Program-made: the position numbers and the translations under genes
Shown: positions 1 through 64,000 of the stretch, in pieces
Numbering within the stretch: the stretch's first letter is position 1
How the letters are laid out: each line of letters opens with the position of its first letter
Notes under the pieces: generated by a model
Told to the model about the DNA's origin: nothing
The model's database searches: none
The model's input: only the letters and a program-made list of their open reading frames with translations
From: Acetobacterium malicum subsp. dehalogenans DSM 11527
Lineage (GTDB): Bacteria > Bacillota > Clostridia > Eubacteriales > Eubacteriaceae
Length of the DNA: 64,000 nucleotides
Reading direction: 5' to 3'
Assembly (NCBI RefSeq): GCF_000472665.1
Contig: NZ_AXAC01000005.1
Coordinates: forward strand, 62,001-126,000

Positions 1-7
1 TAACCTC

Positions 8-35
8 AGGAAACGCATCAACGCGTTTCCTGTTT
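8..35 (+). terminator. Intrinsic terminator of an upstream gene
   Basis: A stem AGGAAACGC / GCGTTTCCT with a six-base loop is followed directly by GTTTTT. It probably ends a plus-strand gene lying left of the window. Confidence 0.75.
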
Positions 36-344
36 TTGATTGCCTCACTGGCTTTAATCATTTAAATAAACGCTTGCATTATTATTCGGCATGTTGTATC
101 ATACCCACATGGTGGCATCGTCAAGAGCTGCACATGATTAACGCATAAAAACTTTAAATTCATTAAATAATAATCAATTAAAAACCTGCTCTAATCCCTG
201 GTGATAGAGACTGAATAAAGCGATACTGTTTTGCATTTTTATAATGTCACGATAGGTCTTTTTGCAGTTGTTTATTTTCAGTGCAGAGGACCTTTTTTCT
301 TTGCCCAAATTTAGACTACTGTCTATCCGGTTTTGTCGAACAGA
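36..344. other. AT-rich intergenic region, no gene seen
   Basis: No ORF with a ribosome binding site or recognisable protein is present. The only reading frame here (from about 262) runs into the repeat element at 345 and has no family resemblance. A promoter for the pantothenate genes should lie here or in 528-629, but no convincing -35/-10 pair stands out. Confidence 0.5.
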
Positions 345-527
345 GTACCGACAATTGTTACATCATGTTGTTTGCATCGGGGCGAACAGGTTGATAAACC
401 TGCGTGGAGGCAATGAGCCAATCACAAGCTGGCTTGTAGTTGGCGACTGCCCGCGACTAATAAGAAATTTTATTTCTTATTAGTCGCCGATCCCGCAGCA
501 AACAACAGATTAACAATTGGTCGGTAC
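345..527 (+). repeat. MITE-like structured repeat, copy A (with core module)
   Basis: The 183-bp element begins GTACCGACAATTGTTA and ends TAACAATTGGTCGGTAC, an imperfect terminal inverted repeat with one extra base on the right. Inside lies the core module (about 409-457, GAGCCAATCACAAGC...GGCGACTGCCCGCGAC), followed by a long perfect AT-rich hairpin (TAATAAGAAAT / ATTTCTTATTA). Other copies of the same family lie at 8019, 11207, 22035, 39568, 56580 and 63044. It encodes no protein and sits upstream of the pantothenate operon. Confidence 0.85.
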
Positions 528-629
528 GGGGTTTTCAACACCCTGAGTTTTCAACAGCCACAGGTTTGCGTGCCATGTGTTTCTCTGCTCTTTGCGGTCA
601 TAACCAAATACTACTAACAGGTGAAACGC

Positions 630-1487
630 ATGAAAATCGGATTTATTGGCGCCGGCAAAGTCGGCACCGCCCTGGGCATTTTTTTCAAACAAAATAGTCT
701 TACTCTCTCAGGTTACCTAAGCCGCAGCGAGACCTCCTCTCAATGCGCGGCCAAAGCAACTGATTCCGCTGTTTTCTTCGACCTTCCCAGCCTTGTTGCC
801 GCAAGTGAAGTGATTTTTATTACCACCGGGGATGATCAAATTTCTGCGGTTATCAATCAACTCGCCCAAACCGCCTGCTTGACCGGGCATCATACTCTTG
901 TCCATACCAGCGGTGCCCTGTCCACCGATCTTTTTGATCCACTTTTAGCTTCAGGGTGCGGTTTGTGTTCGCTTCATCCGATCATGAGTTTTTCTGATCC
1001 CTTCACTGCGTCTCAAAATTTAAAGCAAGCGATTTTTACCCTGGAAGGCAATGAAAAAGGTCGGGCCGCTGCACAAAAAATCCTTAAGATCACCAGCAAT
1101 CCCTATTCCGTTATTGACAAGGGCGATAAGGTCCTCTACCATGCCGCTGCCTGTGTCCTTTCCAACTATCTGGTGACCCTGATTGATTCGGGTTTTGAAC
1201 TGCTAAAGACCACCGGAATCGCCGCCGATGAGATCACCAGGGCCTTTATGCCGCTGATCACCGCCACGCTGGGCAACATCGAAAGATCCGGAACGGTTAA
1301 TGCTCTCACCGGCCCGCTGGTCCGGGGGGATGAAAACACCATCGGTAAACACATTGAAGCCTTAAAAACCCAAGCTCCGGAATTTATGACCCTCTACCAG
1401 ACTATGGGTTTAGCCACCATTGACATGATCAAAGACAAACGGATTGATGCCGAAACCTATGAACATTTAGAAAGCAAACTAAAATAA
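630..1487 (+). CDS. Rossmann-fold DUF2520 protein, probable PanG-type ketopantoate reductase
   Basis: A 285-residue NAD(P)-binding protein. The N-terminal Rossmann motif is GFIGAGKVGTALG, and a central LHPIMSF segment is typical of the Rossmann-like/DUF2520 family. ATG 630 is preferred over the in-frame GTG at 621 because AGGTG lies six bases before it. The next genes are panB and panC, separated by only about 20 bases or less. Family knowledge: a nonclassical ketopantoate reductase (PanG) of this general type replaces PanE in some bacteria. The role here, NADPH-dependent reduction of ketopantoate to pantoate, is inferred from the neighbours. No classical PanE is seen in the window. Confidence 0.75.
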   Translation: MKIGFIGAGKVGTALGIFFKQNSLTLSGYLSRSETSSQCAAKATDSAVFFDLPSLVAASEVIFITTGDDQISAVINQLAQTACLTGHHTLVHTSGALSTDLFDPLLASGCGLCSLHPIMSFSDPFTASQNLKQAIFTLEGNEKGRAAAQKILKITSNPYSVIDKGDKVLYHAAACVLSNYLVTLIDSGFELLKTTGIAADEITRAFMPLITATLGNIERSGTVNALTGPLVRGDENTIGKHIEALKTQAPEFMTLYQTMGLATIDMIKDKRIDAETYEHLESKLK

Positions 1488-1508
1488 TAAAAACAAAGGA
1501 AGATACTA

Positions 1509-2345
1509 ATGAAAAGTAAATTTACTGTCAGTTCTTTTTTGCAAGCCAAAGCAAACAAGGAAAAAATCACCATGTTAACAGCCTATGATTATTCCATGGC
1601 CAAAATTGTCAACGACGCCGGCATTGATGCGATTCTGGTGGGCGATTCTCTGGGAATGGTGGTCCAGGGCTATGAATCCACCCTGGAAGTGACCATGAAC
1701 GACATGGTATATCACTGTCGCGCCGTTGCCCGGGGCGCTGAAAACGCCCTGATCGTCGGTGACATGCCCTTTTTGTCCTATCACGTTTCGGTGGAAGACG
1801 CCGTTCGCAATGCCGGCCGATTGATTCAGGAAGGTAAGTCCCAGGCTGTCAAGCTTGAAGGCGGTGTGGAGCAGGTTGCCAATGTTACAGCCATTGTCAA
1901 GGCGCAGATTCCCGTCATGGGCCATATCGGCCTGACCCCCCAATCGGTTAACCTATTCGGTGGATTTAAGGTTCAGGGCAAGGACACTGTCCAGGCTCAA
2001 AAGGTTATTGATGATGCCCTAGCACTGGAAGCAGCGGGCGTCTTTGCCATTGTTCTGGAAGGGATTCCTGAAAAACTGGCAACTTTAATTACTGAAAAAA
2101 TCTCCGTACCCACCATCGGTATCGGTGCCGGTCGCTACTGCGACGGTCAGGTTCTGGTCATCCATGATTTATTGGGCATGTATTCAGGTCAATCGCCCAA
2201 GTTTTCCAAGCGCTACGCGGCACTGAATGAAACCATCAAGGATTCTGTCATGGCCTATGTCACCGAGGTGAAGACTGCCCAGTTCCCGGAAGAAAAACAT
2301 ACCTTCACCATTGACGATGCGGTTATCGCCGCCTTGCAGCAATAA
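1509..2345 (+). CDS. panB: 3-methyl-2-oxobutanoate hydroxymethyltransferase PanB
   Basis: A 278-residue cytoplasmic enzyme that transfers a hydroxymethyl group from 5,10-methylene-tetrahydrofolate to 2-oxoisovalerate to give ketopantoate. Family landmarks are all present: VGDSLGMV and VGDMPF (metal-binding Asp), VKLEGG (Lys and Glu), [14 protein letters not shown] (catalytic Glu) and IGIGAG. AAAGGA precedes the ATG. It lies 21 bases after the reductase gene, and panC starts four bases after its stop, so the genes are translationally coupled. A second, divergent PanB lies at 40485-41342 in a different context. Confidence 0.96.
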
Positions 2346-2349
2346 GACC

Positions 2350-3189
2350 ATGAAGATTGCCAAAACAATAACGGAACTTAAAACCTGTCTTGCCGAAATT
2401 GGCAAGGATAAAACCATCGGCTTTGTCCCCACCATGGGTTATCTTCACGACGGTCATCTTTCACTGATTAATGAAGCCCGAAGTCAGAATGATGTCACCG
2501 TCGTAAGCATCTTTGTCAATCCCACTCAGTTTGCCCCGGGCGAAGATCTTGATGCCTACCCCCGGGATTTTGACCGGGATTCACGACTTGCCGAAGCTGC
2601 CGGAACCGATCTGCTATTCTTTCCTGATCCAATCGAAATCTATCCGGCTGGTGCTTCCACCTTTGTTGCAGTGGAAGGCGCGATTACCAGAAAACTCTGC
2701 GGCCAGTCCCGGCCCACTCATTTTAAAGGGGTTACTACGGTCGTCAACATTTTATTTAATCTGATCCTGCCAACCCGAGCCTATTTGGGCCAGAAAGATG
2801 CCCAACAGGTGGCGGTGATTAAAAAAATGGTCCGGGATTTACATCTGCCGGTTCAAATTATTGTCTGTCCGATTGTCCGTGATGTGGATGGTTTAGCCCT
2901 GAGTTCTCGGAATGTATTTCTGAATCTGGAGGAACGCCGCCAGGCCCTGATTCTCAGCCAGTCACTGACTGCCGCCAAAGCTCTTTACCGAGCCGGTGAA
3001 GGCCGGGTTAAAAGCCTAAAAGATCAGATTGTCAGCCACATCAGCACCATGCCGCTGGCGATTATTGATTACGTTGATATCCTTGATTTTGAAACCCTGG
3101 CCGACATTGAAACCATCACCGCACCGGCCCTGGCGGCGGTAGCCGTTCGCTTTGGCAGCACCCGGCTGATTGATAATATCATTTTATAG
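2350..3189 (+). CDS. panC: Pantoate--beta-alanine ligase PanC
   Basis: A 279-residue ATP-dependent ligase that forms pantothenate through a pantoyl-adenylate. Visible motifs are VPTMGYLHDGHLSL (the HIGH-like nucleotide-binding motif) near residue 25, FVNPTQF, YLGQKDAQQ, and the GLALSSRN segment of the KMSKS-like region. ATG 2350 is chosen because the longer frame overlaps panB and the family starts at this point. No clear ribosome binding site precedes it, consistent with coupling to panB. The intergenic space to panD holds a structured repeat. Confidence 0.95.
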   Translation: MKIAKTITELKTCLAEIGKDKTIGFVPTMGYLHDGHLSLINEARSQNDVTVVSIFVNPTQFAPGEDLDAYPRDFDRDSRLAEAAGTDLLFFPDPIEIYPAGASTFVAVEGAITRKLCGQSRPTHFKGVTTVVNILFNLILPTRAYLGQKDAQQVAVIKKMVRDLHLPVQIIVCPIVRDVDGLALSSRNVFLNLEERRQALILSQSLTAAKALYRAGEGRVKSLKDQIVSHISTMPLAIIDYVDILDFETLADIETITAPALAAVAVRFGSTRLIDNIIL

Positions 3190-3210
3190 CTAATTGCTAA
3201 ACTGCCATAA

Positions 3211-3406
3211 GCTTCGCTGCCAGTTTGCACGAAACAATTTTTACACTGTACGTCGTACAGTTCTCCGAACTGTTCGCCTACACGTTACAAAATTCGCAAA
3301 GGTAACGAGCCAATCACAAGCTTGCTTGTAGTTGGCGACTGCCTGCGACCTCGAAGAAATTCGCATCGCGATTTCTTCTGGTTGTTTGTGAAACTAGCAT
3401 CAAAGC
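3211..3406 (+). repeat. Structured repeat, second family, copy H (with core module)
   Basis: The element lies between panC and panD. Its ends are imperfect inverted repeats (GCTTCGCTGCCAGTTT at left, AAACTAGCATCAAAGC at right), unlike the GTACCGAC family. It contains the same core module (about 3304-3351, GAGCCAATCACAAGCTTGC...GGCGACTGCCTGCGAC), followed by a hairpin with GAAGAAAT / ATTTCTTC arms. The best relative is the inverted copy at 6773-6947. Confidence 0.75.
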
Positions 3407-3468
3407 TACAATTGTTCGATTCTTCCGATTTTTGCTATTTCTATAATATCTAGATTAAGAGGTAAATT

Positions 3469-3852
3469 ATGTATATCACCCTATTTAAGTCAAAACTCCA
3501 TCGGGCAACCGTCACTGAAGCTAATCTCAATTATGTGGGCAGCATTACCATTGATGAGAATCTTTTGGAACAGGCGGATATTCTTCCCGGTGAAAAGGTT
3601 CAGGTGGTGGATGTGAATAACGGCCAGCGTTTTGAAACCTATACCATTGTGGGTGAGCGCGGCAGCGGTATTATCTGTGTCAATGGTGCCGCGGCCCGGT
3701 TGGTTCATCCCGGCGATCAGGTGATCATCATCGCCTATGCCATGATCGACCGGAAAGAAGCACTGGATTTTAAGCCCCGGGTCCTGATTCTCGATGATGA
3801 CAATCATGTGACCGCACTTAAGGACCACGAGGTCCACGGCCAGAGTCATTAA
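3469..3852 (+). CDS. panD: Aspartate 1-decarboxylase PanD
   Basis: A 127-residue pyruvoyl enzyme that makes beta-alanine from aspartate for PanC. The self-cleavage site is visible as Gly24-Ser25 in NYVGSITID, and Ser25 becomes the pyruvoyl group. The conserved [18 protein letters not shown] segment follows. Length is normal for the family. AGAGG precedes the ATG. It is about 280 bases from panC with a repeat between, so it may be expressed at a different level from the rest of the operon. Confidence 0.96.
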
Positions 3853-3884
3853 TTTTCAACGTTTTCATCTAAAAACCAAATAAA

Positions 3885-3941
3885 CAGGCTGCCAATTTTC
3901 AGATTCCGATCTGAAAATTGACAGCCTGATCTTATTTTTTT
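3885..3941. terminator. Bidirectional intrinsic terminator between panD and acoL
   Basis: A long stem (arms CAGGCTG and CAGATTTTCAATTGG-type pairs, one mismatch) spans 3885-3928. It is followed on the plus strand by TTATTTTTTT. It separates the convergent pan and aco operons and can serve both. Confidence 0.85.
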
Positions 3942-3964
3942 GAAACTGTTTTTTCTATCAACCA

Positions 3965-5383
3965 CTATCGCATTAAATGAATCGCTTCGCCATTGACGGC
4001 GTGAGCGGCTTCCATCAGGGCTTCACCAACGGTGGGATGGGCATGGATGGTAGACATCAGTTCGGCCACCGTGGCTTCCAGGCGAATCGCCAGGGCACCT
4101 TCAACAATCAGATCGGTGGCTCGGGGACCGGCCATGTGCAGTCCCAGTATTTCGCCGGTGGCGGCGTCGGTAACGTACTTGACCACCCCGGTGGTTTCAC
4201 CCATAATCATCGCTTTGCCATTAACGGCCATCGGGAAGGTCCCGACTTTTACTTCATAACCCTGATCCCGGGCCTGGGTCTCGGTTAAGCCGACACTGGC
4301 CAGTTCCGGTTTGGTATAGACACAATAGGGGATGGTTTTAAAATCAATTTGTGATCGCTTCCCCATGATCGTCTCAACCGCAACGATCCCCTCGGCTGAG
4401 GCTACATGGGCCAGCATCACCCCACCGTTACAATCGCCGACGGCATAGATATGCGGCACATTCGTCTGCATTTTTTGATTAACGACGATGGCCCCACGGG
4501 CGGTTTCGATGCCAGCCTGATCCAGTTCCAGGGTATCCAGCTCCGCTTTTCGGCCCACTGACATTAGCACTTTGGTAACGGTAATGATTTTTTCACCCGT
4601 CTGGGAGCTGGTCGTAACGGCTAAACCAGCAGCGCTTTCCTGGATTGATTCGACCCGGGTGCTGGTAAAAATCTCGACCCCATCTTTTTGCAGTTTTTCT
4701 TTTAGCGGTTTGACGATATCGGCGTCCATATTGGCGACAATTTCCGGTAGCATTTCAATAATCGTGACCTTGCAGCCAAAGGCATTGTAGATGCTGGCAA
4801 ATTCACAGCCAATGACGCCGCCACCAATAATGCCCAGGCTGGCGGGCACAGCGTCCAATGACAGGGCCGTGTCACTGGTGATCACATCCGGATGATTACT
4901 CCCCGGTATTGGTGGTATCACCGGTTTTGAACCGGTGGCAATGATGGCAAAATCAAAATCGATGATCGTTGCTGTGTTATTCGATTCGCCTTGATTGTTA
5001 TTATTGCCATCATTATAAACGACCTTAATTTGATGCTTATTAACAAAAACGGCGGTGCCCATTATTTTGGTAATGGCATTGTTCTTCAACAATCCATTCA
5101 CCCCGCCGACCAATTTTTTGATGATTTTTGTCTTCCTTTTCTGCAACTTCGGCCAGTCGCCGTGATAATCTGAAATCGTGATACCCAGTTCTTTGGCATC
5201 ATTTTTTAGAACATCCAGCAGTTCGGTGGTATGCAGCAGCACCTTGGTGGGAATACAGCCGACATTGAGACAGGTCCCGCCCAGATACTTGTTTTCAACC
5301 AGGGTTACCGCGGCGCCTAACTGGGCCGCCCGGATCGCGGCCACATAACCGCCCGGGCCGCCGCCGATAATGACAATCTTCAT
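3965..5383 (-). CDS. acoL: Dihydrolipoamide dehydrogenase (E3) of the acetoin dehydrogenase complex
   Basis: A 472-residue FAD disulfide oxidoreductase that reoxidises the lipoyl arms of AcoC with NAD+. Visible are GGGPGGYVAAIRAA (FAD binding), GGTCLNVGCIPTK (redox disulfide), GGGVIGCEFA (NAD binding), AVGDCNG, and the C-terminal HAHPTVGEALMEAA with the catalytic His. ATG 5383 is used because GGAGGTGG lies just upstream and the FAD motif starts at residue 4. It is the last gene of the aco operon, 13 bases after acoC. Confidence 0.93.
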   Translation of the reverse strand: MKIVIIGGGPGGYVAAIRAAQLGAAVTLVENKYLGGTCLNVGCIPTKVLLHTTELLDVLKNDAKELGITISDYHGDWPKLQKRKTKIIKKLVGGVNGLLKNNAITKIMGTAVFVNKHQIKVVYNDGNNNNQGESNNTATIIDFDFAIIATGSKPVIPPIPGSNHPDVITSDTALSLDAVPASLGIIGGGVIGCEFASIYNAFGCKVTIIEMLPEIVANMDADIVKPLKEKLQKDGVEIFTSTRVESIQESAAGLAVTTSSQTGEKIITVTKVLMSVGRKAELDTLELDQAGIETARGAIVVNQKMQTNVPHIYAVGDCNGGVMLAHVASAEGIVAVETIMGKRSQIDFKTIPYCVYTKPELASVGLTETQARDQGYEVKVGTFPMAVNGKAMIMGETTGVVKYVTDAATGEILGLHMAGPRATDLIVEGALAIRLEATVAELMSTIHAHPTVGEALMEAAHAVNGEAIHLMR

Positions 5384-5396
5384 GATTCCACCTCCC

Positions 5397-6707
5397 TCAC
5401 AACAGCAATAATCCCGGTTTTTCAATGAGCTCTTTGAGTCGGGCGACAAAAGCCGCCGCCACTGAGCCATCGACCACCCGGTGATCAGCTGTCAAACTCA
5501 GGTTCATCATTGGTTTAATGACCACCTGTCCATCCACCACCATGGGAGTATCGATAATGGTGTTGATTCCCAGTATGGCAACCTCGGGCTGATTGATAAT
5601 CGGCGTGAAGGATTCCATGCCAAACATCCCAATGTTGGTGATGGTAAAGGTGCCCCCGGTAATTTCATCCGTTTCCAGTTCATTGGTTCGGGCTTTTTCG
5701 GCCAGGTTTTTGATTTCGCTGGAAATCGCGCCGAGATCCTTTTTATTGGCAAATTTAACGACCGGGACAATCAGGCCATCCGGTAGCGCCACGGCCACGC
5801 CAATGTTCACATAATTGCGGGTGACAATGTCGGTGCCAACAATCGAACTGTTTAAAAGTGGGAATTCCAGCAATGCCCGGGATAAGATCTTGACCAGAAT
5901 ATCGGTATAGGTTATTTTGGCAGTGCTTTTTAGTTCTTCCCGCAGCTGTTTCATGGCCGTGGTATCGACCCGCTGGTTGTAATTAACCGTGGCCGATGTT
6001 TCCTGACTGGCGGACATCCGGCTGGCAATAATTTTTCGCATCGCCGACATCGGTTTGCTACTGTCCTCCGGGTCGGCAAATTTGAGGAGATCAGCATTTT
6101 GCTTAAAGGCCAGTACATCTGCCTTCATAATCCGGCCGTCCTTGTTAATCTGTCCTGGATCGATACCTAAACCGGCGGCAATTACCCCGGCGGTTGGCGA
6201 CATTTTTGGCTGAGCGGTTTGGGCTTTTTCAGCAAAGGCCGTGACATCTTTTTCGGTTATTGCCCCATCTGGACCGGTACCCGGTACCTGGGAAATGTCA
6301 ATATTCAGCTCAGCGGCGATTTTTTTAGTGCGGGCTGAAGCTTTGACGCGACCGCCAGCCGCCGGTTGGATTGGGGCTGCGGTCAGCTTGGGCGCTTCCG
6401 CGGCTGGCTTTTCAGCCGTCGGGCTGGCTCCGGCCTTGTCTGCTTCGGCCAGCAAAGCCGAGATATCTTCGTCAGCCTTGCCAATGATGGCAATCGGTTT
6501 TAACACCTCCACCGTGCCCTCTTCCACCAGTATCTTTCTGATCACCCCTTCTCCCGGGGATTCAAATTCTTTGGTTATTTTATCGGTTTCCACATCAAAG
6601 ATAATTTCGCCCATGGCAACGCTGTCGCCCTCGGCTTTTCGCCAGTTGGCAATATTTCCTTCAGTCATCGTCAAGCCGAGCTTGGGCATTACTAAAAACT
6701 TAGCCAT
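5397..6707 (-). CDS. acoC: Dihydrolipoamide acetyltransferase (E2) of the acetoin dehydrogenase complex
   Basis: A 436-residue E2 core protein that transfers the acetyl group from acetoin cleavage to CoA. The domains are: a lipoyl domain (residues 1-75) with Lys43 in VETDKITKE, an Ala/Pro/Glu-rich linker, a peripheral subunit-binding domain (about 120-165), a second shorter copy of that domain (about 170-205), and a catalytic domain ending in TADHRVVDGS (the DHRxxDG active-site motif). Two subunit-binding domains is one more than usual for acetoin E2. It lies between acoX and acoL, with a 260-base gap upstream that holds a repeat. No lipoate ligase is seen nearby. Confidence 0.92.
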   Translation of the reverse strand: MAKFLVMPKLGLTMTEGNIANWRKAEGDSVAMGEIIFDVETDKITKEFESPGEGVIRKILVEEGTVEVLKPIAIIGKADEDISALLAEADKAGASPTAEKPAAEAPKLTAAPIQPAAGGRVKASARTKKIAAELNIDISQVPGTGPDGAITEKDVTAFAEKAQTAQPKMSPTAGVIAAGLGIDPGQINKDGRIMKADVLAFKQNADLLKFADPEDSSKPMSAMRKIIASRMSASQETSATVNYNQRVDTTAMKQLREELKSTAKITYTDILVKILSRALLEFPLLNSSIVGTDIVTRNYVNIGVAVALPDGLIVPVVKFANKKDLGAISSEIKNLAEKARTNELETDEITGGTFTITNIGMFGMESFTPIINQPEVAILGINTIIDTPMVVDGQVVIKPMMNLSLTADHRVVDGSVAAAFVARLKELIEKPGLLLL

Positions 6708-6772
6708 AATGCATCCCTCCTGTTATTCTGAAATCACATAACTATTGAAAATTAAAACATCAAACAATAATT

Positions 6773-6947
6773 GCTTTACGATCAGTTTCCACAACCATAA
6801 GAAATCGCGAAGCGAATTTCTTATGGTTCGCGGACAGTCGCCAACTACAAGCAAGCTTGTGATTGGCTCGTTGCCTTCACGAAAACAATTGTGTAACGTA
6901 TAGATGAACAGTGTAGCAATTGTTTCGTGCGAAACTGATCGTAAAGC
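6773..6947 (-). repeat. Structured repeat, second family, copy I (inverted, with core module)
   Basis: The ends form a perfect 17-bp terminal inverted repeat (GCTTTACGATCAGTTTC / GAAACTGATCGTAAAGC). On the minus strand it contains the core module (about 6830-6880) followed by a hairpin with CATAAGAAAT / ATTTCTTATG arms. It lies inside the aco operon between acoX and acoC and would therefore be part of the polycistronic mRNA. Confidence 0.85.
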
Positions 6948-6969
6948 TCACGGCACTTTATTAATTTAA

Positions 6970-7965
6970 TCAAACCTTGAAAAATCCGTTTTTTTGTCCC
7001 ACTTCGATGGCTTTTTTAACATCCACATGCCAGGGTCCGTTGCGGCTTATTTTAAAGGTAAAGGTCTGATCCTGATGAAATTCGATTTCCCGCTCGCCGT
7101 CCAGGGCAATCGTTCCCCGGCAATAGGTGGTCATCTCATATTTCTCACCGAAATTTAAGATCACCGGCTCGCTGGTACCAATTGGTAGAACAATCCCGGC
7201 CGCCATGGGAATCCGAATTTTGGGCGCATTTTTATCAATGCTGACATAGGCCCCAAAATCATCATCCTCAGTAATAATGGTTTTCCCGCCGACCACCGAC
7301 GAAAAACCAATCGAGGCCGGATGACTGCGGGCCACAAATATTTTCTCGATATCCTCAACTTTCCAGATCGCTCGGGATCCCACAAAGACATCACGGGAAA
7401 TCACCGCATCGATGAGAGCAATGTCTTTAAGCTGCCCCGCCGAGGATATTTCGATAATCTTATCTCTATTTGAATAGACTTCTTTATCAAATTTATGGGA
7501 AGCCACCACTGCTGCGGCAATGCCAGCAATCGTTCCTTCGATCATGTCCGGATAGACATTGTTGGTACCGGTAGAGATCGAAATCATCGGGATCTCTTTA
7601 ATATCTTTGGCCACCGCCCGATTGGTACCATCCCCCCCCAGGGTGACAATGCAACCCACTTTTTTTTCATTCATTAATCGAACCGCTTTATACGTATCTT
7701 CAACGGTGTCTTCCTTGTAAAAATCGAACACCTCAATTTCACATCTCAACTCGCCGGAGGTTTTAAGCTTATCCTCGACCCGATAGCCCATATTATAGGG
7801 ATCTGGCATCATATATACTTTTTTGACGCCATTCTGCTGGGCGCCCAGTATGATTCGCTCCACAATATTAATCTTCTCGTTATTATCGATAACCGTTGCA
7901 TGCGAAACCAGTCGTCTGATATCCTTACCCGAAGCCGGATTGGCAATTATACCGATTGAATTCAT
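6970..7965 (-). CDS. acoX: AcoX-like protein of the ATP-NAD kinase family
   Basis: A 331-residue protein with IGIIANPASGKDIRRLVS at the N-terminus and VTLGGDGTNRAVAKDI, the GGDGT nucleotide-binding motif of the NAD-kinase/diacylglycerol-kinase fold. AcoX proteins sit in acetoin operons of many bacteria and their exact reaction is not established. ATG 7965 follows AGGTGGTGG. The longer open frame upstream only reads through the repeat at 8019-8116. It is the fifth gene of the operon, flanked on both sides by repeats. Confidence 0.85.
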   Translation of the reverse strand: MNSIGIIANPASGKDIRRLVSHATVIDNNEKINIVERIILGAQQNGVKKVYMMPDPYNMGYRVEDKLKTSGELRCEIEVFDFYKEDTVEDTYKAVRLMNEKKVGCIVTLGGDGTNRAVAKDIKEIPMISISTGTNNVYPDMIEGTIAGIAAAVVASHKFDKEVYSNRDKIIEISSAGQLKDIALIDAVISRDVFVGSRAIWKVEDIEKIFVARSHPASIGFSSVVGGKTIITEDDDFGAYVSIDKNAPKIRIPMAAGIVLPIGTSEPVILNFGEKYEMTTYCRGTIALDGEREIEFHQDQTFTFKISRNGPWHVDVKKAIEVGQKNGFFKV

Positions 7966-8018
7966 AAGTCCACCACCTTTTTCTGTCTTAAAAATGCTAA
8001 TAAGTATGCCATAACGTA

Positions 8019-8116
8019 GTACCGACAATTGTTGCATCATGTTGTACGCATCGGAGCGGACACGGCATCGCCTGTCCGATTCCGCGGCGAACAACAGATT
8101 AACAATTGGTCGGTAC
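8019..8116 (+). repeat. MITE-like repeat, short copy B (no core module)
   Basis: The 98-bp element runs from GTACCGACAATTGTT to AACAATTGGTCGGTAC. It has the outer frame only, with an inner hairpin (GGACACGGCATCGCCTGTCC) and no core module. It lies inside the aco operon between acoB and acoX, antisense to the transcript. Confidence 0.85.
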
Positions 8117-8222
8117 GGTAGTCATCTTGTAACCCTTAAAAAAGGTTCTGGAAATAATTTCATCGTTGTCACTCCATTATTTCCAAAACCATGACCCTTT
8201 TTCCCGAGTTAATTATTATAAG

Positions 8223-9194
8223 TTAAAATAAAGATTTAACCGCTTGAACCACATCGTCGGCATTGGGCAGCACGTATGCTTCCAGATTACCGGAAAACGG
8301 AATCGGGGTATTGAGGGCACAAACCCGTTTGATTGGCGCATCACATTCATAGAAACATTCATCGGCAATGATCGCGGCCAATTCGCCAGCATAGCTGCCC
8401 CGTTTGGCTTCTTCTGAGACAATGACAACCTTATGGGTTTTCTTGACTGATTCAAAGATCGCTTCCGTATCCAACGGATAGAGCGATCGTAAATCGATGA
8501 CTTCCACATCGATGCCGTCTTTTTCGAGCATTTCGGCTGCTTTGAGGGAATCATATACCTGTTTGCCATAGGTAATAATGGTGACATCACTCCCTTCCCG
8601 TTTGATATTGGCTTTTCCTAATGGAATCGGTTTAACCTCATCTTCAACCTGGCTGGCGACGGCATACAAAGTTTTGTTTTCCAGATAGATAACCGGGTTA
8701 TCATCATCAATGGCCGTCAGCATCAAGCCGATGGCGTCCTGGGCATTAGAGGGATAGACGACCTTCAGACCGGGAACATGTGTAAACCAGGCTTCCAGCG
8801 ATTGCGAATGCTGAGCTGCTGCGGCTACGCCACCACCGGATGGTAAACGAACCACCATCGGTAGTTTCAGTTTCCCGCCAAACATGTAGCGCATTTTAGC
8901 GGCCTGGTTAACCAGCTGATCCATCCCGACTGTGGCAAAGTCAACAAACATCAGCTCGGGAATCGGTCGTAAGCCAACAGCGGCGGCTCCAACAGCAGCA
9001 CCAATAATGGCACCTTCCGAGATTGGCGTATCGCGGACGCGTTTTTCGCCAAATTCTTCAAATAAGCCAGAGGTTACACCAAAACAGCCTCCGAAAAGAC
9101 CAACATCCTCTCCGAAAATGAATACATCGGGGTTTTCCAACATTTTTATCCGCATACCTTCTTTGATTCCTTGACCATAAGTGAGCTCTCTCAT
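8223..9194 (-). CDS. acoB: Acetoin:DCPIP oxidoreductase (acetoin dehydrogenase E1) beta subunit
   Basis: A 323-residue transketolase-type beta subunit that builds the thiamine diphosphate site together with AcoA. Visible are FIFGEDVGLFGG, RVRDTPISEGAIIGAAVGAA, ELMFVDFATVGMDQLVNQAAK and, in the C-terminal domain, VIDLRSLYPLDTEAI. These fit the beta subunits of the branched-chain/pyruvate/acetoin family. AGGAGGG precedes the ATG, and the start overlaps the acoA stop by four bases. Assignment to acetoin rather than pyruvate rests on acoX and the sigma-54 control. Confidence 0.9.
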   Translation of the reverse strand: MRELTYGQGIKEGMRIKMLENPDVFIFGEDVGLFGGCFGVTSGLFEEFGEKRVRDTPISEGAIIGAAVGAAAVGLRPIPELMFVDFATVGMDQLVNQAAKMRYMFGGKLKLPMVVRLPSGGGVAAAAQHSQSLEAWFTHVPGLKVVYPSNAQDAIGLMLTAIDDDNPVIYLENKTLYAVASQVEDEVKPIPLGKANIKREGSDVTIITYGKQVYDSLKAAEMLEKDGIDVEVIDLRSLYPLDTEAIFESVKKTHKVVIVSEEAKRGSYAGELAAIIADECFYECDAPIKRVCALNTPIPFSGNLEAYVLPNADDVVQAVKSLF

Positions 9195-10177
9195 CTTGAT
9201 CGTCCCTCCTCTACTATATCGGTATAGACATCTTCAACTGCGGATGAGATATCTGGGAATTTACTGGCCAGCGCAAAATCAACCGCTTCTTCAACCAGAG
9301 CGTCAATTTTTTCATTGAGTTTATCCATTTCTGCCTGGGTCATCACCTGATTATCAAGGATATACTTTTCCACTCTGGGGATCGGATCTTTTTTCTTCCA
9401 TTGTTCCAATTCACCTTCGGGTCGATAAACCGTTGGATCGCCTTCGAAATGACCACGCCAGCGATAGGTTTTGCATTCAATCAGGGTTGGGCCCTGGCCT
9501 TTACGGGCGCGGGCAACGGCTTCCTGAACCGCTTCAAAAACAGCAAAGACATCATTTCCATCGACGGTAATCCCAGGAATATTGTATGAAACTGCCCGCT
9601 GGGAAATATCGGTAATGTTCTGATGACGGGCCTGGCTCACGGAGATACCGTAGCCGTTATTTTCGCAAATAAAGACAACCGGCAATTTCCAGGTACTAGC
9701 CAGATTCAAGCCTTCATGGAAGGTACTCTGGTTGGTGGAGGCATCGCCAAAGAAGCAGGCACAAACCTGATCGGTGCCCTTATACTGAATGCCCAAACCG
9801 GCACCGGTAGCAATGTTATGGCCAGCGCCAACAATCCCATTGGCGCCGAGGATACCCTTGGTGGCATCGGCAATATGCATGGATCCGCCCTTGCCTTTGC
9901 AATAACCGGTTTCTTTGCCAAAGAGTTCTGCCATCATGTATTTCATGTCGCCACCCTTGGCTAAAATGTGCCCGTGACCGCGATGGGTACTGGTGATGTA
10001 GTCATCATCCCGTAAGCTTTCACATGCTCCCGTTGCAACGGCTTCTTCACCGATATAAAGATGGACAAATCCGCCAACCTGACCTTCGGCAAAAAGATTC
10101 ATCGCTCTTGTTTCGAACTTCCGGATTTTTACCATTTTTTCATACATTTCAATGATGGTTTCGTTTGAAATTTTCAA
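9191..10177 (-). CDS. acoA: Acetoin dehydrogenase E1 alpha subunit
   Basis: A 328-residue thiamine diphosphate-binding subunit. It carries the ThDP motif GDASTNQSTFHEGLN...ICENNGYG (the GDG/A...NN pattern), plus HRGHGHILAKGG and CKGKGGSMHIAD. The start is a TTG at 10177: AAAGGAGG lies seven bases upstream, and the family N-terminus KISNETIIEMYEKMVKIRKFE begins there. The reaction is cleavage of acetoin to acetaldehyde and an acetyl-lipoyl group on AcoC. ThDP demand may explain the thiamine-precursor transporter upstream. Confidence 0.91.
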   Translation of the reverse strand: MKISNETIIEMYEKMVKIRKFETRAMNLFAEGQVGGFVHLYIGEEAVATGACESLRDDDYITSTHRGHGHILAKGGDMKYMMAELFGKETGYCKGKGGSMHIADATKGILGANGIVGAGHNIATGAGLGIQYKGTDQVCACFFGDASTNQSTFHEGLNLASTWKLPVVFICENNGYGISVSQARHQNITDISQRAVSYNIPGITVDGNDVFAVFEAVQEAVARARKGQGPTLIECKTYRWRGHFEGDPTVYRPEGELEQWKKKDPIPRVEKYILDNQVMTQAEMDKLNEKIDALVEEAVDFALASKFPDISSAVEDVYTDIVEEGRSR

Positions 10178-10236
10178 AATACTTCCTCCTTTGTAATCTG
10201 TTCTTATTTCGGGAATCATATCAATACTAAGCTGAG

Positions 10237-10596
10237 CTACACACTCACGGTTACACAAACAATAGCGGCTTCAATCGTATCATCGGTATCGCCAAAACCG
10301 GGAAAGAAAAGACCGGCGGTAGTTAATCCTCCTTTCCTGGCTGTAATGGTTACCTTTCCCACCGGGAACAGTTTTTTTAGCTCCTCGATGTTTAAATCTT
10401 CTGGCCGCGACACGCCGATAATTGCCTCAATCATCATTTTTTCATTGAGATTTTCTTCGGTTAAACCATGGATCTGATTCAGGCCAATCAGACAGCTGCG
10501 GGAAATAGCATCTTTAATCGCTTTTCCGGCCGCTTTATTGACATCCTGACCATGAAAATCCATCCCCATTCCAAATTCAATAATAAACTTTTTGAT
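10237..10596 (-). CDS. Lin0512 family protein, function unknown
   Basis: A small protein of about 119 residues containing IEFGMGMDFHGQDVNKAAGKAI, typical of the Lin0512 family, often ring-forming and lacking an assigned reaction. The start is odd. A near-perfect AGGAGGTGAC lies upstream, but the only initiation-like codon in the open frame overlaps it (GTG 10605). At ideal spacing sits ATC (10596), where family members have their initiator Met. An ATC start is proposed. It lies between the DUF6506 gene and acoA in the same transcription unit, so a link to acetoin or diol metabolism is likely but untested. Confidence 0.75.
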   Translation of the reverse strand: MKKFIIEFGMGMDFHGQDVNKAAGKAIKDAISRSCLIGLNQIHGLTEENLNEKMMIEAIIGVSRPEDLNIEELKKLFPVGKVTITARKGGLTTAGLFFPGFGDTDDTIEAAIVCVTVSV

Positions 10597-10653
10597 AAGG
10601 GTCACCTCCTGACTTTTTCCAGCGGTTAATACTGACCCGTGCTCATTTTACGA

Positions 10654-10956
10654 CTAAAATATTTCGTCGCCGCTTTTATTCTCCAGACCGGGGTGAATAT
10701 CAAACCTGACGACGCCGACGGCTGCTTTTCCTTTGACGGCTTCACTGACCATTGCCGTCCCCCGGTGACCAAACCCGCCGCACAGTTCGAAGGCTACTAC
10801 CCCTTCATCAACCAGCTTCCGGGCTGTATCCACCGCTGCTTCGTAAGATGAAACTCCGACCGCGATCAGGGTAACCTGTTCGGTTTCAACCGCAGACCGG
10901 TGAATGGCCGGATCTGCATTGGGGGCAATAAAAATAAATGCTGCTTTTAATGCCAT
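10654..10956 (-). CDS. DUF6506 family protein, function unknown
   Basis: A 100-residue protein beginning MALKAAFIFIAPNADP and containing FELCGGFGHRGTAMVSEAV. I recognise the family as DUF6506 with moderate certainty, and no reaction is known. AAGGAGG precedes the ATG. It is the first gene after the sigma-54 promoter at 11005-11020, which places it as the promoter-proximal member of the acetoin operon. The conserved Cys in ELCGGFGHRG could be functional, but that is inference. Confidence 0.7.
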   Translation of the reverse strand: MALKAAFIFIAPNADPAIHRSAVETEQVTLIAVGVSSYEAAVDTARKLVDEGVVAFELCGGFGHRGTAMVSEAVKGKAAVGVVRFDIHPGLENKSGDEIF

Positions 10957-11004
10957 CGTAAACCTCCTTGTTTTTATTTAATTACATGCGTTGCCTATTA
11001 TTGT

Positions 11005-11020
11005 AGCAATATTCATGCCA
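11005..11020 (-). promoter_or_regulatory. Sigma-54 (-24/-12) promoter of the acetoin operon
   Basis: On the minus strand the sequence reads TGGCAT-N5-TTGCT. It has the invariant GG and GC at the correct spacing and is one base from the TGGCAC consensus. Transcription should start near 10994, about 38 bases before the first start codon. A sigma-54 activator gene lies upstream at 14293-15684. Confidence 0.88.
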
Positions 11021-11123
11021 GAATTTATAAATCTTCTCTATATTTAAACGTTTACTTAAATGGTGCTAATTTCCGATTTTGGGAAGAGCTGATGGTTTTC
11101 TCAGTAAATGGTTCAGTGATTAT

Positions 11124-11180
11124 TTCTCATTATGAGAATTAGCGTCTCAAAATGAGAAAAGCAGTCTCAAAAATGAGACT
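11124..11180. promoter_or_regulatory. Three phased palindromes, probable upstream activator sites
   Basis: There are three copies of TCTCA-N3/4-TGAGA: TTCTCATTATGAGAA (11124-11138), GTCTCAAAATGAGAA (11144-11158) and AGTCTCAAAAATGAGACT (11163-11180). The centres are 20 bases apart, two helical turns, and lie roughly 137, 157 and 178 bases upstream of the predicted start. This is the classic arrangement for an enhancer bound by a sigma-54 activator. The third site alone could be mistaken for a terminator hairpin. Confidence 0.8.
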
Positions 11181-11206
11181 GCTGAGGTTTTCAAAAAGAT
11201 AACCCA

Positions 11207-11395
11207 GTACCGACAATTGTTACATCATGTTGTACGCATCGGAGAGGACACGGCGATAGCCTGTCCGATTCTGCGCGCAGGCAACGAGCCAATCATAGGC
11301 TTGCTTATAGTTGGCGACTGCCCGCGACCAATGCGAAAGGAGCGTAGCGAATTTCGCATGGCGCGGCGAACAACAGATTAACAATTGGTCGGTAC
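11207..11395 (+). repeat. MITE-like structured repeat, copy C (with core module)
   Basis: The 189-bp element has GTACCGACAATTGTTA / TAACAATTGGTCGGTAC ends and a conserved left flank TCAAAAAGATAACCCA. The core module (from about 11279) sits after TCCGATTCTGCG, a different position from copies A and E. Its hairpin arms are ATGCGAAA / TTTCGCAT. It lies directly upstream of the acetoin activator sites, between them and the ABC transporter operon. Confidence 0.85.
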
Positions 11396-11407
11396 GGTAG
11401 TAGGTGT

Positions 11408-12160
11408 TCACAAGCGTTTTAGAATGTCACTACGCAGCAGGCGCAATGCCTCGGAGGTCATCATTTCCTCGGGACTGGCATGCTTAACCGGCACGACAAT
11501 TTCTTCGATAATGTGGGCCGGTGATCCGTTAATGATATAGATTCGGTCGGATAAAAAGATCGCCTCATCGATATCATGGGTAATGAATAGCACTGAACCC
11601 TGGATTTTTTTTAATATCTCCAGCAGGTACTCCTGCATTTTCAGTCGGGTAATGGCATCCAGTCCGCCGAAGGGTTCGTCCAGTAGCATGATCTCCTTTG
11701 AAAACATCGTGGTTCGCAGCAGTGAGACCCGCTGTTTCATCCCGCCGGATAATTGGATTGGATATTTTTCACCATCGTCTTCCAGCTGAAAAACCGGCAG
11801 CATCGCCTTGACCTTTTCCCGGGCTTCTTTTTTAGGGATGCCACGGATTTCCAGGGGTAAGATGCCATTGTCAATGACGTTGCGCCAGGGCAGCAGCAGA
11901 TCCCTCTGATACATATAGCTGACTACTCCGGTTTCTCCGGTAACCTCTTTGTCGTTAACGAAAACATGACCGGCTTCCGGGGTCAGCAGTCCGGCGATGA
12001 CATTAAATAGGGTACTTTTTCCGCAGCCGCTGGGGCCCAGGATGGAGACAAATTCGCCCTGATTTAAATGGATATGGATATCTTCAATAATATTCTTATG
12101 GTTATATTCCTGGGTTACCCCGACCACCTTGAGCACGCATTTATTGTGGCAGGTATTCAT
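11408..12160 (-). CDS. ABC transporter ATPase, probable thiamine-precursor (HMP) uptake
   Basis: A 250-residue ATPase of the nitrate/taurine/HMP family. It carries Walker A GPSGCGKST, a signature motif given here as LSGGMKQRVSLLR, Walker B MLLDEPFGGLD, and the switch His in FITHDIDEAI. ATG 12160 is favoured over ATG 12181 because AGAGG precedes it. It overlaps the end of the binding-protein gene, so the two are coupled. The partners are the permease and binding protein immediately upstream in the operon. Confidence 0.88.
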   Translation of the reverse strand: MNTCHNKCVLKVVGVTQEYNHKNIIEDIHIHLNQGEFVSILGPSGCGKSTLFNVIAGLLTPEAGHVFVNDKEVTGETGVVSYMYQRDLLLPWRNVIDNGILPLEIRGIPKKEAREKVKAMLPVFQLEDDGEKYPIQLSGGMKQRVSLLRTTMFSKEIMLLDEPFGGLDAITRLKMQEYLLEILKKIQGSVLFITHDIDEAIFLSDRIYIINGSPAHIIEEIVVPVKHASPEEMMTSEALRLLRSDILKRL

Positions 12161-13115
12161 TGGTAAAGGCCTCTTCGGCATTTAACTGGTTCTCCAGCAA
12201 GCCCTGATCGTACATCCAGTTGCCATAGTTTTCCCAGATGTCTGGACTCATGAGACCCCATTTTTCGGCGTCACTCTGGTATTCGGCTGCCAGATATTTT
12301 TGCGAAGCCACTGCCAGCTCACGGTCAATTTCGGGGTTGTCAATTAATAACAGATCAGCTGCCGCTTCGGGATTTTCGATGGCATATTGATACCCTTTGG
12401 TGACGGCCCGTAAGAACTTTTTAGCTGTTTCCGGATTCTTGGCCAGATACTCTTCGTTGGCGATGATCACTGGGGTATAGTAATCCAGGTTTTTATCGAC
12501 ATCCTGAAGTTTAATAAAATTAATGGGTTCATTTTTAAGTTCGGCGGAGACCCCATCCCAGCCATAGAAGATCCAGGTAAAATCGACATGATCTTTAACC
12601 GCGGTAAAATAGTCCATGGCGCCGACATCAACGATTTCCAACTTGGTAAAGTCAGCATTGGCACCTTCCATCAGTCCCTTTAGGGTCGCTACTTCCATGG
12701 GAGAACCCCAACCGCCATATTTTTTTCCTTCAAAATCTTTAGGGCTGACAATCTTACGATCCGCTGGTGACGCGAAGCCGGAGGTGTTATGCTGGATAAT
12801 AGCGGCAATGGCTTTAATCGGCAGGGGATTGGCCGCCGTTCTGGCATAGGTAACCTGTTCCTGATAGCTGACTCCAAATTCTCCCTGTCCGGCGGCAATC
12901 AAATCGGCCGAGCCGCCTTCGCTTGGTTGAATGATCTCCACATCCAGTCCTTCTTCTGCAAAATAGCCCAATTGCTGCGCCGCATATAAGCCCGTGTGAT
13001 TGGTATTGGGGATCCAATCCAAAACCACGGTTATTTTTTCATTTTCTTTTGTTGTACACCCGGTTAATCCAATTATCAGTAAACCGACTAAAATAATCAT
13101 ACATCTCTTTTTCAT
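12141..13115 (-). CDS. ABC transporter substrate-binding lipoprotein, NMT1/THI5 (ThiY) type
   Basis: A 324-residue lipoprotein with signal MKKRCMIILVGLLIIGLTGC (lipobox LTGC). The mature part starts KITVVLDWIPNTNHTGLYAA, the hallmark of the NMT1/THI5 family that binds hydroxymethyl- or formylaminomethyl-pyrimidine precursors of thiamine. The segment FTWIFYGWDGV is also typical. AAAGGAGG precedes ATG 13115, which overlaps the permease stop by four bases. The substrate assignment is by family and by the adjacent thiamine-binding protein. No TPP riboswitch was seen upstream. Confidence 0.87.
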   Translation of the reverse strand: MKKRCMIILVGLLIIGLTGCTTKENEKITVVLDWIPNTNHTGLYAAQQLGYFAEEGLDVEIIQPSEGGSADLIAAGQGEFGVSYQEQVTYARTAANPLPIKAIAAIIQHNTSGFASPADRKIVSPKDFEGKKYGGWGSPMEVATLKGLMEGANADFTKLEIVDVGAMDYFTAVKDHVDFTWIFYGWDGVSAELKNEPINFIKLQDVDKNLDYYTPVIIANEEYLAKNPETAKKFLRAVTKGYQYAIENPEAAADLLLIDNPEIDRELAVASQKYLAAEYQSDAEKWGLMSPDIWENYGNWMYDQGLLENQLNAEEAFTNEYLPQ

Positions 13116-13885
13116 TCCAATTCCTCCTTTAATTTTTCCCAGGGCATCAGGGCCCTTTGAATTCCGGCGATGCCGTAAAATAACATGATCGACAAGACTA
13201 CAATCACCAGTATCGATGCGAAAACCAGATCCAGAGCAAAGGCATGCCTGGCTCTTAACATGTAAACGCCCAGCCCGGCTTTCCCACCCAGCCATTCTCC
13301 GATGACCGCCCCCATAATACTATAGGTGGCCGCAATTTTCAGGCCTGAAAAAAAATAAGGCAGGGCACTGGGAAACTTGATTTTAGCAAAAATCTGATGC
13401 CTGGTCGCACCCATCGACCGGACCAGGTTGATCAGTTCCCCATCCACACTTTGGAGCCCTTCGATCAGGTTTACGGTGATCGGAAAAAAACAGACCAGCA
13501 CCACTACAAATATTTTAGGGGCGATCCCAAAGCCAAACCACATCGCCAGTAGCGGGGCAATAACGATAATTGGCACTGTTTGGGAGATTACCAGCACCGG
13601 ATAGATGGCTTTTTTAACCACCGGAAACTGATCCATCACAATCGCCATAATTAGCGATAAAAAAATGGCCACCAGCAGCCCCGTCATGCCTTCAAAAAAG
13701 GTCACCCAGGTGTGCATCATGATATCCGTCCAGTTCATTAGCAGGGCATTGACGATATCAGTGGGTGATGGCAAAATGTATCGTTCCACCACCCCCAGGT
13801 TAACCACCAGTTCCCACAGTACGAGAATAACCAGGATAAAGATAATAGGGATAAGCTTATCACCGATATTTTGATACTTTCTCAT
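13112..13885 (-). CDS. ABC transporter permease, probable thiamine-precursor uptake
   Basis: A 257-residue membrane protein with about six hydrophobic segments and the cytoplasmic EAA-type loop SVDGELINLVRSMGATRHQIF...IKFPSALPYFFSGLKIA. The family is the ThiX/SsuC permease type. ATG 13885 is chosen (AAGGAAGAAGG upstream). An earlier TTG in frame would overlap the upstream gene further. It lies between the thiamine-binding-protein gene and the binding-lipoprotein gene, with overlaps on both sides. Confidence 0.87.
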   Translation of the reverse strand: MRKYQNIGDKLIPIIFILVILVLWELVVNLGVVERYILPSPTDIVNALLMNWTDIMMHTWVTFFEGMTGLLVAIFLSLIMAIVMDQFPVVKKAIYPVLVISQTVPIIVIAPLLAMWFGFGIAPKIFVVVLVCFFPITVNLIEGLQSVDGELINLVRSMGATRHQIFAKIKFPSALPYFFSGLKIAATYSIMGAVIGEWLGGKAGLGVYMLRARHAFALDLVFASILVIVVLSIMLFYGIAGIQRALMPWEKLKEELE

Positions 13886-14147
13886 CAATTGTGACGCCTT
13901 CTTCCTTGTAATCAATTTTTACGATAGAAACCACCCGCTCGGCCCCATGTTGGATGCAGATCGACTGGGCCCGCTTGACAATATCCAGAAGTTCATCCAG
14001 TTCACCTTCGATGGATGTCTCAAAAGGCCCCACTAGATACTCCAGACCAGTTTGTCTAATCATCTCAATTACCTGATCCACCACATAATAAATTTCGCTG
14101 TCCGGTACCACCGGCAAAACCTGTAAGCTAAGATTCACTTTTGCCAA
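13860..14147 (-). CDS. MTH1187-type thiamine-binding protein (DUF77)
   Basis: A 95-residue protein resembling YqgV/MTH1187: AKVNLSLQVLPVVPDSEIYYVVDQVI, then YLVGPFETSIEGELDELLDIV. Such proteins bind thiamine or its pyrimidine and often sit in HMP transporter operons. The start is a TTG at 14147, eight bases after GGAGG, matching the family N-terminus. The longer open frame upstream has no family match. It overlaps the permease start and is the first gene of the transporter operon. Confidence 0.82.
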   Translation of the reverse strand: MAKVNLSLQVLPVVPDSEIYYVVDQVIEMIRQTGLEYLVGPFETSIEGELDELLDIVKRAQSICIQHGAERVVSIVKIDYKEEGVTIDEKVSKYR

Positions 14148-14292
14148 AACTCTCACCTCCGTGTTCTTTTCGTTTTTGTTTATTCTTTCCATATTAATTG
14201 TAGCATGTTTCATGCCAAAAAAAGACCCTCCGAAAAAATAGTTAAAAATTTCTTCACAGGGCTTATCATTTAACTTATGTTCGAATTTATTT

Positions 14293-15684
14293 CTATACAC
14301 CAGTCACATGAATATCATAGGCTTTGATTTTCCGATAGATGGTGGCCTTGCTGATGCTGAGATCTTCAGCAGCTTTTACAGCATTACCTTTATTGAGAAA
14401 AAGCGCATGTTCAATACTATTTTTTTCCAGATCTCTGAGCGTTTCGCCATCGCTGTCATGGCCAGGGATGATTGTTTCGGTTTCTTTAATCAGCACATCA
14501 ATGCTGTCAATAAAGACCCCTGATGACAGATAAAAACCTCTTTCCACAATATTTTTTAGTTCTCTGACATTGCCCCTCCATTCATACGCCAGCAGTTTTT
14601 CTTCGAATGTCTTGCTGAAGAATTTTTTCGTGTCGCTATTTTCCCGGTTAAGCTGCTCCAGAAAATATCGGCCCAGGGCCAGAATATCTTCCCGCCTCCG
14701 CTTCAGCGGTAGCAGCCGTAAATTAATCACATTGAGCCTGAAGTAAAGATCCTGCCGAAAGGCCGATTTTGACATTTCGTTAAGGAGGTTTCGGTTGGTG
14801 GCCGCAATGATCCGGACATCGAGTTCCCGTTCAAAACTCCCGCCAATCCGCATTACCTTATTTTCATCCAGCACCCGCAACAGCTTGGGCTGCATTTCCA
14901 GCGGAATTTCGCCGATTTCATCCAAAAACAGGGTGCCACCATTGGCCAGCTCAAATTTTCCCGGCATTCCACCTTTGATGGCCCCGGTAAATGATCCGGT
15001 TTCGTAGCCAAAAAACTCGCTCTCAACCAGTTCCTTGGGGATCGCGGCACAATTGATGGCGATAAAGGGGCCGTTGCGCCGCTGGCTTTCGTTGTGTATC
15101 GATTGGGCAAACAATTCTTTGCCGGTGCCGCTTTCACCTTCGATGAGAACCGAACAATTTGTTTTAGAAATTCGCTTGGCGGTATTAATCAGCTCCAGCA
15201 TCGTCTTATTCCGGGTAATAATCTTGTCAAAGGTATAGTTCGCCCGAAAGCCCGCCAGTTTATTGATTTCTTTACGAACCTGTTTGGATTCCCGAATCAC
15301 CAATACCGCTCCCATCACCTTCTCATTAAAAACCACCGGGGTAATATCCAAAAAACAGTCAATTTTCAGCGGTCCGATAAAAAGAGTAATATCTGAATAG
15401 GAGAATTTTCGTTTGTTGATAAAAATATTATCTACCACATCAATATCTTTTAGCACATGGCTCATATCCAGGTTTAATATCGCAGCTTCACTCATTTGAA
15501 ACAGCTCCGAAATCTTATGATTGAACTTTTTGACACGTAGCTCTGTATCAATAATCATTAGCCCATTGAGAATTGAATCCAGGGCCACATCCATTAGTTT
15601 ATAAGAATCGACAATTTCATAACGCATTTCGCGGGTTAGCGTATCGCCATTTTTCAGTTTTTCCATCAGCGTCTTTACTTCCAT
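14293..15684 (-). CDS. Sigma-54-dependent activator with PAS domain
   Basis: 463 residues. An N-terminal PAS-like sensor (about 30-150, LNGLMIIDTELRVKKFNHKISELF) is followed by an AAA+ domain with Walker A GESGTGKE, the sigma-54 contact loop GSFTGA and Walker B GGTLFLDEIGEI, and a C-terminal Fis-type helix-turn-helix (AVKAAEDLSISKATIYRKIK). GGAGGT precedes ATG 15684. It lies about 3.3 kb upstream of the sigma-54 acetoin promoter, with the transporter genes in between. The parsimonious role is an AcoR-like activator acting at the three palindromes at 11124-11180. The GAF sensor usual for AcoR is not evident. Confidence 0.9.
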   Translation of the reverse strand: MEVKTLMEKLKNGDTLTREMRYEIVDSYKLMDVALDSILNGLMIIDTELRVKKFNHKISELFQMSEAAILNLDMSHVLKDIDVVDNIFINKRKFSYSDITLFIGPLKIDCFLDITPVVFNEKVMGAVLVIRESKQVRKEINKLAGFRANYTFDKIITRNKTMLELINTAKRISKTNCSVLIEGESGTGKELFAQSIHNESQRRNGPFIAINCAAIPKELVESEFFGYETGSFTGAIKGGMPGKFELANGGTLFLDEIGEIPLEMQPKLLRVLDENKVMRIGGSFERELDVRIIAATNRNLLNEMSKSAFRQDLYFRLNVINLRLLPLKRRREDILALGRYFLEQLNRENSDTKKFFSKTFEEKLLAYEWRGNVRELKNIVERGFYLSSGVFIDSIDVLIKETETIIPGHDSDGETLRDLEKNSIEHALFLNKGNAVKAAEDLSISKATIYRKIKAYDIHVTGV

Positions 15685-15793
15685 GAATTTTACCTCCACT
15701 GAATCACCAATTCTACTATAAAATTGCATGACATAAACTCGATCCGGCTTTTCAAACTGACATCAGACGATTTACCTGGCCGCATCGCTTACC

Positions 15794-17332
15794 TTATGGA
15801 ATATCCGTCCCGGGCAACTTCCCGTTTTTTTCCGGCCTCGGTGTGGCTATGCTGACCAGCAATTCGCCATTATAGGACCCAGTCGGCAAAAGTTCAGTAC
15901 GGCCATTAAAAATTTGTTGGGCGGCCACCGCATAGGACCGGGCAATACTGGCAAAAGAACCTTCTCTAATCGTTGGGTTGATATTTCTGGTCACAATTGA
16001 AATGGTTCGATCCGCGTTTTTGAGGATTTCAAAAGATCGGAAATTCTGCGGAAAATCCCGGAGTGATGCCGTTTCAACCACCCAGAAACCACGTTCCGGC
16101 TGGTTAGGGTCCGGCGATTTTACTGGGGTTATGGTATTACGATGACGATGCCCGGCAACCCAGAGGATCAGATTGGGATAGGATTGCAACTTTTCAATCA
16201 ATTCCTGTTCTGGCACTGGTGATATGGTACTCCAGGACATATAAGGCCTGGTTAAGGGTTCCTGGTATTCCACCCCAATGGGGATGTGGGCGGCGATAAT
16301 CATTAATTGGCCGGCTTGCTGGCCGGCTTCCAGTTCTGCCACCAGCCAGTCAAAGCGTTCCCGATCCAGAGAGCCGTGAGCATATCCCAAAACATTGGGA
16401 TCATCATCCCTTTGGGTATTATCCAGCACAATTACCTTAATGGGGAGCCCTTCTTTGGGCTCAAAGCTGTAGCAGGCAAAACCGGTCTCAAGACTCTCTT
16501 TATTAAAACCGTGGCCGCTGGGCTGGGTTTCGGTATTGAAGAATTCTTTCATCCATTCCAACCGGGACAAAAACCGCCGGTTGGGATCATCTGAAACTGC
16601 TTTTAACGATTTATCCGGCCAGATATGATCATGGTTGCCAATAATCTGATACCACGGAATCTGCTGATTGAATCCGACCGCCATAAAATCGTCATAGAAA
16701 TCTTTCCGGGGGCCAATCCGCGGATTGGGATTGACACCAAAGTCCAGATTTATTTCCTTGCCGTCAAAAATGTCAATCGACCAGCGGAGTTCATTATACA
16801 TGGCATTATTGGTATTATCACCCATGGACAGACCGAAATCCAGAGGATTTTGATGGTGAATGGCATTAACCGAATGAATCGCCCCATCCAAGACGTGGGA
16901 AGTGTAATGCATCATCTCCGAATACACTGATACAATCCCGCCGCCATATTTTGAATAGATCCCGTGGGCCGGAAATTCTCCATCGGTGATATGGATATCG
17001 GTAATGGCAAAAAAATGAAGCAGTTGTTCAGACTTATTTTCGGTGGGCTGCTGATAGTCAGCCGGCATCAGATCCAACCGGATTTCCGGTTCCTGATGAG
17101 GCGCTATCGTCCATCCGCCATAGCCTTCTTGTGCATATCCGATCATTTCGGCAGCCGCCACCTGAGGGGCGGTAGCAATCACCGGATCCAGAAAAAAGCG
17201 ATAGGCTTCTTTTTCGGAAAAGAAATCAATTTCCCCCTCAATCACCGGCACCGCCACGGGGATAATCAGCTGTTCTATTTCTTTAAGCTGTTTTGCTAAG
17301 CGGTTTGTTTTTTTTGAACGTTTATTTCCCAT
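15794..17332 (-). CDS. Metallophosphoesterase, TIGR03768-like
   Basis: A 512-residue calcineurin-like phosphoesterase. Metal-binding motifs appear in order: AITDIHI (DxH), LSMGDNTNN (GDxx), IIGNHDHIW (GNHD/E), IIAAHIPIGV and VAGHRHRN (GHxH). The large size and the inserts between motifs fit the TIGR03768 group, whose substrate is unknown. No clear signal peptide is seen. It starts nine bases after the radical SAM gene, so the two are probably co-transcribed. Physiological partners are not evident. Confidence 0.82.
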   Translation of the reverse strand: MGNKRSKKTNRLAKQLKEIEQLIIPVAVPVIEGEIDFFSEKEAYRFFLDPVIATAPQVAAAEMIGYAQEGYGGWTIAPHQEPEIRLDLMPADYQQPTENKSEQLLHFFAITDIHITDGEFPAHGIYSKYGGGIVSVYSEMMHYTSHVLDGAIHSVNAIHHQNPLDFGLSMGDNTNNAMYNELRWSIDIFDGKEINLDFGVNPNPRIGPRKDFYDDFMAVGFNQQIPWYQIIGNHDHIWPDKSLKAVSDDPNRRFLSRLEWMKEFFNTETQPSGHGFNKESLETGFACYSFEPKEGLPIKVIVLDNTQRDDDPNVLGYAHGSLDRERFDWLVAELEAGQQAGQLMIIAAHIPIGVEYQEPLTRPYMSWSTISPVPEQELIEKLQSYPNLILWVAGHRHRNTITPVKSPDPNQPERGFWVVETASLRDFPQNFRSFEILKNADRTISIVTRNINPTIREGSFASIARSYAVAAQQIFNGRTELLPTGSYNGELLVSIATPRPEKNGKLPGTDIP

Positions 17333-17341
17333 CGGTTAGCC

Positions 17342-18172
17342 TCAACAATTTCCAGCATAGACAAAGTCCAGCGATTCTCTGGCGATATCAGCCAGATGAT
17401 AAACCTGAGCCACGTCAGTGGCATCCCGGTCCAGCATTTCATATCTGGGGAAAAATCGCGACAGATGAAGGGGAATGGTTCGTCCCACCGATCCCAGCCA
17501 TTGGGATAAGGACCGGATTTCCGCTTCGCTGTCATTCTCGCCAGGAACAATCAGGGTGGTCACTTCGACGTGACAGGTTTCACTGGCAATTTTAATCGAC
17601 TGTTTGACCGTTTCCAGATCGCCGCTGATTTTGTGATAGAATTTTTCATTGAATGCTTTCAGGTCGATGTTCAGGGCATCGATATTCGGGAGAATTTCCC
17701 GCAGCGGTTCTTCACAAAAACAACCATTGGTCACCAATACATTTTTCAAGCCGTTCTTTCTGGCCTCCTGAGCACAATCCCGGACAAATTCAAAACCGAC
17801 CAGGGGCTCGTTGTAAGTATAAGCCAGCCCGATGTTCCCTTCACCCACCAGTCTGAGGGCATTGGCCACCAGGCTTTGCGGAGTCAAGCGCCGGCCATGG
17901 GCTTCTTCCCTGCCAGCCATGGATATTTCGTAGTTCTGGCAAAATGAACATCTTAAATTGCATCCGAAACTACCCACCGACAAAATTCGGGAGCCCGGAT
18001 AAAAATGCCGCAATGGTTTTTTTTCAATGGGATCGAGGGCAATGGCCGTAACTACTCCATAATTTAAATCTTCAATGACATCTGACCGGTTAATCCGGGC
18101 CCGGCAAAATCCAATCTCCGCCTCATCCAGTTTGCAATGATGGGGACAGAGCCGACATGCTATTTTACTCAC
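17342..18172 (-). CDS. Radical SAM protein, PflA-like (AmmeMemoRadiSam type)
   Basis: A 276-residue radical SAM enzyme. An N-terminal Cys cluster (CRLCPHHCKL...GFCRAR) precedes GSFGCNLRCSFCQN, the CxxxCxxC cluster site, followed by LAYTYNEPLV and NVLVTNG. This architecture fits the PflA-like protein of the AmmeMemoRadiSam set, but the usual Memo and AMMECR1 partners are not in the window. GTG 18172 is used as start (GGTGG upstream, family N-terminus). It pairs with the metallophosphoesterase downstream. The substrate is unknown. Confidence 0.8.
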   Translation of the reverse strand: MSKIACRLCPHHCKLDEAEIGFCRARINRSDVIEDLNYGVVTAIALDPIEKKPLRHFYPGSRILSVGSFGCNLRCSFCQNYEISMAGREEAHGRRLTPQSLVANALRLVGEGNIGLAYTYNEPLVGFEFVRDCAQEARKNGLKNVLVTNGCFCEEPLREILPNIDALNIDLKAFNEKFYHKISGDLETVKQSIKIASETCHVEVTTLIVPGENDSEAEIRSLSQWLGSVGRTIPLHLSRFFPRYEMLDRDATDVAQVYHLADIARESLDFVYAGNC

Positions 18173-18245
18173 AGTTTTTCCACCCTTCGTTGATTTGCAC
18201 TGACCAAACTGTCCATTTGAGCACAATGGCCAGTTCAGATGCAAT

Positions 18246-18280
18246 AAAAAAGGAAAACTTCATGATGTCTTCCTTTTTTG
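18246..18280. terminator. Bidirectional terminator after niaR
   Basis: A stem AAAAAAGGAA / TTCCTTTTTT with inner AC/GT pairs and one mismatch has U-runs on both strands. It ends the nadA-nadB-nadC-niaR unit. Confidence 0.75.
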
Positions 18281-18319
18281 TATGCTATTCTTTTCATACC
18301 CAAATCGTTAGTTCAAAAA

Positions 18320-18832
18320 TCACCCTGTGGTGATTAAATATCCTTTTTCTTGCAAACTTTTTTCAACCCCGCGAAGAATGCTGTCTGAGACGGCTTCGAC
18401 GGTATGATAATGAAACTTGTCCGTGAGTTTCATCAGCGGACTGGTCTTTTTTTCTTCCAGTCCAGCCACAAAGGCGTCCACATCGGCCCGGGTGGCCAGA
18501 AACAAATTGACCTGTATTTTTCCATAGATTTCATGAATAATAAAAACATCCTTCACGAAACCACCGGCATCAACGATGGTATAGAGTTCATCACCAATCT
18601 CTTCGTGGCTGTGATAGACTTTGAAGATCTTTTCCCGGGGCGGCGGATCAACGATGATATAGCCTTTATTGGTCGAAATGATATTGTAATGGGCGGCCTT
18701 CAAAAGGGCAATATCCTGGACAATGCTTTGTCGGCTGACCTCAAAAATTTCGGACAAGGCAGTTCCTGAAACCGGCTCTCGGGAAGACCGGAGTGTCTTG
18801 ACAATATCTTCCTGGCGTTGCTGTTTTTTCAT
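18320..18832 (-). CDS. niaR: Niacin-responsive repressor NiaR
   Basis: A 170-residue regulator with an N-terminal HTH_11 domain (GTALSEIFEVSRQSIVQDIALLKAAHYNIISTNKGY) and a C-terminal 3H domain recognised by its three conserved His positions (KVYHSHEEIGDEL, VFIIHEIYGKI, KFHYHTVEAV). It represses NAD biosynthesis and uptake genes when niacin is present. AAGGAGT precedes the ATG. It is the last gene of the nad operon, suggesting autoregulation through the nadA promoter region. Confidence 0.92.
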   Translation of the reverse strand: MKKQQRQEDIVKTLRSSREPVSGTALSEIFEVSRQSIVQDIALLKAAHYNIISTNKGYIIVDPPPREKIFKVYHSHEEIGDELYTIVDAGGFVKDVFIIHEIYGKIQVNLFLATRADVDAFVAGLEEKKTSPLMKLTDKFHYHTVEAVSDSILRGVEKSLQEKGYLITTG

Positions 18833-18868
18833 GGTTTACACTCCTTTTCTGATTGACTGCCGTGAGTC

Positions 18869-19717
18869 TTATAAAAGTCGCAGATTTTTCATCGACAAAT
18901 CAAGAATCGGCGAAGAATGAGTCAGGGCCCCGCAGGAGATAAAATCTACACCGATCTCACTAAGCTCTTTTAACCGGACTTCCGTGACATTTCCGGAGCA
19001 TTCGGTTATCGCTTGACCATTGACAATTTTAATAGCGGCCTTCAGAGTCTCCATGTCCATATTATCAAGCATGATGATGTCTGCTCCGGCTTCCAGCGCT
19101 TGTCTTAGCATCTCCAGATTTTCCACTTCCACTTCAATCTTGCGGACAAAGGGCGCATATTTTTGGGTGGCAGCAATGGCTTCTTTAACGCCACCGGCAG
19201 CATTGATATGATTATCTTTGATCAGAACACCATCGGATAAATTATAGCGATGGTTATAGCCGCCGCCAACTGTCACGGCATATTTTTCGAAGATCCGCAT
19301 ATTCGGTGTTGTTTTTCGGGTGTCCAGCAATCTGGTGTTGGTGCCACTCAAATAACCGACCAGTTTCCGGGTGTGGGTGGCAATACCGCTCATCCGCTGT
19401 AGATAGTTCAGGGCAGTCCGCTCGCCAGAGAGCAGGGTTCGGGTATCAGCCTCAACTACCCCCAAAAGATCACCGGGGTTGACGGCATCGCCGTCGCTGA
19501 CAAATTTTTCAATGGTTGCGGTTGGATCCAGAAGTTCAAATACCCGCTGGTAAACCGCCAGACCGGCAATGATGCCCGCCTCTTTGGCAATCAGATCAAC
19601 CTGGGCTCTGACCCCCGCTTCGATGACCGCATTGGTGGTGATGTCCTCGCTGGTAATATCCTCCTGTAGGGCCAGTAAAATAAGTGGATCCATGTTAAGC
19701 TTTATCAATTCGTTCAA
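18869..19717 (-). CDS. nadC: Nicotinate-nucleotide pyrophosphorylase (carboxylating) NadC
   Basis: A 282-residue quinolinate phosphoribosyltransferase that makes nicotinate mononucleotide. Visible are ALQEDITSEDITTNAVI, LSGERTALNYLQRMSGIAT, LLDTRKTTPNMR, GGGYNHRYNLSDGVLIKDNH, ADIIMLDNMD and DFISCGALTHSSPILDLS. The start is a TTG at 19717, eight bases after AAAGGAG, and gives the usual family length. It overlaps the end of nadB by 23 bases. Confidence 0.95.
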   Translation of the reverse strand: MNELIKLNMDPLILLALQEDITSEDITTNAVIEAGVRAQVDLIAKEAGIIAGLAVYQRVFELLDPTATIEKFVSDGDAVNPGDLLGVVEADTRTLLSGERTALNYLQRMSGIATHTRKLVGYLSGTNTRLLDTRKTTPNMRIFEKYAVTVGGGYNHRYNLSDGVLIKDNHINAAGGVKEAIAATQKYAPFVRKIEVEVENLEMLRQALEAGADIIMLDNMDMETLKAAIKIVNGQAITECSGNVTEVRLKELSEIGVDFISCGALTHSSPILDLSMKNLRLL

Positions 19718-20993
19718 TGACTTTACTCCTTTCGATTTCGTCCAGGATGATGGTTTTATAGTCCCTTCGCAACTGTTCCAGATTCTGGTAGTCATCAAGA
19801 TCCAGCGTTGCCTGGTGAACCTTGTTAATCTCATAATGATCGTGGGTATCTTTAGCCGCTCTTTTGGCAAAGACCAGGCTTTCCAGCAGTGAGTTGCTGG
19901 CCAGCCGGTTGGCACCGTGGACCCGGTTGCAGCTGATTTCACCAATAGCGTAGAGATGCGCCATGGAGGTGCGGCTGTCCAGATCCACTTTGATGCCACC
20001 CATAAAGTAATGCTGGGCCGGGGTCACCGGGATACATTCCCGGGTGATATCATAGCCTTCTTCCAAACAGTGCTGATAGATATTGGGAAAACGATGGGTG
20101 ATCACTTCTGCCCCCATGTCCTGCATCGACAACCAGACAAAATCACTTTCTTCCTGTTCCATTTGCTCATGGATGGCCTTGGTCAAAAGATCCCGGGGTA
20201 ATAGTTCATCGACAAACCGCTGCATTTTGCGGTTATAGAGCACTGCCCCCTCTCCCCGCACCGATTCGGATATCAGAAACCGACGCCCGGGCTTTTGGGA
20301 ATACAGGGTGGTGGGATGGATTTGAATATAACTGATGTTTTCCAGTTCGATCTGACGTTTTAAAGCGATGGCGATGGCGTCCCCAGTGAGATGGGCTAAA
20401 TTGGTGGAGCTGTGAAACAGCCCGCCCAAGCCGCCGGTGGCCAGAACCACATAGTCGGAATAGTACAAGTGAATGGCACCGGTCCCATCACTGGCCACGA
20501 CCCCGCTGCAACGGTTATCCTGACAAATCAGATCGACCATGGCCATATTTTCGATGATGGTAATATTGGGACGCTGTTTAACCTGGGTCAGCAATTTACT
20601 GGTGATTTCTTTGCCGGTGAGGTCTTCGTGATAAAGAATCCGGGCCCGGGAATGGGCCCCTTCCCGGGTATAGGCCAGTTCGCCGTTTTTCTTTTCAAAC
20701 GCCACGCCAAGATCGATCAAATCGGTGATTATTTCCGGCGAGCTGCGGATCATCACGTCCACTGAGGCACGATCATTTTCATAATGTCCAGCTTTCATGG
20801 TATCCTCAAAAAAACTGTCATAATCGTCCTCATCCCTTAAAACACAAATCCCGCCCTGGGCCAGGTAGGAGTCACTTTCATCCACGGCCCTTTTGGTGAT
20901 CATTAGAATCTCTTTGCTTGGGGGAATATTCAGGGCGTAAAACAAACCAGCGGCACCGGTGCCAACCACAATAATATCTGTTTTGCCATTCAT
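19695..20993 (-). CDS. nadB: L-aspartate oxidase NadB (short form)
   Basis: A 432-residue flavoenzyme that oxidises aspartate to iminoaspartate, using fumarate under anaerobic conditions. It carries VVGTGAAGLFYAL (FAD), GGICVLRDEDDYDSF, THE catalytic region REGAHSRARILYHEDLTGKEI, VVLATGGLGGLFHSSTN, and QHYFMGGIKVDLDSRTS. It lacks much of the helical C-terminal domain of the ~530-residue enzymes, as in other clostridia. GAGGGAG precedes ATG 20993. It lies 13 bases after nadA. Confidence 0.93.
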   Translation of the reverse strand: MNGKTDIIVVGTGAAGLFYALNIPPSKEILMITKRAVDESDSYLAQGGICVLRDEDDYDSFFEDTMKAGHYENDRASVDVMIRSSPEIITDLIDLGVAFEKKNGELAYTREGAHSRARILYHEDLTGKEITSKLLTQVKQRPNITIIENMAMVDLICQDNRCSGVVASDGTGAIHLYYSDYVVLATGGLGGLFHSSTNLAHLTGDAIAIALKRQIELENISYIQIHPTTLYSQKPGRRFLISESVRGEGAVLYNRKMQRFVDELLPRDLLTKAIHEQMEQEESDFVWLSMQDMGAEVITHRFPNIYQHCLEEGYDITRECIPVTPAQHYFMGGIKVDLDSRTSMAHLYAIGEISCNRVHGANRLASNSLLESLVFAKRAAKDTHDHYEINKVHQATLDLDDYQNLEQLRRDYKTIILDEIERSKVIERIDKA

Positions 20994-21006
20994 TGCCGAT
21001 GCTCCC

Positions 21007-21915
21007 TCATCTGGCCAGTTCCAGCATTTTTTCCAGGGCCAGAACGGCCTTGGTCCGGGTTTCATCATCGACTTCCATCTGATTAATGCCGTTTTCCAGG
21101 GCATAAACCACCTTAGCCAGGGTGATCTTTTTCATATTGGGACAGATCTGGTTTTTATTGATGGGATAGAATTTTTTGTCAGGATTGTTTTTCCCCAGTT
21201 GATAGAGAATGCCGATTTCGGTACCGATAATAAATTCGTCGGCATCGCTAGCCGTGGCATAATCAATAATCCCCGCCGTACTCCCGACATAATCGGCGGC
21301 GCCAATCACCGTCATTGTACATTCGGGGTGAACCAGTGCCTTGGCCTTGGGATGAGCAGCTTTGGCCTCTTCCAACTCATCGATCATGATTTCGTCATGG
21401 ACATGACAATAGCCGTCATTAAAAATAAAGTGTTTTTCCGGAACCTGGCTGGCAATATATTGGCCCAGGTTTTGATCCGGCACAAAATAAATATTCTGCT
21501 GGGGCAAAGCCCTGACAATTTTTAGCGCATTGGACGAGGTCACACAAACATCCACGTACTTTTTAATTTCGGCGGTTGAATTGATATAGCAAACCACCGC
21601 CAGATCATCGTATTTTTCACGAATTTCTTTAATTTTATCGATGGAAGCCATATGAGCCATTGGACAATCGGCCAGCGCTTCCGGCATAATCACGGTTTTT
21701 TCGGGACTTAGAATTTTGGCACTTTCGCCCATAAAGGTAACCCCGCAAAAGACAATCACTTTTTGGGGCAGCTCAACAGCAATTTTACTGAGATAATAAG
21801 AATCGCCCACATAATCGGCAATTTCCTGGATTTCATCATTGACATAGTAATGGGCTAAAATAACCGCATCTTTTTCTTTTTTCAGTTTTTCTATTTTTAA
21901 CAAGATCTCTTTCAT
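21007..21915 (-). CDS. nadA: Quinolinate synthase NadA
   Basis: A 302-residue [4Fe-4S] enzyme that condenses iminoaspartate with dihydroxyacetone phosphate. The three cluster cysteines are in FCGVTFMGESAKIL, HPECTMTVIGAADYVGSTAG and NQICPNMKKIT. Other motifs are LAHYYVNDEIQEIADYVGDS and YINSTAEIKKYVDVCVTSSNA. GGTGGAGG precedes ATG 21915. It is the first gene of the nad operon, with a sigma-A promoter and probable NiaR operator just upstream. Confidence 0.96.
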   Translation of the reverse strand: MKEILLKIEKLKKEKDAVILAHYYVNDEIQEIADYVGDSYYLSKIAVELPQKVIVFCGVTFMGESAKILSPEKTVIMPEALADCPMAHMASIDKIKEIREKYDDLAVVCYINSTAEIKKYVDVCVTSSNALKIVRALPQQNIYFVPDQNLGQYIASQVPEKHFIFNDGYCHVHDEIMIDELEEAKAAHPKAKALVHPECTMTVIGAADYVGSTAGIIDYATASDADEFIIGTEIGILYQLGKNNPDKKFYPINKNQICPNMKKITLAKVVYALENGINQMEVDDETRTKAVLALEKMLELAR

Positions 21916-21955
21916 TTTTATGCCTCCACCTTTTAATCGGGTTTTCATGATTAAA

Positions 21956-21996
21956 AGTATAGCACTTATCTTTACACCTGACAAGCTGACTGTAAA
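21956..21996 (-). promoter_or_regulatory. nadA promoter with probable NiaR operator
   Basis: On the minus strand TTGTCA (21984-21979) and TATACT (21961-21956) are separated by 17 bases. Overlapping and upstream of the -35 is a dyad TTTACA (21971-21976) / TGTAAA (21991-21996) containing ACACCTGACA, which resembles NiaR boxes as I remember them from other Firmicutes. The position suits repression. Confidence 0.7.
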
Positions 21997-22034
21997 GTTT
22001 ATTTTAGATAATTAACGGTTGTCGTTGAAATGCC

Positions 22035-22134
22035 GTACCGACCAATTGTTAATCTGTTGTTCGCCGCGGAATCGGACAGGTTTATCAACCTGTTCGCTCC
22101 GATGCGTACAACATGATGTAACAATTGTCGGTAC
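22035..22134 (-). repeat. MITE-like repeat, short copy D (inverted, no core module)
   Basis: A 100-bp outer frame in the opposite orientation to the other copies, with both ends complete. Its inner hairpin contains AACAGGTTGATAAACCTG. This is the uninterrupted version of the site that carries the core module in copies A and E. It lies between the CHAD gene and nadA, upstream of the nad promoter. Confidence 0.85.
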
Positions 22135-22163
22135 TGCTTTATCTTTTTGTCTAACGTTTTTAC

Positions 22164-23123
22164 TTAATTTATAAACTTCCTGATCTTGCGATTGCCCGCC
22201 ATCATCTGCCAGCCGATGATAATGCCGGCCTGGTAGTGAAGGTGGCAGTCATCACTGGTGGCGACAAGCTGTTCCAATAATTGCTGGTTGGCGAAGACAT
22301 CGTGGTAATAGCCCAGATCGTCCTGCATTTTTTCAAAGGCGTCCATCGATTTGCGGGTCTTCCGGTCAAGAATCGAAGCTAACTGTTCGATGACGTAGCG
22401 GAGTTTTTTGCTTTTGATGCGAACCCGGTGAACAGCCTGTTGATCTTTTATATCAAGACTTTTCATGATCCGCCTAATTTTCTTCAACCAATTTTCAATA
22501 TGCTTGTCGGTATAGTCTTTGATTGATAATTGCAAATCTGGTGCTCCCGCTTCCCAGGGATCATTGAGTTTCCAGACCCAAATGTCCAGCAAATCCAGGG
22601 CAAAAGCATCACTTTCCAAGTCGCCCAATAACTGTCTAAAGGCCATTTCCCGTTTCCCTTGAAGATGATCTTTGAGCTTCCCTAAATCACTGCTCTCCAG
22701 ATTCGCGTTTTTTTCGATTTCAGAAATTCCGGAAAGCAGAACATCCAGTTGCCGAACTTCACCAAATTCCTGTCCCATTTTTCGCAGTGTATCCTGTTGT
22801 AGCTGATAGCTTTCAACTTTGAATAGTGGTTTGAAAAAAGCCAGGACCGCCCGAAATTTGCGAATTCTAACCCGGACCTGATGAACCCCTTCCGGATCGC
22901 TCTGATTCTCAAAAAACCGATCATAAGCATTTAGGATTTCATTAAATCCGCTATTCATGATGATCTCTACCGCTACGCCAACCTTCTTTTTAGCTTTGAT
23001 ATTCAGGCTTGCCTGATTAACAACCCGTACTGATTTTATCGGCGGTATCTGAGGCAACCGTAATCCTTTTCCATATCGCCCCTGATTTTCTATTAATAAG
23101 ATCGACAGCTTTTCCATCATCAT
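22164..23123 (-). CDS. CHAD domain protein
   Basis: A 319-residue alpha-helical protein with the CHAD hallmarks GVHQVRVRIRKFRAVLAFFKPLF (about residues 70-95) and AVHRVRIKSKKLRYVIEQL (about 230-250). CHAD domains bind polyphosphate through these conserved His/Arg/Lys helices. No CYTH/triphosphatase partner domain is present. The ribosome binding site is weak (GGGAAA). It stands alone between the nad operon and modABC, reading away from neither, and its context gives no further clue. Confidence 0.85.
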   Translation of the reverse strand: MMMEKLSILLIENQGRYGKGLRLPQIPPIKSVRVVNQASLNIKAKKKVGVAVEIIMNSGFNEILNAYDRFFENQSDPEGVHQVRVRIRKFRAVLAFFKPLFKVESYQLQQDTLRKMGQEFGEVRQLDVLLSGISEIEKNANLESSDLGKLKDHLQGKREMAFRQLLGDLESDAFALDLLDIWVWKLNDPWEAGAPDLQLSIKDYTDKHIENWLKKIRRIMKSLDIKDQQAVHRVRIKSKKLRYVIEQLASILDRKTRKSMDAFEKMQDDLGYYHDVFANQQLLEQLVATSDDCHLHYQAGIIIGWQMMAGNRKIRKFIN

Positions 23124-23227
23124 CGCTATTTCCCAGCCTTTCAGGTTTATTATTTCATCGTTTTATTTATATACCCACCTTTACCTTAAACCCATGATTA
23201 AATCGATTGTTTTCACCGAAAACAAAA

Positions 23228-23262
23228 ACAGGAAATCAACAATGCTGATTTCCTGTTTTTTT
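23228..23262. terminator. Terminator downstream of modC
   Basis: A stem ACAGGAAATCA / TGATTTCCTGT with a seven-base loop is flanked by a T-run on each strand. It ends the modABC operon on the minus strand. Confidence 0.85.
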
Positions 23263-23286
23263 ATTATGAGACAATGGTGGTTAAAT

Positions 23287-24360
23287 TTATTGATCAACAA
23301 AGAACGCAAATTCCGGATTGATATAAATGATAAATGGTTCACTGAGATTCTTTAAGTGGTTGCGTTCTTCCCTGCTGATTTCGCACTGAATATGAAAATC
23401 ATGTATTGACTCCGGTCGGGCACCTATTTTTAAATAAAGCGATGTTCGAAAAGGACCATCGCTTTCATCAGCGATCCAGACCTTAAAACAGTTTTCTTGC
23501 TGGCCATCCGGCTCGTCCACCAGTTTAACCTGATTGGCTCTGATCCCCAGATAACCGTTATCGTGTTCGATTTTCATGACCGTGGTCAGTGAAATATTCC
23601 ACTGCGGGACGTGCAGGCGGTTTTCAGCCAGCCGGGTTGCTGCAACAATATTTTTGCAGCCAGTTATTTTGGCGGTCTCCAATGATGCCGGCCATTTGAA
23701 GATCGCATCTTTTTGTCCATAGATTTCGACCTTGCCAGTGTTAAATACGGCGATATAATCTGAAAGACGGTAAGCCTCCTCACGATTATGGGTGACAAAG
23801 AGGGTCAATCCCTGGAAGTCTTTTAACAACTCTGACATTTCTCGCATCATGTGATTTCTGAGATGCACATCTAAAGCTGAAAATGGCTCATCCAATAAGA
23901 GCATATCCGGTTCAACTGCCACCGCTCTGGCCAAGGCCACCCGTTGTTGCTGCCCCCCGGATATTTGGGTGGGGTATCGTTTGCCAATATCACCCAGATG
24001 GTATTTTTCCATCAAGGCGCTGACCCGGTTCTTTTTTTCAGTCTTCACCAGCTTGTCGAGTCCGAAAGCGATATTTTCCTCAATCGTCATATTGGGAAAA
24101 AGGGCATAGTTCTGAAAAAGGAAACCCACTTTTCTTTCCCGCATCGTCAGGTTGATTTTTTTTTCTGAATCGAAAAATGTTTTGCCATTAATAATAATTT
24201 GGCCTTCGTCCGGATTTACCAATCCAGCGATACACCGTAATAGCATACTTTTTCCTGAACCGGAAGCGCCTAATATTCCAATAGTATCTTCCTTTGACTG
24301 GAGTTTTACATCCAGTTGAAAATCATATAGTTTCTTTTTGATATCAATAATAAACTCCAT
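23287..24360 (-). CDS. modC: Molybdate ABC transporter ATPase ModC
   Basis: A 357-residue ATPase with Walker A GASGSGKSM, signature ISGGQQQRVALARA, Walker B MLLLDEPFSALD and FVTHNREEAYRLSD, plus a C-terminal extension containing a TOBE-like region (ITGCKNIVAATRL...LGIRANQVKLV). GGAGGG precedes the ATG. It lies three bases after modB. The C-terminus may bind oxyanion and gate transport. Confidence 0.92.
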   Translation of the reverse strand: MEFIIDIKKKLYDFQLDVKLQSKEDTIGILGASGSGKSMLLRCIAGLVNPDEGQIIINGKTFFDSEKKINLTMRERKVGFLFQNYALFPNMTIEENIAFGLDKLVKTEKKNRVSALMEKYHLGDIGKRYPTQISGGQQQRVALARAVAVEPDMLLLDEPFSALDVHLRNHMMREMSELLKDFQGLTLFVTHNREEAYRLSDYIAVFNTGKVEIYGQKDAIFKWPASLETAKITGCKNIVAATRLAENRLHVPQWNISLTTVMKIEHDNGYLGIRANQVKLVDEPDGQQENCFKVWIADESDGPFRTSLYLKIGARPESIHDFHIQCEISREERNHLKNLSEPFIIYINPEFAFFVDQ

Positions 24361-24363
24361 CGA

Positions 24364-25047
24364 TTACCCTCCAAACCCCCGTTGCTGGTTCTTTTTACGA
24401 CTTTCCCAGTAATTGTTGATAACCAACACCGTTAACGAAATGGCAAAAATGATCAGCACCCAAATTAGGGCTACTTGCATCTCACCACCCTGGGTGGCAA
24501 AATAGATGGCAATCGGGATGGTTTCAGTTTTTCCGGGAATGCTGCCAGCTACCATCAGGGTCGCACCAAATTCGCCGAGACAGCGGGCAAAGGTCAGCGC
24601 TGTAGCGGCGGCAATCCCTGGCCGGGCTACCGGAACAGCAACCCGCCAAAATACTTTAGCTTCTGAAGCCCCCAGAGTTCTGGCGGCACTGAGGATATTG
24701 GGATCAATTTGTTCAAAGGCTCCCATGGTGGTTTTATACATCAGCGGAAAGGCCACCACGATGGCCGCAATCACGGCGGCATACCAGGAAAAGATGATGT
24801 TGACACCAAATATTTCCAGGAATTTTCCAACCGGGCCGTTATTGCCAATCAACAATAAAATCCCGAATCCGGCGACGGTCGGCGGTAAAACCAGTGGAAG
24901 TGTTAAAATGCCATCGATCAAGCCCTTCCAGCGGCCATTATATTTTGTCATCAGCCAGGCCGTAATGAGGCCCAGAAAAAAGACGATGACCGTGGCGCTC
25001 AAGGTAACCTTAATTGAAATCCATGCCGGTGATAGATCGAAATTCAT
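24364..25047 (-). CDS. modB: Molybdate ABC transporter permease ModB
   Basis: A 227-residue membrane protein with about five membrane segments, including ISIKVTLSATVIVFFLGLITAW. It has the permease loop DPNILSAARTLGASEAKVFWRVAVP and the typical GEFGATLMVAGSIPGKTETIP. AAAGGGAG precedes the ATG. It lies between modA and modC. Confidence 0.94.
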   Translation of the reverse strand: MNFDLSPAWISIKVTLSATVIVFFLGLITAWLMTKYNGRWKGLIDGILTLPLVLPPTVAGFGILLLIGNNGPVGKFLEIFGVNIIFSWYAAVIAAIVVAFPLMYKTTMGAFEQIDPNILSAARTLGASEAKVFWRVAVPVARPGIAAATALTFARCLGEFGATLMVAGSIPGKTETIPIAIYFATQGGEMQVALIWVLIIFAISLTVLVINNYWESRKKNQQRGFGG

Positions 25048-25098
25048 TGAATCACTCCCTTTCTTTGTTATTTTGAGTTTCTGCTGTGAGTTTTTATC

Positions 25099-25893
25099 TT
25101 ACAGGGTGGTGAAACCGTATTTGTCAAAAACGGCTTTAGCGGCGTCACTGCTTAGAAAGTCGACAAATGCTGCCGCCGGCTCGGGGTTTTTGCTGGCTTT
25201 TATGACTGCTGCCGGATACACAATCGCTTTATGAGATGCGGCCGGGGCGGTTGCAATGACCTTAACTCCGGTTGAGGCTTTAGCGTCGGTTGAGTATACA
25301 ACACCAGCGTCCACATTTCCTGTTTCAACCCAGGTTAATACTTCTTTAACATCTTTTCCATAAACGATTTTTTCTGTTATCTGATCCATCACGTTATAAT
25401 AGGTAAACACGTCCACTGCATATTGACCGACTGGGACACTGGTTGGTTCACCCAAGCCCAGTTTCGTGATGGCGGGATCAACAATCTGGGCAAAATCGGT
25501 AATCGCTGATTGGGAGTCTTTGGGTACAATCAATACCACTTCATTTCCAAGGATGTTTTTGAGGGTATCATCATTTAGTAATCCCGCATCTTTTAAGGTC
25601 GTCATATCCTTTGAAGAGGCTGGCATAAAGACATCAACCTCAGCCCCTTGCTGAATCTGCTGGGCCAGTGATCCCGATGATCCAAAATTCAGGGTTAAGG
25701 TGGTATCGGGCTCTTCTTTTAAATACAGGGTCTGGATTTCCGCCATCGCATCTTTCAAGCTGGCTGCCGCGGAAATGGTCAAGGCCACCGGTTCAGACTT
25801 CGCTTCCTCCTTGGCTGCTGGTTGACAACCAGCCAGGGCAAAAACGATTGACAACAATGCGATCAGTACAATTCCTTTTTTTAACAACTTCAT
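25099..25893 (-). CDS. modA: Molybdate-binding lipoprotein ModA
   Basis: 264 residues. The lipoprotein signal ends LAGC at about residue 23. The mature part contains LTISAAASLKDAMAEI (oxyanion-binding Ser), NFGSSGSLAQQIQQGAEVDVF and VETGNVDAGVVYSTDA, all classic ModA segments. It could carry tungstate as well as molybdate, which the sequence alone does not decide. AAAAGGAG precedes the ATG. Confidence 0.95.
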   Translation of the reverse strand: MKLLKKGIVLIALLSIVFALAGCQPAAKEEAKSEPVALTISAAASLKDAMAEIQTLYLKEEPDTTLTLNFGSSGSLAQQIQQGAEVDVFMPASSKDMTTLKDAGLLNDDTLKNILGNEVVLIVPKDSQSAITDFAQIVDPAITKLGLGEPTSVPVGQYAVDVFTYYNVMDQITEKIVYGKDVKEVLTWVETGNVDAGVVYSTDAKASTGVKVIATAPAASHKAIVYPAAVIKASKNPEPAAAFVDFLSSDAAKAVFDKYGFTTL

Positions 25894-25917
25894 CTCATTT
25901 CTCCTTTTTCTTTCTTT

Positions 25918-25977
25918 AGTTATGTTTTGTTATGTTTGATTGTTTTTCATTATACAAAACAGAATTGTTCAAGTCAA
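25918..25977 (-). promoter_or_regulatory. modABC promoter with direct repeats
   Basis: On the minus strand TTGACT (25977-25972) and TATAAT (25954-25949) are 17 bases apart. Downstream lies a direct repeat AACATAAC...AACATAAC (about 25918-25938), well placed for repression of transcription elongation. The divergent regulator genes at 26209 and 26937 are candidate binders. Confidence 0.7.
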
Positions 25978-26208
25978 ATGATTCTGCTGTTTTTTTTTAG
26001 TACATTCTGATCACGCTTTTTATTTATTAACCTCATCAGCGTGTTTAATTCCTTTTACATTCGCCCGAGATTGGTTATAATAGATAGTAGCATGCCATTG
26101 CGAGAAGGCTTTCAGCTTCTACTGTATAAATTTAATGCAATAATTTACTGTAGCCTTTATCGTCGCGCTATAAGTCAATAAAACAACAATCCGGAGGAGG
26201 CGATCATC

Positions 26209-26730
26209 GTGAATGACGAACTTTTATTCACCCCAGAAGAGATCAGCAAAAAACTTAAAATAACTAAAAACACCGTTTACGAGATGATCAAACGGGGGGA
26301 TCTCGATGCTCATCGTTTGGGTAAGCATTTGCGCATTTCCCAGTCCCAGTTCGAAAACTATTTATTAAAGTCAAAGGGTTCCGCCAATCAGTATCAGGGA
26401 ACCGTATTTATCGAAGATGACGACAAATTCGTTAAAATTGATACTGTCAATATCCATGTTCATACCGATTTATCCGGTGAAGTAAAGCTTTCCATCAGGC
26501 CGGAGGATATTATTCTCAGCCTTGAACCATTTACCAGCAGTGCCCGGAATATTTTTAAAGGCACGGTTGTGGATCTCATTGAAAATGATGATGGCGTCAA
26601 AGTTGTCCTGGATATCGGCATTCCGTTGATGTCAATGATTACTAAAAAGTCAATGGAGAACATGAACATCTCCAAAGGCTGCGAGCTTTATGGTGTTTTT
26701 AAAACCATGTCCATCAATGTCTATAAATAA
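26209..26730 (+). CDS. Helix-turn-helix regulator with molybdate-type TOBE domain
   Basis: 173 residues. An excisionase/MerR-like helix-turn-helix occupies residues 1-55 (FTPEEISKKLKITKNTVYEMIKRGDL), and a C-terminal Mop/TOBE domain occupies about 95-170 (SARNIFKGTVVDLIENDDGVKVVLDIG). The design parallels ModE but with a different DNA-binding module. The start is a GTG preceded by GGAGGAGG. It is divergent from modABC, so a molybdate- or tungstate-sensing repressor is likely. A shared DNA-binding module occurs in the next gene. Confidence 0.85.
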   Translation: MNDELLFTPEEISKKLKITKNTVYEMIKRGDLDAHRLGKHLRISQSQFENYLLKSKGSANQYQGTVFIEDDDKFVKIDTVNIHVHTDLSGEVKLSIRPEDIILSLEPFTSSARNIFKGTVVDLIENDDGVKVVLDIGIPLMSMITKKSMENMNISKGCELYGVFKTMSINVYK

Positions 26731-26765
26731 ATTTATCATTTAAAAGGACGATTGATGCCCCTTCC

Positions 26766-26806
26766 TAAAACCGTTATATAACGTTTCGAAACGTTATATA
26801 ACGGTT
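26766..26806. promoter_or_regulatory. Large palindrome resembling a ModE box, also terminator-like
   Basis: A perfect palindrome is built from two CGTTATATAACG units around TTTCGAAA, with ACC/GGT extensions, followed on the plus strand by TTTTTATTT. The CGTTATAT half-sites match the known ModE operator of enterobacteria. It lies between the two regulator genes and may serve both as operator and as terminator for the first. Confidence 0.65.
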
Positions 26807-26839
26807 TTTATTTACCATTTTTCCCATTATAATTATTTT

Positions 26840-26905
26840 CGTCACGTTTGTCAATCTAAATAATCACTAATATCAATTGTCAAACGTAACGAAACGTGTT
26901 ATAAT
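26840..26905 (+). promoter_or_regulatory. Promoter with inverted repeat upstream of the second Mo regulator
   Basis: TTGTCA (26877-26882) and TATAAT (26900-26905) are 17 bases apart. A 16-base imperfect inverted repeat (CGTCACGTTTGTCAAT at about 26840 and ATTGTCAAACGTAACG at about 26876) brackets the -35, suggesting autoregulation. Confidence 0.7.
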
Positions 26906-26936
26906 TCATTTAATTTATAATGACATGGAGATGAAT

Positions 26937-27890
26937 ATGGAAAATAACACCGCTTTAACCGCACAAGATGTTGCTGACATCCTTAAAATAGCCAAGAATA
27001 CTGTTTATGAGTTGATCAAACGGGGCGAATTGAATTCTTATAAGGTTGGCCGGAAGGTTCGCTTCACCCTCAGCGATGTCGAGGAGTATATTGCCCGCTC
27101 CAAGAGTATCCAAAAGCCCCTTATCGGATCCGTTGTCACGCCTTCCCAGCCACCTTTAAACAATACGAATCCGACGGTTTCCGTGAATGATTTCATTATC
27201 TGCGGCCAGGATTTAATGCTGGACGTTTTGTCCAGCCATATTGAAAAGCTGGCTCCGAGCACCCGCACCCTGCGCTCTTATATTGGTAGCTATAACAGCC
27301 TGGTTGCCCTCTATCAGGGTCATGTTCAAGTTGCCACTGCTCACCTCTGGGATGGCGACACCGGCGACTACAATCTACCCTATGTACGGCGGCTGCTACC
27401 GGGAATACCCACTATTATTATCCACCTGACCGCCCGGATTCAGGGTTTTTATGTGGCCAAAGGCAACCCCAAAAACATTCACACCTGGGCTGATTTGAGC
27501 CAACCTGATCTGACCATCATTAACCGTGAAAAAGGCTCCGGATCCCGGATCCTTTTGGATGAACACCTGCGCCTGTTGGGAATCAACAGCGCTTCAATTA
27601 ACGGTTATCTGCGGGAAAGCCAATCCCACTTTGCCGTTGCCAGCACGGTTGGCCGGGGCGGAGCAGATGTAGCCGTGGGTCAGGAAAAAGTAGCCAGCCA
27701 GATTAAGGACATTGATTTTATTCCGCTGCAAAAAGAACGCTATGAACTGGTTATTAAGAAGGAAGATTACCACTCGGCCCCGGTCCAGACAATTATTAAA
27801 ATTCTCCGGTCCGAAGAATTCCGACAGGAATTTGAAGGCATCGACGGCTATTACATCGAAGAAATGGGAAACATTATTGCAGAAATATAA
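26937..27890 (+). CDS. Helix-turn-helix regulator with PBP-like ligand domain
   Basis: 317 residues. The N-terminal helix-turn-helix (TAQDVADILKIAKNTVYELIKRGELNSYKVGRKVRF) is closely similar to that of the gene at 26209. Residues about 90-310 form a periplasmic-binding-protein-like domain (GSYNSLVALYQGHVQVATAHLWDGDTG, NREKGSGSRILLDEHLRLLG). Such fusions are cytoplasmic sensors of molybdate, tungstate or molybdenum-cofactor-related ligands. ATG 26937 is chosen from three clustered ATGs because GGAG lies six bases before it and the -10 box is just upstream. It is followed by a terminator. Confidence 0.85.
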   Translation: MENNTALTAQDVADILKIAKNTVYELIKRGELNSYKVGRKVRFTLSDVEEYIARSKSIQKPLIGSVVTPSQPPLNNTNPTVSVNDFIICGQDLMLDVLSSHIEKLAPSTRTLRSYIGSYNSLVALYQGHVQVATAHLWDGDTGDYNLPYVRRLLPGIPTIIIHLTARIQGFYVAKGNPKNIHTWADLSQPDLTIINREKGSGSRILLDEHLRLLGINSASINGYLRESQSHFAVASTVGRGGADVAVGQEKVASQIKDIDFIPLQKERYELVIKKEDYHSAPVQTIIKILRSEEFRQEFEGIDGYYIEEMGNIIAEI

Positions 27891-27915
27891 AAAAACGGCT
27901 TGCGCCGTTTTTTAT
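27889..27915. terminator. Bidirectional terminator
   Basis: AAAAACGGC / GCCGTTTTTT with a TTGC loop. It serves the regulator on the plus strand and overlaps the stop of the convergent dxs gene. Confidence 0.85.
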
Positions 27916-29798
27916 TTGTTTCCCAATATTTCCATGATTTCGTCAGCAATCTGCGCTGGCAAAAATTTGCAGTAGTCGTACAACGCTGGGAGATCGCCCT
28001 GTTCCATTAAGGGATTTTCAATGGCGTGAATGCGGACCTTGCCGGGCTTAAGGTGGTCATCCTGGGCGATTGCAGCGGCCAGTTTTTCGCCGATTCCGCC
28101 ACTTCTGATTCCTTCTTCCAGAACATACACAAGTTTTGGCTGTCCTATTAGTGACCGGATTTTTTCCAGCTGCAACGGATAAACCTTGACCAGTTTGATT
28201 AACCGGATCCGGTTGTTTGCTTTTAATAATTGAATTGCCTCATAAGCGTTTTTGGTAATTCGGCCATAGGTCAGGATCACAATTTCCGGATGCGCTGCAT
28301 CTTTACCAGCTTCCGAAAAATCCTGATAACTGAGATCGCCATCATGAATAAAACCGCTGCGGTCGTATTGCTGTTCTGCTCCCTTGGGGTAACGGATGAC
28401 TGCCAGATTTTTGTTTGCAAAGCTCTGCTTAAAGCTCTGCTTCATTTCGGTATAGGTTTCCGGACTGAAAATTTCCATTCCCGGAATGGAAGACAGATAG
28501 GAACAGTCGTAAATGCCCTGATGGGTAATCCCGTCGCCAGGCACCAGTCCGCAACGATCGAGCGCCATAATCAGCGGCAGTTTTTGAATCGCGGCATCAT
28601 GAATCAGTTGATCATAGACCCGTTGAACAAAGGTTGAATAAATGGCACAAACCGGAGTCTTGCCATTGGCCGAAAGACCGGCTGCAAAAGTCACGGCATG
28701 TTCTTCGGCAATCCCCACATCGTAAAAACGCCCAGAATGGGTCTTGCTGAATTGTTCCAATCCGGTGCCACCGGTCATAGCGGCGGTAATGGCACAAATG
28801 GCGTTATTGGTATTGGCGGCTTCAACCATTATTTTTCCAAACATGGCCGAAAAGCTGTCTTCAGATTCTTTTTTCTCAATCCCTTTTTCCAAATTGAAGG
28901 GTCCTGATGAGTGATACATTTCAGGATGTTCCTCGGCATCGGGATAACCCTTTCCTTTAACCGTGTGGACATGAACCAGGCAGCAGGTGGTTTTACTTTT
29001 TGCTTCGCTAAGCACTGACTCGAGTTTTTTGAGATCACAGCCATCTACCGGCCCCAGATAGTCCAGGCCCAGATGTTCAAAAAAGTTCTCGGCAACCACC
29101 CGTTTTTTAATATGTTTTTTAAGTTTTCGGGTTCCTTCAATCAGACCATCCCCGACTAAGGGTATTTTGTGTAAAAACGACTGGGTCTGATGCTTTAAAT
29201 TAAAATAATTCTGACTGTTTCTGATTTTTGACAAATAATTAGACAGCCCGCCGACATTTTCTGAAATCGACATTTCATTGTCATTCAGGATAATAATCAA
29301 TCGCAAATTTTTTTTATTGCAATTATTCAAGGCTTCGTAAATCATCCCATTGGTGAATGATCCATCACCGACTACGGCAATCACATAATTATCCTTATTG
29401 TCCAGCTGATTGGCCATGGCCAAACCCAGCGCCGCCGATATCGAGGTGCCGCTGTGACCGGCTCCAAAAGCATCTTTGTCACTCTCTTTGCGATTGGTGA
29501 AGCCGGAAATTCCGTTCCACTGACGGAGGGTGTCAAATTCCTGCTGTCGCCCGGTTAATAATTTATGAGCATAGCATTGATGACCGACGTCAAAAACAAT
29601 TTGATCATCGGGGTTGTTAAAAACCCGGTGGATGGCCAGCGTCGTTTCGACAATACCCAGATTTGATGCTAAATGGCCGCCATTTTTCGATACCGTTTCT
29701 AAAATTCTATTACGCAACTCTCCGGTCAGATTTTGGAGATCGGCTTCCTCCAGATTTTTTAAATCCTGGGGGGATAATATATTTTTTAATTGCTTCAA
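27912..29798 (-). CDS. dxs: 1-deoxy-D-xylulose-5-phosphate synthase
   Basis: A 628-residue ThDP enzyme that condenses pyruvate and glyceraldehyde-3-phosphate as the entry step of the MEP isoprenoid pathway. Visible are GGHLASNLGIVETTLAIHRVF, VFDVGHQCYAHKLLTGR, GAGHSGTSISAALGLA, VVGDGSFTNGMIYEALNN (ThDP motif), VHTVKGKGYPDAE, RFYDVGIAEEHAVTFAAGLS and YSTFVQRVYDQLIHDAA. The start is a TTG at 29798 preceded by AAAGGA. It stands alone, without other isoprenoid genes, and some motifs differ from housekeeping DXS, so it may be a second paralogue. Confidence 0.9.
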   Translation of the reverse strand: MKQLKNILSPQDLKNLEEADLQNLTGELRNRILETVSKNGGHLASNLGIVETTLAIHRVFNNPDDQIVFDVGHQCYAHKLLTGRQQEFDTLRQWNGISGFTNRKESDKDAFGAGHSGTSISAALGLAMANQLDNKDNYVIAVVGDGSFTNGMIYEALNNCNKKNLRLIIILNDNEMSISENVGGLSNYLSKIRNSQNYFNLKHQTQSFLHKIPLVGDGLIEGTRKLKKHIKKRVVAENFFEHLGLDYLGPVDGCDLKKLESVLSEAKSKTTCCLVHVHTVKGKGYPDAEEHPEMYHSSGPFNLEKGIEKKESEDSFSAMFGKIMVEAANTNNAICAITAAMTGGTGLEQFSKTHSGRFYDVGIAEEHAVTFAAGLSANGKTPVCAIYSTFVQRVYDQLIHDAAIQKLPLIMALDRCGLVPGDGITHQGIYDCSYLSSIPGMEIFSPETYTEMKQSFKQSFANKNLAVIRYPKGAEQQYDRSGFIHDGDLSYQDFSEAGKDAAHPEIVILTYGRITKNAYEAIQLLKANNRIRLIKLVKVYPLQLEKIRSLIGQPKLVYVLEEGIRSGGIGEKLAAAIAQDDHLKPGKVRIHAIENPLMEQGDLPALYDYCKFLPAQIADEIMEILGNK

Positions 29799-29886
29799 TT
29801 TGAATCCTTTCACCGTTTCTTCCCCTCTATGCCATAGCACAAGGGATCATCGAAACAATTGCCTCAATCACAGCATTTTTTATTTG

Positions 29887-29913
29887 GTCAGATTCCTTTT
29901 TCGCGAATCTGAC
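29887..29913. other. Inverted repeat between the EAL pseudogene and dxs
   Basis: A stem GTCAGATTC / GAATCTGAC with a nine-base loop and no clear U-run on the minus strand. It could be a weak terminator of the broken EAL gene or an operator for dxs. Confidence 0.5.
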
Positions 29914-29951
29914 TTAATGTGTAATCATACCATACGAAGTATTATTTTTCT

Positions 29952-32674
29952 TTAATCCACTCTGTCCGTGATCTTCTCTGTTAACAACATTTCAAAGTCC
30001 TTTGCCGACAGCGGTTTATGGAAATAATACCCCTGTATTTGCTGACAATGGTTTTCTTTTAGAAACAGAAATTGTTCCTGCGTTTCAACGCCCTCAGCAA
30101 TCACATTTATGTCCATTTGAGCGGCCAGATTCAAAATCGTTTTGGCAATGCTTCCGGTATCATGCTGTGGATAATCTTTAATAAATTCCCGGTCGATTTT
30201 CAGTTTGTCAAAGTTGAAATTCTGCAGATATTTTAATGATGAATATCCGGTACCGAAATCATCGATGGCCACCTTCACCCCCAGGGCTTTGATCTTCTCC
30301 AGCTGCAAGCTGGTACCCTCCATATTTTCCACCAGAATACCTTCTGTAATTTCGATTTCCAATAATTCGGCTGGCATCTGGTATTTTTCTAGAAGCTCTT
30401 TAATAATTTGTGGCAGATCAGATCTTTTGAATTGGATGGGTGACAAATTTACCGCCACTACAATTTTCTTGTTTGTTATATCGTACCACTTTTTGTTTTG
30501 TTTGATGGCTTCTTCCAAAACCCAATTCCCGATCGGGATGATTAGATCCGTTCTTTCTGCTACCGGGATGAATTGTTCCGGGCTTACCGGTCCCAGATTT
30601 TCATTATTCCATCGCAGTAGGGCTTCACTGGCGATGATTGCTCGCGTCTCGACCTGCACCTGGGGCTGATAGGCTAAACTGAGTTCATTCTTTTCAAGCG
30701 CACTACGTAATTCCGTTTCCAGTTTCAGATTATTGAGATAGTTTACCCTGATTTCTTTCTCATAAAAAACATAGGTGTTATCGCCAGTTTGAAGGGCATA
30801 ATTTTTAGCAATATTTCCGTATTCAATGAGTTTTTCCAGATCAGCGCTGTCCTCCTGGAAAACAGCGATGCCAATGGACACATTTAAATAAACCTTCTCA
30901 TTTTCAATTACAACCGGCTCTTTGAGATAGGTCATCATTTTATTCATTAAATGTCCCATTTCCAATTTGTCATTGCTATTGATCCGGGCAATGATAAACT
31001 AGTCTTTATGGAGAAACCCCAGTAGATCTTCATCTCTTAAAAATGTCTGAATCCGTCGGGATGCTTCATTGATCAAGATTGTCCCGGATTTTTTTCCTAA
31101 ATTATCATAAAGGGCGTTAAAATTTGTAACCTGAAGGATAATGATAGCCATGTTATCATATTGTTTGATGAATTCCCGGGTCTTAAGTTCAAAAAGCGCC
31201 TGGGTTGCAGTCCGGTGACCTCATCATAATGTTTAATTTTATTGATCGCCTCTTCAGTAATCCCGGTATTGGTTAAATCTTCAAAAACCTCCAAATAATT
31301 GCTTAAGGTATCGCTTTTGCTGTCAAATATTTTCGAAATGGTGATATATTTGGGATAGGTGCTGCCGTCTTTTCTGACATCGACAATTTCACCCTGCCAA
31401 TTACCTTCTTCATTGACGGTTTTCCAGATATTGCTGTAGACCTCCCTCAGCTTATCTGATGACTTAAAATCGATGGGTTTTTGACCCATGACTTCATCTT
31501 CAGGATATCCGGTTATGGTCGAGAAAGCTTTGTTGATATAAACAATCCTCATTTCGGCATCCATAATCATGATGCCTTCTTTGGAGTTTTTGAAAATGCC
31601 GTCGGTTATTTTTTCTCGCGAGCTGGCCTCTTTCCTGATCAGCAACAACCATGACACAATCAGGCTGATGATGGCTAAAACAAGGACCAGTAGAGCAGCG
31701 ATCAGCACGATCATCCGGTTATCCTCATTTGCAAAAACACCGAGAACATCTAATGGTGCCGCGCCAACCAGTACCCAATGGAGATTCCGATAACCTTCGA
31801 GGGGATAAAGGGGGGCGTAAAAGTAAAGATCTTTTCCATCATCAAAATAGCCGCGACCATTATTTAAGATGGCCTGCCAAATTTCCGGATTTTCCTGACT
31901 AAATGATCCCCCTTGCTGATCGCCGTACACAAATGAAAATTCTTTGTTGCTATTCTCACTTAATAAATAATAGCCTTCATTATTTAACAGCAATATTTTC
32001 ATATCCATGTTGCTTTTTGAATAATTTTCGATTTGATCTAACATGTTTTTAGCCAGATAGTTTAAAACCAGGATTCCCTGCCGTTCGTTTTGATCATTAA
32101 ACACCGGCAACACCAGTCGCATTAACGGTTTTATCGGCATTTCAATTTCATCACCGGTCATGCTTAAATCCATCGGCGATATATAAATTTCGCCCGGATT
32201 AAGCTTCATCCCTTCCGCAAAATAAGTCTGATTGCCTTTATCTTCTAATTCGCTGTCCGTTACGGCAATCGTGGTGCCATTATCGGCATCATTGACCCGA
32301 ACTTTCTCATAACCATCGATGCCGACAAACCGGATTGAATCATAAATTTTTTTGTTGGTCATCATATTGGAAAAAATTCGTTTGAGTTCATTTTGATTGT
32401 TGACCTCTGCGGCATTAGCCACATAGGCCTTAATTTCACTGGAGCTCAGAATAATATTTCCATCTGACTTGATATCTTCAAAGATCGAATTGACATTGAA
32501 ACTGACAATCTCACTGTTATTCAACTGTCTGATTTTGATAATATTTTTTCCGTTGTCAATATTAATATTAATAAAGATCCCGGCTAAAACCGCCACAATA
32601 AGCAATCCCGGTGCAAAGATCATGACAAAGTTCTTGAGCATTTGTTTTATTCGTTTATTTTTTAAATCCATCAT
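29952..32674 (-). pseudogene. Broken membrane sensor GGDEF/EAL protein (dCache-PAS-GGDEF-EAL)
   Basis: The gene was once a single c-di-GMP signalling protein. The 5' part (32674 to about 31200) encodes a membrane segment, an extracellular sensor domain, a second membrane segment, a PAS domain (GIMIMDAEMRIVYINKAFSTITGY) and the start of a GGDEF domain (IKHYDEVTGL). A one-base deletion near 31200 shifts the frame, and the correct frame continues ALFELKTREFIKQYDNMAII. At 30999-31001 a TAG replaces the Glu codon of the GGDEF-equivalent HKD-x-F. After it the frame continues through a complete EAL domain (YQPQVQVETRAIIASEALLRW, ISPIQF, IDDFGTGYSSLKYL). The EAL half could still be made separately. 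Confidence 0.85.
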
Positions 32675-32738
32675 AACCGCCCTTTCAGTTTTGCTTACAA
32701 ATCATTATACTAAACTAACTGAGGTGATGCAATCAAAT

Positions 32739-32778
32739 ACAAATAGCCACCTCTCATTTCTGACAGATGGCTATTTGT
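32739..32778. terminator. Hairpin after the APC permease gene
   Basis: A ten-base stem CAAATAGCCA / TGGCTATTTG with a large loop. On the minus strand the following U-tract is poor (TATTTG), so it is a weak terminator or a stabilising stem. Confidence 0.5.
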
Positions 32779-32814
32779 GTTAAATATATTTTTGATACGA
32801 TGCATACGAAAGTT

Positions 32815-34245
32815 CTAGACTAACGGGGGTTCAATGATCACATTCGTATTTTTAACTCCCATTCCAGCTTCTGTTTGCGATCTTAAATTCATTTCATGAA
32901 CGTCTGCTGTTTCAAACAATGATATTTTTTTAATCACTTTTACCCAGACCACTGAGTAAGCAATCAGTACGGCAAACAATCCAAAGAATATTTTATAGAC
33001 CAGAATTCTGGCATCACCTTCGGCAATATGCCAGATCATATAGACATTACCAACGATACATAAAATCTGCGGTATCCCAAAGAGGGTCAACTTTTTATTG
33101 CGGCCCGGCATGTCCGGATATTTCTTTCGCAGTACCAGCACTGAAATATTGACTAGAATATATGAGGTCAACCAGAAACATGATGCCGCCAACAGAATCG
33201 TCGCCAAACCTGAAGACTGAGTAAATCCGGTGATCAGCATCACCAGATCACCACCAAAAATCAGCACCAGACCAGCTACCGGGATATTGCTTTTATTCTT
33301 TTTGGCAAAAATCTTTGGCATCATATCATCTTGAGCCATGCCCGACAGTATTTTACTCACACTACCCAGTACTGTATTGGCAGTACTGATCCCTGCCAGC
33401 AGGGTCACGATTCCCATCCAGTAAAGCCCGACATCGCCCAACAGGTTTTCGGCAAATAACATATGTGGCATCGGTGAACTGGCCAGGGCTTCCAGGGTAA
33501 CATAATGGGTCATTCCGACACCAAGCATGGCTTGAACAGCAAACAATAAGATCAGGCCAAGAATCATTGCCAGGGTCACATCACGTTTGGGATTTCTTAA
33601 ATCTTTAGCCATGGGAATGACAAACTCAATACCAATGAACAACCAGAATGCTAACGCCGCCAGAGAAGCATAACCACTGATCCCGGTCACCGGCGGTGGG
33701 GTTTGCTGGGCCGCAGTGATCACTGTTCCGGTCCCCAGATTAAAGAAACTGATAACCCCCAGGGCAATCAATGAACCAATCAGTAATACGACCACCACAT
33801 TCTGGACCTTGGCAAAAATATCCACGCCATTGTAATTAACTAAAAACAGAATCGCCAGTAACAGCACACTGAGAATGGGTGCTGGGATCATCGGCAAAAA
33901 GATCTGATTAATCACCATCCCGCACATCGCCATTTCTACTGAAGATGCCAGAATCATGGTAATTACATAGGCTGATAAGTTAGAAATAATCGAAGCCACT
34001 GGACCAAGTCCCGCCAGCGTATACTGGCCAAGGCCACCTTCCACATCTGGCATAATCGCATGAAGTTCGCCAAATGTCAGTGATAGCATCACATTCAAAA
34101 AAAGTACAATGCCTAACGAAATAATAAATCCAGAACCTGCTAAACCCATTCCCTGACCCAGTAACAGCAAACAGCTTGTTGCGACAATCAGACCAACACA
34201 GACTGATACCGCAGAGCCTAAACCTAATTTTTTCTGATTCTCCAT
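32815..34245 (-). CDS. APC superfamily amino acid/amine permease
   Basis: A 476-residue transporter with about 12 membrane segments. The first helix has the APC unwound motif (GLGSAVSVCVGLIVATSCLLLLGQG), and IGIEFVIPMAKDLRNPKRDVTLAM follows in the middle. It is closest in style to uncharacterised amine or amino acid permeases found next to methyltransferase genes in acetogens. The substrate is not evident. AGAAGGAG precedes the ATG. A long structured leader with terminator-like hairpins lies upstream. Confidence 0.82.
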   Translation of the reverse strand: MENQKKLGLGSAVSVCVGLIVATSCLLLLGQGMGLAGSGFIISLGIVLFLNVMLSLTFGELHAIMPDVEGGLGQYTLAGLGPVASIISNLSAYVITMILASSVEMAMCGMVINQIFLPMIPAPILSVLLLAILFLVNYNGVDIFAKVQNVVVVLLIGSLIALGVISFFNLGTGTVITAAQQTPPPVTGISGYASLAALAFWLFIGIEFVIPMAKDLRNPKRDVTLAMILGLILLFAVQAMLGVGMTHYVTLEALASSPMPHMLFAENLLGDVGLYWMGIVTLLAGISTANTVLGSVSKILSGMAQDDMMPKIFAKKNKSNIPVAGLVLIFGGDLVMLITGFTQSSGLATILLAASCFWLTSYILVNISVLVLRKKYPDMPGRNKKLTLFGIPQILCIVGNVYMIWHIAEGDARILVYKIFFGLFAVLIAYSVVWVKVIKKISLFETADVHEMNLRSQTEAGMGVKNTNVIIEPPLV

Positions 34246-34321
34246 AATAATCTCCTTCTAATGTTTCTTCGCACTTAACTTCTTCATTGAAAAAAGTGCT
34301 TTGATGGTGTTCTATTAACTA

Positions 34322-34540
34322 TATAAAAAGATGCTCAAATATCACATCTGGATATCTGAGCATCTTTGCTCCCATTTTTATTCAGCTAACACGATCCTAA
34401 AACATGATGAGAAACACCTATTTGTATTTCTCATCACTGCCCGGAAAACCGCCGCCCACACGCAAGCTTAGTTTTCCGATAAAAATAAAAAGACAAGACA
34501 GTTGATTCCCCAATGGAAAATCAGACTGCTTTGTCTTTCT
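34322..34540 (-). promoter_or_regulatory. Structured 5' leader of the permease gene, unknown class
   Basis: Reading on the minus strand there are four hairpins. First comes a long stem (AAAGACA / TGTCTTT, then CAG / CTG and GATT / AATC) ending in TTTTTATTTTT. Next are CGGAAAAC / GTTTTCCG enclosing a GC-rich loop, and GATGAGAAA / TTTCTCATC. The last is GATGCTCAGATATC / GATATTTGAGCATC followed by TTTTTAT. Two of these are terminator-like, which suggests attenuation. I could not match the middle part to a known riboswitch (not SAM, TPP, T-box, glycine or cobalamin). Confidence 0.55.
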
Positions 34541-34580
34541 GATATTACTATACTCTATTTTACTTTGCTTTTATTGTAAA

Positions 34581-34612
34581 AATCGGAACTCTTTAAAATT
34601 CGTCCGATTTTT
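34581..34612 (-). terminator. Terminator of the lipoprotein gene
   Basis: A stem AATCGGA / TCCGATT followed by TTTTTAC on the minus strand, directly at the stop codon of the lipoprotein gene. Confidence 0.75.
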
Positions 34613-35139
34613 TATTCAATCGGAATCCTAATTTGCGCAACTTCTCTGCCTTTTCCTCTGATAAAGATAACGTTGAGATTTTTACTATTCTTCTCCAGAC
34701 CATAAGCAATGCTGGCTGAACAGCTGCCACCAATCGGCGTTTCCTGAATCATTCGGTTGGGATCTTTGATATTATAGGTCTCCAGGACATTCCCTGCGTC
34801 ATCAGTAACCACAAAGTCCCCCTGGGCTAAAAAGAAATCCATATCATTTCTTTTTTCATAACTGATATTTTCGTAAGTAAAATCCAGAAACACGACCTGT
34901 TCAGGATCAGACTCCGAATTTTCATTTCGTTCCGGGGTTGTTCTAGCGCCAGTGATTGTGAGACTATAATCGCCATTGACGGTGGTTACTAAAAAAGGCT
35001 CATTCAAAACGATTTCCGGTAGTTTTTTTTCGGTACCGGCACCATCTCTTGGATTGCTTAAATACTCTACTATTCCACAGCCGGTGAGTCCAAAAACCAC
35101 CAAACCAAAAACAAAAAGCATTATCCCTATTTTTTTCAT
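34612..35139 (-). CDS. Putative lipoprotein of unknown function (DUF5067/DUF4352-like)
   Basis: 175 residues. The signal MKKIGIMLFVFGLVVFGLTGC ends in a lipobox. The rest is beta-rich (YSLTITGARTTPERNE, VVFLDFTYENISYEKRND, FFLAQGDFVVTDDAGN), resembling the immunoglobulin-like DUF5067/DUF4352 lipoproteins. GGAGG precedes ATG 35139. It is a single-gene unit with terminators on both sides. No function can be assigned. Confidence 0.75.
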   Translation of the reverse strand: MKKIGIMLFVFGLVVFGLTGCGIVEYLSNPRDGAGTEKKLPEIVLNEPFLVTTVNGDYSLTITGARTTPERNENSESDPEQVVFLDFTYENISYEKRNDMDFFLAQGDFVVTDDAGNVLETYNIKDPNRMIQETPIGGSCSASIAYGLEKNSKNLNVIFIRGKGREVAQIRIPIE

Positions 35140-35224
35140 CCTTGACCTCCGCATACTTAAATTATAGTCCTGTTGAAAGCAGAAGGCAAGGAGAAAACAA
35201 CCATTGCCGCTCCTGCCGCAATTT

Positions 35225-35276
35225 AAAAACACTCTTCGCAACGATGGCCTTTCCGTTACCAAGAGTGTTTTTATTT
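35225..35276. terminator. Hairpin terminator between the lipoprotein and methyltransferase genes
   Basis: A stem AAAAACACTCTT / AAGAGTGTTTTT with a 24-base loop and T-runs on both sides, ending the methyltransferase unit on the minus strand. Confidence 0.7.
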
Positions 35277-35312
35277 TTTTATTTCATTAAGTGCTTTGTC
35301 AGTGATCTTGTC

Positions 35313-36119
35313 TTACTTTGACAGCGCGCCGATTTTACCAGCCCGGTATGCTTTGCTGTACTTTCGGCAGTGCTTATCCAATCCCAACAATGCTTCGGTA
35401 GCAAAAATGGTGCCCATCATGTCACGGTTCATGGGGTCCATCACGGCTGAATCCATCCCGGCCTGAATGGCAAAAGCCAAAGCATTTCGATTAATCAGCG
35501 GCCGAATCGGCAAACCGAAAGAAATGTTACTGATGGCACCGGTGACATGAATGGTCGGAAACAGTGTTTTGATGGCGCGGATCTCTTCAACAAAATTCAG
35601 CAGCGAATGATTGTCGGTCGACAACGCCATTACACAGGGGTCGATATGAATGCGATCTTGCGAAATGCCATATCTGGCAGCTTTATCGACCATCCTTTTG
35701 GTAATGTCCAGCTTTGTCTGCAAATCGGTGGGGATGCCATTATTGTCACAGGTCAGTCCCACCACTTCCCAGCCATTGCCTTCCATCAACGGCAGCAATA
35801 CCTCGCACTTGTCGCCTTCTTCAGAAATCGAATTGAGCATCCCCGGTTTGTTGGCGTATTTGAAAACTGCTTCAATGACCCGGGGATTGGGACTGTCAAT
35901 ACACAAGGGCGTATCGGTAACATCCTGCACCACTTCCATTAACCATTTGAGGGTTTCAATTTCATATTCTGGTGCGGTACTGGCACATACATCAATGAAA
36001 TTAGCGCCGGCCTCGGTCTGTTTCACGGCCCGATCGGCGATAAAGGCTGCATCTCTTTTTTCAATGGCTTCCTTCACGGTTGGGATGGTGCCATTGATTT
36101 TTTCTCCAATAATAATCAT
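35313..36119 (-). CDS. MeTr-type methyltetrahydrofolate:corrinoid methyltransferase
   Basis: A 268-residue pterin-binding TIM barrel. Landmarks are IIIGEKINGTIPTVKEAI, GANFIDVCASTAPEYEIETLKW, PLCIDSPNPRVIEAVFKY, RIHIDPCVMALSTDNHS, GAISNISFGLPIRPLINRNAL and SAVMDPMNRDM. These fit MtgA/MtvA/AcsE-type enzymes that move methyl groups between corrinoid proteins and tetrahydrofolate. ATG 36119 follows AAGGAGA. In this island it would hand the methyl group from the corrinoid protein (39836-40462) to tetrahydrofolate. It is last in a set with CobW and MtaA-like genes. Confidence 0.88.
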   Translation of the reverse strand: MIIIGEKINGTIPTVKEAIEKRDAAFIADRAVKQTEAGANFIDVCASTAPEYEIETLKWLMEVVQDVTDTPLCIDSPNPRVIEAVFKYANKPGMLNSISEEGDKCEVLLPLMEGNGWEVVGLTCDNNGIPTDLQTKLDITKRMVDKAARYGISQDRIHIDPCVMALSTDNHSLLNFVEEIRAIKTLFPTIHVTGAISNISFGLPIRPLINRNALAFAIQAGMDSAVMDPMNRDMMGTIFATEALLGLDKHCRKYSKAYRAGKIGALSK

Positions 36120-36173
36120 CTGTGTCTCCTTGTCTTTGTTGTACATATCTATCTCTAAGCTGAATCCTTGGTT

Positions 36174-37091
36174 TTAAATACTAACCGGAGTATCTCCAAA
36201 ATAATTTTTCCAGAGTCTCAGCAAGTCACTGATCATCCGGATGCCCACTGCCGAAATCAGCACGATTTCGGTTTCTTCAACCGGTTTGATCCAGTGATTC
36301 AATACTGCAAAATCATTGACGCTGCTGACTTCAAAAACCCCCTGATCGGTTTGGACAAACCCTTTGATCCGATGGGTTGACAGTTTTATTTCATTCAAAA
36401 ATCTTTCGAATGTCTGATAATCCAGGATTTCGTCCGTTTTTAAAACATGGGTATGGGGACGGCTTTCCCAGGTATTTACGGAAGGACTGGCTGTGAACGC
36501 TGTTCTTTTCATGGTCTTGACCAGATCAGCCAATGGCACCGCGCAAAAAGACGTCTGATAGATTTCCGCTGCCGGGTTAATCCCCTTAATCTTTTCTGTG
36601 ATAACTTGAAGGGTTTCGGCATTTTGAAGATCGGCCTTATTAATAATAACCTTACTGGCATAAATGATCTGTTTTTCCAGTGCGGCGATCACGTCAACCT
36701 GTTTGAGAAAATAGCGTCCATCCACAATACAAATGGAGCCAGCATAATCATAAGCTTTACCCGTAATTTTTGTAACCGTCTCAAGAATAATCCCCATATT
36801 GGAAGGATCTGCCACTCCAGAAGATTCGACAAACACAATTTCCAATTGATGGTGTAAAAATTCCGCCAGTCCTTTGATGAAGTTTTCTTTCAGGCAGGCG
36901 CAAAAAACCGATCCGTTATTCAATTCAATCAGATCAAAATCCTCATTTTTGATCAATTGTCCGTCAATACCGGTCTCCCCAAATTCATTCATCAGAACAC
37001 CGATTTTTCGGCCCTCATATTCGATTAACAGTTTTTTCAGCATCGTGGTTTTTCCGGCACCCAAAAATCCGGTCAGTAAGATCAACTTCAT
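36174..37091 (-). CDS. CobW/COG0523 family GTPase
   Basis: A 305-residue P-loop GTPase with GFLGAGKTTML (Walker A), a conserved Cys pair in NNGSVFCACLKENF (in place of the canonical GCICC/GCLCC), ESSGVADPSNMG, and VIINKADL (NKxD). The C-terminal domain is of the CobW_C type. The family delivers metals such as Zn or Co to target enzymes, or works with corrinoids. Located between MtaA-like and MeTr-like genes, it may metallate the Zn-dependent methyltransferase. AAGGAGA precedes the ATG. Confidence 0.85.
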   Translation of the reverse strand: MKLILLTGFLGAGKTTMLKKLLIEYEGRKIGVLMNEFGETGIDGQLIKNEDFDLIELNNGSVFCACLKENFIKGLAEFLHHQLEIVFVESSGVADPSNMGIILETVTKITGKAYDYAGSICIVDGRYFLKQVDVIAALEKQIIYASKVIINKADLQNAETLQVITEKIKGINPAAEIYQTSFCAVPLADLVKTMKRTAFTASPSVNTWESRPHTHVLKTDEILDYQTFERFLNEIKLSTHRIKGFVQTDQGVFEVSSVNDFAVLNHWIKPVEETEIVLISAVGIRMISDLLRLWKNYFGDTPVSI

Positions 37092-37153
37092 TCCATATCT
37101 CCTTGTTTTGAGCAGGGCGGCATTGACTGCCGCCGCTTCAGGCCAGCTTCTGG

Positions 37154-38503
37154 TTATAGATATTTGCCGACCACTTCAATTAATTCCTGCTTGCTGGGAA
37201 TAATTGATGACCACTGCAGTTGGCCATTGATATAGGTGGATGGCAGGTGCTGAACGCCCATTTTTTTAGTCCGGGCAATATCCATTTTATTGGTGTATTT
37301 AAATTCTTTAATCTCAATCCGATCGCCAAACTCTTCTTCGGCCAGCAGGATTCCCTTGACCATGTAGGTACAGGCCGCACAGGTAGCTGAATCCAGGGTG
37401 AAGATTTCAATCAGCGGTTTTTCCAGCTTGTCATAATCCGGCAGATCTACGGGGATATCTTCATCCACGGCCTCATAGTTTTCGATCATTTTACGGACCG
37501 TTTCCGTTTGCTTAATGGCCTGGACAATCGCTACCGTATTATCAATCGGGACATTATAAGGCATATCACAGCCGGGGCTGACAATCAGGTTATGATGGTT
37601 GATCTGATCCAGCATGTCGACAATAAATTTCATATTGTCCTGTTGATTGCCGAACAGCAGGGTGGTTGTCAGTGGAATATTTCCGCCAATGGTAATATTG
37701 TATTGGTCGGTGATTTTCTTGGCTTCATAAATATTGACATTCTCATCAATGGAGATCCCGTCGGGATTGGTTTTACACATCACCTCCATTTGAACAGTAG
37801 CATCGCCGCAGACAAAGAAACTGCTTAAAGCCCCCTTGCTGCGAATAAAATCAAAGGCCGCCTGGAAGGGTTCCATAAACAGGGCCTCAATCGATTTCGG
37901 TGAAATCTGACTGATCAGCGGGTCAACCAGAGCAATGACATCCATCCCGGCATCAATATAGTAGCTTGACATGGCATTACACACTTCCACGCAGAATCCT
38001 ACCAGTTCTTTGACATACTCCGGATACATGACGATATCCATAAAAAATTCGCTGCCGCGGATATGGGAAGCCAGGGTGACTGGTCCGCAAATTAAACCAT
38101 AGAGAGCGGTGTCATCCCCCACTGCCGCTTTCACCCGTTTCATCACATCCACCACCATTGGAATGCGGCCGTCGGTAACTTTTGGAATCTTGCATTTGCA
38201 GGGTACTGTCAATTCACCGGCATAGGGATGGGTCATTACCGATGGCGGATTATCTTCCGCCCATAACAACTCGCAGCCAAGTATTTCTGCTTCAATTTGA
38301 AGATCGAAGATTACCGGCATCCCGTCAGGAGCATAAAGCTTGTGAACTTCCATCAATGAATCAAATAATTTATCGCCGTCGGTTAATACCTCCCGGGCTG
38401 TATACCCTTTCAGAAAACCGGCATGGACACCACTGAAAGGCACCCATGGTACCTCATTGACCGTTTCGTGTCTTAATGTCTTTAAAATTAGATCTTTTCC
38501 CAT
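37154..38503 (-). CDS. MtaA/CmuA-like (uroporphyrinogen decarboxylase family) methyltransferase fused to a thioredoxin-like domain
   Basis: 449 residues. Residues about 1-345 form the URO-D/MtaA-type barrel (VPWVPFSGVHAGFLKGYT, YGLICGPVTLASHIRGSEFFMD, GMDVIALVDPLISQISPKS, VSPGCDMPYNVP). Residues about 365-449 form a thioredoxin-like domain with the redox motif ATCAAC and a cis-Pro segment QHLPSTYING. In MtaA/MtbA the zinc is bound by HxC...C. Here the first ligand position reads FFVCGD, so the His seems to be Phe, while both Cys remain. The fusion may couple a thiol or redox step to methyl transfer. GAGGT precedes the ATG. Confidence 0.8.
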   Translation of the reverse strand: MGKDLILKTLRHETVNEVPWVPFSGVHAGFLKGYTAREVLTDGDKLFDSLMEVHKLYAPDGMPVIFDLQIEAEILGCELLWAEDNPPSVMTHPYAGELTVPCKCKIPKVTDGRIPMVVDVMKRVKAAVGDDTALYGLICGPVTLASHIRGSEFFMDIVMYPEYVKELVGFCVEVCNAMSSYYIDAGMDVIALVDPLISQISPKSIEALFMEPFQAAFDFIRSKGALSSFFVCGDATVQMEVMCKTNPDGISIDENVNIYEAKKITDQYNITIGGNIPLTTTLLFGNQQDNMKFIVDMLDQINHHNLIVSPGCDMPYNVPIDNTVAIVQAIKQTETVRKMIENYEAVDEDIPVDLPDYDKLEKPLIEIFTLDSATCAACTYMVKGILLAEEEFGDRIEIKEFKYTNKMDIARTKKMGVQHLPSTYINGQLQWSSIIPSKQELIEVVGKYL

Positions 38504-38607
38504 TTTTTACCTCATTATTGTGTTTTCTATTTTATTTTTATTTCAGTAACTGCGGTGTTGCTGTTTATTGATGATAATCGTGGTGCTATTGTGCCAAAAT
38601 CTTCGAC

Positions 38608-39492
38608 TTAATCCCGGATAGATAAAGAATCGGCATCAGCTGTTCGACTGACAAGAATTACCGCAACCAGCATCAGCCCGGCCCCGGCAATGGTATTGCC
38701 ATTCCATGGTTCGTTGTATAATAAAATACCCAGCACTAAAGTTACCACCGCCTCAAAAGCAATTATCAGTGAGGTTTGGGTCGATCCGATTCGCTTAATG
38801 GCAAAGGTGACCATCTGTAGAACAAAGATAGTAATTCCGCCCAATGCCAGGGTGAAAATGATTCCTTTAGTCGATAATGATAAAAATTCTGAATTGCCTG
38901 AAATAATCCAGCCCTGAATACCGAAAAATATGGCGCAAATCCCGCCCAGATAAAATATAATTACCCGGTTTTCAAGTTTTTTAAGGCTGCTTTGCTGGAG
39001 ACTAACCAGATAAATACCATATGCCAAGCCTGATCCCAGTGCTAATACACTGCCCATATTGATTAAATCGAAATTGAAATTCATCAGAAATAAGATCCCT
39101 ACACTGGCAATGATCAAAGCACTGATCTTCGTCTGGTTGGGTTTTTCTTTAAAAACCATGGCCATAATGACAACCACGAAAAGCGGATAAGAGAAATACA
39201 GCATGGTTGCCAATCCCATCGGCATATAATTAAAGGACCGGGCCAATAAAAAAGTGGATCCACCATATCCGACAGCCGAATAAATAAATAGTTCCAGGGC
39301 CTGTTTTTTTGTTATCGTGATCTTTTCTTTTTTTAAGATAAAGGTTAGTCCCAAGCTGATAAAAACAACGACATACCGATAAAATAAAATGGTGGTGGCA
39401 TCCAAACCATCCAGCATTAAAGCCTTGGTTAAGACCGGAATGAGACCTGCGGCCAATGCGGCTGCAACGGCTGCAATGATTCCAATTGACAT
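38608..39492 (-). CDS. EamA/DMT family transporter
   Basis: A 294-residue membrane protein with ten hydrophobic segments in two EamA repeats (SIGIIAAVAAALAAGLIPVL... and LGGITIFVLQMVTFAIKRIG...). The family exports metabolites or amino acids. AGAGGC precedes the ATG. It lies between the MtaA-like gene and repeat copy E, and the substrate is unknown. Confidence 0.85.
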   Translation of the reverse strand: MSIGIIAAVAAALAAGLIPVLTKALMLDGLDATTILFYRYVVVFISLGLTFILKKEKITITKKQALELFIYSAVGYGGSTFLLARSFNYMPMGLATMLYFSYPLFVVVIMAMVFKEKPNQTKISALIIASVGILFLMNFNFDLINMGSVLALGSGLAYGIYLVSLQQSSLKKLENRVIIFYLGGICAIFFGIQGWIISGNSEFLSLSTKGIIFTLALGGITIFVLQMVTFAIKRIGSTQTSLIIAFEAVVTLVLGILLYNEPWNGNTIAGAGLMLVAVILVSRTADADSLSIRD

Positions 39493-39519
39493 GTTTGCCT
39501 CTTTTTCTTAATTTTTAAA

Positions 39520-39543
39520 AAGCACTCCTGAGTCGGAGTGCTT
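39520..39543 (-). terminator. Terminator hairpin, distal of a duplicated pair around repeat E
   Basis: AAGCACTCC / GGAGTGCTT followed on the minus strand by TTTTTAAAAATT. Its near-identical twin lies at 39769-39792 on the other side of the repeat. Confidence 0.75.
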
Positions 39544-39567
39544 CAGACTGTCAAAAAAGATAACCTA

Positions 39568-39748
39568 GTACCGACAATTGTTACATCATGTTGTACGCAT
39601 CGGAGCGGACACGGCAAAGCCTGCGTGGAGGCAACGAGCCAAGCACAAGCTTGCTTGTAGTTGGCGACTGCCCGCGACTAATAAGAAATATTATTTCTTA
39701 TTAGTGTCCGATTCCGCGGCGAACAACAGATTAACAATTGGTCGGTAC
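39568..39748 (+). repeat. MITE-like structured repeat, copy E (with core module)
   Basis: The 181-bp element has both GTAC ends and the conserved left flank GTCAAAAAAGATAACC. The core module (about 39629-39678) is inserted after GCCTG, as in copy A, with the hairpin TAATAAGAAAT / ATTTCTTATTA. It is bracketed by two copies of the same terminator hairpin and lies between the corrinoid-protein gene and the EamA gene. Confidence 0.87.
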
Positions 39749-39768
39749 GGCAGTTAATCGATAACCTC

Positions 39769-39792
39769 AAGCACTCCCGATTCGGAGTGCTT
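39769..39792 (-). terminator. Terminator hairpin, proximal of the duplicated pair around repeat E
   Basis: AAGCACTCC / GGAGTGCTT with a different loop (CGATTC versus TGAGTC in the twin). On the minus strand its U-tract is replaced by GAGGTTATCG, as if the repeat had entered directly behind the stem. It follows the corrinoid-protein gene. Confidence 0.7.
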
Positions 39793-39835
39793 TATTTGTC
39801 ATAATCTTTAGTGTCTCCGTCTATTTTAAGCTTAG

Positions 39836-40462
39836 CTATGCTGTTAATGCTTTGGCGGTATCCACTGCTGCCGATGCATCGGCAGCATAAATAGCTCCTA
39901 ATTTTTCGCTATATGCTAGTGATAGTGGTGCGCCACCAACCAGATATTGTACGATTAACCCTTCATCCTGGCAGGCATTGATGACTTCCTGCATATAGGT
40001 CATGGTCGTTGTCAGCATCGCTGACATCCCGACGATGTCGGCGTTATGTTCTTTGACTGCCGCTACAAATTGCTCGACTTTGGCATCAATCCCCAAATCG
40101 ATAACCTTGAAACCAGCGCTTTCCAGCATCATCACAACCAGGTTTTTACCAATGTCATGCAAGTCCCCTTTGACGGTTCCAATCACAATAGTTCCCAGGC
40201 TGGGCATGTCTTTATCGGCAATCAACGGCTTGACAATATCCATTCCGGCATTCATCGCCCGGGCTGCCATCAACACTTCAGGAACAAACATATCTCCGGC
40301 TTTAAATTTTTCTCCGACAACATTCATCCCACTTAATAAACCTTCATTGATAATCGTAATCGGATCGGTTTTCGCTTCAACCAGAAGATTGACGTTTTCA
40401 ATAATCCCTGGTTCGTTTCCATCAATTACAAATTGTCCTAAATCTGCTATCTTCAACATCAT
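39836..40462 (-). CDS. Corrinoid protein (MtbC/MttC/MtgC type)
   Basis: 208 residues. The N-terminal helical cap (residues 1-80, INEGLLSGMNVVGEKFKAGDMFVPEVLMAARAM) is followed by a B12-binding Rossmann domain with DLHDIGKN (the DxHxxG motif whose His ligates cobalt), VGMSAMLTTTM and YLVGGAPLS. It accepts methyl groups from MttB-type proteins and passes them to a MeTr-type enzyme. It is the third gene after the sigma-54 promoter at 42769, behind the opine-type dehydrogenase and PanB2. AGGGTG precedes the start. Confidence 0.93.
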   Translation of the reverse strand: MMLKIADLGQFVIDGNEPGIIENVNLLVEAKTDPITIINEGLLSGMNVVGEKFKAGDMFVPEVLMAARAMNAGMDIVKPLIADKDMPSLGTIVIGTVKGDLHDIGKNLVVMMLESAGFKVIDLGIDAKVEQFVAAVKEHNADIVGMSAMLTTTMTYMQEVINACQDEGLIVQYLVGGAPLSLAYSEKLGAIYAADASAAVDTAKALTA

Positions 40463-40484
40463 TTTTCACCCTTTTCCATATTCT

Positions 40485-41342
40485 TTATTTAATTTCTGCC
40501 AGCAGTTTTTCCAGTTCAGCGGCTTCTTCATCGGCAATTACATAGGTGTGCACGCCATCATCTGGAAACGCACCATTTCGCACTTCGTCGCAAAATGCGG
40601 TGAATCCTTTTAATAATTCAGCCCCTACATTGGCATATTTTTTTACAAACTTAGGGGTGAAGTCATCATAATATCCAACCATATCGGCATAGATCAGTAA
40701 CTGACCATCGGTAAAGGAACCAGCGCCAATTCCCAGAACCGGAATATTCAGGCGTTCGGTGATGGCTTTACCGACCACTGCCGGAACCCCTTCAACCAAG
40801 ATAAAGGATGCCCCAGCAGCTTCAATCGCCAGCGCCTGTCGCAATAGTTCCATCGCTGCCCCGGCACTTTTACCCTGGGCTTTATAGCCGCCCATCTGCG
40901 CTGCAAACTGGGGTGTTAGTCCAATATGTCCCATCACCAGAATCCCCACATCAGAGATGGCTTTAATCCGCTGACAAACTGAATCGGTTCCACCTTCCAA
41001 TTTAATGGCATCCACCAGGGATTCTTTAGTAAACCGGCCGGCATTAAAGACCGCTTCTTCGTTGGAAATCTGATAGGACATATAGGGCATATCGCCAACA
41101 ATAAAGGTATTGGGGGCGCCCCGTCTGACAGCTGATGAATGGGCAATCATATCATCCATGGTTACCGGGAAGGTGGTTTCATAACCCAGGGTTACCATTC
41201 CCAGGGAATCCCCAACCAGAATCATATCCACGCCGGCCCGTTCTTCATATTTGGCAGTTAAATAATCGTAGCCGGTAATGTATACAATTTTCTCTTTCTT
41301 CTCTGCCATTTCTCTAAAATTAATAATACTTTTTTTCATCAT
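40485..41342 (-). CDS. Second PanB-like ketopantoate hydroxymethyltransferase
   Basis: A 285-residue PanB homologue, clearly different from the one at 1509. Active-site features are kept: [34 protein letters not shown] and LGIGAGS, so methylene-tetrahydrofolate-dependent chemistry is expected. Its place between an opine-type dehydrogenase and a corrinoid protein, under a sigma-54 promoter, argues for a catabolic or specialised role rather than coenzyme A synthesis. It could run in reverse, giving methylene-tetrahydrofolate and a 2-oxo acid. Nomenclature as PanB is by homology only. Confidence 0.88.
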   Translation of the reverse strand: MMKKSIINFREMAEKKEKIVYITGYDYLTAKYEERAGVDMILVGDSLGMVTLGYETTFPVTMDDMIAHSSAVRRGAPNTFIVGDMPYMSYQISNEEAVFNAGRFTKESLVDAIKLEGGTDSVCQRIKAISDVGILVMGHIGLTPQFAAQMGGYKAQGKSAGAAMELLRQALAIEAAGASFILVEGVPAVVGKAITERLNIPVLGIGAGSFTDGQLLIYADMVGYYDDFTPKFVKKYANVGAELLKGFTAFCDEVRNGAFPDDGVHTYVIADEEAAELEKLLAEIK

Positions 41343-41389
41343 TCGCTCCTTAGTGTTTTATTATTTTCTCTACAGACCAGTCTTTTTTT

Positions 41390-41441
41390 AAGACCATCCA
41401 CCATCGCACGCTCGTAAAGCGTGCGAACGGTTGAGGGTCTT
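41390..41441. other. Double inverted repeat between PanB2 and the dehydrogenase gene
   Basis: An outer stem AAGACC / GGTCTT encloses an inner stem CGCACGC / GCGTGCG. It lies in the 145-base gap of the operon on the minus strand and lacks a U-tract on that strand, so mRNA processing or stabilisation is more likely than termination. Confidence 0.6.
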
Positions 41442-41487
41442 GGTTTATTTTATTTTAAGGGGTGGCTGAGGAATATAAAGGGGAAAA

Positions 41488-42705
41488 CTATTTCAGTTTT
41501 CCGATTCTTAAATAATCGTTTAGTTCTTCTTTGCTCATGTTGTCAATACCAATGTATTCCAGAGTATAGCCATTGGCGGTCAGGTCTCGGCCCAGGATGG
41601 CACAGGCCAGACTGATCATTGAGTCAACAACCGGAGTCTTGACCCCATAGACATCACCCAGTTGCTGATACACATAACAGCCGACGGGAATATCTTCGGT
41701 AATGTAACGGTTTTCCATGGTAAATGGACCGGTACCGTATTGGATCGGATCCTGTTTATCAAAGGGAATCAGGTAATCCAGTCCCATGTATTCCTGACCG
41801 AGGACGTTTTCCCGGGAAAAGAAATGCTCTTTCTCATAGGGTTGAATGCCCACTCCGATCGTTTCTGCCAAAGTACATTCTTCCTGATAGAAGGTGTATT
41901 GAACCTGGGAAATGGATGGACAATAGGCGTGGGAATAAATTGAGAATTTAAATTTATCTTCACCAAAAATGGTACCAAAGTTCTCCATCGTCGAGACCCC
42001 AAGAATTGCTCCCGGACAGTGCAGCACCGGATTAACATTAGAGAATCCAGTATCTAAAACGGTATCCCCGGCAACGGCACCTTCACCTTCAGTCACGGCG
42101 TCCATTGACGGCAGGTATTTAGAACTTTCGATAAAGGCCGCGGTATCCGTAGCTGGCATGGCGGCCCCACGTAGGGTAATGGCCCGATAATAGACCCGGA
42201 TTTTATGCGTAATCACGCCACCCGGCATTTCCACCCGGCTGCCATAGGTTGAGCTTGACCAGCCACCGACGATGACATTTTTGGTACAGCCAGCTTCCCG
42301 CATCATTTTGCGCAAAATCAAACTGCCAAAATTGTCGGGAAAAATATGTATGACCTGTCCGTCTTCCAGACAGGGGATCAGTTTTTCAAAAAAAGGTTTA
42401 TGTCCAAAAGTTGGGGTGGCAATTACAATGATACCAGCCCCTTTAACTGCTTCTGCCACATCGGTGGTAACCTTATCCATTTTTGCAAAGCCTTCTCGTT
42501 CAAAGCCATAAAGATTAACTTGCTCGCCAAAGAATTTGATCCCAACTTTTTCCACATTTTTTAGTGTTTTTTCAGCGAAAGGTTCAAAGTCACAAATCCT
42601 GACTTTTGCTCCGCCTAATGCACAGTCTCCGGCAATCGCCTTGCCAACTGCACCAGCCCCTAATACTGCAATGGGCTTGTCTTTTAAATAACTCATGTCT
42701 GCCAT
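41488..42705 (-). CDS. NAD/NADP octopine/nopaline (opine) dehydrogenase family protein
   Basis: 405 residues. The Rossmann domain starts KPIAVLGAGAVGKAIAGDCALGGAKVRICD, and a C-terminal opine-dehydrogenase-type helical domain contains the segments GAMPATDTAAF, GFSNVNPVLHCPGAILG and SIYSHAYCPS. The segment NVNPVLHCPG with its His matches the catalytic region of the family. Family members join or split an amino acid and a 2-oxo acid, or act as ketopantoate-reductase-like enzymes. ATG 42705 follows AAGGAGA. It is the first gene after a sigma-54 promoter and is followed by PanB2 and the corrinoid protein. Confidence 0.85.
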   Translation of the reverse strand: MADMSYLKDKPIAVLGAGAVGKAIAGDCALGGAKVRICDFEPFAEKTLKNVEKVGIKFFGEQVNLYGFEREGFAKMDKVTTDVAEAVKGAGIIVIATPTFGHKPFFEKLIPCLEDGQVIHIFPDNFGSLILRKMMREAGCTKNVIVGGWSSSTYGSRVEMPGGVITHKIRVYYRAITLRGAAMPATDTAAFIESSKYLPSMDAVTEGEGAVAGDTVLDTGFSNVNPVLHCPGAILGVSTMENFGTIFGEDKFKFSIYSHAYCPSISQVQYTFYQEECTLAETIGVGIQPYEKEHFFSRENVLGQEYMGLDYLIPFDKQDPIQYGTGPFTMENRYITEDIPVGCYVYQQLGDVYGVKTPVVDSMISLACAILGRDLTANGYTLEYIGIDNMSKEELNDYLRIGKLK

Positions 42706-42768
42706 ATTTTTTCTCCTTTTAGTCATCTCAATTTGAAATAATTGATCGTTTACTTACTGCTGAATTAA

Positions 42769-42784
42769 AGCAAGGTTCATGCCA
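42769..42784 (-). promoter_or_regulatory. Sigma-54 promoter of the dehydrogenase-PanB2-corrinoid operon
   Basis: On the minus strand the sequence reads TGGCAT-N5-TTGCT, the same variant as at the acetoin operon. The predicted start is near 42758, about 50 bases before the dehydrogenase ATG. Confidence 0.85.
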
Positions 42785-42891
42785 ACATAACACTGACATC
42801 AAATTTTCAGGTATTCGCTTGTTTATTGTCATTCTCAAGCTGGCCTGCTATTTGATCACAAAATGCAGGTGCAAAATTTCAGGCCGCTGAT

Positions 42892-42951
42892 AACAGGCAT
42901 TATCCTGTTTCCGCTTACTAATTCTTTACAAACCCCGTTTTAACGGGGTTT
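42892..42951. promoter_or_regulatory. Two palindromes upstream of the sigma-54 promoter
   Basis: AACAGG-N6-CCTGTT (42892-42909) and AAACCCCGTT / AACGGGGTTT (42930-42951) lie roughly 140-180 bases upstream of the predicted start, the usual distance for activator sites. The second could also be a hairpin in RNA. Confidence 0.5.
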
Positions 42952-43062
42952 ATGACAAGTGACAATTAATTTTGCGTGTTATCATATTTTGCATACCTGA
43001 CTTTGTTGATCAGCAGCATATTCGAAAGTCTACAGCCACATCAATCGTCAATTAAAAAAGAA

Positions 43063-43140
43063 CGCTACTCATGGTAGCCTGGACCTTCTGACCAGCCACC
43101 AGTTACTCAATAAAAAAAGAGTGTGACCTAATGTCACACC
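43063..43140 (-). terminator. Tandem terminators after the BCCT gene
   Basis: On the minus strand, GTGTGAC / GTCACAC followed by TCTTTTTTT (43112-43139) comes first, then GCTAC / GTAGC followed by GTTCTTTTTT (43050-43078). They isolate the BCCT unit from the sigma-54 promoter downstream. Confidence 0.8.
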
Positions 43141-43155
43141 CTTTTGGGCTATTAT

Positions 43156-44814
43156 TTACTCTTTTTTATCTTTTTTATTGTCTTTTTGTTTTTCCAGGGT
43201 ATACCATTTTTTATGAATATGCGTGTCCGCAAGTTCAGCTTCGGCCTCAGCGGCAGCTGCAGCCACTTCACCATCCATAAAATCGGCATATTCCAGTTCA
43301 TCCCGCTTTAGTTTGCCGGAAAACAAATGATACAGGAAGCCGAGAATCATTGCCAATTCAATAAAGAGAATGGGGAAACCGGCAATGGTTTTAACGATCT
43401 TGATGCCGTCAATCCCGCCGCTGATGACAAAAACCAGCGAAATTAAACCGATAAAGACGCCCCAGAAAACTTTGATTGGCAGCGGCGCTTCTTTGACACC
43501 TTTGGACTGTTTTAATGACATGGTCGAGATCGTCGATGTCATCGAATCTGCCAGGGTAATGAATGATAAACCGATGGTTACCAGCATAATGATGCGAATT
43601 AATTCGGTGAATGGCAAAAATTCAAAGATATACATCATAAACGCCTGGGCCCCATTATCAGCCAGGAATCCTGACATATCGGCAACGCCTCTTAATTGAA
43701 GGTCTAAAGCCAGGCCGCCAAAAATACTGAACCATAAAATGCCGAACATGGCTGGCAGAATAACATTGACGGTAATAAACTCGCGAATGGTCCGGCCATA
43801 GGATAATTTAACTAGGAATAAACCAACAATTGGTCCAAAGGATAACCAGTCAACCATCCAGTACATATCCCACCATTGGGGCCATAGATCACTGTCAACA
43901 ATTGGTTGGGTGAATAAGCTCAAATCAACAAAGTTATTGACAAAATATCCAAATGATTGGGTAAACAGATTAAAGATATAGGCTGTAGGTCCGCAAACCA
44001 GGACAAAAATCATCAGGGCAATAAAGATCCAGGCATTTTTATCACTTAGCCAGGCAATTCCACGGTCAAGACCGGTTGCACTTGAGATGGTGTAAGAGGT
44101 AATGATCACTGCTGCGATAATCGCCCAGACAAAGGGTCCCGGTTCAATACCAAATACGAAATTCAGCCCACTGCCGATCTGGAGCAATCCGTAACCCAGA
44201 GAACCGGCAACACCACCGCAGATAGCAAATAAGATAATCCCATCAATGATTGTATTAATCTTGGAATTCAGCTCTTTGCCATCATTCAGATAAACAAGAC
44301 CGGCACTGGCGGTATAGCTTTTGTTCATGTTATAGTAGGCATAACCAATGGTGATCCCTGCTACCGCATAAATGGAATAAGGTGAAAATGACCAATGCAG
44401 AAAGGACTTGCTCATTCCCCAGATGACTGCATCTAAACTGCCTGGTTCTAACCCGACTGATGGCGGTGGCGTAAAGGTATGCATGAGTGGTTCGGTGGCG
44501 CCCCAGAAAACAATCCCGGTTCCGATCCCGGCGCAAAGGGAAATAGCCCACCAGATCCAGGTTTTGTACTTGGGTAATGCATCTTTCCCTCCAAATTTAA
44601 TACTCCCGAAGGGATGTACAAATAGTAATACCATACAGCCAACAAAAATTAATACGCCGATGGAAACCATCCATCCGGCATTTTCCATTAATGCAATAAA
44701 GAAATCGGTCATAATGGTTGTAAACTGTTCGGGAACAATGAAGCCAATAATCAGAATGATACCCATTAACACAATTGGAATCGCAACTGGAACAATACGT
44801 ATTCGCTTTAACAT
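43156..44814 (-). CDS. BCCT family transporter
   Basis: A 552-residue transporter with about 12 membrane segments, of the betaine/carnitine/choline family (IIGFIVPEQFTTIMTDFFIALMENAGW, LHWSFSPYSIYAVAGITIGYAYYN, WWDMYWMVDWLSFGPIVGLFLVKLSYGRTIREF). By eye, the aromatic substrate cage is altered compared with glycine-betaine carriers: PW is PY in the fourth helix region, and the YWxWWxSW motif reads YWMVDWLSF. A substrate other than glycine betaine is therefore plausible. AGGAGGAG precedes the ATG. It has its own sigma-54 promoter, divergent from the MttB operon. Confidence 0.93.
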   Translation of the reverse strand: MLKRIRIVPVAIPIVLMGIILIIGFIVPEQFTTIMTDFFIALMENAGWMVSIGVLIFVGCMVLLFVHPFGSIKFGGKDALPKYKTWIWWAISLCAGIGTGIVFWGATEPLMHTFTPPPSVGLEPGSLDAVIWGMSKSFLHWSFSPYSIYAVAGITIGYAYYNMNKSYTASAGLVYLNDGKELNSKINTIIDGIILFAICGGVAGSLGYGLLQIGSGLNFVFGIEPGPFVWAIIAAVIITSYTISSATGLDRGIAWLSDKNAWIFIALMIFVLVCGPTAYIFNLFTQSFGYFVNNFVDLSLFTQPIVDSDLWPQWWDMYWMVDWLSFGPIVGLFLVKLSYGRTIREFITVNVILPAMFGILWFSIFGGLALDLQLRGVADMSGFLADNGAQAFMMYIFEFLPFTELIRIIMLVTIGLSFITLADSMTSTISTMSLKQSKGVKEAPLPIKVFWGVFIGLISLVFVISGGIDGIKIVKTIAGFPILFIELAMILGFLYHLFSGKLKRDELEYADFMDGEVAAAAAEAEAELADTHIHKKWYTLEKQKDNKKDKKE

Positions 44815-44971
44815 AAGATTCTCTCCTCCTAAATTTTATACCGTTTTTTAATAACCTGTAAACACATAAGAATAATGATTTCCTGAAAATTACAGTTTCT
44901 ACCATAAAACACTTTTCTTTTCTAGACACCTCCCGCAGATATTTAGCCATTCATCTATATTCGGTATCTAT

Positions 44972-44987
44972 CGCAAGCTTTATGCCA
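44972..44987 (-). promoter_or_regulatory. Sigma-54 promoter of the BCCT gene
   Basis: On the minus strand the sequence reads TGGCAT-N5-TTGCG. The GG and GC cores are at exact spacing. The predicted start is near 44961, giving a leader of about 147 bases. Confidence 0.75.
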
Positions 44988-45413
44988 ATTCGTAAAATAT
45001 ATAAATATTTAAATTATCGTGATTTTAAGCCTTTTTTAAGCGATCATTATTACTATGTGTTCTAAACGCTGCAAAACATTATGCACCTCATCAAAGCAAA
45101 CTTTGAAAACCATTACAAAAACTGCTCCATGTCGGTGTTTCTTGCTGACCGTCTTTTATTTTTGCATGACATTATTTTTTGCAGGCTATTTTATCGTCTC
45201 CCATCACATCTTAGTTTTTTTCTGTGGTTTCGAACTTTTTTATTTTTCTTTGTTTTTTTATCTTCTATTATAATGTTAATTAAGCCTTTTTATCATTAGC
45301 CTTATTGACAAAATGCCATTGTCCCGCAGCTTGAGAAAATTTAACCGTCGAGCTTTTAACAACGAAGAATGACCGCAATCATTTTTTCTTTTAGCTGGCA
45401 ATCAATCATTTCT
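44988..45413. promoter_or_regulatory. Intergenic activator region between two divergent sigma-54 promoters
   Basis: AT-rich, with no gene seen. The short reading frames here lack ribosome binding sites and family resemblance. Two palindromes stand out: TCAAAG-N4-CTTTGA (45091-45106), about 137 bases from the BCCT start, and GACAA-N7-TTGTC (45307-45323), about 126 bases from the start of the racemase-MttB operon. They are candidate activator sites but differ from each other. Confidence 0.45.
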
Positions 45414-45429
45414 TGGCACAATACTTGCT
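45414..45429 (+). promoter_or_regulatory. Sigma-54 promoter of the racemase-MttB operon
   Basis: TGGCAC-N5-TTGCT is a perfect consensus match. The predicted start is near 45441, about 50 bases before the first ATG. Confidence 0.92.
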
Positions 45430-45491
45430 TGATATAGAATAACAACTAGCAAAATTATATTTAATTATTATTAACTATTCAGGAGGAAGAA

Positions 45492-46271
45492 ATGCAAAGA
45501 GATTTAGGAATTAACTACATGACCACCCGGAAAAATCATACCTGTTATGGAATGGGTATTGGAATTATGGTATTAGACGATGCCTATCCCGGTTTTCCTG
45601 GCGATGTCCGTAATGCCAGTGCCTGGGGTTTTCCAATCCAGTATGAAATCGCTCAAGGGGTAGACAACTATACCCTGGTCTGGGAACAAGATAAAACCCC
45701 CTGTCGTGCCCCCATTGTCCAAGCCGCAAAAAACCTGGAACGAATGGGTTGTAAGGCAATCGCTGCCGAATGTGGCTACTTCGCTTATTTCCAGCAGGAT
45801 GTTGCCGCTGCTGTTGATATTCCGGTTTTCATGTCCAGTCTGCTGCAGGTTCCCTTTATTCAGCAAACCATCGGACCTAAAAATGCGGTTGGCATCATCT
45901 GTGCCCAAAAACGTTTCCTGACCGATACCCATCTGGAAAAAGTCGGTATTGACCTGAACAGTAATTTTTACATTGCCGGTGCCCAGGATGAATATGGCTG
46001 TCCGCAGTTTGACACCCTTTGGGATCATGAAAAACGGCCTGAAATTCCTGAGAGTTACTATGATGAATCAGAAAAGGATATGATTCGCATTACTAAAGAA
46101 TTCATCGCTAAATACCCCGATATTAAAGCAATTATGTTGGAATGTACCGGAATGCAGCCTTTTGCCCGGGCCATCCAACGGGCCGTAGATTTACCGGTAT
46201 TCAGCTGGGGAACCTTGCTGGATTATGCTTACTCCTGTGTTTCTCATCGTGATTACTATGGTGATATCTAA
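45492..46271 (+). CDS. Aspartate/glutamate/hydantoin racemase family protein
   Basis: A 259-residue protein with two Cys-containing motifs typical of the family: AIAAECGYFAYFQ (about residue 95) and IMLECTGMQPFA (about residue 217), flanked by PVFMSSLLQVPFIQ. Members include amino acid racemases, maleate isomerase and arylmalonate decarboxylase, so the reaction cannot be fixed. AGGAGGAAG precedes the ATG. As first gene of a sigma-54 operon with two MttB proteins, it probably acts on the chiral substrate or on the demethylated product. Confidence 0.82.
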   Translation: MQRDLGINYMTTRKNHTCYGMGIGIMVLDDAYPGFPGDVRNASAWGFPIQYEIAQGVDNYTLVWEQDKTPCRAPIVQAAKNLERMGCKAIAAECGYFAYFQQDVAAAVDIPVFMSSLLQVPFIQQTIGPKNAVGIICAQKRFLTDTHLEKVGIDLNSNFYIAGAQDEYGCPQFDTLWDHEKRPEIPESYYDESEKDMIRITKEFIAKYPDIKAIMLECTGMQPFARAIQRAVDLPVFSWGTLLDYAYSCVSHRDYYGDI

Positions 46272-46328
46272 ACCTTGTCCGAAATTCTGAATCTGTAAAG
46301 AAAAAACTCAATTAAGGGGATTAAAGTA

Positions 46329-47759
46329 ATGAAACCATATGAAAAATATGTATCAAAAGAAGATATCCAAATTATCCACGCGGAATCGCTAAGAATTCTC
46401 AGCGAAATTGGCGTTAAATTCGAACATCCTGAAATATTGGATATTTTTAAAAATCACGGCGCCCGGGTTGTTGGCGAAACCGTCTTTTTAGATGAAAAAA
46501 TGATCATCAATGCTATTTCAACCATTCCGGAAACTTTCACTATCGAAAACTCCAAAGGAAACCATACCCTTGGCGGCGGTAGTCTGATTTTAATGCCTGG
46601 GATCGGAAACATTTTCCGCCTGGAACATGGTCATCTTCATAAAATGACCAATGATGATGCCGTGGATCAGTTTAAGCTGTCCGACACCAGCGACGTTATC
46701 AATTGTAACTACTTTAATATTTTTCTCGATGACAAAGGCCTGTCCCTGGATGAACGGGTCTTCAGTCCCATCGCCATGATTTTAAAATATTCCAATAAAA
46801 CGGCCTTGCATTTACAGGCCAACACCTTCCCGTTAAAATCAAACATGCGAGAATCTTTTAAAAAAGGTTTGGAACTAATTGAAAAATTTGAAGGTCGTAG
46901 TGGTGTTTACAATAATATTGTCCACGTCAATTCCTTGTCACCTTTATGCTTTGACCATGATCCGCTGGAAAAATTCCTGATTGCCGCTGACATGAATCAG
47001 CCGGTCTGGTTCAGCCCCTGTGCGATGCCAGTCCTCACCGGACCGCCTTCAGTGGCCGGGCTGATTGCGATGACCAATGCTGAAGTTTTGGCCGGAATGG
47101 TCATGTCCCAGCTGGTCAAACCGGGTTTGCCGGTGGTTTATGGCCAGACCTCGGCTTCCACCAACCTGCGCACCGTCCAATTGAGCATTGGCGCGCCTGA
47201 AACCGCTTTGATTTCTTATGCCACCCGGGGACTGGCTGATTTTTACAAGCTACCATGTCGCACCGGAGGCGGTTTAAGTGATGCTAAAGATTTTGATATG
47301 CAGGCCGGGATTGAGTCGGATATGATGATTCGCTCGACCCTTGAAGCGGCTCCCGATCTGGTTCTCCATTCCTGTGGAATCATGGGCAGCTTTAACATCT
47401 TAAGTTTTGAAAAATTCCTGATGGACGAAGATACTTATCGGATGAATCGCCGTCTATTAAAAGGAATTAAAACGGAAGAAAGCTACCTTTGTCATGATCT
47501 GATTGCCAAAATCGGACCCCGGGGTAACTTCCTTCAGGGCCGAACTCCGAAGATGTTCAAAGAAGAATTCTTTGTTCCCAAATACTTCAATAAAGAAGAT
47601 CCTAACCAATGGCAGGAAAATGGCAGCAAACCGGTTCTAAGCGATGTCCAGGCCGCTGTCCAAGAACGTCTGGCTTCCTATACGCCACCAGACATTACCA
47701 AAGAACAGGCTAAACTGCTGGAAGACTATATCCCAGTTTGCTATCGCGAACGTATTTAA
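46329..47759 (+). CDS. MttB superfamily methyltransferase, non-pyrrolysine (1)
   Basis: A 476-residue TIM-barrel methyltransferase of the trimethylamine methyltransferase family. Landmarks are HAESLRILSEIGVKFEHPEIL, GIGNIFRLEHGHL, GPPSVAGLIAMTNAEVLAGMVMSQLVKPGLPVVYG and GGGLSDAKDFDMQAGIESDMM. The frame contains no in-frame TAG, so it belongs to the non-pyrrolysine group, whose studied members demethylate quaternary amines such as glycine betaine, proline betaine or carnitine. Its methyl acceptor would be the corrinoid protein at 39836. AAGGGG lies before the ATG. It is followed by a paralogue 30 bases on. Confidence 0.92.
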   Translation: MKPYEKYVSKEDIQIIHAESLRILSEIGVKFEHPEILDIFKNHGARVVGETVFLDEKMIINAISTIPETFTIENSKGNHTLGGGSLILMPGIGNIFRLEHGHLHKMTNDDAVDQFKLSDTSDVINCNYFNIFLDDKGLSLDERVFSPIAMILKYSNKTALHLQANTFPLKSNMRESFKKGLELIEKFEGRSGVYNNIVHVNSLSPLCFDHDPLEKFLIAADMNQPVWFSPCAMPVLTGPPSVAGLIAMTNAEVLAGMVMSQLVKPGLPVVYGQTSASTNLRTVQLSIGAPETALISYATRGLADFYKLPCRTGGGLSDAKDFDMQAGIESDMMIRSTLEAAPDLVLHSCGIMGSFNILSFEKFLMDEDTYRMNRRLLKGIKTEESYLCHDLIAKIGPRGNFLQGRTPKMFKEEFFVPKYFNKEDPNQWQENGSKPVLSDVQAAVQERLASYTPPDITKEQAKLLEDYIPVCYRERI

Positions 47760-47789
47760 TAATTATCATTTAAGATTTAAGGAGACATT

Positions 47790-49205
47790 ATGGAAACCAC
47801 ACAAAGAAATATTGAATTCAATGTATTAAATAAAAATAAAATCGAAACCATTCACGAAAAAAGCATGGATCTGCTGGAAAACTTCGGAATGCGCGTCGTT
47901 GGCGCCCGAACCATCGATTTGCTTAAAAAATATGGCTGTACCGTTGATGGCGATCTGGTTAAATTCCCCAAAGCGGTTGTTGATAAAGCCTTGAACACCA
48001 TTCCCAAAGAATTGACCTTATATACCCGAGACGGCAAACCTAATATGATCATCAACAGCAAAAACAATGTCTATTTCGGAACCCATTCCGATCAACTGGA
48101 GATCCTTGATCACAAAACCAATATGGCCCGCCCCTATCTGAAGGCGGACATTAAAAATATGTGCAAACTAGGCAGCTATCTATCCAACATCAGCTTTATT
48201 CTGTCAGTGGGGATGTGTGCTGATGTGGATCCATTGGTCCAATCTCAGGTGACCTTTATTGAAACCCTGAAAAACTTTGATAAAACCATCAATTTTTCCA
48301 CCAATGACATCGAATCCCTTCAGGAGATCATCGACATCGCTGCCGTTGTTGCTGGTGGACACAAAGAACTGGCTGAAAAACCCTTTATCTTTAACTACTG
48401 TGAACCGATTCCGCCGCTGACCCATCCGGTCGAAAGTACTGAAAAACTTTTTATCAGTGCCACCAACAAAATTCCGGTTGTTTATATGCCTTACAGCATG
48501 ATGGGGGGCACCTCTCCGATTACCATCGCCGGTGCCTTAACCCAGAATAACGCCGAAATTTTAGCCGGTGTGGTCATTACCCAGGCCGTTAATGAAGGCG
48601 CTCCGCTGATTTACGGTTCGATGCCAACGGTGTTTGATATGCAAACCACCATCGGTTCCTATGGTGCCCCTGAATTCCATAAGTCGGTGGCAGCTGCTTC
48701 GGAACTGGCAGACTATTATAACCTGCCCTTCTACGGCACGGCCGGTTGCAGCGATGCCAAAACCGTCGATCCCCAATCCATTGCGGAGGTCCAAATGGAA
48801 CTCTTCTCGTCCATTTTAAGCAAGGCCAACATCGTTCACGATATTGGTGTATTGGATCACTGTAACTCGGTGGCACCCGCGATGGTGGTATTGGCCAATG
48901 AAATGATCAATGAGCTATCGGCCTACTCCAGCGGTGTCGAAGTGAACGAGGAAACCCTGGCCATGGATGTTATCAAAGGTGTTGGGCATGGCGGTCACTA
49001 CCTTAATGAAATGCACACCCTCAGTAATTTCAGAAGCGTTTGGTATCCGGAATTCTTTAAACGGCGAATGGTTAATCCCGATCAGTCCGATATTCTCGAA
49101 ATGGTCAATGCAAAAATTGATACGATTCTTGAAACCCACGAGGTCCCCCCATTAGAAGCTTCAATCCTGGCTGAGATTGAAAAAATCGAAAAAAATTACC
49201 AGTAA
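47790..49205 (+). CDS. MttB superfamily methyltransferase, non-pyrrolysine (2)
   Basis: A 471-residue paralogue of the preceding gene, collinear over its length: IHEKSMDLLENFGMRVVGARTIDLL, PVVYMPYSMMGGTSPITIAGALTQNNAEILAGVVITQA, PLIYGSMPTVFDMQTTIGSYGAPE, GTAGCSDAKTVDPQSIAEVQ, GVGHGGHYL. It has no internal TAG. The two proteins are diverged enough to suggest different substrates or successive demethylations, or a heteromer. AAGGAG precedes the ATG. A terminator follows. Only one corrinoid protein is found nearby, so both may share it. Confidence 0.92.
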   Translation: METTQRNIEFNVLNKNKIETIHEKSMDLLENFGMRVVGARTIDLLKKYGCTVDGDLVKFPKAVVDKALNTIPKELTLYTRDGKPNMIINSKNNVYFGTHSDQLEILDHKTNMARPYLKADIKNMCKLGSYLSNISFILSVGMCADVDPLVQSQVTFIETLKNFDKTINFSTNDIESLQEIIDIAAVVAGGHKELAEKPFIFNYCEPIPPLTHPVESTEKLFISATNKIPVVYMPYSMMGGTSPITIAGALTQNNAEILAGVVITQAVNEGAPLIYGSMPTVFDMQTTIGSYGAPEFHKSVAAASELADYYNLPFYGTAGCSDAKTVDPQSIAEVQMELFSSILSKANIVHDIGVLDHCNSVAPAMVVLANEMINELSAYSSGVEVNEETLAMDVIKGVGHGGHYLNEMHTLSNFRSVWYPEFFKRRMVNPDQSDILEMVNAKIDTILETHEVPPLEASILAEIEKIEKNYQ

Positions 49206-49237
49206 TCCGTTGTTCAATCCCCTTTATCAATCAGACA

Positions 49238-49276
49238 GGCAACCCGTTCTCAGGGTTGTCTCTATGATTTTTTTGG
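49238..49276 (+). terminator. Terminator of the racemase-MttB operon
   Basis: GGCAACCC / GGGTTGTC with a seven-base loop, followed shortly by TTTTTTT. Confidence 0.75.
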
Positions 49277-49328
49277 AATTCATGTTATCATACTGTCTTA
49301 GTCAGTAAACCCGAAACGGAGAATACCA

Positions 49329-50783
49329 GTGAAAGTAAAAAACGAGCACATTTTGGAAGCTTTTGGCGAAAATTCTTTCCCGATTCAGGATGTTGAGCGG
49401 ATCGAAGATGTGTGCATTCATGTTGTTGATGCCAATGGAAAAATCGTCTGCTACTCCAAGGGCTGCGAAATTATCGAAAACATGAAGCATGAAGATGTTA
49501 TCGGTAAAAACATGTCTGATATTTATGATTATCTTGAAAACGAATCCATGGAATCTCTGGTTTTGAAAACCGGAAAAAAAGTTCAGGATGTCCATGTCAA
49601 ATATACATCACCTTCCGGAAAGGTTGCTGATGTCATCAGCAGTACTTACCCGGTTTTTTCAAAAACAGATCCCCATAAGGTTGAAGCAGCCATCTGTATT
49701 TACCGGGATATTTCCGACTATATTCATATGGCCAATACCATTAATAAACTACAGAACGATCTGAAATCCCAGCAACTGAAAAATAATGGTACCCAATTTA
49801 CCTTTAAAGATATTATCGGCACCAGTGCCCATATGGCTGAATGTGTTCGTCATGCGGAAATCGCTGCGCAAACCACCGCGCCGATCCTGATCGCCGGACC
49901 CACTGGTACTGGTAAAGAGGTTTTTGCCCAAAGCATTCACAATGCCAGTCCCCAGGCCAATAAACTTTTTGTGGCCATCAATTGTAGTGCAATCCCTGAA
50001 AACCTTCTGGAGAGCACCTTGTTCGGCACCGTCAAAGGTTCTTTTACCGGTGCGGTTGATTCCGTGGGGCTATTGGAAACCGCAGAGGGAGGCACCATTT
50101 TTCTCGATGAGATCAACTCCATGCACATGGGACTGCAATCCAAGCTGTTACGGGTACTGGAAACTGGCAAATATCGGAAGGTCGGCGGCCATAAAGAAAT
50201 AACAGCCAATATTCGCCTGCTCAGCGCCTTGAACCAGGATCCGCTAAAAGCCATTGAAGAAAAACGACTGCGCTCTGATTTATACTACCGGCTGGCCGTC
50301 TTCTCCATTCACTTACCACCATTAAAAGACCGTAAACAGGATATTCTGGATCTGGTACCGGCATTCCTTTCCACCGAAGGGTCGGCCATGGGAAAACAGC
50401 TGTTTAAGGTATCTGATGAAGCCCAGGAAATTCTGCTCTGCCATGACTGGCCAGGAAATATCCGGGAGTTAAAGCACGCTATTACTCACGCCATTTATAT
50501 TGCTCAATATCAGGATACGATTCTGACGCCAGACTTACTACCGGCTTATTTGAGGAAAAATATTTCCGATAAAAAGATCTATGAAAAATACTTATCCGCC
50601 AGCATTGATGATAAAAATTTAAAAAACACCTTAAGTAAGATCGAGAAACAAATGATTATCGATGTTTTGCAGGCCAATGATCATAACATTTCGAAAAGCG
50701 CCAGAGACCTGGGTATATCACGGCAGAATTTGCAATATAAGATCCGACTGCACGGTATTAAAGATGCCGATGGTGAGCTATAA
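49329..50783 (+). CDS. Sigma-54-dependent activator with PAS domain (RocR/MttR-like)
   Basis: 484 residues. An N-terminal PAS domain (about 20-125, DVCIHVVDANGKIVCYSKGCEII) precedes an AAA+ domain with Walker A GPTGTGKE, sigma-54 loop GSFTGA and Walker B GGTIFLDEINSM, and a Fis-type helix-turn-helix (NISKSARDLGISRQNLQYKIRL). The start is a GTG, eight bases after GGAG. Located right behind the MttB operon, it is the natural activator for the three sigma-54 promoters at 42769, 44972 and 45414. The ligand is presumably the methylated amine or a breakdown product. Confidence 0.92.
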   Translation: MKVKNEHILEAFGENSFPIQDVERIEDVCIHVVDANGKIVCYSKGCEIIENMKHEDVIGKNMSDIYDYLENESMESLVLKTGKKVQDVHVKYTSPSGKVADVISSTYPVFSKTDPHKVEAAICIYRDISDYIHMANTINKLQNDLKSQQLKNNGTQFTFKDIIGTSAHMAECVRHAEIAAQTTAPILIAGPTGTGKEVFAQSIHNASPQANKLFVAINCSAIPENLLESTLFGTVKGSFTGAVDSVGLLETAEGGTIFLDEINSMHMGLQSKLLRVLETGKYRKVGGHKEITANIRLLSALNQDPLKAIEEKRLRSDLYYRLAVFSIHLPPLKDRKQDILDLVPAFLSTEGSAMGKQLFKVSDEAQEILLCHDWPGNIRELKHAITHAIYIAQYQDTILTPDLLPAYLRKNISDKKIYEKYLSASIDDKNLKNTLSKIEKQMIIDVLQANDHNISKSARDLGISRQNLQYKIRLHGIKDADGEL

Positions 50784-50784
50784 A

Positions 50785-50821
50785 AAAGGGTTTCCGCCTA
50801 AATTTGACGGAAACCTTTTTT
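50785..50821. terminator. Bidirectional terminator
   Basis: AAAAAAGGTTTCCG-type stem with CGGAAACCTTTTTT, one bulge, between the convergent activator and hydrolase genes. Confidence 0.85.
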
Positions 50822-50870
50822 CTGCTTTGATATCCGCCTTCGGTAGCTTAATAAATATTTGATCTTAAAA

Positions 50871-51794
50871 TCAGTTCTTCAGGTTTTTTCCAATAAACTG
50901 ACAAACCTCTTCCAGGGCCTCAGTAGCCTCCGGGAACATCGGTGCCAGCAAGGGAAAACAATGAAACATCCCCTTCCATACCTTCAATTGCACATCAACC
51001 CCGGCTTCTTTCGCTTTTTCGCCAAAACGGGTTGAATCATCCCTTAAGGTTTCGTTATCGCCAACCTGAATAATCGTTGGCGGCAAACCGCTCAGATCTC
51101 CGAACAATGGTGAGGCATAGGGGTGCCGCGGATCTCCGCTGCCAACATAGTAACCCAGATAGGTTTCATTTGCGCCTCTGGGCGTACAGGGATCAGCCTT
51201 TGCCCTTGTTTTATGGGACTCTCCTGAAATCGTCATATCGGTACATGGTGAAAATACGGCACAGACCCCTGGTAGCGGGATGCCCTCATCCTTGCATTTT
51301 AGCAGGGTGGCCAATGCAATGCCGCCACCAGCTGAATCTCCGGCAAAAGCGATATTTTCTGGTTGATACCCTTGTTTAAGCAGCCAGCTGTAGACTGCTG
51401 CTGAATCATCAACTGCTGCCGGGGCCGAATGTTCCGGGGCCAGCCGATAGTCAAAGACCAGGGCTTTAATACCCAGATGTTTAACAAAATTCCCGACAAT
51501 ATTTCGGTGCGATCTGGCATTGCCCATGACAAAACCGCCGCCATGAAAGTACAAGACGACTTTTTCTTTGGGAGCCTCTTCACTTTCAACCCATTCCGCA
51601 TAAAAATCCGGATAGTCACTGGGTTCAAAATCGATGCCCGGAATTGGTTTAAAAAAAAGCTCGGCGGTTTTATCACAGTCTTGTCGCAGCTTTGCGATTG
51701 AGGTGTCTTTATCAATCATTTCCGGGCGCAATTGCCCTTTAAAGAGATGACGATATTTCATCGTGTAGTGCATCATTTTTGCTTTTGTACTCAT
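50871..51794 (-). CDS. Alpha/beta hydrolase, hormone-sensitive-lipase (HSL) family
   Basis: A 307-residue esterase with the HSL oxyanion motif YFHGGGFVMG and the nucleophile motif FAGDSAGGGIALA, plus a C-terminal GMFHCFPLL with the catalytic His. It should hydrolyse short-chain esters, but the natural substrate is unknown. ATG 51794 is preferred to an upstream TTG. It sits eight bases after the TetR gene and is probably controlled by it. Confidence 0.88.
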   Translation of the reverse strand: MSTKAKMMHYTMKYRHLFKGQLRPEMIDKDTSIAKLRQDCDKTAELFFKPIPGIDFEPSDYPDFYAEWVESEEAPKEKVVLYFHGGGFVMGNARSHRNIVGNFVKHLGIKALVFDYRLAPEHSAPAAVDDSAAVYSWLLKQGYQPENIAFAGDSAGGGIALATLLKCKDEGIPLPGVCAVFSPCTDMTISGESHKTRAKADPCTPRGANETYLGYYVGSGDPRHPYASPLFGDLSGLPPTIIQVGDNETLRDDSTRFGEKAKEAGVDVQLKVWKGMFHCFPLLAPMFPEATEALEEVCQFIGKNLKN

Positions 51795-51801
51795 GCTAAC
51801 T

Positions 51802-52422
51802 TTATTCCTCGCTTTCTCTTTCAATCAAAAACATCGATGCAATCACCCGATAATCCAGTTCTACGTCCCGATTATTATTGGTTGAATAGTATATTGCCAG
51901 ACCATTGATACTGGTCCAGAATAAAATGGACAGCATTTTGGGATCACCTCCTACAATGGTTCCTTCTTTTTGTCCCGCTGCCATTATTGCCTCAATAACC
52001 TGATAGGGGATATTCCTTTTTTCTTGAATAAGATCCTGAGCATCGATCGGGATTGCTGTTGAATTGATTGCCTGGGTAATCAAACGACAGGTATCCAAAA
52101 ATGTCTGGCTGTTTTCAATGGTATCCACCAATCGTTCTAAAGCAAAGCGGATTTTTTCACCTGGACCGGTCTCCATATCTCGTACCGAATAGGATGCTGC
52201 AATGGTCTTGTCCAGTGCCTCATTGATGAGGTCGACAAAAATTTCATCTTTTGATGAGTAATAATGATATAACAGTCCCTGGGCGATTCCAGCTTGGACC
52301 GCGATATCCTGGATTCGGGTGGCGAATAGGCCCTGTTTAACAAATTGTAACAGGGCTGCATTGCGAATCTTTTCTTTACGAGATTCCCTCATTCTATCGT
52401 TTTGTTCCTTTGATCGAGCCAT
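51802..52422 (-). CDS. TetR/AcrR family regulator
   Basis: 206 residues. The helix-turn-helix domain (AALLQFVKQGLFATRIQDIAVQAGIAQGLLYHYYSSKDEIF) is followed by an all-helical ligand domain. ATG 52422 follows GGAGGG. A 40-base perfect palindrome covers its promoter, so it most likely represses itself and the hydrolase gene downstream. Confidence 0.9.
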   Translation of the reverse strand: MARSKEQNDRMRESRKEKIRNAALLQFVKQGLFATRIQDIAVQAGIAQGLLYHYYSSKDEIFVDLINEALDKTIAASYSVRDMETGPGEKIRFALERLVDTIENSQTFLDTCRLITQAINSTAIPIDAQDLIQEKRNIPYQVIEAIMAAGQKEGTIVGGDPKMLSILFWTSINGLAIYYSTNNNRDVELDYRVIASMFLIERESEE

Positions 52423-52430
52423 GATCCCTC

Positions 52431-52485
52431 CCGGATGATATATTGAATATATATTCAATATATCATCCGGGTTATCTCTTGTCAA
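52431..52485 (-). promoter_or_regulatory. TetR promoter with 40-base palindromic operator
   Basis: On the minus strand TTGACA (52485-52480) and TATATT are separated by 17 bases. The -10 lies within a perfect 40-bp palindrome (52431-52470) centred on GAATATATATTC with CCGGATGATATATT arms. This suits TetR autorepression. Confidence 0.85.
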
Positions 52486-52717
52486 GTCTCAATTTCTATT
52501 TTATATACACGCACTGCGGCGCTGCCTGGAAATTTCTTAGGTAATACGTCCTAATTTCAGGTTTTTCTTAAGGAACCGTTTATTTACCATTTTATGTGGT
52601 ATGATTAAAACAGTGCATATCGAACTACCTTTATTCTCAAACACATTAAGAACATTTAATTGAATCGTTTGTCTTGTAAAGAACTTGTTCTTGTCACGTG
52701 AAAGGAGTGCAAACTCT

Positions 52718-53794
52718 ATGAAAGAAAAAGCTTTACTCTACTGTGAAGGTCAATTTGGTGAATCCGATGGAAAGACTGCCAATGGTTTAATCCGACGTTC
52801 CCAAAAATACCATATCACATGTGTAATAGACAGCACCAAGACAGGCCTGGATGCCGGAAAAATATTGGAAGGGGTTGACAATGGTATCCCCATCTATCGT
52901 GATTTATCCGAAGCCATGGATCAATTAAGCGAGGTTCCCAAATATTTTATTTATGGTATCGCCCCAAAGGAAGCCATCCTATCTACCAAAGAACGACGAA
53001 TTTTTCTCAAGGCGATGTCTTTGGGGATGGATATCGTCAATGGTCTTCATGAATTTATTTCTGAAGATTCTGAATTTAAACAACAGGCCAAGCGCTATCG
53101 GGTTAAGTTATATGATATCCGAAAGCCACTTGCCAATCGCTACCTTCATCTTTTTACTGGTGATATTTTAAATGTAAAGACCCCCAAAATCGCCATCCTC
53201 GGGACCGATTGTGCCGTAGGCAAACGAACTACCGCGATGCTGCTGATTGCCGCTTTAAAAGAACGAGGACTTCGGGCCAGCTTTATCGGTACTGGTCAGA
53301 CCTCATTAATTCAGGGAGAAAAATACGGGATTGCCCTGGATGCCATTCCCTCTGAATTTATGACTGGCGAATTGGAAAATGCCGTTGTCGAAGCCAATAT
53401 TCACGAAAAACCGGACGTGATTATACTGGAAGGACAAGGCGCCCTCAGCCATCCGGCTTTTATCAGCTCCTGCGCCATTATCCGCGGCGGAAAGCCGGAT
53501 GGTATCATTGTTCAACATCCTCCCAAACGAGTAAACCGGGTCGATTTCGATTATCTGCCAATGCCCACCCTCTCCAGCGAAATTGAACTCATCGAACGCT
53601 TCTCAGAATCCAAGGTTATTGCGATCACAATCAATCATGATGATATGAATGAAAATGAAGTGGCCGATACCATTAAGGCTTATGAGCAAAACTATCAGCT
53701 ACCCACCACGGACACCCTGTTCCATGGCTGTAACAAGCTGATCAAGGCTGTTTTAGAGGCCTTTCCTGAATTACAAGAAAAAACTACCCACTAA
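52718..53794 (+). CDS. DUF1611 P-loop protein (possible DgcN-like N-acyltransferase)
   Basis: 358 residues. A Rossmann-like N-terminal half precedes a P-loop domain with LGTDCAVGKRTTAMLL (near residue 165), FIGTGQTSLIQG, and VIILEGQGALSHPAF. The family is DUF1611. As I recall, one member, DgcN, acylates D-glutamate in a D-amino-acid catabolic route. The partner epimerase-like DgcA is not in the window, so the role here is open. ATG 52718 follows AAAGGAG. It is divergent from the TetR gene. Confidence 0.8.
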   Translation: MKEKALLYCEGQFGESDGKTANGLIRRSQKYHITCVIDSTKTGLDAGKILEGVDNGIPIYRDLSEAMDQLSEVPKYFIYGIAPKEAILSTKERRIFLKAMSLGMDIVNGLHEFISEDSEFKQQAKRYRVKLYDIRKPLANRYLHLFTGDILNVKTPKIAILGTDCAVGKRTTAMLLIAALKERGLRASFIGTGQTSLIQGEKYGIALDAIPSEFMTGELENAVVEANIHEKPDVIILEGQGALSHPAFISSCAIIRGGKPDGIIVQHPPKRVNRVDFDYLPMPTLSSEIELIERFSESKVIAITINHDDMNENEVADTIKAYEQNYQLPTTDTLFHGCNKLIKAVLEAFPELQEKTTH

Positions 53795-53795
53795 A

Positions 53796-53828
53796 AAAAG
53801 CCCATGCGATTTTTCGCATGGGCTTTTC
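53796..53828. terminator. Bidirectional terminator
   Basis: AAAAGCCCATGCGA / TCGCATGGGCTTTT with a TTTT loop, between the convergent DUF1611 and flavoprotein genes. Confidence 0.9.
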
Positions 53829-53833
53829 TGTTA

Positions 53834-54571
53834 TTATCGGGTGGCGTGGTAATAAGCGTAGGTCATCGGTTCCTCTTTGCTGAAACCATCACCGTCAACA
53901 ACCTTGCCAATGAACATATAGTGGGTTCCCAAATCGATGGTCTGCTCCACTTCACATTCAACAAAACACAGGGTTTCCAGTAAGCCGGGACAGCCGGTTT
54001 TGCCAGTAATGTAGCTGAGCGTTTTAAATTTATCTACATCTCTGCCGCTCTGGTAGCCAAAATGCTTGATCAGATCATGATTATCTTTACCCAGAATGGA
54101 GACCCCAAAGACGCCGGATTCTCGAACATATTCGGATGTCAAGGTCCCTTTTCCGAGGCACACGCTAGCTTTTAAAGGGGTGCTGGTGACCTGAATAAAG
54201 GTATTCGATACCATTCCATTCAGCTTTTCATCTTTGATCGACGAGATAATATATAAGCCATAGCTGACATTAAACAATAAAGTCTGTAAGGCCTCTCTTT
54301 TTTTATCGGTTAAACCATCCTCAACTTCTTCAACCAAAACAAATTTTTCTGGTCCCACACCGCAAACCGGGCAAACATCGGGAGGGGTTTCACCCACATG
54401 GATATAGTTACAAACGGTACAGCGCCATTTTTTTTCTTTAACAGTTTCAATGACTTCTGACTCTTCGATTAAAACAAACTTATCTGGTCCCACTCCGCAA
54501 ATCGGGCATTTGTCTGGAGGAGTATCACCTTCATGTACATAATTGCATACTGTGCAGCGCCATTTTTTCAT
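53834..54571 (-). CDS. Flavin reductase-like protein with two N-terminal rubredoxin domains
   Basis: 245 residues. Two near-identical rubredoxin modules come first (residues about 1-37 and 45-82), each with CTVCNYxHxGxTPPDxCPxCGVGP iron-binding cysteines. They are followed by a flavin reductase domain (about 95-245, LFNVSYGLYIISS, NTFIQVTSTPLKASVCLGKG). This is like the high-molecular-weight rubredoxin of Moorella, but with the rubredoxin doubled and at the N-terminus. It probably passes electrons in oxygen or NO detoxification. ATG 54571 follows GTGGTGA. Confidence 0.88.
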   Translation of the reverse strand: MKKWRCTVCNYVHEGDTPPDKCPICGVGPDKFVLIEESEVIETVKEKKWRCTVCNYIHVGETPPDVCPVCGVGPEKFVLVEEVEDGLTDKKREALQTLLFNVSYGLYIISSIKDEKLNGMVSNTFIQVTSTPLKASVCLGKGTLTSEYVRESGVFGVSILGKDNHDLIKHFGYQSGRDVDKFKTLSYITGKTGCPGLLETLCFVECEVEQTIDLGTHYMFIGKVVDGDGFSKEEPMTYAYYHATR

Positions 54572-54729
54572 TTTGTTCACCACTTTCTTAGAATTACTGT
54601 CTACTTTGTAATTATTATAATTTAAAAGCAAATTGAAGTACAGGAATAAATTGATGTTCTGATTGTCATTATAACCCTTTTTCGATGAGATTCATATAAA
54701 AAATGTTTTTTTTTGTAAAAAAAGGGGGT

Positions 54730-54776
54730 ATATCAGGTTATAATTATTTATCGCACACATAATTATAACCTGATAT
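54730..54776. promoter_or_regulatory. 18-base perfect inverted repeat upstream of ade
   Basis: ATATCAGGTTATAATTAT (54730-54747) and its exact complement (54759-54776) are separated by 11 bases, ending 30 bases before the ade ATG. It is either an operator over the promoter (it contains TATAAT on both strands) or a leader hairpin. It does not match a purine riboswitch. Confidence 0.6.
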
Positions 54777-54805
54777 AAAATCACTAACTGTAGATAGGAT
54801 GAAAC

Positions 54806-56521
54806 ATGAGAAAATATAAAGAAGACCTCAAAAAAAATATTGCCGTAGCCAACGGTTTTGAAAAAGCCGATCTGGTTTTTAAAAATGCCAGGATTCTCAA
54901 CGTATTTTCCGAAGAAATCTGTTTTGGCGATCTGGCTGTTGCCAATGGCACCATAGTGGGAATGGGATCATACGAAGGTATCACTGAAATCGATCTGGCT
55001 GGAAAATATCTGGTACCCGGATTCATTGATGCCCATATGCATATTGAATCCACCATGGTTACGCCTTTTGAGCTGGCCCGGGCGATTGTCCCCACCGGTA
55101 CAACGACGATTATTGCCGATCCCCATGAGATTGTGAATGTCGCCGGAAAAACCGGACTGGACTATCTGCTAAACGCCACTGAGCAGATCCCCTTAAACGT
55201 TTTTGTAATGTTACCTTCTTCGGTACCAGCCACCCCCTTTGAAACAAACGGTGCCGGTCCTTTTTTAGCTGCCGATATGCAGACCTATCTCGATCATCCC
55301 CGAATCCTGGGACTGGGGGAAGTGATGTGTTTTCCCGACGTTCTGGCCGGTGGTCCGGTGATTCTTGATAAGCTGACACTATGCCGGCACAAGCTTGCTG
55401 ATGGCCATGCTCCGGGGCTGGCAGGTAAACCACTCCAGGCTTACGCCTGCGCCGGAATCATCAGTGAACACGAATCCACCACCTGGCCCGAAGCCCTCGA
55501 AAAACTGCGGGCTGGTTTCTACATTCTGATTCGGGAAGGTTCTGCCGCCAAAAACCTGCATGCCATCATCAGCGGCCTATTAACAACAGCGTTACCGACC
55601 GACCGGTTCCTCTTTTGTACCGACGACAAACATTTAGAAGACATCCATCAGGACGGACATATCCGCTGGAATATCAAACAGGCTATTGATCTGGGGTTGT
55701 GTCCAATCAAGGCAATCAAGATGGCCACGCTTAATACCGCCCAAGCTTATGGGCTAAAAAAACTGGGCGCCATCGCTCCCGGCTACCAGGCCGATCTGGT
55801 GATCGTGTCCGATCTGAACACCCTAGCTGTGGAGCAAGTTTATCAGCATGGCCGCCCGGTGAACGACAGCATCTGGGAACATCAACCCCATTATGAGATT
55901 GATTCCCAGCTGCTTAATTCGGTCCATATCCAGACCCTCACCTCAGAAAAACTGCGGCTCCTGATTAATCCCAAAAATCATGTTATCGAAATTATCAAAG
56001 ATCAGATTGAGACTCATCATCTCCAGGAATCCCTACCCGGGAAAAACGGCTTTTTTATTCCCAATGAAAACTATGCCAAGCTGTGCGTTATTGAACGCCA
56101 TCGCCATTCCGGTCATGTCGGCGTCGCAGCCATCAAGGGCTTTGGAATCCAGAGCGGTGCCATTGCCACCACCGTTGCCCATGACTCCCACAATATTATT
56201 GTCGTTGGCGATAACGATCAGGATATCCTGCTGGCGGTCAATCATCTCGCTGAAATTGGCGGCGGCTATGTGGTGGTCGGCAATCATCAAATAATCGGAG
56301 CCGTGCCCCTGTCTCTGGCTGGTCTGATCAGTCTTGAGCCCGGGGCCGAGGTTCAGAAAAAGGTCGCTTCGCTTATTTCAAGTGCCCACGGATTAGGGGT
56401 CGCCCCGGGCGTTGATCCCTTTATCACCCTTTCCTTTATGGCCCTGCCAGTGATTCCTTCCTTGCGCCTGACCGATCTGGGGCTTTTTGATGTCGATGCT
56501 TTTCAATTGATTAACGACTGA
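54806..56521 (+). CDS. ade: Adenine deaminase
   Basis: A 571-residue metal-dependent hydrolase that converts adenine to hypoxanthine and ammonia. It carries the metal site GFIDAHMHIESTMVTP, then TTTIIADPHEIVNVAG, GLGEVMCFPDV, LFCTDDKHLEDI and a C-terminal substrate-lid domain (VERHRHSGHVGVAAIKGFG-like segment). The length is typical. AGGATG precedes the ATG. It is a single-gene unit with the terminator pair around repeat F downstream. Confidence 0.95.
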   Translation: MRKYKEDLKKNIAVANGFEKADLVFKNARILNVFSEEICFGDLAVANGTIVGMGSYEGITEIDLAGKYLVPGFIDAHMHIESTMVTPFELARAIVPTGTTTIIADPHEIVNVAGKTGLDYLLNATEQIPLNVFVMLPSSVPATPFETNGAGPFLAADMQTYLDHPRILGLGEVMCFPDVLAGGPVILDKLTLCRHKLADGHAPGLAGKPLQAYACAGIISEHESTTWPEALEKLRAGFYILIREGSAAKNLHAIISGLLTTALPTDRFLFCTDDKHLEDIHQDGHIRWNIKQAIDLGLCPIKAIKMATLNTAQAYGLKKLGAIAPGYQADLVIVSDLNTLAVEQVYQHGRPVNDSIWEHQPHYEIDSQLLNSVHIQTLTSEKLRLLINPKNHVIEIIKDQIETHHLQESLPGKNGFFIPNENYAKLCVIERHRHSGHVGVAAIKGFGIQSGAIATTVAHDSHNIIVVGDNDQDILLAVNHLAEIGGGYVVVGNHQIIGAVPLSLAGLISLEPGAEVQKKVASLISSAHGLGVAPGVDPFITLSFMALPVIPSLRLTDLGLFDVDAFQLIND

Positions 56522-56531
56522 GCAATCAAAA

Positions 56532-56552
56532 AAGACAGCCATAAGCTGTCTT
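56532..56552. terminator. Terminator hairpin, left of the duplicated pair around repeat F
   Basis: AAGACAGC / GCTGTCTT with a CATAA loop. It has A-rich sequence before it, which gives TTTTTT on the minus strand. It follows ade and is nearly identical to the hairpin at 56792-56808. Confidence 0.7.
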
Positions 56553-56579
56553 AGCAGACTGTCAAAAAAAGATAACCCA

Positions 56580-56767
56580 GTACCGACAATTGTTATATCA
56601 TATTGTACGTATCGGAGCGGACACGGCATCGCCTGTCCGATTCTTCGCGAAAGCAACGAGCCAATCACAAGCTTGCTTGTAGTTGGCGACTGCTCGCGAC
56701 TCATGCGAAAGGAGCAAAGCGGATTTCGCATAGCGCGGCGAACAACAGATTAACAATTGGTCGGTAC
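56580..56767 (+). repeat. MITE-like structured repeat, copy F (with core module)
   Basis: The 188-bp element has full GTAC ends and the left flank GTCAAAAAAAGATAACCCA. As in copy C, the core module is inserted after TCCGATTCTTCG, with hairpin arms ATGCGAAA / TTTCGCAT. It lies between the convergent ade and metH genes and is bracketed by two copies of one terminator hairpin. Confidence 0.87.
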
Positions 56768-56791
56768 GGTAGTTTATTGACAACCTCAAAT

Positions 56792-56817
56792 GACAGCTAT
56801 AAGCTGTCTTTTTTTCA
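56792..56817. terminator. Terminator hairpin, right of the duplicated pair around repeat F
   Basis: GACAGC / GCTGTC with a TATAA loop, followed by TTTTTTT on the plus strand. On the minus strand it directly follows the metH stop. Confidence 0.75.
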
Positions 56818-56819
56818 CT

Positions 56820-59192
56820 TTATTCAAATACGCGTTTGGCAATGCTGGCGCCTTCCCGGGCATCTTTGCCGTAATAATCGGCACCGATAGTCTTGGCATA
56901 TTCAGGGTTTAAAACCGCCCCGCCGACCATGATGGTAGTGGCCGGGCAGTCGGCTTTGATTGCGACGATGATTTTTTGCATATTTTTAACCGTTGTTGTC
57001 ATCAGGGCACTGAGACCCACCAGTTTAATGTCCTCGGTCCGAATGGTCTGGATAATGGTTTCAGCCTTGACATCCTTGCCCAGATCGAGAATTTCGTAGC
57101 CGTAATTCTCCAGAATAACCTTGAGAATATTTTTCCCGATATCGTGGACATCTCCCTCAACGGTAGCCAGCACAATTTTTCCTTTAACCACCTGAGTCTG
57201 GCCATCTCGCGTCATGGTTTCTTTGATAACTTCAAAGGCCTTCTGCGCCGTTTCCGCCGCAAAAATCAGATGGGGCAGGAAACATTCGCCGGTTTCGAAG
57301 GCATCGCCAACGGCATCCAGGGCCGGGACAATCTCGTTATTGACAATATCCAGCGGTTCTCTGGTCTCTAAGAGCATCGCGGTAGCCCCGGCCGCCTGAT
57401 CAGTCAGTCCCTCTTCGATAATTTCCTTTAGGCCCAGGGCCGTTCGCTCCAGGTCTGATTTGGCTTGGCCAAAGCTGCTGTCTTTATAGGCATTGGCGTA
57501 AGCGATGCATTGGCCATCCAAACCCCAGAGCGCCCGGAACGCGGTAATGGTGTCCATCATTTCCCGGTCACTGGGGTTCATAATCGGGGTGGTCAGTCCC
57601 GCTTCCAGAGCCATCGCTAAAAAGGTCCGGTTTAACAACTCACGGTTGGGTAGACCAAAGGAAATGTTAGAAACCCCCAGCACCGTTGGCACCCCCAGTT
57701 CAGCCCGGAGTTTTTCCAGGGTTTTGATGGTTTCTCGCACTTCGGCCTGTTGGGCTGAGGCCGTTAACACCAGGGCATCAATGAGGATGTTTTTTTTGCT
57801 GATGCCGTATGATTCGGCCGTTTTAATGATTTTCCCGGCAATAGCAAAACGATCAGCCGCCAGACTGGGGATTCCGGTTTCATCCATGGTCAGCCCCAGT
57901 ACCAGGGCGCCGTATTTTTGGGCGATCGGAAAGATCGCTGCCATTGAGGACTTTTTGCCATTAACCGAATTGATTATCGCCTTGCCGGGATAGCTGCGCA
58001 GCACCGCTTCGATGACTTCCGGATTAGATGAATCAATCTGTAGCGGACAATCCACCAGACGGCTGACCGTATCAACCGCCTCTTGCATCATCATCTGTTC
58101 ATCAATGTCCGGCAATCCTAAATTGATATCCAGAATATGAGCCCCATCTTTTTTCTGATCAGTCGCCAGTTGGGTCACCACTGACAGTTCACCCTGGCGC
58201 AACGATGCCTTCAGCACCGGATTGGTGGTGGGATTAATACACTCACCAATAATATGGATATCCGTTCCCAAAATGATCGTCTTGGTGCTTGAGGATACGG
58301 CGGTAAAAGCTTTTTCAGTTACCTGATAAAGAAGCAGATCTTTGGTGGCGCCTTTCATTTTTTCGATATAGGCTGGGGTTGTGCCACAGCAGCCACCCAG
58401 AATTAATGCCCCCATTTCGGCAATTTGTACCATATAGTCGGTAAACTGATCAATGGTGATATCGTAGACCGTTTTACCATCTTTCATATGCGGCAAGCCG
58501 GCGTTGGGTTCCACCATGATCGGCACCGAGGCATAGCGCACCAACTCCGCGATAATCGGCAGCATCGCATCCGGGCCTGTCGAACAATTAATGCCGATGG
58601 CATCGGCTCCCAATCCTTCCAGGATGTTAACGACAGTCAAGGCATCACTGCCGGTTAAGGTCCGCTTATTTTCCTCATAGGTCATCGAAACAATCACCGG
58701 CAGCTCTGACACGGCTTTTGCCGCAATCAACGCCGCCCGGGCCTCGCAGATATCAGTCATCGTTTCAATGACAATTAAATCGGCCCCGGCTTTGTCACCG
58801 GCACTGATTATTTCCTTGAAATAATCAACGGCTTCATCAAAGGTCACTTCTCCCAGGGCGCCAATCAGTGTTCCCAACGGTCCGACATCGAGGGCTGTAT
58901 AATCGGGATTCAATGCTTTTACATTCTTAACCCCGGCCGTGACCAGTTGTTCCACTGTGTAACCACTATCTTTTAATTTGTAACCATTGACGCCAAAGGT
59001 ATTGGAAAGAATAATATTGGCTCCGGCATCAATGTATAATTGATGGATCTCTTTGATCAGTTCCGGTTGACTCAGATTTAAGGCTTCCGGTACCGGTCCG
59101 ATCGTTTCAATACGATTCTGGAGCAGACTCCCCATGGCGCCGTCCAGATAAAGCCGTTTCTTTTTTAGTATTTCTTTTATATTCAATGGCAT
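56820..59192 (-). CDS. metH: Cobalamin-dependent methionine synthase (MetH, three-module form)
   Basis: 790 residues. The homocysteine-binding barrel (about 1-290) carries the Zn cysteines in GINCSTGPDA and ILGGCCGTTP. The pterin-binding domain (about 310-570) contains DINLGLPDIDEQ and GVSNISFGLPNRELLNRTFL. The cobalamin cap (about 590-670) and B12 domain (about 680-790) follow, with DVHDIGKN. The S-adenosylmethionine reactivation domain of E. coli MetH is missing, as is usual in acetogens and clostridia, so reactivation must be in trans. It is controlled by a SAM-I riboswitch upstream. Confidence 0.95.
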   Translation of the reverse strand: MPLNIKEILKKKRLYLDGAMGSLLQNRIETIGPVPEALNLSQPELIKEIHQLYIDAGANIILSNTFGVNGYKLKDSGYTVEQLVTAGVKNVKALNPDYTALDVGPLGTLIGALGEVTFDEAVDYFKEIISAGDKAGADLIVIETMTDICEARAALIAAKAVSELPVIVSMTYEENKRTLTGSDALTVVNILEGLGADAIGINCSTGPDAMLPIIAELVRYASVPIMVEPNAGLPHMKDGKTVYDITIDQFTDYMVQIAEMGALILGGCCGTTPAYIEKMKGATKDLLLYQVTEKAFTAVSSSTKTIILGTDIHIIGECINPTTNPVLKASLRQGELSVVTQLATDQKKDGAHILDINLGLPDIDEQMMMQEAVDTVSRLVDCPLQIDSSNPEVIEAVLRSYPGKAIINSVNGKKSSMAAIFPIAQKYGALVLGLTMDETGIPSLAADRFAIAGKIIKTAESYGISKKNILIDALVLTASAQQAEVRETIKTLEKLRAELGVPTVLGVSNISFGLPNRELLNRTFLAMALEAGLTTPIMNPSDREMMDTITAFRALWGLDGQCIAYANAYKDSSFGQAKSDLERTALGLKEIIEEGLTDQAAGATAMLLETREPLDIVNNEIVPALDAVGDAFETGECFLPHLIFAAETAQKAFEVIKETMTRDGQTQVVKGKIVLATVEGDVHDIGKNILKVILENYGYEILDLGKDVKAETIIQTIRTEDIKLVGLSALMTTTVKNMQKIIVAIKADCPATTIMVGGAVLNPEYAKTIGADYYGKDAREGASIAKRVFE

Positions 59193-59295
59193 GTTCTCCT
59201 TTACGGGTATTCGTTTCTATTTGCTATTTACCCAATTTAGACCAAATACAGACTAATTTATAATAGTTTTATACTCGTTTTATATCAGTTTAAAA

Positions 59296-59445
59296 CTAAG
59301 AAAAACCTCGTCCATGACGAGGTTAATGATAACATTAAATCCCATCATTGCAAATAAATCTGCTGGTATTGGCACCGTGCTTGCGCTGGTTGCCGGGTTT
59401 CATAGGGCCTGTCCCTCCACCTCTCTGGATAGGTAAATTATTCAA
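59296..59445 (-). promoter_or_regulatory. SAM-I (S-box) riboswitch with terminator upstream of metH
   Basis: The minus strand reads TATCCAGAGAGGTGGAGGGA...CCCTATGAAACCCGGCAACC...GGTGCCAATACCAGCAG, the S-box core. An intrinsic terminator follows (stem AACCTCGTC / GACGAGGTT, 59302-59322) with a U-run. High SAM should therefore stop metH transcription. Confidence 0.95.
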
Positions 59446-59457
59446 TTGCTTTTGTGC

Positions 59458-59486
59458 ATGATACCCTTCAATATTTTCTTTGTCAA
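59458..59486 (-). promoter_or_regulatory. Sigma-A promoter of metH
   Basis: TTGACA (59486-59481) and TATCAT (59463-59458) on the minus strand are 17 bases apart, just upstream of the riboswitch. Confidence 0.85.
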
Positions 59487-59541
59487 GCACAAAATTTCAA
59501 TCGTTTTTATGATTATTCGGTTTTCCCGCGCTAATTTTTTA

Positions 59542-60273
59542 TCAGCACAATTCAATTTCGCCCCAGGCGCCCAGTTGATCTTCGATGATGATTAATATTC
59601 CCAGTATTTCCGGGATGTTTCTCGCCCACGCAAGTCCGCTTTCGACATCTCCCGGTTTCTTAATGCGATTTCCAAGCGCCGTGGCGACTGCATCGGCCAG
59701 GGGAATATTGGGGCTGATAATTGTCACCACATCGGCTTTGCCAAAACTCAGGGAATGGCCCATCATCCCGGATGAGGTGCAGACCCCCAACGTTTTTGCG
59801 TCAGATTTTATTTTTAATCCTAAATCAGCAAAGCGGGGATTGCCGGTGCGGATCGCAATACGCCGTTTTTTTTGGGTTTTAATCAATAAATCGCCGCCAT
59901 TTTCGACGATAATTTCCGCGGTGAATGCTTCCAGCAAGCGGCCAATATATTTGGAGACCGCTCCAGCCACTGCTGCCATCGGCCCCACCCCGGCCATTTT
60001 GCCAGCTTTCAGCATATCGCAAATAATCGGCACGGCATGTGGATCGAATTCCAGTGGGATCAGGGATTCAATAAAACCGGGATGGGTCTGATTGTAGTCA
60101 ACAATTGCTTGCCGCAGTTTTTTCAATTCAGCCGTTACGATTTTGGGGAGCTTAGGGGACATCGCCTGATGCTCGACCCCAATAAAAAGGTCGGATTCGA
60201 ATTCGAGGACCTGGAAATAATCCAGATCCTCGGCTTTCATTATTTTTCGATAGGTTCGCGGTTCATAGATCAT
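59542..60273 (-). CDS. UPF0280 (COG2122, ApbE-like) protein of homocysteine synthesis
   Basis: A 243-residue protein of the UPF0280 family: YEPRTYRKI, GVGPMAAVAGAVSKYIGRLL, VENGGDLLIKTQKKRRIAIRTG and GVCTSSGMMGHSLSFGKADVVTII. As I recall, the Methanosarcina relative (MA1715) is needed, with a DUF39 protein and a NIL-ferredoxin, for sulfide-dependent homocysteine formation. All three are adjacent here. ATG 60273 is used, although a coupled TTG at 60279 overlaps the preceding stop and is equally possible. Confidence 0.87.
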   Translation of the reverse strand: MIYEPRTYRKIMKAEDLDYFQVLEFESDLFIGVEHQAMSPKLPKIVTAELKKLRQAIVDYNQTHPGFIESLIPLEFDPHAVPIICDMLKAGKMAGVGPMAAVAGAVSKYIGRLLEAFTAEIIVENGGDLLIKTQKKRRIAIRTGNPRFADLGLKIKSDAKTLGVCTSSGMMGHSLSFGKADVVTIISPNIPLADAVATALGNRIKKPGDVESGLAWARNIPEILGILIIIEDQLGAWGEIELC

Positions 60274-60275
60274 CT

Positions 60276-60680
60276 TCAAATTACGGCATGAATAGCCCGC
60301 ATCGGGCAGGCTTTAACGCACAGCATGCACTCCAGGCATTTGTCGTCGTGATGGACTAAAGACCAGTCGGCTGTCATTTCGAGGGCACCAACGGCACAGA
60401 CCGCAGTACATGCGCCACAGGAAACACATTTATTTTCATCGACCTCAACCACCGATTGAATATCTTTGACACCAATCTGGTTTTGTCTTAAAAAAACAAT
60501 CCCCGCTTCAATATCGGCTTCTTCACCTTTAATTTCAAGCAACAGAGTGCCTTTAATATTGTCATCGATAAAGGCTTTAAGGATATTAAAATCCAGATGG
60601 TAAGTTTTTATCAGTTCCATGGCCATCGGCTGACCAGCTGACTTTTGCGGGAACGACAACAGTATTTTTTTTGTCATCAT
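60276..60680 (-). CDS. NIL domain-ferredoxin protein (2[4Fe-4S])
   Basis: 134 residues. The N-terminal NIL domain (1-75, KKILLSFPQKSAGQPMAMELIKTYHLDFNILKAFIDDNIKGTLL) precedes two [4Fe-4S] motifs (CVSCGACTAVCAVGAL and CLECMLCVKACPMRAI). It matches the partner of DUF39 proteins, likely feeding electrons for sulfur insertion. Its start overlaps the DUF39 stop, so the genes are coupled. AAGGAGA precedes the tandem ATGs. Confidence 0.9.
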   Translation of the reverse strand: MMTKKILLSFPQKSAGQPMAMELIKTYHLDFNILKAFIDDNIKGTLLLEIKGEEADIEAGIVFLRQNQIGVKDIQSVVEVDENKCVSCGACTAVCAVGALEMTADWSLVHHDDKCLECMLCVKACPMRAIHAVI

Positions 60681-61843
60681 CGGGATTCTCCTTCCTTGAT
60701 TTCGAGGCCCTTAAGCGAATTTCCCATCGGGAAGCTCTGGATCGGTTCCTGCAGGAAAAAATCGCCTTTTTTGATCCAGTTGTTCAGTTCCTCAGCAATT
60801 TCTCTGGCCATTTTCAGACTGGAAAGCGGTGAGGTCTTAATACTTTTTCCATTAATATCCACCGATCCGCTGCGAAGCTCGGCATAGCTGACCTTTTTCA
60901 GGGTCGGCTTGGCTTTTTTGGGAACACTGTAGTCAATCACATTGGTGTACAAGTCCTTATTTTCCACCGCCACAAAGGCCATGATTTCCTCATTGAGAAT
61001 CGGAATCGGGATGCCCACCCCGACAAACATCGAGGCGCCGTAGCCCTCATAAACAGCGCCGCGAATATATTTGGGATCCATTTCTTTCATGTTTCCAATT
61101 AACGCCAGCGTCGCACCGGGGGTCTGGGGATAGCCTTTGTCATCTCTTGGACAGGCCGTATTAAACTGGGTTCCCATCCAGGATACATGACCCTGAGCGC
61201 CGCCAAAAAAGATCCGGGTACCCATGCCGATGGTTTTCAGCAGGGGATCATTGAGGAGGGGGCTTAATTCACCGGCGGTGCTATAGGTAATATTGCCCAT
61301 ATTTGGCTGTAATATCCCCATATAGGTATAAAGCCGCTGGCTGGAGCCATTAATGGCCGCATTATAATTCTGATAAACATTTCTGGGATTAAACAGATAG
61401 GCTTCATTTAAATCTTCCAGCTTCACCCAGGTATCCAGTTCTGTTCTGGGATAACAATCCGTGCCCTGAGATTTTGCCACCAGATGAACTTCTTTGCCGG
61501 CGATCAGGTCATGAATCACATGGGCTCCGCCATATTCAATACCCCGGTCTTTTGATGGCTGGGTGGCACCCAGATAGGTATCCACGGCGGCCAGACCGCC
61601 ATAAGCTTCTACCCCATTGATGGTGATCTCACCCATCCGGATCGGTGGATCCGAATGTCCAAAATTCAAAAAAGCACCGGATGAGCACATCGGTCCGAAG
61701 GTGGCGGTGGTGACCACATCCACATATTCGGCGGCCTCTTTAACGCCCCGCTCTTTTACAATGCCGATGACTTCTTCGGCGGTAACAACCACCGCCTCGC
61801 CTCTGGCGATTTTTTCGTTAATTTCCTGATAGCTCTTTGCCAT
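60677..61843 (-). CDS. DUF39 homocysteine biosynthesis protein (aspartate semialdehyde sulfurtransferase)
   Basis: 388 residues. Conserved cysteines are visible in FGPMCSSGAFLNFGHSDPP (about residue 51) and GTDCYPR (about residue 130). Other segments include EAYLFNPRNVYQNYNAAING and RIFFGGAQGHVSW. Family knowledge: DUF39 proteins convert aspartate semialdehyde and sulfide to homocysteine without O-acylhomoserine. No CBS domains are attached here, unlike some archaeal versions. ATG 61843 follows GGAGGGG. The gene lies about 50 bases after prfB and shares its direction, with metH and its SAM switch downstream. Confidence 0.9.
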   Translation of the reverse strand: MAKSYQEINEKIARGEAVVVTAEEVIGIVKERGVKEAAEYVDVVTTATFGPMCSSGAFLNFGHSDPPIRMGEITINGVEAYGGLAAVDTYLGATQPSKDRGIEYGGAHVIHDLIAGKEVHLVAKSQGTDCYPRTELDTWVKLEDLNEAYLFNPRNVYQNYNAAINGSSQRLYTYMGILQPNMGNITYSTAGELSPLLNDPLLKTIGMGTRIFFGGAQGHVSWMGTQFNTACPRDDKGYPQTPGATLALIGNMKEMDPKYIRGAVYEGYGASMFVGVGIPIPILNEEIMAFVAVENKDLYTNVIDYSVPKKAKPTLKKVSYAELRSGSVDINGKSIKTSPLSSLKMAREIAEELNNWIKKGDFFLQEPIQSFPMGNSLKGLEIKEGESR

Positions 61844-61893
61844 TTTCCCCTCCAACAATTCTTCTGATTTAGTTAACTGATTTATGACGTAAT

Positions 61894-62986
61894 TTACACC
61901 ATGGTATTGAGATAGGCGTTCATAAAGCCGTCCAGATCGCCATCCATGACACTGCCGACATTACCCACTTCGACATTGGTACGGTGGTCTTTAACCATGT
62001 TGTAAGGATGGAAGACGTAGGAACGGATTTGGCTGCCCCAGGCAATCTGGCTGTAGTCGCCCTTGATGTCTTCAATATGATCCATCTTTTCCTGCTCCAT
62101 GATTTCCACCAGCTTGCCTTTAAGCATGTTCATGGCCACTTCTTTGTTCTGATGCTGAGACCGTTCATTTTGACACTGAACCACAATCCCAGTTTTTAAA
62201 TGGGTAATCCGGATCGCCGAGTCGGTGGTGTTGACATGCTGGCCACCGGCACCACTGGAGCGGAAGGTATCAATCCGGATATCTTCCGGCAATATTTCAA
62301 TTTCCACCGATTCATCGACCTCGGGCATGACGTCCAACGACGCAAACGAAGTATGACGGCGGCCCGATGAATCAAAGGGTGAGATCCGCACCAGCCGATG
62401 TACGCCCCGCTCGGTTTTTAAATAACCATAGGCGTTAATCCCTTCAATCAATAGGGTAACACTTTTGATGCCGGCTACATCGCCGGGTTGGAGATCCAGG
62501 GTTTTGACCTTGTATTTTTTCTTCTCCGCCCATCGGGTATACATGCGCAACAGCATTGAGGCCCAGTCCTGGGACTCGGTTCCACCAGCCCCTGGATGCA
62601 GGGAAATGATGGCATTATTACTGTCAAATTCCCCAGAAAGCAAGGTTTCAGTCCGGAAATTATCCAGCTTTTCGTCAAGATCCCGGATCGATGCACTGAA
62701 CCCTTCCAGCAATTCCCCTTCTTCGGCCAGCTCCAGCATGACCATAATATCGTCCAGCGCTTCAGCCAGCTCATTAAAATGATCGACCTTGATTTTAATC
62801 AGCTTCTGCTCTTTTAAAACAATTTGCGCACTTTTCTGATCATTCCAGAATTCAGGATTCTCGGTTTTCTTTTCTAGCGCTTCCAATTCTTTGACAAGCC
62901 GTGGCAAGTCAAAGTGAATTCCCCATTTCTTTCAGTTTTGTTGCCATTGCATTGATGATCTGTTTTTCTTCATACAAATCTATCAT
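61894..62986 (-). CDS. prfB: Peptide chain release factor 2 with programmed +1 frameshift
   Basis: About 363 residues in two frames. The first starts at ATG 62986 (MIDLYEEKQIINAMATKLKE) and stops after 25 codons at TGA (62909-62911) in the context CTT-TGA-C. A +1 shift at CTT continues as DLPRLVKELEALEKK. GGGG lies shortly before the slip site, as the stimulating Shine-Dalgarno-like element. The GGQ motif (GAGGQHVNTTDSA) and the SPF anticodon-mimic motif (RISPFDSSGRRHTS) are present. RF2 thus controls its own level at the UGA codon. Confidence 0.95.
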
Positions 62987-63043
62987 CACGATCACACCCC
63001 TTCGTTTTATATTGTTAAATAATTATGAAAATTATTTCAGATC

Positions 63044-63070
63044 GTCAAAAAAGATAACCCAGTACCGACA
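63044..63070 (+). repeat. Truncated MITE-like repeat, copy G (left end only)
   Basis: TCAAAAAAGATAACCCA followed by GTACCGACAA matches the left flank and end of copies C, E and F. The rest is missing, and the following bases lead directly into the secA stop region. Confidence 0.75.
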
Positions 63071-63083
63071 AACTCAATTGTTT

Positions 63084-64000
63084 TTATGCGCCACAGCATT
63101 TCTTGTATTTTTTTCCGCTACCACAGGGACAAAGATCATTACGGCCGACCTTATCATGGGCGCTGGCCGGTCCGGCCGGTTTTCCCTCAATTTGGTTTTC
63201 GTTGGTTTTCAGCTGACTGAAATCCACCACTTTGGCCTGTTCTTCTTCCGCTGGGATCACCTGAATGTTGAGGTTGAACAGGTATTTGACGGTATCTTCC
63301 TGAATCCGCATGATCATGTCGTCAAACATGTCAAAGCCCTCTTTGGTATACTCTTTTACCGGATCATTTTGGCCGTAAGCCCGCAGTCCGATTCCCTGTT
63401 TCAGCTGTTCCATATTGTCGATGTGTTCCATCCAGGCAGCGTCGACGCTTCGTAATAAAATCATCCGTTCAATATTCTGTAGCTGTTCCAGACCCAGTTT
63501 TTCTTTTTTATCTTCCAGCACTTTGCGGCATTCACCCAGAATCGCTTCCACCAATACTTCGGTGCTTTCCGGTTTTTCTGGTAGGGTTAAACTTTCCTTC
63601 GGCAGTACGTTGGCCTCCAGATGCTTGTGTAAGCCTTCCAGATCCCAATCATCATAATATTGACCATCGCCGGTATACATGCTGACATAAGCATTAATCA
63701 GGGTTTCAGTCATGCTCCAGATTTCATTTTCCATGTCTTTGCCGTCAATAACCTGTTGCCGCTGTTCATAAATCAGCTCACGCTGGCGGTTCATGACGTT
63801 GTCATATTGAAGGACATGCTTCCGAATATCAAAGTTACGGCCTTCCACTCGTTTCTGGGAATTCTCGATGCCACGGGTGAGCATTTTGTTCTCAATCGGC
63901 GTTTCTTCGTCCAAACCAATGGATTCAACCAGTCCCTGGATTTTTTCCGATCCAAATACCCGCATCAAATCATCTTCCAGCGATACAAAGAATTGCGATG
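63084..64000 (-). CDS. secA: Preprotein translocase ATPase SecA, 3' part
   Basis: The frame stays open to the window edge, so the gene's 5' end lies outside. The visible 305 residues cover the helical scaffold and wing (LMRVFGSEKIQGLVESIG, RKHVLQYDNVMNRQRELIYEQR, DAAWMEHIDNMEQLKQGIGLRAYGQNDPVKEY) and the C-terminal zinc-binding SEC-C motif (RNDLCPCGSGKKYKKCCGA). It drives protein export through SecYEG. prfB follows in the same direction, as is common in Firmicutes. Confidence 0.96.
   Translation of the reverse strand, partial: SQFFVSLEDDLMRVFGSEKIQGLVESIGLDEETPIENKMLTRGIENSQKRVEGRNFDIRKHVLQYDNVMNRQRELIYEQRQQVIDGKDMENEIWSMTETLINAYVSMYTGDGQYYDDWDLEGLHKHLEANVLPKESLTLPEKPESTEVLVEAILGECRKVLEDKKEKLGLEQLQNIERMILLRSVDAAWMEHIDNMEQLKQGIGLRAYGQNDPVKEYTKEGFDMFDDMIMRIQEDTVKYLFNLNIQVIPAEEEQAKVVDFSQLKTNENQIEGKPAGPASAHDKVGRNDLCPCGSGKKYKKCCGA

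What the first reader, a model, noticed from the sequence alone, without database searches (positions are those of the whole stretch)
40485..42705. PanB2 plus opine-type dehydrogenase may run pantoate chemistry backwards to feed the Wood-Ljungdahl pathway
A complete pan set (reductase, panB, panC, panD) already exists at 0.6-3.9 kb. A second PanB with all active-site motifs sits next to a Rossmann dehydrogenase under a sigma-54 promoter with a corrinoid protein. A dehydrogenase plus retro-PanB would turn a hydroxymethylated hydroxy acid (for example pantoate) into a 2-oxo acid and methylene-tetrahydrofolate, directly usable by an acetogen. No catabolic PanB is known to me.
Basis: inference. 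Interest (0 to 1): 0.75.

Follow-up and report, generated by a model that had tools for sequence, protein, structure and literature searches.

The report
Betaine-degradation cluster with second PanB
An acetogen carries a second copy of a vitamin-B5 enzyme that sits in a widespread gene set for breaking down a methylated amino acid, where it probably works backwards to cut off a one-carbon unit.

Summary
In detail: PanB2 (40485-41342) and an opine-type dehydrogenase (ODH, 41488-42705) lie beside a corrinoid protein behind a sigma-54-type site, and a separate panB-panC operon exists. The pair is conserved: 16 of 67 genomes of the order have both, always adjacent. Nine of these have no other PanB, and eight of the nine show no PanC, so PanB2 is not there for vitamin synthesis. 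In a 124-protein tree all 37 ODH-locus PanBs fall on one side and all panC-linked ones on the other. Catalytic residues are unchanged, but two pocket positions differ. Neighbours are MttB demethylases, PLP-independent racemases and betaine transporters; in a few relatives PanB sits by Fhs or FolD. Pantoate is not: ODH is nearest to opine dehydrogenases, and no ketopantoate reductase, VOR, Buk or Ptb was seen in 44 ODH loci. I propose N-methylated homoserine (homoserine betaine or the DGTS head group): demethylation, racemisation, ODH to 4-hydroxy-2-oxobutyrate, retro-PanB to pyruvate plus methylene-THF. Substrate and direction are inferred, not shown. A pantoate-type PanB cluster exists in another genome (L246).

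The parts
40485..41342 (-). PanB2, non-biosynthetic PanB subfamily; proposed retro-aldol 4-hydroxy-2-oxoacid:THF hydroxymethyltransferase
41488..42705 (-). ODH, opine-type (PF02317) dehydrogenase; proposed oxidation of a D-configured N-methyl amino acid to a 2-oxo acid plus amine
   Evidence: start codon
39836..40462 (-). corrinoid protein of the MtgC/MtbC type
42770..42784 (-). sigma-54-type site TGGC-N7-TTGC upstream of ODH-PanB2-corrinoid
   Evidence: motif upstream of ODH in 30 of 48 copies
43156..44814 (-). BCCT betaine-type transporter
44973..44987 (-). sigma-54-type site upstream of BCCT
45414..45428 (+). sigma-54-type site upstream of the racemase-MttB operon
45492..46271 (+). RacL, Asp/Glu-racemase-fold protein with conserved cysteines; proposed PLP-independent racemase
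46329..47759 (+). MttB_a, non-pyrrolysine MttB-family methyltransferase
47790..49205 (+). MttB_b, non-pyrrolysine MttB-family methyltransferase
49329..50783 (+). sigma-54-dependent activator (PrdR-like, below that model's cut-off)
38608..39492 (-). EamA-family transporter
37154..38503 (-). MtaA/URO-D-type methyltransferase with C-terminal thioredoxin-like domain
36174..37091 (-). CobW-family GTPase
35313..36146 (-). methyl-THF:corrinoid-type methyltransferase (Pterin_bind)

Best explanation
The two divergent operons encode uptake and breakdown of an N-methylated amino acid whose carbon skeleton carries a 4-hydroxyl, most likely homoserine betaine (trimethylhomoserine) or a derivative such as the head group of the betaine lipid DGTS. 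BCCT imports it. MttB_a and MttB_b move methyl groups to the corrinoid protein and on to THF. RacL inverts the alpha carbon from L to D without PLP. ODH oxidises the remaining N-methyl amino acid to 4-hydroxy-2-oxobutyrate plus an amine. PanB2, run in the retro direction, cuts this into pyruvate and methylene-THF, both direct inputs to acetogenesis. Shown by sequence: gene content, conservation, shared sigma-54 motifs, the separate PanB subfamily, PanB2 without PanC, and the changed pocket with intact catalysis. Inferred: the direction of PanB2, each enzyme's substrate, and homoserine betaine itself. A retro, catabolic role of PanB2 on some substrate I put at about 0.78; the confidence below is for this whole reading with a homoserine skeleton (lowered from 0.5 after one search showed that the best homoserine clue comes from a genome without ODH).
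For: (1) PanB2 without vitamin synthesis: of 16 genomes with ODH and PanB2, 9 have no second PanB; 8 of these 9 have no PanC match and one (G046) has a partial one; the other 7 have a second PanB directly beside PanC. One of the eight (G045) is only 80% complete. (2) Tree of 124 PanBs: a branch with SH-aLRT 96 puts 37 of 37 PanBs from ODH loci on one side (68 rows) and 32 of 32 panC-linked ones, plus L226 beside PanC, on the other. (3) The seven catalytic positions are identical in 68 of 68 side-B and 32 of 32 panC-linked PanBs, but the positions of E. coli I212 and V214 are L and I in 37 of 37 ODH-locus PanBs (25 and 26 of the 31 other side-B rows) against V/I and V in 32 of 32 panC-linked ones; I212A and V214G variants of E. 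coli PanB change the range of accepted oxo acids and aldehydes (PMC7610986, passages). (4) In the 44 ODH >=64% loci: MttB in 35, PanB 32, racemase 32, sigma-54 activator 30, against 1, 0, 1 and 5 in the 36 lower-identity loci. Of the 12 PanB misses one is adjacent after all (L123) and ten more genomes have a side-B PanB elsewhere; so have 3 of 3 further ODH genomes, G216, G278 and G397. (5) The racemases are of PLP-independent types: RacL/RacS with conserved cysteines, or a proline-racemase-family protein with both catalytic cysteines in six of six full-length cases. N-methyl amino acids cannot use PLP racemases or transaminases (established chemistry), which fits racemase plus opine dehydrogenase. 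(6) ODH's best fold match is N-(1-D-carboxylethyl)-L-norvaline dehydrogenase (TM 0.85 by target, 0.73 by query), which makes a D centre; this gives a racemase a role. (7) Fhs and FolD follow PanB in a Synergistales ODH operon (L108); FolD and Fhs flank the only side-B PanB found in the genome of L098 (L285), and Fhs lies by those of L099 and L165 (L279, L286). (8) Homoserine: in G548 a related module (BCCT, MttB, RacL, MttB, methionine-gamma-lyase-like protein, GlpK, MttB, side-B PanB) follows glpABC, which fits glycerol-linked trimethylhomoserine. Homoserine betaine is a known free osmolyte (PMC5864184, PMC13403184, passages).
Against: No enzyme was assayed. Fhs/FolD proximity does not fix direction, since those enzymes are reversible, and it was seen in only a few clusters (Fhs or FolD in 3 of 44 ODH loci). 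The homoserine clue rests on G548, whose genome has no ODH at E<=1e-20; there a PLP enzyme would need complete demethylation first, and a true methionine gamma-lyase would give 2-oxobutyrate, not 4-hydroxy-2-oxobutyrate. That protein scores 521.0 bits, below the model's cut-off of 549.7. A second such gene near PanB (L200) has no MttB beside it. Gene content is uneven: 12 of 44 ODH loci have no racemase and 9 no MttB in the held DNA; in three loci RacL and the proline-racemase protein occur together (L106, L107, L161). Two further ODH regions hold no PanB: L243 (82%, 20 kb, with MttB and RacL) and L244 (64%, 13 kb, with neither). AcnX and RacS in L070, L071, L074 and L269 are unexplained. RacL orthologues (>=67%) were found in 5 of 398 genomes: 3 have ODH, while G548 and G701 have none, and G701 has no PanB beside RacL (L271). 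The genome of L102 has only side-A PanBs. G046 keeps a partial PanC. E. limosum demethylates gamma-butyrobetaine only once (PMC8604678, passages), so skeleton breakdown would be unusual.
Confidence: 0.42

Rival explanations
1. Pantoate catabolism: ODH oxidises pantoate to ketopantoate and PanB2 releases 2-oxoisovalerate and methylene-THF.
For: ODH shares its fold class with ketopantoate reductases (rank 7 and many below). PanB2 keeps all catalytic residues. A cluster of exactly this logic exists in another genome: KPR, PanB, Buk, Ptb, Buk, VOR subunits and a C45-family hydrolase-type protein, with weak Liv-type transport genes nearby (L219/L246).
Against: That cluster's PanB is on the other side of the tree. 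ODH matches no panE model at E<=0.001. No gene like the KPR, VOR, Buk or Ptb references in 44 ODH loci. Pantoate needs neither MttB demethylases nor a betaine transporter. Pocket positions that are constant or nearly so in panC-linked PanBs are changed.
Confidence: 0.1
2. A different N-methylated 4-hydroxy-2-amino acid, not with a homoserine skeleton, feeds the same ODH and retro-PanB steps.
For: The chemistry argument fixes only an N-methyl group and a hydroxymethyl on C3 of the 2-oxo acid. Transporters vary among relatives: BCCT, OpuA-type ABC, Liv-type ABC, TRAP.
Against: Homoserine betaine is the simplest such compound and is known in nature; I know of no other abundant one (recall, no search).
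Confidence: 0.26
3. PanB2 and ODH are a spare or replacement pantothenate-synthesis pair working in the forward direction.
For: PanB2 passes the panB equivalog cut-off. Nine genomes have PanB2 as their only PanB; one of them has a partial PanC.
Against: Eight of those nine have no PanC match, so pantoate would have no known use. Side B of the tree holds no panC-linked PanB. The genes share sigma-54 motifs with betaine genes.
Confidence: 0.06
4. PanB2 runs forward in catabolism, adding methylene-THF to the 2-oxo acid that ODH makes, as a carbon sink or to form an excreted product.
For: Direction cannot be read from sequence; Fhs/FolD neighbours fit either direction.
Against: An anaerobe would spend reduced C1 units with no obvious gain (inference); I saw no gene for a hydroxymethylated product that recurs in the clusters listed.
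Confidence: 0.12

Closest known systems
Biosynthetic ketopantoate hydroxymethyltransferase PanB (E. coli 1M3U, M. tuberculosis 1OY0)
   Same: Same family, similar length and all seven catalytic residues.
   Different: Separate side of the tree, no panC linkage, swapped pocket residues, present in genomes without a PanC match.
CENDH and other opine dehydrogenases (1BG6, octopine dehydrogenase 3C7A)
   Same: Same Pfam domain and fold; aligned His236 and Asp345 conserved.
   Different: About 25% identity to 1BG6; proposed to run in the oxidative direction on an N-methyl amino acid, inside a betaine-type cluster.
Quaternary-amine demethylation systems of Eubacterium limosum (MtyB, MtcB, MtpB with MtqC)
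   Same: Non-pyrrolysine MttB proteins, corrinoid protein, THF methylation (PMC8604678, passages).
   Different: gamma-Butyrobetaine is reported to be demethylated once; this cluster adds racemase, dehydrogenase and PanB for the carbon skeleton.
Serine hydroxymethyltransferase
   Same: Works like it: cleaves a hydroxymethyl group from a metabolite onto THF (recalled).
   Different: Unrelated family; uses PLP and an amino acid rather than a metal ion and a 2-oxo acid (recalled).

Membership tests
Biosynthetic PanB | Sequence above the curated panB cut-off | tested here: met
   309.6 bits against 207.55
Biosynthetic PanB | Catalytic and metal residues (E. coli D45, S46, D84, K112, E114, H136, E181; list recalled, aligned) | tested here: met
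   present in PanB2 and in 68 of 68 side-B PanBs
Biosynthetic PanB | Groups with panC-linked PanBs | tested here: not met
   opposite side of a branch with SH-aLRT 96; 0 panC-linked rows among 68
Biosynthetic PanB | Occurs with the rest of the pathway (PanC) | tested here: not met
   8 of 9 genomes whose only PanB is PanB2 have no PanC match; the ninth has a partial one
Biosynthetic PanB | Forward activity on 2-oxoisovalerate | not testable with these tools
   needs enzyme assay
Opine dehydrogenase (PF02317) | Octopine_DH helical domain after a Rossmann domain | tested here: met
   101.3 bits against 30; best fold match 1BG6, TM 0.85 by target
Opine dehydrogenase (PF02317) | Catalytic His-Asp pair (CENDH His202/Asp297, recalled) | tested here: met
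   aligned H236 and D345 invariant in 29 ODHs
Opine dehydrogenase (PF02317) | Acts on an N-alkyl amino acid | not testable with these tools
   needs enzyme assay
Ketopantoate reductase PanE | Match to panE/apbA models | tested here: not met
   no such family among NCBIfam or Pfam matches at E<=0.001
Ketopantoate reductase PanE | Fold nearest to ketopantoate reductases | tested here: not met
   six opine-dehydrogenase chains rank first; first ketopantoate reductase is rank 7, ahead of several other opine dehydrogenases
MttB-type betaine demethylation system | Non-pyrrolysine MttB, corrinoid protein and THF/corrinoid methyltransferase together | tested here: met
   open MTTB frames without in-frame stop, corrinoid protein, Pterin_bind methyltransferase
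MttB-type betaine demethylation system | Demethylates a quaternary amine | not testable with these tools
   needs assay or growth test

The most novel reading that the evidence does not exclude
A whole PanB subfamily, spread over anaerobic Bacillota, Desulfobacterota and Synergistota, is catabolic: it cleaves 4-hydroxy-2-oxo acids onto THF. In the window it completes an undescribed anaerobic pathway that turns homoserine betaine (and possibly the betaine-lipid head group) into acetogenic C1 units and pyruvate.
Probability: 0.36. Interest if true: 0.82.

Novelty: new variant of a known kind. Interest (0 to 1): 0.7.

Why it matters
PanB proteins are named as vitamin-B5 synthesis by default (PanB2 itself passes that model), so genomes with several PanBs, or a PanB without PanC, are misread. 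A catabolic PanB would be an enzyme family, beside serine hydroxymethyltransferase, that feeds C1 units from organic substrates into THF. It would also give a route for breaking down homoserine betaine and perhaps the head group of DGTS, for which a 2023 review says enzymes that break the ether bond have not been identified (PMC9892843, passages). The steps are testable in cultured Acetobacterium and Eubacterium strains.

Tried and rejected
Pantothenate synthesis by PanB2 was rejected on genome content and tree. Pantoate catabolism in this cluster was judged unlikely from ODH class and missing partner genes, although such a cluster exists elsewhere (L246). The idea that neighbouring proline-racemase proteins are hydroxyproline dehydratases was rejected: in six of six full-length ones the second catalytic position is Cys, not Thr (the Thr rule is recalled; three more are truncated at contig ends). 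A tetronate route for side-B PanBs beside DtnK, PdxA or LarA-type genes (L198, L220) remains open and was not followed. Two neighbour families (about 420 and 325 aa) gave no Pfam match and no useful solved-structure match. Literature searches for homoserine betaine degradation, trimethylhomoserine demethylation, catabolic PanB or pantoate fermentation listed no such report; the library is open-access only and most listed papers were seen only as listings. Word searches in the choline, DCMF and chloromethane papers found no opine, hydroxymethyltransferase, racemase or homoserine in the main text. A search on pantothenate need of E. limosum and passages of two papers gave no statement on it; PMC4814558 passages on PanB side reactions were not used.

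Limits of the sampling: one search kept the best 80 of 91 relatives. The panC-linked reference PanBs lean to high scorers, since one search returned loci only for its 30 best hits; the 40 further PanB regions were picked by me from multi-copy or low-scoring hits. The tree left out one PanB under 240 aa (L108, frame broken) and nine ODH-locus PanBs that repeat named loci. In one search one contig is counted twice (L161 and L270, judged by equal contig length and gene order). Absence of KPR, VOR, Buk and Ptb rests on BLAST with reference proteins from L206 and L219 at E<=1e-8 in the held DNA only.
Full report
OBSERVATION. The window lies in a 4.05 Mb genome of an acetogen whose nearest named relatives by this cluster include Acetobacterium wieringae (98% ODH identity) and Eubacterium callanderi (91%). 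PanB2, ODH and the corrinoid protein lie side by side on the minus strand. A sigma-54-type site TGGC-N7-TTGC lies just upstream of ODH, another upstream of BCCT and a third upstream of the divergent RacL-MttB_a-MttB_b operon. The window has 10 such sites against 3.2 expected, a count reached by 1 of 100 shuffles. Across 49 loci the exact motif lies within 300 bases upstream of ODH in 30 of 48 copies, of BCCT in 17 of 29 and of RacL in 13 of 30, but of MttB_a, MttB_b and the corrinoid gene in 0 of 42, 0 of 48 and 0 of 29; random stretches give 102 of 4900 (one contig counted twice). So the transporter, the racemase-MttB operon and the ODH-PanB2 operon look like one regulon, with the sigma-54 activator at 49329-50783.

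PANB2 IS NOT THE VITAMIN ENZYME. In 67 genomes of the order, ODH orthologues (>=89% identity) occur in 16 and PanB2 orthologues (>=76%) in the same 16, always adjacent. Seven of the 16 also have a PanB directly beside a PanC. The other nine have PanB2 alone; eight have no PanC match and one (G046) has a partial PanC. The eight include three single-contig genomes of 100% estimated completeness (G036, G042, G043) and one of 80% (G045). In a quick maximum-likelihood tree of 124 PanBs (no bootstraps, midpoint root), one branch with SH-aLRT 96 separates 68 rows that include all 37 PanBs from ODH loci from 56 rows that include all 32 panC-linked ones; L226, which also lies beside PanC, is on the second side. 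The seven catalytic positions do not vary in the 68 and 32 rows compared. The positions of E. coli I212 and V214 are L and I in 37 of 37 ODH-locus PanBs, and V or I and V in 32 of 32 panC-linked ones; the other 31 side-B rows have L in 25 and I in 26. E. coli PanB variants at I202, I212 and V214 accept other oxo acids or aldehydes (PMC7610986, passages read).

THE WIDER MODULE. A pattern-based search of a one-genome-per-species collection with an ODH alignment gave 91 relatives, of which the best 80 were kept. The 44 with ODH >=64% identity hold MttB in 35, a PanB in 32, a racemase in 32, a sigma-54 activator in 30 and a BCCT or OpuA-type transporter in 23; the 36 lower-identity loci hold these in 1, 0, 1, 5 and 6. 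L123 is a 33rd PanB case. The genomes of all 12 loci scored as lacking PanB have a PanB somewhere; side-B type PanBs, judged by nearest relative, are present in 11 of the 12 and absent from that of L102. Three further ODH genomes seen outside one search are G216, G278 and G397: the ODH regions read for the first two hold no PanB (L243, L244; that of G397 was not read), but each of the three has a side-B PanB elsewhere. By record titles the loci come from Bacillota, Desulfobacterota (Desulfosarcina, Desulfoluna) and Synergistota. No gene like the PanC, KPR, VOR, Buk or Ptb references lies in any of the 44. RacL orthologues (>=67%) were found in 5 of 398 genomes of the phylum: the window's, G749 and G814 with ODH and PanB, G548 with a side-B PanB but no ODH, and G701 with neither seen.

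CHEMISTRY. RacL has the Asp/Glu-racemase fold (model pLDDT 81.7; best matches glutamate, hydantoin and aspartate racemases) and cysteines conserved in the family. In six loci without RacL a proline-racemase-family protein with both catalytic cysteines appears (L113, L116, L119, L120, L124, L163); in three both occur (L106, L107, L161). Both are PLP-independent types. N-methylated amino acids cannot form the usual PLP aldimine (established chemistry), so a PLP-free racemase and an amine-oxidising dehydrogenase are what such a substrate would need. ODH's nearest solved relative makes N-(1-D-carboxylethyl)-L-norvaline; in reverse it would need the D form, which would explain a racemase acting on an L substrate (inference). 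PanB requires a 2-oxo acid with a hydroxymethyl group on C3. The simplest N-methylated amino acid that gives one is N-methylhomoserine, yielding 4-hydroxy-2-oxobutyrate, and retro-PanB then gives pyruvate and methylene-THF. Homoserine betaine is the major solute of Trichodesmium (PMC5864184, passage) and is found dissolved in reef and seagrass water (PMC13403184, passages); DGTS carries the same group (PMC9892843, passages). In genome G548 a related module with RacL, three MttBs and a side-B PanB includes a methionine-gamma-lyase-like protein and glycerol kinase and follows glpABC, which suggests a glycerol-linked homoserine. But G548 has no ODH: there full demethylation and a PLP enzyme might replace it. 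This is one case.

DIRECTION. In a Synergistales operon the order is ODH, RacS, TRAP transporter, PanB (frame broken in the assembly), formate-THF ligase, FolD. In the genome of L098 PanB lies between FolD and Fhs, and in those of L099 and L165 near Fhs. Among the 124 tree PanBs, Fhs or FolD was seen near 2 of 68 on side B, 2 of 24 non-panC rows on side A and 0 of 32 panC-linked rows; the panC-linked rows were seen with only about 1.5 kb of flank, so this last count is not a fair comparison. In a non-acetogen these two enzymes would turn methylene-THF into formate and ATP. They are reversible, so this supports but does not prove the retro direction.

A SECOND CATABOLIC PANB TYPE. Independently of ODH, 40 regions around extra or low-scoring PanBs, picked by me, were read. 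One cluster (L219/L246) has KPR, PanB, butyrate kinase, phosphate butyryltransferase, butyrate kinase, VOR subunits and a C45-family protein, as expected for pantothenate or pantoate fermentation to isobutyrate. Another (L206) has TRAP, Fhs, FolD, PanB and KPR.

VERDICT. The catabolic retro-PanB idea is well supported; pantoate is replaced by an N-methylated 4-hydroxy amino acid, best guess homoserine betaine. All substrate assignments are inferences.

Noticed in passing
G000:C35:166004-166744 (L080:9423-10331): A third, distant PF02548 protein (130 bits; 81 bits to panB against a cut-off of 207.55) with no assigned role; similar weak hits occur in other genomes of the order.
   Followed up: partly
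window 37154-38503: MtaA/URO-D-type methyltransferase carries a C-terminal thioredoxin-like domain (Pfam match just below cut-off); its homologues in eight fetched relatives are 69-94% identical.
   Followed up: no
L070:12359-14845, L269:16914-20000, L102:4738-7226: Aconitase-X and a second racemase (RacS) lie in the ODH-PanB2 cluster of some genomes; role unexplained.
   Followed up: partly
L246:10626-19506: Apparent pantoate-to-isobutyrate operon: KPR, PanB, Buk, Ptb, Buk, VOR subunits, with a C45-family hydrolase that could split pantothenate.
   Followed up: partly
G516 (several contigs): One genome with six PanB-family matches; other Bacillota have three or four, many beside TRAP transporters or dehydratases.
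   Followed up: partly
L200:4944-6206, L203:2775-3752: Two recurrent PanB-neighbour protein families (about 420 and 325 aa) with no Pfam match at E<=1e-5.
   Followed up: partly
L109:11289-12311: An ornithine-cyclodeaminase/mu-crystallin-family protein directly follows ODH in a locus without RacL.
   Followed up: no
G063, G064, G066: Genomes of one genus with two or more PanBs and no PanC match.
   Followed up: no
window 52685-53794: DgcN-like protein (162 bits, below the cut-off of 480) a few genes from the cluster.
   Followed up: no
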